Shown here piece by piece: positions 1-15,672 of a DNA stretch of 15,672 bases. This DNA is from an uncultured Eubacteriaceae bacterium (GTDB lineage Bacteria > Bacillota > Clostridia > Eubacteriales > Eubacteriaceae): NCBI GenBank assembly GCA_947625175.1, contig CANQNI010000015.1, positions 1 to 15,672 of the forward strand, written 5' to 3'. Within the stretch, counting starts at the first letter, position 1, and every line of letters begins with the position of its first letter. A program made the translations under genes and the position numbers. Below the pieces are notes generated by a model, which saw only the letters and a list, made by a program, of their open reading frames with translations, had not been told where the DNA came from and did no database searches.

Positions 1-1
1 A

Positions 2-1096
2 ATTTTTGAAACAACAGGAGTAGAAGCAAGTACTATTCATCGACTTCTTGAATTCGAGTATTCTGAAAATTTAAATATTATGAGTTTTAAACGTAATGAA
101 GAATACCCATTAGAAGTAGATGCGGTTATTGTTGATGAAAGTTCTATGATCGATATTCAGCTTTTAAGTAGTTTATTAAAAGCTATAGCTTTTGGGACCC
201 GAGTAATCTTCGTTGGTGATGCTGATCAGTTGCCTAGTGTTGGCCCTGGTAATGTTTTATCGGATTTAATTAATAGTGGTATAGCTCATACTGTTAAACT
301 TGATCAAATCCATAGACAAGATAAAAATAGTATGATTGCTACAAACGCTCATTTAATAAATGAAGGGGTTATCCCTAAAATCGATAATTCTTCTGATTTT
401 ATGTTAGTTAATAAATCTGATTCTCAAGTTACTTTAGATACAATTTTAGATCTAGTTTCAAACAGGTTTCCTAAAGCTTTTAATTATGATCCACTTAATG
501 ATATACAGGTTATTAGTCCTTTAAAGAAAGGACTCTTGGGAACGATATCATTAAATGCTGAAATCCAGAAAAAACTTAATCCTCCCTCCCCTACTAAAAA
601 AGAAAGAAATTTTGGATCTATTATTTTCCGGGAGGGGGATAAAGTTATGCAGACTAAAAATAATTACAATCTTAATTGGGAAAATCCTCTTACTGGTGAT
701 GAAGGTAAAGGAATTTTTAATGGAGATATTGGAATTATTAAAACTATTACTAATGAAGGTTTTATAATCGAATTTCTCGATAAAAGGATTAGCGAATATA
801 GTTTTGATCAGTTAGACGAAATAATTCATGCTTATGCTGTTACAGTACATAAAAGTCAAGGATCTGAATTTAAAGTAGTTGTTATGCCTTTATTTGGTGG
901 ATATCCTCAATTTCTAAATAAACGTTTACTTTATACAGCCGTTACTAGAGCAAAAGAAAAATTAATGTTAGTTGGAAAAAGTAATTGGTTTGATTATATG
1001 GTTTTAAATAATATAGAAAACAATAGAAATTCAAGATTAGATGAGCAAATTAAAGAATTAAACGAGGAAAATAATTTTTTTAATTTAACTTCATAG
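2..1096 (+). CDS. recD2: RecD2-like ATP-dependent DNA helicase, C-terminal part (5' end outside window)
   Basis: Superfamily 1B 5'-to-3' DNA helicase of the RecD2 (YrrC) family, which acts in DNA repair and replication-fork maintenance without RecBC. The frame is open from nt 2, upstream of the first ATG at 80, so that ATG is internal. The Walker A motif and the N-terminal domains are missing off the left edge; about 364 residues remain of a family usually near 750-800. Visible in order: a TTGVEASTIHRLL stretch at the edge, motif II VDESSM near nt 130, motif III VGDADQLPSVGPGN near 215, motif IV LDQIHRQ near 300, a REGDKVMQTKNNY and FNGDIGII segment typical of RecD2 between 630 and 740, motif V HAYAVTVHKSQGSEF near 830, and motif VI LLYTAVTRAKEKL near 930. 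It converges on the tRNA operon, with only 21 bases between its stop codon and the tRNA-Arg 3' end. No hairpin terminator of its own is visible. Confidence 0.93.
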   Translation: MFETTGVEASTIHRLLEFEYSENLNIMSFKRNEEYPLEVDAVIVDESSMIDIQLLSSLLKAIAFGTRVIFVGDADQLPSVGPGNVLSDLINSGIAHTVKLDQIHRQDKNSMIATNAHLINEGVIPKIDNSSDFMLVNKSDSQVTLDTILDLVSNRFPKAFNYDPLNDIQVISPLKKGLLGTISLNAEIQKKLNPPSPTKKERNFGSIIFREGDKVMQTKNNYNLNWENPLTGDEGKGIFNGDIGIIKTITNEGFIIEFLDKRISEYSFDQLDEIIHAYAVTVHKSQGSEFKVVVMPLFGGYPQFLNKRLLYTAVTRAKEKLMLVGKSNWFDYMVLNNIENNRNSRLDEQIKELNEENNFFNLTS

Positions 1097-1117
1097 AATT
1101 TAATTTGAGAAAAAAAA

Positions 1118-1194
1118 TGGCACGCACTAGAGGATTCGAACCTCCGGCCCACGGCTTAGAAGGCCGTTGCTCTATCCAGCTGAGCTAAGTGCGC
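1118..1194 (-). tRNA. tRNA-Arg (anticodon UCU), CCA encoded
   Basis: Read on the minus strand, a complete cloverleaf is present. The acceptor arm pairs GCGCACT with AGTGCGT (G-U at the first pair), followed by discriminator G and an encoded CCA at 1118-1120. The anticodon stem ACGGC/GCCGT closes the loop CTTCTAA, giving anticodon UCU. The T arm is standard, with loop TTCGAAT. A run of seven T residues on the minus strand (1111-1117) directly follows CCA and may end the transcript. It is the second gene of a tRNA pair, 25 bases behind tRNA-Gly. Confidence 0.97.
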
Positions 1195-1219
1195 GCAAAA
1201 AATAATATCTTATAAAAAA

Positions 1220-1293
1220 TGGAGCGGGTGAAGGGAATCGGACCCTCGCAACCAGCTTGGAAGGCTGGGGCTCTACCACTGAGCTACACCCGC
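1220..1293 (-). tRNA. tRNA-Gly (anticodon UCC), CCA encoded, C at position 55
   Basis: The minus strand shows a full cloverleaf. The acceptor arm pairs GCGGGTG with CACCCGC, then T73 and an encoded CCA at 1220-1222. The D arm GCTC/GAGC keeps G18 and G19. The anticodon stem CCAGC/GCTGG closes loop CTTCCAA, giving anticodon UCC. The T arm is GAGGG-TCCGATT-CCCTT, so position 55 reads C where nearly all elongator tRNAs have U (pseudouridine 55). Everything else looks like a normal bacterial tRNA-Gly(UCC). It is the first gene after the promoter at 1323-1350. Confidence 0.96.
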
Positions 1294-1322
1294 TTAAGTT
1301 CCGTTTTTTAACGGCAATGACT

Positions 1323-1350
1323 ATTATATTAAATTTTAGAAATCTGTCAA
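1323..1350 (-). promoter_or_regulatory. Consensus sigma-70/SigA promoter of the tRNA-Gly/tRNA-Arg operon
   Basis: On the minus strand, a perfect TTGACA (1350-1345) and a perfect TATAAT (1328-1323) are separated by 16 bases. The expected start is near 1316, so the leader is only about 22 bases. That leader contains a small perfect hairpin, CCGTT/AACGG (1301-1314), just before the tRNA-Gly 5' end, a plausible help for RNase P or RNase Z-independent leader removal. A perfect-match promoter is usual for stable RNA genes. Confidence 0.85.
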
Positions 1351-1456
1351 GGGAAAATTTAATTTTTTCTTATTTTTTTATTAAAATTCCTTTTATCTAT
1401 TTTAATAAATAATTGTGGGTATATTTAATTTTAATAAAATAGAAAGGAATAAAATT

Positions 1457-1915
1457 ATGGGTTTTATATCATTTATTTTTAGCACTATTTTTGGAATAAT
1501 TGGTTTTATTTTTAGTGTAATACTTTATATATTAACAGCCTTTGGATTATACACTCTTTCTAAACGTGATGGAATTCCCCATGCATGGATTGCCTGGATT
1601 CCAATTTGCCAATTGTATTTAATCGGAGCTTTAATTAATGATAAAGTTCTTGGTTTAAATAATGCAAAATGGATTTTAGTTCTAGCACCTATTGTTGCTG
1701 GAATTATTTGTTCATTCCTAAATTCAGATCTTATGATAGGAATAGTCCAATTATTAGTTTATATTTTAGAAGCTTCTGCTTATTATAAATTATTCATGAT
1801 TTATAAACCAGAAAGAGCAATGTTATATTTAATAACAGGATTTATCATTACTCCGTTATTAGGTTTATATACATTCTTAATTAGAAATAATCCAAGACAC
1901 CAAATCGCTAATTAA
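1457..1915 (+). CDS. Small polytopic membrane protein of unknown function
   Basis: A 152-residue, very hydrophobic protein with about four to five membrane segments (roughly residues 3-33, 46-60, 71-88, 92-108 and 122-142). The conserved-looking part is the first loop and second helix, with RDGIPHAWIAWIPICQLYLIG at 37-57. This resembles a family of uncharacterised Bacillota membrane proteins with a GIPHAWLAWIP-type box; no function is known to me. The start at 1457 is chosen because AGAAAGGA lies eight to nine bases ahead of it; an upstream GTG at 1415 in the same frame would add 14 residues but has no ribosome-binding site. The gene is alone on the plus strand between a divergent tRNA operon and a terminator, so the context says nothing about its role. 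Confidence 0.8.
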   Translation: MGFISFIFSTIFGIIGFIFSVILYILTAFGLYTLSKRDGIPHAWIAWIPICQLYLIGALINDKVLGLNNAKWILVLAPIVAGIICSFLNSDLMIGIVQLLVYILEASAYYKLFMIYKPERAMLYLITGFIITPLLGLYTFLIRNNPRHQIAN

Positions 1916-1943
1916 AAATTCTCCATTTAAGATAAATATAAAT

Positions 1944-1978
1944 AAAGAGTCAGATTTTAATTGATCTGGCTCTTTTTT
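1944..1978 (+). terminator. Rho-independent terminator after the small membrane-protein gene
   Basis: The stem GAGTCAGAT (1947-1955) pairs with ATCTGGCTC (1964-1972), with one G-T pair and extra A-T pairs outside, and is followed by TTTTTT (1973-1978). It ends the plus-strand gene that stops at 1915. It also lies 13 bases past the stop codon of the minus-strand transporter gene, with A residues on the other side, so it may work in both directions. Confidence 0.88.
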
Positions 1979-1990
1979 ACATTTGCATTT

Positions 1991-3013
1991 TTATTTCCCA
2001 CTTATATCTCGAGCTTTATCCATCATATTCATTTTCATCATAGACTGTTCTTTTCCGTTCATAACTTTAAAAATGAATTTAACAAAGCGATAAATAGTAA
2101 AACAGGTCATTACTACAGCGACTAATGTTTGAATTAAAACTATTGGAGTATTCCAGCTATTAATAAAAAATCCTAATTTTTCTGCATAATTCATAGCTTC
2201 TAAGGAAGCTATAGCAGAAACTACAAAGGGAAAAGAAAAAGCTGCATCAGTTGGATAAAATGGTAATTTAATTAATTTAGGTAATTTAACAACAATGTAG
2301 ATCCACATCCCAAGTGAAACAAGATAAAGAAAAGCTATCATAAAAATCCAGGGATGAGAAAAATTTCTGACATAAGTTGTTAAACATATTCCTATAGCTG
2401 CATTAATACAGATAGTTGGTTCATCCATTCTAGGAATCGGTGAAATTCTATTTCTTTTAATTAGCAGAAAGAAAATAATCCAAAAACAAACAAATCCAAT
2501 AAAAAAAGCTGCGATTCCAAACCAGTGAGGAGCAAAGTTTTGAGCACTAAAACCGCTAAGAGCAAAACCAACGTAAACAATATACCAAGGTGGGAGTAAA
2601 GTTGGTAATTTAAAATGAACCACATATTTATAGGTGAAAATTACCATGTTAGTATAATGCATTAAAACGCCAAACCACCATACCACTTCAGCTGGTAATT
2701 CGCTAAAAAATGTAGGTAAATATCCTGCCCATATCATTAAAGTTAAAGAATAGCAGGAAAATATCCCCATCATTTCTGGATTTTCCAGCATATCTCTAAC
2801 CATTTTAAAACAGAAAATAATTTTTAATAGAATTAAAATTAATAAAATAAAGGTTATACCAAAGCAACATAAATAAATGATATAACCTAATCCTGGTAAA
2901 TGAAGGAGTTTAGAACAAACAGAATCTAATAAATTTCCTAAACTCACTATTGCCAACATGATTCCGCAAATTGGTATAGGTAAAGCTTCAAGAAACTTTT
3001 TAATTTTGATCAC
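1991..3013 (-). CDS. TDT-family (TehA/SLAC1-like) anion channel or transporter
   Basis: A 340-residue integral membrane protein with about ten hydrophobic helices, the fold and length of the tellurite-resistance/dicarboxylate transporter (TDT) family that includes bacterial TehA, yeast Mae1 and plant SLAC1. The first helix has the family-like pattern PIPICGIMLAIVSLGNLL (12-29). The ninth helix carries AFSFPF (258-263), matching the FTFP-type box of the family, where SLAC1/TehA have a pore-gating Phe; I have not aligned that residue exactly. The start is GTG at 3013, with AAGGTAA upstream, and it overlaps the 3' end of the potassium-channel gene by 14 bases, so translation is probably coupled. 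It is the last gene of its operon, close to the hairpin at 1944-1978. The substrate is not known; the channel-type neighbour favours an anion channel over a tellurite exporter. Confidence 0.8.
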   Translation of the reverse strand: MIKIKKFLEALPIPICGIMLAIVSLGNLLDSVCSKLLHLPGLGYIIYLCCFGITFILLILILLKIIFCFKMVRDMLENPEMMGIFSCYSLTLMIWAGYLPTFFSELPAEVVWWFGVLMHYTNMVIFTYKYVVHFKLPTLLPPWYIVYVGFALSGFSAQNFAPHWFGIAAFFIGFVCFWIIFFLLIKRNRISPIPRMDEPTICINAAIGICLTTYVRNFSHPWIFMIAFLYLVSLGMWIYIVVKLPKLIKLPFYPTDAAFSFPFVVSAIASLEAMNYAEKLGFFINSWNTPIVLIQTLVAVVMTCFTIYRFVKFIFKVMNGKEQSMMKMNMMDKARDISGK

Positions 3014-3965
3014 CGTTATTGTTACCTTGATTATGACTTTCAGCTATAGTATTCGCTGTGGATATAACCGCTGATATAAAGCACCCTGAAGTAAACATAC
3101 TGGATAAACCAATAATTATAGCGGTAAATTGTGAATAATATAAATTCCCAATTGAAGTTGGATAAATATCTCCATAACCTATAGTAGAGAAACTTACAAT
3201 TAAATAATAGAACATATCTATCCCATTCAGGGCTTTACCAGAACCACTTATATAAAAATCATGATTTATAACAAAAGCACTATAAACCATCATATATTCA
3301 AGAGCAAGTATACAAACTACCACTCCCAGCATACCCTTTAGAATCCCGTAAGCATCTCCATAATGTTTTGTATCAGTATTACTTTTTAAAATTTCCGGAT
3401 TAAAAATCGCTTGGGTCATAACGTAAAAACAGATTAATAAACCAATTATTAAACCTGAATAAGCGATTAAGAGGTCAGGTGGTTTAATAAAGGGCATAAA
3501 GAAAGTAAAGTAATTACCTAAAATAATGTAGCAGATAACATGGATCATTCTGCCAAACATTTTATTTGAGTAACTGGCTTCGTTTATAAAAAATTTTAAA
3601 ACCAGCTTCATTAATACAGTAAAAATTAAAAAACTTAAAGTTATTGTAATTAGATATTCAACATCAATTCCTTCTTCAGCAATCGTTAAGGCTAAAACAA
3701 TGATATATAAAATAATATTGATAAATATAAATCCATGTTTTTGATAAATTTCATAAAACTTAAAAAGTCGATTATTTAGTTTATCATCTTTTTTCTCTTT
3801 TAATAAACGTTCTACATGGTGTCTGATATAAATATCAAAAATTACAAATAAGATAATAATAATATAATAGATAATTAAAACATGATTTCCATGAACAACT
3901 TTTTGTGCATGAGAAATATGTCTTACTATTCTATCTACTATATGAGTAGGAGTATTTGTTTTCAC
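3000..3965 (-). CDS. Potassium channel protein with extra N-terminal membrane segments
   Basis: A 321-residue membrane protein. The C-terminal third is an Ion_trans_2-type pore module: a helix (about 210-233), a pore loop with selectivity filter TIGYGD (261-266), and a final helix (about 277-303). Ahead of it are about five hydrophobic helices (29-46, 78-97, 104-125, 139-159 and 166-185), giving a six- or seven-helix plan. There is no obvious S4-type repeat of basic residues, so voltage sensing is not supported. There is no RCK/TrkA nucleotide-binding domain; the protein ends soon after the last helix with a short N/Q/G-rich tail. The start is GTG at 3965 behind AAGGA, nine bases after the yfcE-like stop. 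It overlaps the downstream TDT gene, suggesting the two channels are made together. Confidence 0.87.
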   Translation of the reverse strand: MKTNTPTHIVDRIVRHISHAQKVVHGNHVLIIYYIIIILFVIFDIYIRHHVERLLKEKKDDKLNNRLFKFYEIYQKHGFIFINIILYIIVLALTIAEEGIDVEYLITITLSFLIFTVLMKLVLKFFINEASYSNKMFGRMIHVICYIILGNYFTFFMPFIKPPDLLIAYSGLIIGLLICFYVMTQAIFNPEILKSNTDTKHYGDAYGILKGMLGVVVCILALEYMMVYSAFVINHDFYISGSGKALNGIDMFYYLIVSFSTIGYGDIYPTSIGNLYYSQFTAIIIGLSSMFTSGCFISAVISTANTIAESHNQGNNNGDQN

Positions 3966-3973
3966 AGTAATCC

Positions 3974-4453
3974 TTAATCCAGTTTGTAAAATTCACAATC
4001 CAGATCTTTTCCATCTAATGTTAAAATTGCATAACTTTTACTGTCGTCACTAGGTAAGGAAACAGAACCCGGATTAATTAAAATAACACTATTTAATTTC
4101 TCCAAATGCTTTTTATGGGTATGTCCGAAAATTCCAATATCAGCGCCATTCATCTTAGCTTTTTGAGCAAATTCCTCTTTACCCCATTTAACGTTTTCCC
4201 GGTTTCCATGAGCAATATATAAAGTAAAATCTTCTACGTTTGTTTTAATAAAATCAGGACGGTTTTGTTCATAACTATCCATATTTCCTTTTACTGCCAT
4301 AACCGGTATATTTACCCATGTTCTTATTTCATCGGCATCAGAGATATAGTCCCCCATATGGATAATCAAATCTACATCACCCATTTGATTAATAGCTTCT
4401 TGAAGCTTATTAAGATCACCATGGCTGTCGCTTACTAAACCTATTTTAGTCAT
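3974..4453 (-). CDS. YfcE/MJ0936-family metallophosphoesterase (B. subtilis YsnB-like)
   Basis: A 159-residue soluble phosphodiesterase of the small calcineurin-like family. All metal-binding boxes are present: SDSHG (8-12), HMGD (32-35), GNMD (56-59), AHGN (81-84) and FGHTH (109-113). Family members cleave phosphodiesters in vitro with divalent metal; the cell substrate is not settled. I take ATG at 4453 as the start because it places the core MTKIGLVSDSHG as in relatives, with GAGG close ahead. A TTG at 4462 in frame would add three residues. The start overlaps the stop codon region of the rph-rdgB fusion gene by eight bases, indicating translational coupling. The order rph-rdgB-yfcE is the same as rph-ysnA-ysnB of B. 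subtilis. Confidence 0.9.
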   Translation of the reverse strand: MTKIGLVSDSHGDLNKLQEAINQMGDVDLIIHMGDYISDADEIRTWVNIPVMAVKGNMDSYEQNRPDFIKTNVEDFTLYIAHGNRENVKWGKEEFAQKAKMNGADIGIFGHTHKKHLEKLNSVILINPGSVSLPSDDSKSYAILTLDGKDLDCEFYKLD

Positions 4454-5777
4454 TTTCCTCAATCCATTTATTTATTTCTTCTTTAGCTAATTCAATGGCT
4501 TTTCCTCGATGAGAGACTTCATTTTTTTCTTCTAGAGTCATCGTTGCATAAGTCTTACCAGTAGAATTTTCTATAAATAGTGGATCATATCCAAATCCTT
4601 CTGTTCCTTCAGGTTCTTCTGCAATGACTCCTTCTACATTCGATGTTACATTTTTCTTAGTTCCATCCGGGAAAATAATAGAAATACTGGTTTTGAATTC
4701 AGCATTTCGATTAGTTTGATCTTTTAATTCTTCAAGTAATTTTTTATTATTTGATTCATAGGTAGCTTCATCTCCACTATAACGGGCAGAATAAACTCCT
4801 GGAGCTCCATCTAGAGCTTCAACAAAAAGACCCGTATCATCGCCTAATAGAATTGCTTTATGTTCTGACCCTAATTTATCTCTTAAAAATTCAGTTTTAA
4901 TATCAGCATTTTCCTGGATAGTTTTTCCATCTTCTACTGGCTCATCCATTATGTTAGCTTCTTCCATAGTTAGAACATTAAAGTCATCCCCTAAAAGTTC
5001 CGAAACTTCTTTGACTTTATGTTTATTATGAGTAGCTAAAATAATATCCTGTTTATCTTTTGTAGAGGATTTTTTTTGAATTTCAACTAATTCTTTAATA
5101 CCCTTTTGGGCTAGATTCATTAATTGATTAAGTTCATCTTGGGAGAATGGTCTTTCTTCACCAGTTGCCTGAACTTCAATAAGTTCCCCCTGGTCAGTCA
5201 TAACGACATTCATATCAACCATTGCACCTTTATCCTCATTATAATTAAGGTCTAAAACAGGTTCGTTAAGTTCAGCAGGAATTCCAACAGAAACAGCCGC
5301 TACTTGTCTTGTTAAAGGATTTTCTTCTAGTTGACCAGATTCAAGCAAACGATCAATAGCTTTTTTAAGAGCTACATAAGCTCCTGTTATAGAGGCAGTA
5401 CGAGTTCCACCATCAGCCTGAATAACATCGCAATCAATCCAGATAGTTCTTTCTCCAAGTTTTTCAAGATCAATAACAGATCTTAAGGCTCTTCCAATTA
5501 ATCTTTGAATTTCTACACTTCTTCCGTCTGCTCCTTTACCTCCATCTCTTTGCTTTCTAGTAATAGTTGAACCAGGAAGCATATTATATTCAGCACTAAT
5601 CCAACCTTTACCCTGACCTCTTAAGAATGGAGGAACCTTATCATCTACCATTGCAGTTATAATTACTTTGGTATCTCCAACTGAAATTAATACGGAACCA
5701 TCAGCAGATTTAATAAAATCTTGTTCAATTTCAACATTCCTTAACTGATCATTTTCTCTTTTATCGAATCTTTCCAT
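4446..5777 (-). CDS. rph-rdgB: Fused RNase PH and RdgB/HAM1 (XTP/dITP) pyrophosphatase
   Basis: A 443-residue, two-domain protein. Residues 1-238 are RNase PH, a phosphorolytic 3' exoribonuclease that trims tRNA precursors: RGQGKGW (53-59), GGTRTASITGA (123-133), the acidic box NEDKGAMVDMNVV (180-192) and EVQATGEERPFS (201-212). Residues 244-443 are an inosine-triphosphate pyrophosphatase that removes non-canonical purine NTPs such as XTP and dITP: ATHNKHK (248-254), GDDTGL (312-317), GAPGVYSARYSG (324-335), GFGYDPLF (394-401) and SHRGKA (422-427). A short charged linker (KKSSTKDKQD) joins them. Both halves look catalytically intact. The reading frame runs through without a stop, so the fusion is real in this sequence. 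The Shine-Dalgarno site AGGGGG lies five bases before ATG and directly abuts the terminator behind gatB. In B. subtilis the same two functions are separate neighbouring genes. Confidence 0.95.
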   Translation of the reverse strand: MERFDKRENDQLRNVEIEQDFIKSADGSVLISVGDTKVIITAMVDDKVPPFLRGQGKGWISAEYNMLPGSTITRKQRDGGKGADGRSVEIQRLIGRALRSVIDLEKLGERTIWIDCDVIQADGGTRTASITGAYVALKKAIDRLLESGQLEENPLTRQVAAVSVGIPAELNEPVLDLNYNEDKGAMVDMNVVMTDQGELIEVQATGEERPFSQDELNQLMNLAQKGIKELVEIQKKSSTKDKQDIILATHNKHKVKEVSELLGDDFNVLTMEEANIMDEPVEDGKTIQENADIKTEFLRDKLGSEHKAILLGDDTGLFVEALDGAPGVYSARYSGDEATYESNNKKLLEELKDQTNRNAEFKTSISIIFPDGTKKNVTSNVEGVIAEEPEGTEGFGYDPLFIENSTGKTYATMTLEEKNEVSHRGKAIELAKEEINKWIEEND

Positions 5778-5788
5778 TTTTTCCCCCT

Positions 5789-5814
5789 AAAAAAAAAGAC
5801 ACCCGAAGGTGTCT
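5789..5814 (-). terminator. Strong rho-independent terminator behind gatB
   Basis: On the minus strand, AGACACC (5814-5808) pairs perfectly with GGTGTCT (5803-5797) across a TTCG loop closed by C-G, the very stable cUUCGg tetraloop. A run of eight to nine T residues follows directly. It ends the pcrA-ligA-gatCAB unit eight bases past the gatB stop codon. Only 11 bases separate the T run from the rph-rdgB start codon. Confidence 0.93.
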
Positions 5815-5821
5815 AATATAC

Positions 5822-7255
5822 TTATAATAATTCTTCTACTTTTTCTCTGATTATTTGATTAGCTAATTGAGGATTGGCTTTACCTTTAGTCATTCTCATG
5901 ACTTGACCAGTTAAGAAACCATAAGCTTTTTTGTTTCCACCACGAATATCTTCGATAGATTTTGGATTATTAGCTATAATTTCTTCAATTATACTTTCAA
6001 GTTCACCAGAATCGCTCATTTGAGCAAGACCATTCTTTTCTACAATTTCTTTAGGCGAACCCTTTTGCTCAAACATATCAGCTAAAACATCTTTAGCGAT
6101 TTTTCCACTAATTGTCTGATCTTTAATAAGTGATAGTAGTTCAGCTAAATCTTTTGGTTCAAACGGAATATCGGCTATAGTTATTTCCTTTTCTTTTAAT
6201 AAAGGAGGGATTTCAACCATAAGCCAATTAGATACCAGTTTTGGTTCATTAATAAGATCAACAGTCTTTTCAAAAAATTCAGCTGTTTCAATAGAATTAG
6301 TTAATTGTTGAGCATCATATTCAGGCAATCCCAATTCATTTATATAACGAGCTCTTTTTTCTTCTGGAAGTTCAGGAAGTTCTGATCGGAATTTTTCAAT
6401 TTGTTCATCTGAAAGAATAATAGGAACCAAATCAGGTTCAGGGAAATATCGATAATCATGAGCTTCTTCCTTTGATCTTAAAGAAAAACTTCTACCAGCA
6501 TTATCATCCCATTTACGGGTTTCCTGAATTATTCTGTTTCCGTCTTCTATTTCTTTTATCTGTCTTTTAGATTCATATTCGATGGCTCTTTCTAGTGCAC
6601 GAAACGAATTTAAATTTTTCATTTCAGTTCTAGTACCAAGCTCTTCAGAACCTTTTGGCTTAACAGATAAATTAACATCAAAACGAATTGATCCCTCCTG
6701 CATTTTACAGTCACTTACACCGGTAAATTCTAAAGTATTTCTAATTTTTTCAGCAAATACTCTAGCTTCCTGACTACTGGTGATATCGGGTTCAGTAACA
6801 ATTTCAATGAGTGGAACCCCACATCTGTTATTATCAACAAGGGTTCCATCCGCTGATTCATGCAAAAGTTTTCCAGCATCTTCCTCAATATGAATTCTGG
6901 TTATTCCAATAGGCTTAGTTTCCCCATCAATATCTATGTCAACTGTTCCACCTGTACATATAGGTAAATCGAATTGAGATGTTTGATAGGCCTTAGGTAA
7001 GTCGGGATAGAAGTAATTCTTTCTATCCATTTTTGAAAAATTAGCTATATCACAATTTAGAGCAAGTCCTGCTCTAGCAGCATATTCAACAACCTTTTCG
7101 TTAATAACTGGTAATACCCCAGGAAGACCCAAACAAACAGGACAGGTGTGAGTATTCTCATCTGCCCCAAATTCAGTTGAACAGGAACAGAATATTTTTG
7201 ATTTCGTTTTTAATTCGGCATGGATCTCCATACCAATAACAATATCGTAATCCAT
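5822..7255 (-). CDS. gatB: Aspartyl/glutamyl-tRNA amidotransferase subunit B
   Basis: The 477-residue GatB subunit of the GatCAB complex. It phosphorylates the side chain of Glu (or Asp) mischarged on tRNA-Gln (or tRNA-Asn), and the complex then amidates it with ammonia from GatA. The start MDYDIVIGMEIHAEL is typical. A four-cysteine metal site is visible at C23, C25, C38 and C41, in CSCSTEFG and HTCPVCLGLPG. The kinase core follows (KNYFYPDLPKAYQTSQ, EEDAGKLLH, RCGVPLIEIVTEPD). The C-terminal part is the helical and YqeY-like tRNA-binding tail, including NKKAYGFLTGQVMRMTKGKANP. Length is normal. The gene starts 11 bases after the gatA stop codon and is the last gene before the UUCG terminator. 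Confidence 0.97.
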   Translation of the reverse strand: MDYDIVIGMEIHAELKTKSKIFCSCSTEFGADENTHTCPVCLGLPGVLPVINEKVVEYAARAGLALNCDIANFSKMDRKNYFYPDLPKAYQTSQFDLPICTGGTVDIDIDGETKPIGITRIHIEEDAGKLLHESADGTLVDNNRCGVPLIEIVTEPDITSSQEARVFAEKIRNTLEFTGVSDCKMQEGSIRFDVNLSVKPKGSEELGTRTEMKNLNSFRALERAIEYESKRQIKEIEDGNRIIQETRKWDDNAGRSFSLRSKEEAHDYRYFPEPDLVPIILSDEQIEKFRSELPELPEEKRARYINELGLPEYDAQQLTNSIETAEFFEKTVDLINEPKLVSNWLMVEIPPLLKEKEITIADIPFEPKDLAELLSLIKDQTISGKIAKDVLADMFEQKGSPKEIVEKNGLAQMSDSGELESIIEEIIANNPKSIEDIRGGNKKAYGFLTGQVMRMTKGKANPQLANQIIREKVEELL

Positions 7256-7266
7256 AATTAAACTTT

Positions 7267-8730
7267 CTAGACAGACTTAGCTCGTTGATTTTCATAACCG
7301 GTAACTTTCTGATAAGCGTTAGCTATTTTAAAAAGTTCTGGTTCAGAAAGAGCCGGTCCTGTTAGTTGTAAACCAATTGGAAGACCATTATCATCAAAAC
7401 CACCTGGCATTGATAACGCTGGTAAACCTCCAATATTAGCTGGAATGGTATATAAATCGCTTAAGTACATATCTAAGGGATTATCCAATCTTTCCCCAAA
7501 TTTAAAAGCTGTAGTTGCAGTTGTAGGGGTTAAAAGAACATCAGCCTGATCGAAAATCTTATTATATTCGTCAATAACTAATGTTCTTACCTGCATTGCT
7601 TTTTTATAATAGGCATCATAATAACCACTAGAGAGAGCATACGTTCCCAGCATAATTCTTCTTTTTACTTCGTCACCAAATCCAGCCGTTCTGGTTTTAA
7701 CATACATATCAACCAGACCATTATAATCATCAGCGCGAACACCATATCTTACGCCATCATATCTGGCTAGATTAGAAGAAGCTTCAGCTGAAGCAATCAT
7801 ATAATAAGCGGCTAAAGCCGAATCAAGTAATGAAAAATCAACTTCAACTATTTCAGCTCCTAAATCCTGATAAATTTTTAAAGCTTCTTCATAACTATCT
7901 CTTATTTCCCTTTGGAGACCTTCACCAAGAAAATCTTTAGAAACAGCAATTTTAACTCCTTCAAGACTCTCATTTAATTTAGCAGAGTAGTCCTTTTTAG
8001 GAGCATTAAAGCTGGTTGAGTCTTTTTTATCGTGACCAGCAATAGCATCCAGAACGATAGCGGCATCTTCAACCGTATGGGTAAAAGTTCCTATCTGGTC
8101 TAGACTGGAAGCAAAAGCGATTAGTCCATATCTAGAAACAAGGCCATAAGTGGGTTTTACCCCAACTAAACCAGTATAGGCAGCTGGTTGTCTGATTGAT
8201 CCACCAGTATCAGAGCCGAGAGCAAATGGAGCCATTCCTGATGCTACTGCTACAGCAGATCCACCTGAAGAACCACCAGGAACCCGGGTAATATCCCAGG
8301 GATTTTTAGTATTTTCAAAAGCTGAATTCTCTGTAGAAGAACCCATGGCAAACTCGTCCATATTTAGTTTTCCTAAAAGGATTCCTCCCTGATTATCTAG
8401 CTTTTCATAAACAGTAGCATTATAAGGTGGAATAAAATTTTCTAAAATTTTTGAAGCAGCAGTAGTTCTGATATTTTCTGTAACAATATTATCTTTTAAA
8501 GCATATGGAATTGCTTCTAAAATATTATCCGGAACTTTATCCTGTTGATCAAATTCACGGGCTTTCTTTAAGGCATCTTCAGTTGTTTTAGTTAAATAAG
8601 CATTTAACGTTCCGTCTTGAGCCTCTATTGCATCAATATATGCCTGGGTAATTTCTTCAGCTGTGAGTCTTTTATTCTTAAGATCTTCAGCTAATTCTTT
8701 TACCGTTTTTTCTCTTATTTCCTTACTCAT
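7267..8730 (-). CDS. gatA: Aspartyl/glutamyl-tRNA amidotransferase subunit A
   Basis: The 487-residue GatA subunit, an amidase-signature glutaminase that frees ammonia from Gln and passes it to GatB. The Ser-cisSer-Lys triad is complete: Lys79 in ALKDN, Ser154 in PGGSSGGSAV and Ser178 in SDTGGSIRQPA, the same numbering as the well-studied Staphylococcus aureus enzyme. Other family boxes follow, such as VGVKPTYGLVSRYGL and SLDQIGTFTHTVEDAA. The start ATG shares one base with the gatC stop codon (TAATG), so the two are translated in coupled fashion. Nothing is truncated or unusual. Confidence 0.98.
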   Translation of the reverse strand: MSKEIREKTVKELAEDLKNKRLTAEEITQAYIDAIEAQDGTLNAYLTKTTEDALKKAREFDQQDKVPDNILEAIPYALKDNIVTENIRTTAASKILENFIPPYNATVYEKLDNQGGILLGKLNMDEFAMGSSTENSAFENTKNPWDITRVPGGSSGGSAVAVASGMAPFALGSDTGGSIRQPAAYTGLVGVKPTYGLVSRYGLIAFASSLDQIGTFTHTVEDAAIVLDAIAGHDKKDSTSFNAPKKDYSAKLNESLEGVKIAVSKDFLGEGLQREIRDSYEEALKIYQDLGAEIVEVDFSLLDSALAAYYMIASAEASSNLARYDGVRYGVRADDYNGLVDMYVKTRTAGFGDEVKRRIMLGTYALSSGYYDAYYKKAMQVRTLVIDEYNKIFDQADVLLTPTTATTAFKFGERLDNPLDMYLSDLYTIPANIGGLPALSMPGGFDDNGLPIGLQLTGPALSEPELFKIANAYQKVTGYENQRAKSV

Positions 8731-9017
8731 TATTCAATAACTTTTGGAACCTTAAAAGCTCCCTTTTCCTTTTCCGGGGCATTTTGTAAGACTTTATCCA
8801 GATCAAGCGAATCAACTACGATATCTTCTCTAAAAACATTTTCCATAGGAAGAATATGCTCTGTAGGTTTAGTATTAGAAGTATCTAATTTATTAAGAGC
8901 TTCCGCATAATCCAGTACAGCTGATAATTCGTCTTGTAATTTTTCTGTTTCTTCTTCAGAAAATTCCAGACGGGCTAAACCAGCAACATAGGTTACTTCA
9001 TTTTTAGAAATACTCAT
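8730..9017 (-). CDS. gatC: Aspartyl/glutamyl-tRNA amidotransferase subunit C
   Basis: The 95-residue GatC, the small belt-like subunit that wraps GatA and GatB and stabilises the complex. It has the family pattern VTYVAGLARLEFSEEETEKL (8-27), LDKLDTS-type middle and the VFREDIV loop near 62. The start ATG at 9017 has AGGAT upstream. It follows ligA after nine bases and overlaps gatA by one base. Together with gatA and gatB it shows that this organism uses the indirect amidation route for Gln-tRNA and/or Asn-tRNA. Confidence 0.95.
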   Translation of the reverse strand: MSISKNEVTYVAGLARLEFSEEETEKLQDELSAVLDYAEALNKLDTSNTKPTEHILPMENVFREDIVVDSLDLDKVLQNAPEKEKGAFKVPKVIE

Positions 9018-9026
9018 AATTAAATC

Positions 9027-11000
9027 CTATTTAATGTCATCTTCTGAAAGTATTGGAATTCCTAAATTTTTAGCTTTATCATATTTACTTCCTGGATTTT
9101 CTCCTGCTAAAACATAATCCGTTTTTTTACTTACAGATCCAGTAACTTGAGCTCCTTTGCTTTCTAAAAGGGCTTTAGCTTCTTTTCTGGATAAATTCGG
9201 GAGAGTACCAGTAATAACTACTTTCTTACCACTAAATTCAGAATTAGTATTAACTTCCTTACTTTCAGATTTTAAATTTAACCCTTCTTCTTTTAATCTA
9301 CTTATTATAGCTTTATTGGAATCAGTTTTAAAGAAATCTACCAGATTCTCAGCAATCTTTTCACCGATACCATTAATTTGGGCAATATCTTCAACTGAAG
9401 CTTTTTCCAGCTTTTCAATTGAGTTAAATTCATTGGTAATAAGCCTAGCAGCTCTTTCTCCAACTAATGGAATTCCCAAAGCATAGATAACTTTTTCAAA
9501 CGGTTGTTTTTTTGAATTTTCAATTGAAGCCAAAAGATTATCAACCGATTTTTCACCTAACTTTTCCAGTTTAACCAGGCTTTCTTTTTGTTCATGCAAA
9601 TCATAGATATCAGTTACCACTGAAATTAAATTATTATCCAAGAGTTGTTTAATAATAGAAGAACCCAATCCAGTTATATCCATAGCATCTCTGGAAGCAA
9701 AATGGACTATTCTTCCAAACACCTGAGCCGGACAATCCAGATTCAGACAACGAGTGGCTGCCTCGCCAGGAACCCGAAATGTTTCTGATCCGCAGACAGG
9801 ACAGTATTCTGGCATTTCAAACTCCTGGGACTGGTTTCTTTTTTCCAGAACAGGTTTGACGACTTCTGGAATAACGTCTCCAGCTTTACGGATAATAACA
9901 GTATCTCCTATCTGAATATCTTTATCTTTTACATAATCTTCATTATGAAGAGTTGCTCTTGAAATAATACTACCAGCGAGGGGTGTAGGTGTTAATTCAG
10001 CAACCGGAGTTAAAACTCCTGTTCTTCCTACTTGAACCGTAATAGCTTTAACCACTGCTTGAGCTTCTTCCGGAGCAAATTTATAAGCTATAGCCCATCT
10101 AGGAGATTTAGTGGTAGATCCAAGTTCCTCTCTTATTTGAAACTGGTTTACTTTAATGACCATTCCATCAATTTCAAAAGATAACTCCTGTCTTATTCCA
10201 TGAGCCACTTCATCTATATAGATGATAATATCATCAATATTAGAAAATTCTTTAGTCGGGCTTACTTTAAAGCCCAGAGATTTTAAGTAGGCCAAAGCTT
10301 CTGAATGCGTTTTTATTCCTGGTAGATCAGTTTCTGGATTAAAAATAAAAATATCCAGTGGTCTACCTGCTGAAATTTTTGAATCCAGTTGTCTTAAAGA
10401 ACCTGCAGCGGCATTTCGAGGATTAGCAAATAAAGACTTTTCCTGTTCTTCCCGTTTTTTATTAAGTTTTTCAAAAGCATCTTTATGAATTAAGACTTCA
10501 CCACGGACTTCTAGAGAAACATCTTTATTTAACTTAAGAGGAATCGTTTTTACTGTTTTTAAATTTTCAGTAATTTTCTCTCCAACAACTCCATTACCCC
10601 GGGTAGCCCCTTGAACAAATTTTCCATCCTGATAATCTAAAACAACCGTTAAACCGTCAAATTTATACTCAACACAATAGGTAGCATTTGGGAATTCTTT
10701 TTTTATTCTTCTATCAAAATCTCTTAAATCTTTAGCATCAAAAGCATTAGCTAAAGATAATTTAGGAGAAATAAAAGTTACTTTTTCAAATTTATCTAAA
10801 GCTTTACCACCTACCCGTTGAGTGGGAGATTCTGGTGATTTAAATTCAGGATTTTCTTCTTCAAGAGTAATTAATTCCTGCATTAATTTATCATAATCAT
10901 AATCAGAAATTCGAGGCTGATCTTCTTCATAGTAGTCCTTATTAGCCTTGTTAATTTTTTCTCTTAATTCCTGAATTCTGGCTTCAATATTATTTTTCAT
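9027..11000 (-). CDS. ligA: NAD+-dependent DNA ligase
   Basis: The 657-residue bacterial replicative DNA ligase, close to the usual 660-680. Domains in order: the Ia domain with the NAD-binding DYYEEDQP and SDYDYDKLM segment (22-40), adenylation domain with active-site Lys113 in KFDG (113-116), OB fold with GDTVIIRKAGDVIPEV, a Cys4 zinc finger (CPVC and CLNLDC, near 400-425), helix-hairpin-helix repeats with GIGEKIAENL, and a C-terminal BRCT domain starting at GKKVVITGTLPNLS. Its ATG overlaps the end of pcrA by 11 bases, so its translation is probably coupled to pcrA. pcrA-ligA adjacency is standard in Bacillota. Confidence 0.98.
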   Translation of the reverse strand: MKNNIEARIQELREKINKANKDYYEEDQPRISDYDYDKLMQELITLEEENPEFKSPESPTQRVGGKALDKFEKVTFISPKLSLANAFDAKDLRDFDRRIKKEFPNATYCVEYKFDGLTVVLDYQDGKFVQGATRGNGVVGEKITENLKTVKTIPLKLNKDVSLEVRGEVLIHKDAFEKLNKKREEQEKSLFANPRNAAAGSLRQLDSKISAGRPLDIFIFNPETDLPGIKTHSEALAYLKSLGFKVSPTKEFSNIDDIIIYIDEVAHGIRQELSFEIDGMVIKVNQFQIREELGSTTKSPRWAIAYKFAPEEAQAVVKAITVQVGRTGVLTPVAELTPTPLAGSIISRATLHNEDYVKDKDIQIGDTVIIRKAGDVIPEVVKPVLEKRNQSQEFEMPEYCPVCGSETFRVPGEAATRCLNLDCPAQVFGRIVHFASRDAMDITGLGSSIIKQLLDNNLISVVTDIYDLHEQKESLVKLEKLGEKSVDNLLASIENSKKQPFEKVIYALGIPLVGERAARLITNEFNSIEKLEKASVEDIAQINGIGEKIAENLVDFFKTDSNKAIISRLKEEGLNLKSESKEVNTNSEFSGKKVVITGTLPNLSRKEAKALLESKGAQVTGSVSKKTDYVLAGENPGSKYDKAKNLGIPILSEDDIK

Positions 11001-12387
11001 TTATTTTCTCAACATATCCTTCAGCTATTAATTTTTTATCTCCACCAGGAAATAGAATTGTTAAAATTCCCTTTTTATTATTAACAACAAAGCCACGTCC
11101 AAAGGATTGATGTTTAACTATATCACCAGTTTTAATTTTACTAGTATTAGTTTTTTTACGAATATTAGGTTGATAGAGTTCTTTCTTTGTTTCTCTTTCC
11201 GGTTTAAAACTGGTGTAATAATCATGTTTTAAATACTTAGTATTAACGATGTTTTCAGGCAGTTCAGATAAAAAGCGTGAAGGTTTTTGATAGCGCATAT
11301 CTCCGTTAATGAGTCTCTCCCGCGCATGGGTTAGGAATAACCTTTCTTTTGCTCTAGTTATTCCAACATAACAGAGTCTACGTTCTTCTTCTACATCTCC
11401 TTTACTTACTGACTGATATGAAGGAAAAAGATTTTCTTCAAGACCTGTTAAAAAAACTACTGGAAATTCAAGGCCTTTAGCACTATGAACTGTCATAAGA
11501 GAAACTTTATTTGAATCATCCATTTCATCAACTGAAGAGGACAGTGCAGCATTTTCTAAAAATTCATTTACTGTCATATCTTTATTCTCTCGGGCTGTAC
11601 CAATTAGTTCTTTAACAAACTCTTGTTTACTCTCCCCATTTATTGAAGTATCTGTTTTTAAATAATCCTTATAACCTGTCCGGTCAAATATTATTTCTAG
11701 CTTCTTATCTAATGATTCATCAATACTTTCAACTCGAATTGATTCTATTAATTCTCTAAATTTAATAAATTTTATTTTTACTCCCTTAGTTAAGGTAGGA
11801 ATATCTTCGACATTCAGAACTGATTCATAGAGACTCCAACCTTTAAAATCAGCATATTCCTGGAGCTTTTCGATACTTTTAGCCCCAATTCCTCTTCTTG
11901 GCATATTAACAATCCGGTTAAAAGAAAGATCGTCTTTCTTATTTTCTATAAGTGAAAGATAAGAAAGTAAATCTTTTATCTCTGCTCTATCGTAAAATGC
12001 CAGAGATCCTACTGATTTATAGGGAATTCCTAATCTTTTAAACTGTTCTTCAAAATTTCTAAACTGAATATTAGTTCTAAACAGAATAACAAAATCTTCA
12101 TAATCAAAATGATCGTTTTCCCGCAAATCTAATATTTGTTGAGCAGCAAAGCGGGCTTCTTCACTAGCTGTATTAAACTGTTTAGCTATTACAGTTTGTC
12201 TTTCTTCTTCATTGGCAGTCCAAAGATTTTTACTTTTTCTATTAACGTTGTTACTTATTACATTGTTTGCGCATTCAAGAATATCTGGTACAGAACGATA
12301 ATTTTCTTCAAGTCTAACGACTTGAGCTTCTGGCCAGTCTTTCTCGAAATCTAAGATGTTTCTAATATCGGCTCCTCGCCAACCATA
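10990..12387 (-). CDS. pcrA: pcrA 3' exon: UvrD-family DNA helicase PcrA, motifs III to VI and C-terminus
   Basis: The 3' exon of a split pcrA gene, 465 codons. PcrA is an essential-type 3'-to-5' SF1A helicase in Bacillota, removing obstacles and RecA from DNA. The exon starts at TAT (12387) with YGWRGADI, the second half of motif III. Then come EENYRS (motif IV), the 2B domain, VSLMTVHSAKGLEFPVVFLTG (motif V) and EERRLCYVGITRAKERL (motif VI). A C-terminal Tudor-like domain known to bind RNA polymerase follows (TGDIVKHQSFGRGFV). No Walker A or motif II lies here; those are on exons upstream of the introns. The frame stays open to an ATG at 12453, but those extra 22 codons are intron domain V and VI sequence and not PcrA. 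It overlaps ligA by 11 bases. Splicing to the middle exon restores DQSI-YGWRGAD in phase 0. Confidence 0.95.
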   Translation of the reverse strand, partial: YGWRGADIRNILDFEKDWPEAQVVRLEENYRSVPDILECANNVISNNVNRKSKNLWTANEEERQTVIAKQFNTASEEARFAAQQILDLRENDHFDYEDFVILFRTNIQFRNFEEQFKRLGIPYKSVGSLAFYDRAEIKDLLSYLSLIENKKDDLSFNRIVNMPRRGIGAKSIEKLQEYADFKGWSLYESVLNVEDIPTLTKGVKIKFIKFRELIESIRVESIDESLDKKLEIIFDRTGYKDYLKTDTSINGESKQEFVKELIGTARENKDMTVNEFLENAALSSSVDEMDDSNKVSLMTVHSAKGLEFPVVFLTGLEENLFPSYQSVSKGDVEEERRLCYVGITRAKERLFLTHARERLINGDMRYQKPSRFLSELPENIVNTKYLKHDYYTSFKPERETKKELYQPNIRKKTNTSKIKTGDIVKHQSFGRGFVVNNKKGILTILFPGGDKKLIAEGYVEKINEK

Positions 12388-12388
12388 G

Positions 12389-12448
12389 TAGGATAGGAAT
12401 TGCTTCCCTCCTCCGAACCGAACGTGCACCTTACAGCGCATTCGGCTC
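12389..12448 (-). other. Domains V and VI of the first (complete) intron
   Basis: Domain V (12448-12415) is 34 nt: it begins GAGCCG and ends CGGTTC, contains the catalytic AGC triad in its 5' strand, and is capped by a GTAA (GNRA) tetraloop. Domain VI (12414 to 12389) folds as AGGAA-GCAA-TTCCT and lower pairs between GGAGGG and TCC, leaving an unpaired A in TTCCTATCC as the candidate branch point. An intact active-site hairpin argues that the ribozyme still works. Confidence 0.88.
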
Positions 12449-12462
12449 TCCATTTATGAATT

Positions 12463-13656
12463 CTACAAATTTTTCTTCTTATTTCTTTCTAATTGAGGTC
12501 TGTTATCAATATCTGGAGACAGGTTTGGACGGTGTGTTTTAAAACCCTTATAAAACGGAACCTGATTTATTCCCCAGCTGTCACCTATCCTGTATTTTTC
12601 CTTAATGTTATTCATTGTAGTCCGATGTTTTCTAGCTAATGTCTTAAGACAGGAGGTCTCCATAATATATTTTAGTTGTCCAAATTTTCTAGAAACATTA
12701 CTTGCTATAGAATAATATTGATAAAAATTTTTAAGTTCACTATTATAAATTCTAAAAATTTCTTCATCTGTTAAATTTAACAAATATCCCCGGTGTTTTG
12801 ATTTCCAGGGTTTTTGATCAATATCTTTAACCAGATCCTTCTTTAGAATAAATGATTTAATAACATCTTGAGGTACTTGTAATAAAGTAGGTCCTAACTC
12901 TGAAGTGTGGACATCATATTCAAGAAATCTAATTCTTTGACCACTTCTTTTAAAGATAGGGTTAGTTTCATAATTATAAGTATTATAAAGTGTATCAATA
13001 ACGATTGATCGATTATTTTTTTCCCATTCACATAAACCTATTAACAAGGCTCCTCTATATCTAACCCAACTTATATTAAACGAATCCATGATTCTATCTA
13101 AAGGGTGCAAATAAATATTAATTAATAAGTCACTAAATTCATTTTCTGCTAGTGTTCTAGAATAAGTAGAATCTTTTGAAAAATTAACCGTCTTAACAAA
13201 TTTATTAACTAAACGAATTAATCTCTCATCGTGAATTTTTCCACTAAGTTCGAAATCAAGAATTCTATAATCTATATTAGTTATTAAATCATTTAAATCA
13301 AAATAAAGATAATAAGGATAAAAACCTAAATCTTCTCTGATTGAACTTAAACAAGTATGTGCATTTCTATTTAAAATTCCCGAATGGACTGACTTTGAAA
13401 AACTTGTTAAATAAGCTGCTGATAATATAGCTGTTAGAAGTTTTTCAACAGGATCATTTTTCTGAGCTTGATAAGTTTCATCTTTTAAAGACGAAATAAG
13501 ATCTGGACGAACAGGTTGAGTATAATATTTTTCATTTAAAAAAAAGCGATATAACCGCTTATACTCATAAGATTCATCTTTACTTTGTAGATTTAAAAGT
13601 AGTGTTTCTAAATTTTTAATAAGCCTTTCGCTCCTTTTAAAAACAACACTTTTCAT
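12463..13656 (-). CDS. Group II intron maturase with decayed reverse-transcriptase domain (YRGA in place of YADD)
   Basis: A 397-residue intron-encoded protein, chloroplast-like type. The start segment RLYRFFLNEKYY (34-45) and HSGILNRNAHTCLSSI (91-106) match the RLYR.LYN and HGFRPGRSCHTAL boxes of active relatives. The RT domain is badly eroded: the RPLGIP region is deleted (TYQAQKNDPVEKLL, 61-74), FDNIDH reads ITNIDY (125-130), the PQG box reads LAE (169-171), and the catalytic YADD reads YRGA (200-203). Asp120, aligning with the first catalytic Asp, remains. Domain X, the maturase part that binds and folds the intron, is well kept: NFYQYYSIASNVSR (310-323) and SCLKTLARKHRTT (335-347). No HNH endonuclease cysteines are present at the C-terminus. 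I infer splicing help without reverse transcription, as in organellar MatK. No strong ribosome-binding site precedes the ATG. Confidence 0.88.
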   Translation of the reverse strand: MKSVVFKRSERLIKNLETLLLNLQSKDESYEYKRLYRFFLNEKYYTQPVRPDLISSLKDETYQAQKNDPVEKLLTAILSAAYLTSFSKSVHSGILNRNAHTCLSSIREDLGFYPYYLYFDLNDLITNIDYRILDFELSGKIHDERLIRLVNKFVKTVNFSKDSTYSRTLAENEFSDLLINIYLHPLDRIMDSFNISWVRYRGALLIGLCEWEKNNRSIVIDTLYNTYNYETNPIFKRSGQRIRFLEYDVHTSELGPTLLQVPQDVIKSFILKKDLVKDIDQKPWKSKHRGYLLNLTDEEIFRIYNSELKNFYQYYSIASNVSRKFGQLKYIMETSCLKTLARKHRTTMNNIKEKYRIGDSWGINQVPFYKGFKTHRPNLSPDIDNRPQLERNKKKNL

Positions 13657-13657
13657 A

Positions 13658-13725
13658 AACTGTCGTACTTCGCCACGTAACAGGATTTCCCTGTCTCAAA
13701 CTACTATTACGACTCCGTTACCATA
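13658..13725 (-). repeat. Intron 5' structural segment shared with 15605-15672
   Basis: This 68-base segment, just before the maturase start codon, aligns without gaps to 15605-15672 in the other intron with roughly three quarters of bases identical, the block CCGTTACCATA (plus strand) being unchanged. It contains the hairpin ACAGG-GAAAT-CCTGT (minus strand). It is part of the intron RNA and not an independent repeat. Confidence 0.85.
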
Positions 13726-13825
13726 TAAATACTTAGGTAATCCCCATTTCACTTAAAAGTCCAGGATAAAATTTATTGGAAGGAACTTTCGACATATTGT
13801 GTTAAAGAAATAATTGCAATAAATT

Positions 13826-13868
13826 AATCGACTTATTTAATTTACTACTTCTTTAATTAAAGGGATCA
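13826..13868 (-). other. Candidate exon-binding sites EBS1 and EBS2 of the first intron
   Basis: The minus-strand AGTCGATT (13833-13826) can pair with the last eight exon bases AATCGATT (14037-14030), using one G-U pair; this fits EBS1-IBS1. About 30 bases earlier in the intron, TGATC (13868-13864) can pair with GATCA (14041-14037), fitting EBS2-IBS2, though the two exon sites then touch or share a base. The order EBS2 before EBS1 and a distance of about 200 nt from the 5' splice site are reasonable. This is read by eye without a folded domain I. Confidence 0.45.
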
Positions 13869-14029
13869 TAGCCTCACTTGTCTATTCTTCACGCAGTTTA
13901 GCATTCTTCCAGTAAATTTTCTTATAGATTTTGTCATGCTATTGTCCCGTTTCAATTTCTCTCTAACGGTTAGACAAACTCTATTAAACCGCTTCCCAAG
14001 CAGAAAACTAATAAGCTTAATGGGCGCAC

Positions 14030-14127
14030 AATCGATTGATCATCATCTCCGCAAACGCATAGATTGCGATAGCCCTGAGCTAACATTTTTACAAACTCGT
14101 ATTGAACCCGGTTTGTATCCTGATATT
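14030..14127 (-). CDS. pcrA: pcrA middle exon (98 nt) between two group II introns
   Basis: A tiny exon of two bases plus 32 codons. Read on the minus strand from TAT at 14125, it encodes [15 protein letters not shown], then [17 protein letters not shown]. This is unmistakably PcrA/UvrD: YQDTN is the end of motif II (DEYQDTN), and GDDDQSI is the start of motif III (GDDDQSIYGWRGAD). The leading AA should complete a Glu codon whose first base is on the upstream exon, so the 5' intron sits in phase 1 inside DEYQD and the 3' intron in phase 0 between Ile and Tyr. The 3' junction is exact: ATT then GTGCG. There is no internal stop or frameshift. It carries the Gln of the DEYQD box and part of the ATP-coupling motif III, so an active helicase needs it. 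It is too short for ordinary gene finders and would be missed. Confidence 0.93.
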
Positions 14128-14128
14128 G

Positions 14129-14215
14129 TAGGATAGAAACTAACCGCCTTGAATTAATCAGGTTTATCAGTTTCCTCCTCTAAACCGTACGTACACGTCT
14201 CCGCGTATACGGCTT
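14129..14215 (-). other. Domains V and VI of the second intron
   Basis: Domain V (14215-14182) is 34 nt: AAGCCGTA pairs with TACGGTTT, the AGC triad is present, and a GAGA (GNRA) loop caps the ACGCG/CGTGT helix. Domain VI is longer than in the other intron: GAAACTGATAAACC pairs with GGCGGTTAGTTTC, and the A of the final TATCC is left bulged seven bases from the end. Both domains appear intact. Confidence 0.88.
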
Positions 14216-14251
14216 GCCATTTACATAACCTTACAGAAAATATGATTGCAT

Positions 14252-15565
14252 TTAATTTGGAATAATATCAATATTATTCAGCGGCTTTTTATTCCTTTTA
14301 AAACTTCTTTTTAATGAAACTATCTTATTCTTATCTGAATTCTGAATTTTAATTCCCCAAATGCTTCCAGTACGAAGTTTTGATTTTATTTTAGCTACTG
14401 AACTTTTATGTTTTGTAGCTAATGTTTTTAAACAACTCTTTTCCATGGGATAAAAGATCATATTCATCTGACTGCTAACATTGTTAGCTAAGCGGTAATA
14501 ATCATAGACTGCGTTTAACTTTCTTTTATAATATAAAAGAATCTGAAGATCACTTTGATTGACCAACTCTGGTTTTACTAAAGGCTTCCATGGATTTTCA
14601 TTAAAATTTTTAATTATTTTTTCTTTCTTTAAGAACTCATTCTTAAAACAGGAAGGCATTTTAAGCTTTACCTTTGACTGATCTAAGTAATTTTTAGTTC
14701 TAGAAATTAAAATGTTATATCCAATAAAATTAATGGTTTTATCAGATTCTTTTATTTTAACCTCAATCGATTCAGGTTTTATTTTTAATTCTTCAGATAA
14801 GAATTTAATTATAGAGTTCCTAATTTTACGGGAAAAGTTAAAATCTTTATTAATTCCAATTAGAAAACTTCCTGCATAACGAACATAATTTAGTTTATTT
14901 TCTGATTCTTCAAGCTTATTTATAAACTGATCTAGTTCATTTAAATAAATATTTAATAGAATCTGATTTAAAGGACAACCAATTGGTTGTCCTGAGAAAG
15001 TTCTATTAATATGCCACTGCTTAAAATAACCGGCTTTTAGAAACTTCCATATTAACCGGATAAAGCGTTCATCTTTTATTCTTTTTCTTAGAATTTGAAT
15101 TAAAATATGATTATTAAAACTCTTAAAGTCATTTATGGTAAATGAAATTAAATAGGTGGAATTAAAAAAATTAGAATTAATTTCTCTTAGAGCTGTATGA
15201 CAACTTTTATTGCTTCGATATCCGTGAGAGGAGTTATTAAAAGTTGGTTCATAAATAGCATCTAAAATTAATTTTAGAACTTCCTCAATTAATTGGTCTT
15301 TTAAATTAAAACCAGGATTAATTAAACTATTTTGATTAATACTTATTTTTTTTGGCTTATAACTTTCATCTCTTAATGACTGGATAAGTTGTTCTATAGT
15401 TTTTTTTACTTCTTCAGGAATATTTTTTTCTTTTTTATTTAATTTAGAATAAGCTGAATAATATAAATTTTTATTATAAAGTAACCGGTATAATCTGGTA
15501 AAAATAAAATCTTCTTTTTGTGTATCAAATGTAAGGTTTTTTAATACTGTTTTAGAATCTTGCAT
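14252..15565 (-). CDS. Group II intron maturase with inactive reverse-transcriptase domain (YAGS in place of YADD)
   Basis: A 437-residue chloroplast-like intron-encoded protein, better preserved than its neighbour. Recognisable parts: RLYRLLYNKNLY (24-35), SLRDESYKPK (63-72), SSHGYRSNKSCHTALREI (112-129), KFLKAGYFKQW (174-184), LLNIYLNELDQFI (203-215), YVRYAGSFLIGI (227-238) where active enzymes have YVRYADDFLIGI, and INFIGYNI (278-285). Both catalytic Asp residues of YADD are replaced (Gly232, Ser233). The PQG box reads PIG, the RPLGIP box reads INPGFN (82-87), and FFDNID reads FNNHIL. Asp146 in INDFK keeps the first catalytic Asp. Domain X is intact: YDYYRLANNVSS (355-366) and SCLKTLATKHKSS (377-389). 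There is no HNH endonuclease domain. AAAGGAG sits about 11 bases before ATG. It is probably a splicing-only maturase. Confidence 0.9.
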   Translation of the reverse strand: MQDSKTVLKNLTFDTQKEDFIFTRLYRLLYNKNLYYSAYSKLNKKEKNIPEEVKKTIEQLIQSLRDESYKPKKISINQNSLINPGFNLKDQLIEEVLKLILDAIYEPTFNNSSHGYRSNKSCHTALREINSNFFNSTYLISFTINDFKSFNNHILIQILRKRIKDERFIRLIWKFLKAGYFKQWHINRTFSGQPIGCPLNQILLNIYLNELDQFINKLEESENKLNYVRYAGSFLIGINKDFNFSRKIRNSIIKFLSEELKIKPESIEVKIKESDKTINFIGYNILISRTKNYLDQSKVKLKMPSCFKNEFLKKEKIIKNFNENPWKPLVKPELVNQSDLQILLYYKRKLNAVYDYYRLANNVSSQMNMIFYPMEKSCLKTLATKHKSSVAKIKSKLRTGSIWGIKIQNSDKNKIVSLKRSFKRNKKPLNNIDIIPN

Positions 15566-15604
15566 AGAGCCTGTTGCTCCTTTCTAAGCTAGTATTAACA
15601 TGTA

Positions 15605-15672
15605 AACTATCGTCCTTTGCCGCGTACAGGGCTTTCCCCTGCTCAGACTACTACGACGATTCCGTTACCATA
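15605..15672 (-). repeat. Intron 5' structural segment shared with 13658-13725
   Basis: The counterpart of 13658-13725, in the second intron, cut by the window edge. Here the hairpin is CAGGG-GAAAG-CCCTG: the stem bases differ from the other copy but pairing is kept. This shows common descent of the two introns and constraint on RNA shape. Confidence 0.85.

Follow-up and report, generated by a model that had tools for sequence, protein, structure and literature searches.

Can a group II intron persist in a bacterial gene once its protein has lost the means to move it, and if so, what does that protein still do? The question is raised by pcrA, which encodes a DNA-repair helicase, in an uncultured Eubacteriaceae bacterium, where it is split on the minus strand by two group II introns, i1 and i2, in the window (the whole stretch of DNA analysed here, a 15,672-nt contig of a draft assembly labelled G000 that is 84% complete and comprises 238 contigs). 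Coordinates of the features are given in Table 1.

Layout of the split pcrA gene

Intron i1 is inserted between the pcrA motif III codons DDQSI and YGWRGAD and shows the marks by which we recognise a group II ribozyme, namely a GTGYG 5' end, a D5-D6 with triad and bulged A, a 3' AY and exons that join in frame. From its D5-D6 alignment we read an AGC, presumably the catalytic triad, and an A bulged 7 nt from the 3' end which we take to be the branch point. For i2 only those marks that belong to the 3' half were seen, the 5' half and the preceding exon lying beyond the contig end. The 3' end of i2 is at 14128, and its site falls in the pcrA motif II codons (DE|YQDTN), with the phase taken from the G002 gene, uninterrupted at this point; G002 is an assembly of a second species of the same genus. 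The exon that separates the introns is 75% identical to G002 PcrA across 32 aa, and the pieces read in frame, these 32 aa being followed by YGWRGADIRNIL. No second, uninterrupted pcrA was detected at E <= 1e-8 in this assembly, which as a draft could lack one. A match to RF03531 at 11317-11418 was under its gathering score.

Table 1. Features of the pcrA locus in the window
Feature	Position	Strand	Basis
pcrA 3' exon, YGWRGAD to stop	10990..12387	-	UvrD_C and other domain matches; frame open to stop
i1, complete group II intron, 1642 nt	12388..14029	-	GTGCG 5' end, CTAC 3' end, in-frame exons, D5-D6 Rfam match
D5-D6 of i1	12388..12450	-	RF00029, 60.3 bits (gathering score 40)
IEP1, 397 aa, RT-dead maturase of i1 by alignment	12463..13656	-	open ORF, PF01348 match
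IEP1 domain X, residues 259-355	12592..12882	-	PF01348
YRGA replacing YADD, IEP1 residues 200-203	13048..13059	-	alignment with YADD-keeping relatives
Candidate EBS1 of i1	13827..13833	-	7 bp including 1 G-U to 5' exon end
pcrA exon, 98 nt, separating the two introns (from the end of motif II to motif III)	14030..14127	-	translation
IBS1 of i1 (candidate pairing), 5' exon end	14030..14036	-	pairing to candidate EBS1
i2, 3' part	14128..15672	-	D5-D6 match and 3' boundary; contig stops at 15672
D5-D6 of i2	14128..14217	-	RF00029, 56.9 bits (gathering score 40)
IEP2, 437 aa, RT-dead maturase of i2 by alignment	14252..15565	-	open ORF, PF01348 match; AAAGGAG ribosome-binding-like site upstream
IEP2 domain X, residues 312-429	14279..14632	-	PF01348
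YAGS replacing YADD, IEP2 residues 230-233	14867..14878	-	alignment with YADD-keeping relatives

An EBS1-IBS1 pairing can be drawn for i1, whose candidate EBS1 lies in the same alignment column as the 7-bp Watson-Crick candidate of an intron at the same site in G002; the two share this column, which is distinct from the main column of the family. A second candidate of i1, of 6 bp, is found at intron position 73. Among 12 introns of this family seven have a candidate EBS1 pairing at one column (maximum 4 in 200 shuffles), and candidates off the main column occur in Metabacillus malikii and M. lacus (column 385) and in G449 (column 363). At delta-delta' (the base 5' of EBS1 and the first 3'-exon base) an A stands opposite a U in all six introns in which both are visible (i1, G000 addA, Gracilibacillus, G208, G619 and G610), A being common in AT-rich RNA. 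The 5' RNA of i1 measures 373 nt and that of the G002 intron about 359 nt (measured as far as an aligned start that has no start codon, a GTG being present further 5'), as against 559-646 nt in the seven other introns compared.

The intron proteins and their class

Both intron proteins (IEPs) match PF01348 (Intron_maturas2; E 4e-13 for IEP1 and 2e-13 for IEP2), and IEP2 alone matches PF00078 (RVT_1). Alignment bore out the sequence-only reading that the two pcrA introns carry proteins with a lost reverse transcriptase (RT) site and a retained domain X. YADD is replaced by YRGA in IEP1 and YAGS in IEP2, and neither protein has the YxDD together with the motif A Asp of an active group II RT, this Asp being retained in IEP1 and aligned with a Thr in IEP2. 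The reported damage to two further blocks is likewise present in both, PQG being replaced and RPLGIP deleted or unrecognisable. Domain X retains its SCLKTLA.KH and YY..AsN / YY.LANN boxes in intact form. In the predicted structure of IEP1 the LtrA-like fold is kept and the RT-like part is still complete; the combination of PF01348 and an RT/thumb fold by which we recognise a maturase is thus found, its structural part coming from the IEP1 model alone. Judged from these alignments and domain matches, IEP1 and IEP2 are RT-dead maturases, and most likely splicing-only ones, each for its own intron. That the introns are immobile also agrees with the loss of the RT site, which makes them unlikely to be mobile by themselves.

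In phmmer comparisons with IEPs of solved structure, LtrA, the IEP of the IIA intron Ll.LtrB, was the best match of IEP2 (211 bits versus 75 for the next best) and of IEP1 (118 versus 22), as it was of the active relative P0034 (494 versus 153) and of profile A5 (764 versus 188). By this comparison the window IEPs are LtrA-like, of the ML/IIA class. Chloroplast-like IEPs, which had been put forward as the standard of comparison, are not the nearest class and were dropped: 6me0, which we take to be the structure of a chloroplast-like (CL) IEP, reached 41 bits with IEP2 and was absent from the matches listed for IEP1. Intact LtrA-like IEPs differ from those of the window in their length (604-608 aa), in an intact YADD and in a C-terminal endonuclease, so labelled by us on the assumption that this is what a C-terminal Cys/His motif and the length denote. 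They (G610 addA, L234; G032, L094; and LtrA, PDB 5g2x/8h2h) are nevertheless the same kind of IEP. In the available part of a table in a 2015 review the ML class is paired with IIA only (PMC4424553).

Relatives, repeated loss of the RT and selection

In Bacilli, Gracilibacillus and Metabacillus among them, RT-dead relatives occupy the addA/pcrA motif III site. A single intact version is known there too, at the addA site of G610, and has an alignable 5' RNA. A junction-pattern search blind to the RT state gave matches in 3 of 398 Metabacillus-class genomes and 1 of 391 window-class genomes (the last at two sites), in samples that left out G001, G002, G067, G069, G208 and G449; four of the five sites are RT-dead and one is intact. 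From 515 relatives found, 80 contig loci were kept, and the motif was read in 36 of them (Y[AC]DD in 32, lost in 4). YADD is present in 137 of 148 database proteins and replaced by another motif in 11, a count which is not a frequency, since the searches used RT-dead queries.

On a tree of 49 chosen IEPs, 19 of them RT-dead, the state changes 11 times between active and dead (10-12 in bootstraps), with nine changes forced by well-supported branches. Active rows are directly sister to dead ones in P0034/M. lacus, P0058/M. malikii, P0143/Thermoactinomyces, L126/G004+P0063 and L169/G057. P0042 and P0128 combine a kept YADD with an Asn at motif A, and the former was scored as active. The tree indicates that the change from mobile to RT-dead is a repeated one in bacteria. 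It is this wider tree which carries the point, and not the different replacements in the window, from which separate losses had been argued: that argument fails, as the introns at the i1 site of the two species themselves differ (YRGA against YHNS), so that replacements evidently drift after loss.

The 19 dead rows carry 19 different YADD replacements. One might suspect sequencing or assembly error behind such motifs, given a draft metagenome-type assembly, yet this is scarcely credible when the replacements come from independent assemblies with open frames and the dead rows include the isolates M. lacus, M. malikii and Thermoactinomyces daqus. Unlikely, too, is a history in which the window's lineages inherited one RT loss from a common ancestor and a helper RT then spread the dead intron in trans. 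Such a history would suit the window rows (i1, i2, addA, G001 and P0003), which are long branches whose sisters the tree does not settle, and the clustering of the dead label (11 changes versus a shuffled mean of 15.5, with 5 of 500 shuffles equally low); trans-mobilised ORF-less introns are described for Thermosynechococcus elongatus in the available text of PMC2882425. The forced changes and the active rows sister to dead ones run against it.

Selection was assessed by pN/pS with bootstrap, Nei-Gojobori dS being saturated in most pairs. The ratio was 0.63 (0.52-0.79) for the RT domain of i1 versus G002, and for domain X 0.63 (0.49-0.80) in i2 versus the addA IEP and 0.41 (0.32-0.52) in i1 versus G001; the whole-protein interval lay below 1 in all 13 pairs, including one active-active pair, in ratios that also cover the time before RT loss and with synonymous change near saturation. 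On RT-dead lineages the RT domain changed faster than domain X in 17 of 17 triplets, which share branches and outgroups and of which only four have p < 0.05 singly (i1 0.049, i2 1). Pooled over nine of these triplets, about one per lineage and some with a common outgroup, the Mantel-Haenszel odds ratio was 2.61 (p 3.8e-7).

These figures bear on the idea that the introns are dying, their IEPs recently inactivated and drifting, with pcrA already non-functional or another copy sufficing. The decay of the RT domains and the long branches would fit, and the 2015 review, in its available text, says that non-mobile derivatives do not last long in bacteria (PMC4424553). We nevertheless hold it to be very unlikely: the two ORFs are free of stop codons over 397 and 437 codons, where every one of the five other frames has 28-69, pN/pS is below 1, the pcrA exons are open and conserved, an intron occupies the same site in two species whose compared PcrA pieces show 59-75% identity, and similar RT-dead open frames occur in isolate genomes.

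Persistence, proposed splicing role and known parallels

At the exact i1 site of its pcrA, G002 has an RT-dead maturase intron, the IEP of which ends at the contig end ahead of domain X. ORF-less introns in pyrG and recD2 are also common to G000 and G002, and the sharing of these three sites by two species suggests long vertical persistence. The claim of persistence in a housekeeping gene is thereby strengthened, as it is by the pN/pS values. In the same genome, addA holds another RT-dead maturase intron at the site paralogous to pcrA motif III, and a third pcrA intron, of a different family, lies on contig C39. Recent mobility, which would have spoken against this persistence, left no sign: the three G000 IEPs (i1, i2 and addA) are 33-40% identical to each other, and no RT-active relative of their class was found in G000, where at 84% completeness one could be missing.

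We propose that these introns are probably LtrA-like retroelements caught in genes which the cell needs; they would now be unable to move by themselves, vertically inherited and splicing-only. Their ancestors would have been LtrA-like (ML/IIA) introns that reached the conserved helicase motifs of pcrA by retrohoming, an origin which we infer from the sites, the EBS1/IBS1 pairing and the intact version found in addA, at the paralogous site. PcrA is essential in other Bacillota. An intron in a needed gene would be retained only if splicing works; the RT would be free to decay, losing its active site and changing faster than domain X, and selection would act on the RNA and the maturase surface, as the open frames, the pN/pS below 1 and the retention of D5-D6, candidate EBS1 and domain X suggest. 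Each protein would dock on its own intron RNA via the still-folded RT-like part, and domain X would steady the intron core so that pcrA mRNA could be made. Mobilisation of these introns in trans, by an RT encoded elsewhere, might still occur.

Alternatively, the introns may self-splice without their IEPs, or the IEPs may be kept for another role such as regulatory RNA binding. ORF-less introns do persist in the same genomes with no cognate IEP detected, and C.te.I1 of C. tetani is described in the available text of the 2015 review as self-splicing robustly in vitro, its genome having no IEP-related gene (PMC4424553). Domain X, however, changes least on the dead lineages, as expected of a maturase, and we regard this alternative as quite unlikely. 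Five introns were judged ORF-less in G000 (four beyond the pcrA introns) and seven in G002, both ends being visible in three and five, respectively. A family B IEP, their cognate, was found neither with PF00078 or profile A1 in G000 and G002 nor with PF01348 in G000, in searches which could overlook a degenerate copy (the IEP of G012 scored merely 2.4e-6 with A1). The autonomous relative of this ORF-less family is not LtrA-like.

The parallel to MatK, the protein of the chloroplast trnK intron, stands as regards the lost RT site and the kept domain X, but has one printed precedent in bacteria, O.i.I2 in radC of Oceanobacillus iheyensis, the sole bacterial degenerate IEP named in the available text of the 2015 review (PMC4424553). 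O.i.I2, likened here by its published description and not by sequence, is likewise of the ML class, without YADD and other motifs, free of stop codons and located in a DNA-repair gene (PMC4424553). Because the window IEPs are LtrA-like, O.i.I2 and MatK's IIA intron are closer to them than they seemed at first. What is new beyond O.i.I2, a single case, is that the change recurs, that intact and dead introns occupy the same helicase site, that intron sites are shared by two species and that there are ORF-less companions.

As described in the parts available of PMC4424553 and PMC13172542, MatK resembles the window proteins also in that its host gene is needed, that it is inherited vertically, that its genome contains ORF-less introns as well and that its intron RNA is of class IIA. 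It differs in that the RT-like fold of IEP1 is complete in the predicted model and that several RT-dead maturases coexist here, each in its own intron, on a bacterial chromosome and with pcrA rather than trnK as host. Neither window protein matched PF01824 (MatK_N) at E 0.01; P0071 and L100 gave PF01824 matches below the cut-off only. The window maturases are, on this analysis, not MatK, and may work like MatK in cis. TeI3/TeI4 of T. elongatus share the ORF-less introns and the diversified EBS1 targets within a genome, but there, according to the available text, the driver IEPs are RT-active and mobilise the ORF-less introns, and introns within genes are few (PMC2882425); in the window genome the IEPs are RT-dead, and the insertions that could be located interrupt protein genes. 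The spliceosomal protein Prp8 is also counted among the closest known systems. Nothing on addA or pcrA as hosts of group II introns came up in the open-access literature searched.

A more far-reaching and doubtful possibility is a chloroplast-like splicing economy, in which a few RT-dead maturases would serve as general cis and trans factors for a stable, vertically inherited intron set in genes for DNA repair and housekeeping. This set would take in ORF-less introns that belong to another family, and no RT-active cognate would survive; the LtrA-like class of the IEPs makes action in trans on another intron family less likely. If true, this Eubacteriaceae-like genus would represent, among bacteria, an intermediate stage in the evolution of splicing machinery like that of MatK or Prp8. 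Should splicing be confirmed, the passage from selfish retroelement to splicing factor could be tested at its first step in the culturable Metabacillus lacus and M. malikii, something that is not easily done with MatK and Prp8.

Introns of pcrA and of the remaining genome

The window is a complete contig (C15, 15672 bases) of a draft genome (G000) of 1.6 Mb in 238 contigs, 84% complete. Its GatB shows 75–81% identity to 119 listed non-self relatives (of 7999 found), those named being Eubacterium, Pseudoramibacter and a Eubacteriaceae MAG, so that the host probably represents a genus of Eubacteriaceae. As the sequence-only reading proposed, pcrA is split on the minus strand by two group II introns (i1 and i2), the exon pieces being in frame and open. 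Alignments and domain matches confirmed that both maturases, the intron-encoded proteins (IEPs) IEP1 (YRGA) and IEP2 (YAGS), have lost the reverse transcriptase (RT) active site YADD and have retained domain X. The pcrA 5' exon is found on contig C39, where it terminates at a third intron (i3) of another family, with no ORF within the part seen. No second pcrA was found at E <= 1e-8 in a search of the 84% complete assembly.

Features of the window and its genome, and RT-dead IEPs of other bacteria
Feature	Position	Strand	Site or active-site motif	Remarks
i1	12388-14029, 1642 nt	minus	between GDDDQSI and YGWRGAD, pcrA motif III
i2	3' end at 14128	minus	within DE/YQDTN codons, pcrA motif II	5' half beyond contig end
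pcrA exon between i2 and i1	98 nt	minus		in frame, open
i3	G000:C39, L237 1-455; L240		GTGCGACTCGTT 5' end after AMDFDD	family B; 3' end off contig
RF03531 match	window 11317-11418
recD2-like genes	window 2-1096; L044 56-1303
Fusion ORF	window 4446-5777
YVDD RT and possible variable-protein gene	C159, L049 3-698 and 1040-3334
Family B introns, G002	L053 8339-8423; L056 1876-1960
Gracilibacillus addA			YGAH, motif III site	RT-dead profile scan
Metabacillus malikii pcrA			YADQ, motif III site	RT-dead profile scan
M. lacus addA			FADE, motif III site	RT-dead profile scan
Thermoactinomyces daqus nrdF			YAGD	lower in RT-dead profile scan
G208 addA			YADS	search of 397 genomes, M. malikii order
G449 addA			HAGD, inserted 6 nt upstream	search of 397 genomes, M. 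malikii order
G004 dinB			YADT
G057 amidase-like gene			YGES

A sub-threshold match (46.5 bits vs a gathering score of 65.2) to RF03531, an sRNA located inside a C. difficile helicase gene, is probably just conserved pcrA coding sequence. Identity between the two recD2-like genes of the assembly is 85% over 360 aa; the C151 copy has an ORF-less intron in Walker A, and the contig start truncates the window copy downstream of the corresponding position. One ORF joins what we take to be RNase PH to a pyrophosphatase, presumably of the XTP/dITP, RdgB-like kind.

Seven group II introns were detected in G000 by RF00029, and the third pcrA intron, known by its 5' part only, brings these to eight. RT-dead IEPs are encoded by three: pcrA i1, pcrA i2 and an addA intron (YQNQ) at KQSI/YRFR, the motif III position paralogous to the i1 site. 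The other five were judged ORF-less (family B) and lie in recD2, pyrG and a Na/Pi cotransporter gene, for which both ends were seen, and in sbcC and pcrA (i3), where they are cut by contig ends. For every one of the nine family B introns whose 5' end was available (four in G000, five in the same-genus genome G002), EBS1 is complementary to that intron's exon, and always at the same alignment column; when exon letters were shuffled, at most 5/9 did so in 300 trials. A family B relative with an intact IEP occurs in genome G012, this protein not being LtrA-like (97 bits to GsI-IIC, 87 to LtrA, scored on a piece of the protein). The other G000 RT above the PF00078 cut-off (YVDD), at a contig end and adjoining a possible variable-protein gene, is presumably diversity-generating-retroelement-like.

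Class and relatives of the RT-dead proteins

By bit score IEP1, IEP2 and the active proteins related to them lie much closer to LtrA, the IEP of the IIA intron Ll.LtrB, than to any other solved IEP (118 bits vs 22 to the next best for IEP1, 211 vs 75 for IEP2, and 494 vs 153 for the active database protein P0034). A table of the 2015 review pairs IIA with ML (PMC4424553). The earlier "chloroplast-like" label is thus unsupported. In all six introns with both positions seen, an A precedes the candidate EBS1 and faces the U with which the 3' exon begins, as expected of IIA, though this is weak in AT-rich RNA.

When genome contigs were scanned with an RT-dead profile, the matches at or near the top were IEPs with a damaged RT, again inserted at helicase motif III (see table). 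So that sites were not chosen by RT state, a junction DNA pattern was also searched, in samples without G001, G002, G067, G069, G208 and G449. Matches came from 3/398 genomes in the M. malikii class and 1/391 in the window's class, at five sites; the reversed pattern matched in none of the genomes listed. The IEP of genome G610 is complete (604 aa) and keeps YADD, and the remaining sites (G068, G619 and both in G000) are RT-dead. Three database IEPs of 484–541 aa (P0032, P0034 and P0039) keep YADD and are too short for a C-terminal endonuclease; possibly they represent an intermediate stage of decay.

Loss of the active site and persistence of the introns

On a maximum-likelihood tree of 49 chosen rows (19 dead, 30 active) the active/dead state requires 11 changes (10–12 in bootstraps), nine of them forced by well-supported branches, and the dead label is clustered (5/500 shuffles as low). 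Active proteins are direct sisters of the dead ones from M. lacus (P0034), M. malikii (P0058), Thermoactinomyces (P0143), G004 plus P0063 (locus L126) and G057 (L169), the dead side being longer in all five pairs, and the intact G610 shares one 7-row clade with the dead G619. The proteins of the window appear as long branches in no resolved order.

Two same-genus genomes, G001 and G002, were found. In G002 an intron occupies the exact i1 site of pcrA; its maturase reads YHNS, and the contig stops short of domain X. At the i2 and i3 positions the gene is uninterrupted. The 5' RNA is similarly reduced (~359 nt vs 373 nt in i1; 559–646 nt in seven other introns). The PcrA proteins of G000 and G002 are 59–75% identical in the compared pieces, and the i1-site IEPs 37% over 192 codons. 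As this same-site pair itself differs (YRGA, YHNS), the suggestion of separate losses from differing replacements is unsupported as argued. The pyrG and recD2 ORF-less introns are common to both genomes (reciprocal best matches, 75% and 66%), as, judged by its 3' exon, the Na/Pi site looks to be. A DhaL-type gene of G001 carries an RT-dead IEP (YGTD), and both G001 and G002 possess an intact IEP, apparently of another class. Two family B introns of G002 lie in surface-protein-like genes, a setting similar to that of the surface-layer intron in C. tetani.

The IEP frames are open, whereas the five other frames carry 28–69 stops each. Whole-protein pN/pS intervals lie below 1 in 13/13 pairs (one active-active), a measure which includes the time before RT loss. 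Between G619 and G610, the latter on a short active branch, dN/dS came to 0.12 for RT and 0.11 for X, so no greater freedom of RT is visible there. In 17/17 triplets the RT changes on dead lineages exceed those in X, individually at p < 0.05 in four, and pooling nine gave an odds ratio of 2.61 (p 3.8e-7), the triplets having branches and outgroups in common.

Interpretation

These introns have lost the active site and kept domain X, the predicted fold, D5-D6 and candidate exon pairing. Purifying selection is seen, one site is occupied in two species, and the addA site harbours an intact homologue elsewhere. The proposal that they are immobile and kept for splicing is well supported by these sequence comparisons. 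Ancestral introns may have retrohomed to these conserved helicase motifs, slowly changing codon stretches which would be present in every new host and which an intron could hardly leave unless it were removed precisely. The maturase of each present intron would assist its splicing, and the introns would be unable to move alone. The proposed parallel with MatK seems a fair analogy for the RT-dead maturases, in cis.

In the 2015 review degenerate IEPs are called rare in bacteria, and O.i.I2 (ML class, radC) is given as the only known one; ORF-less introns are also called rare, and non-mobile derivatives are suggested not to persist (PMC4424553). Each intron taken singly is one more member of the O.i.I2 kind. 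Several features go beyond O.i.I2: the change recurs, a single site carries dead as well as intact versions, an intron persists at one position across species, and ORF-less introns accompany the RT-dead ones.
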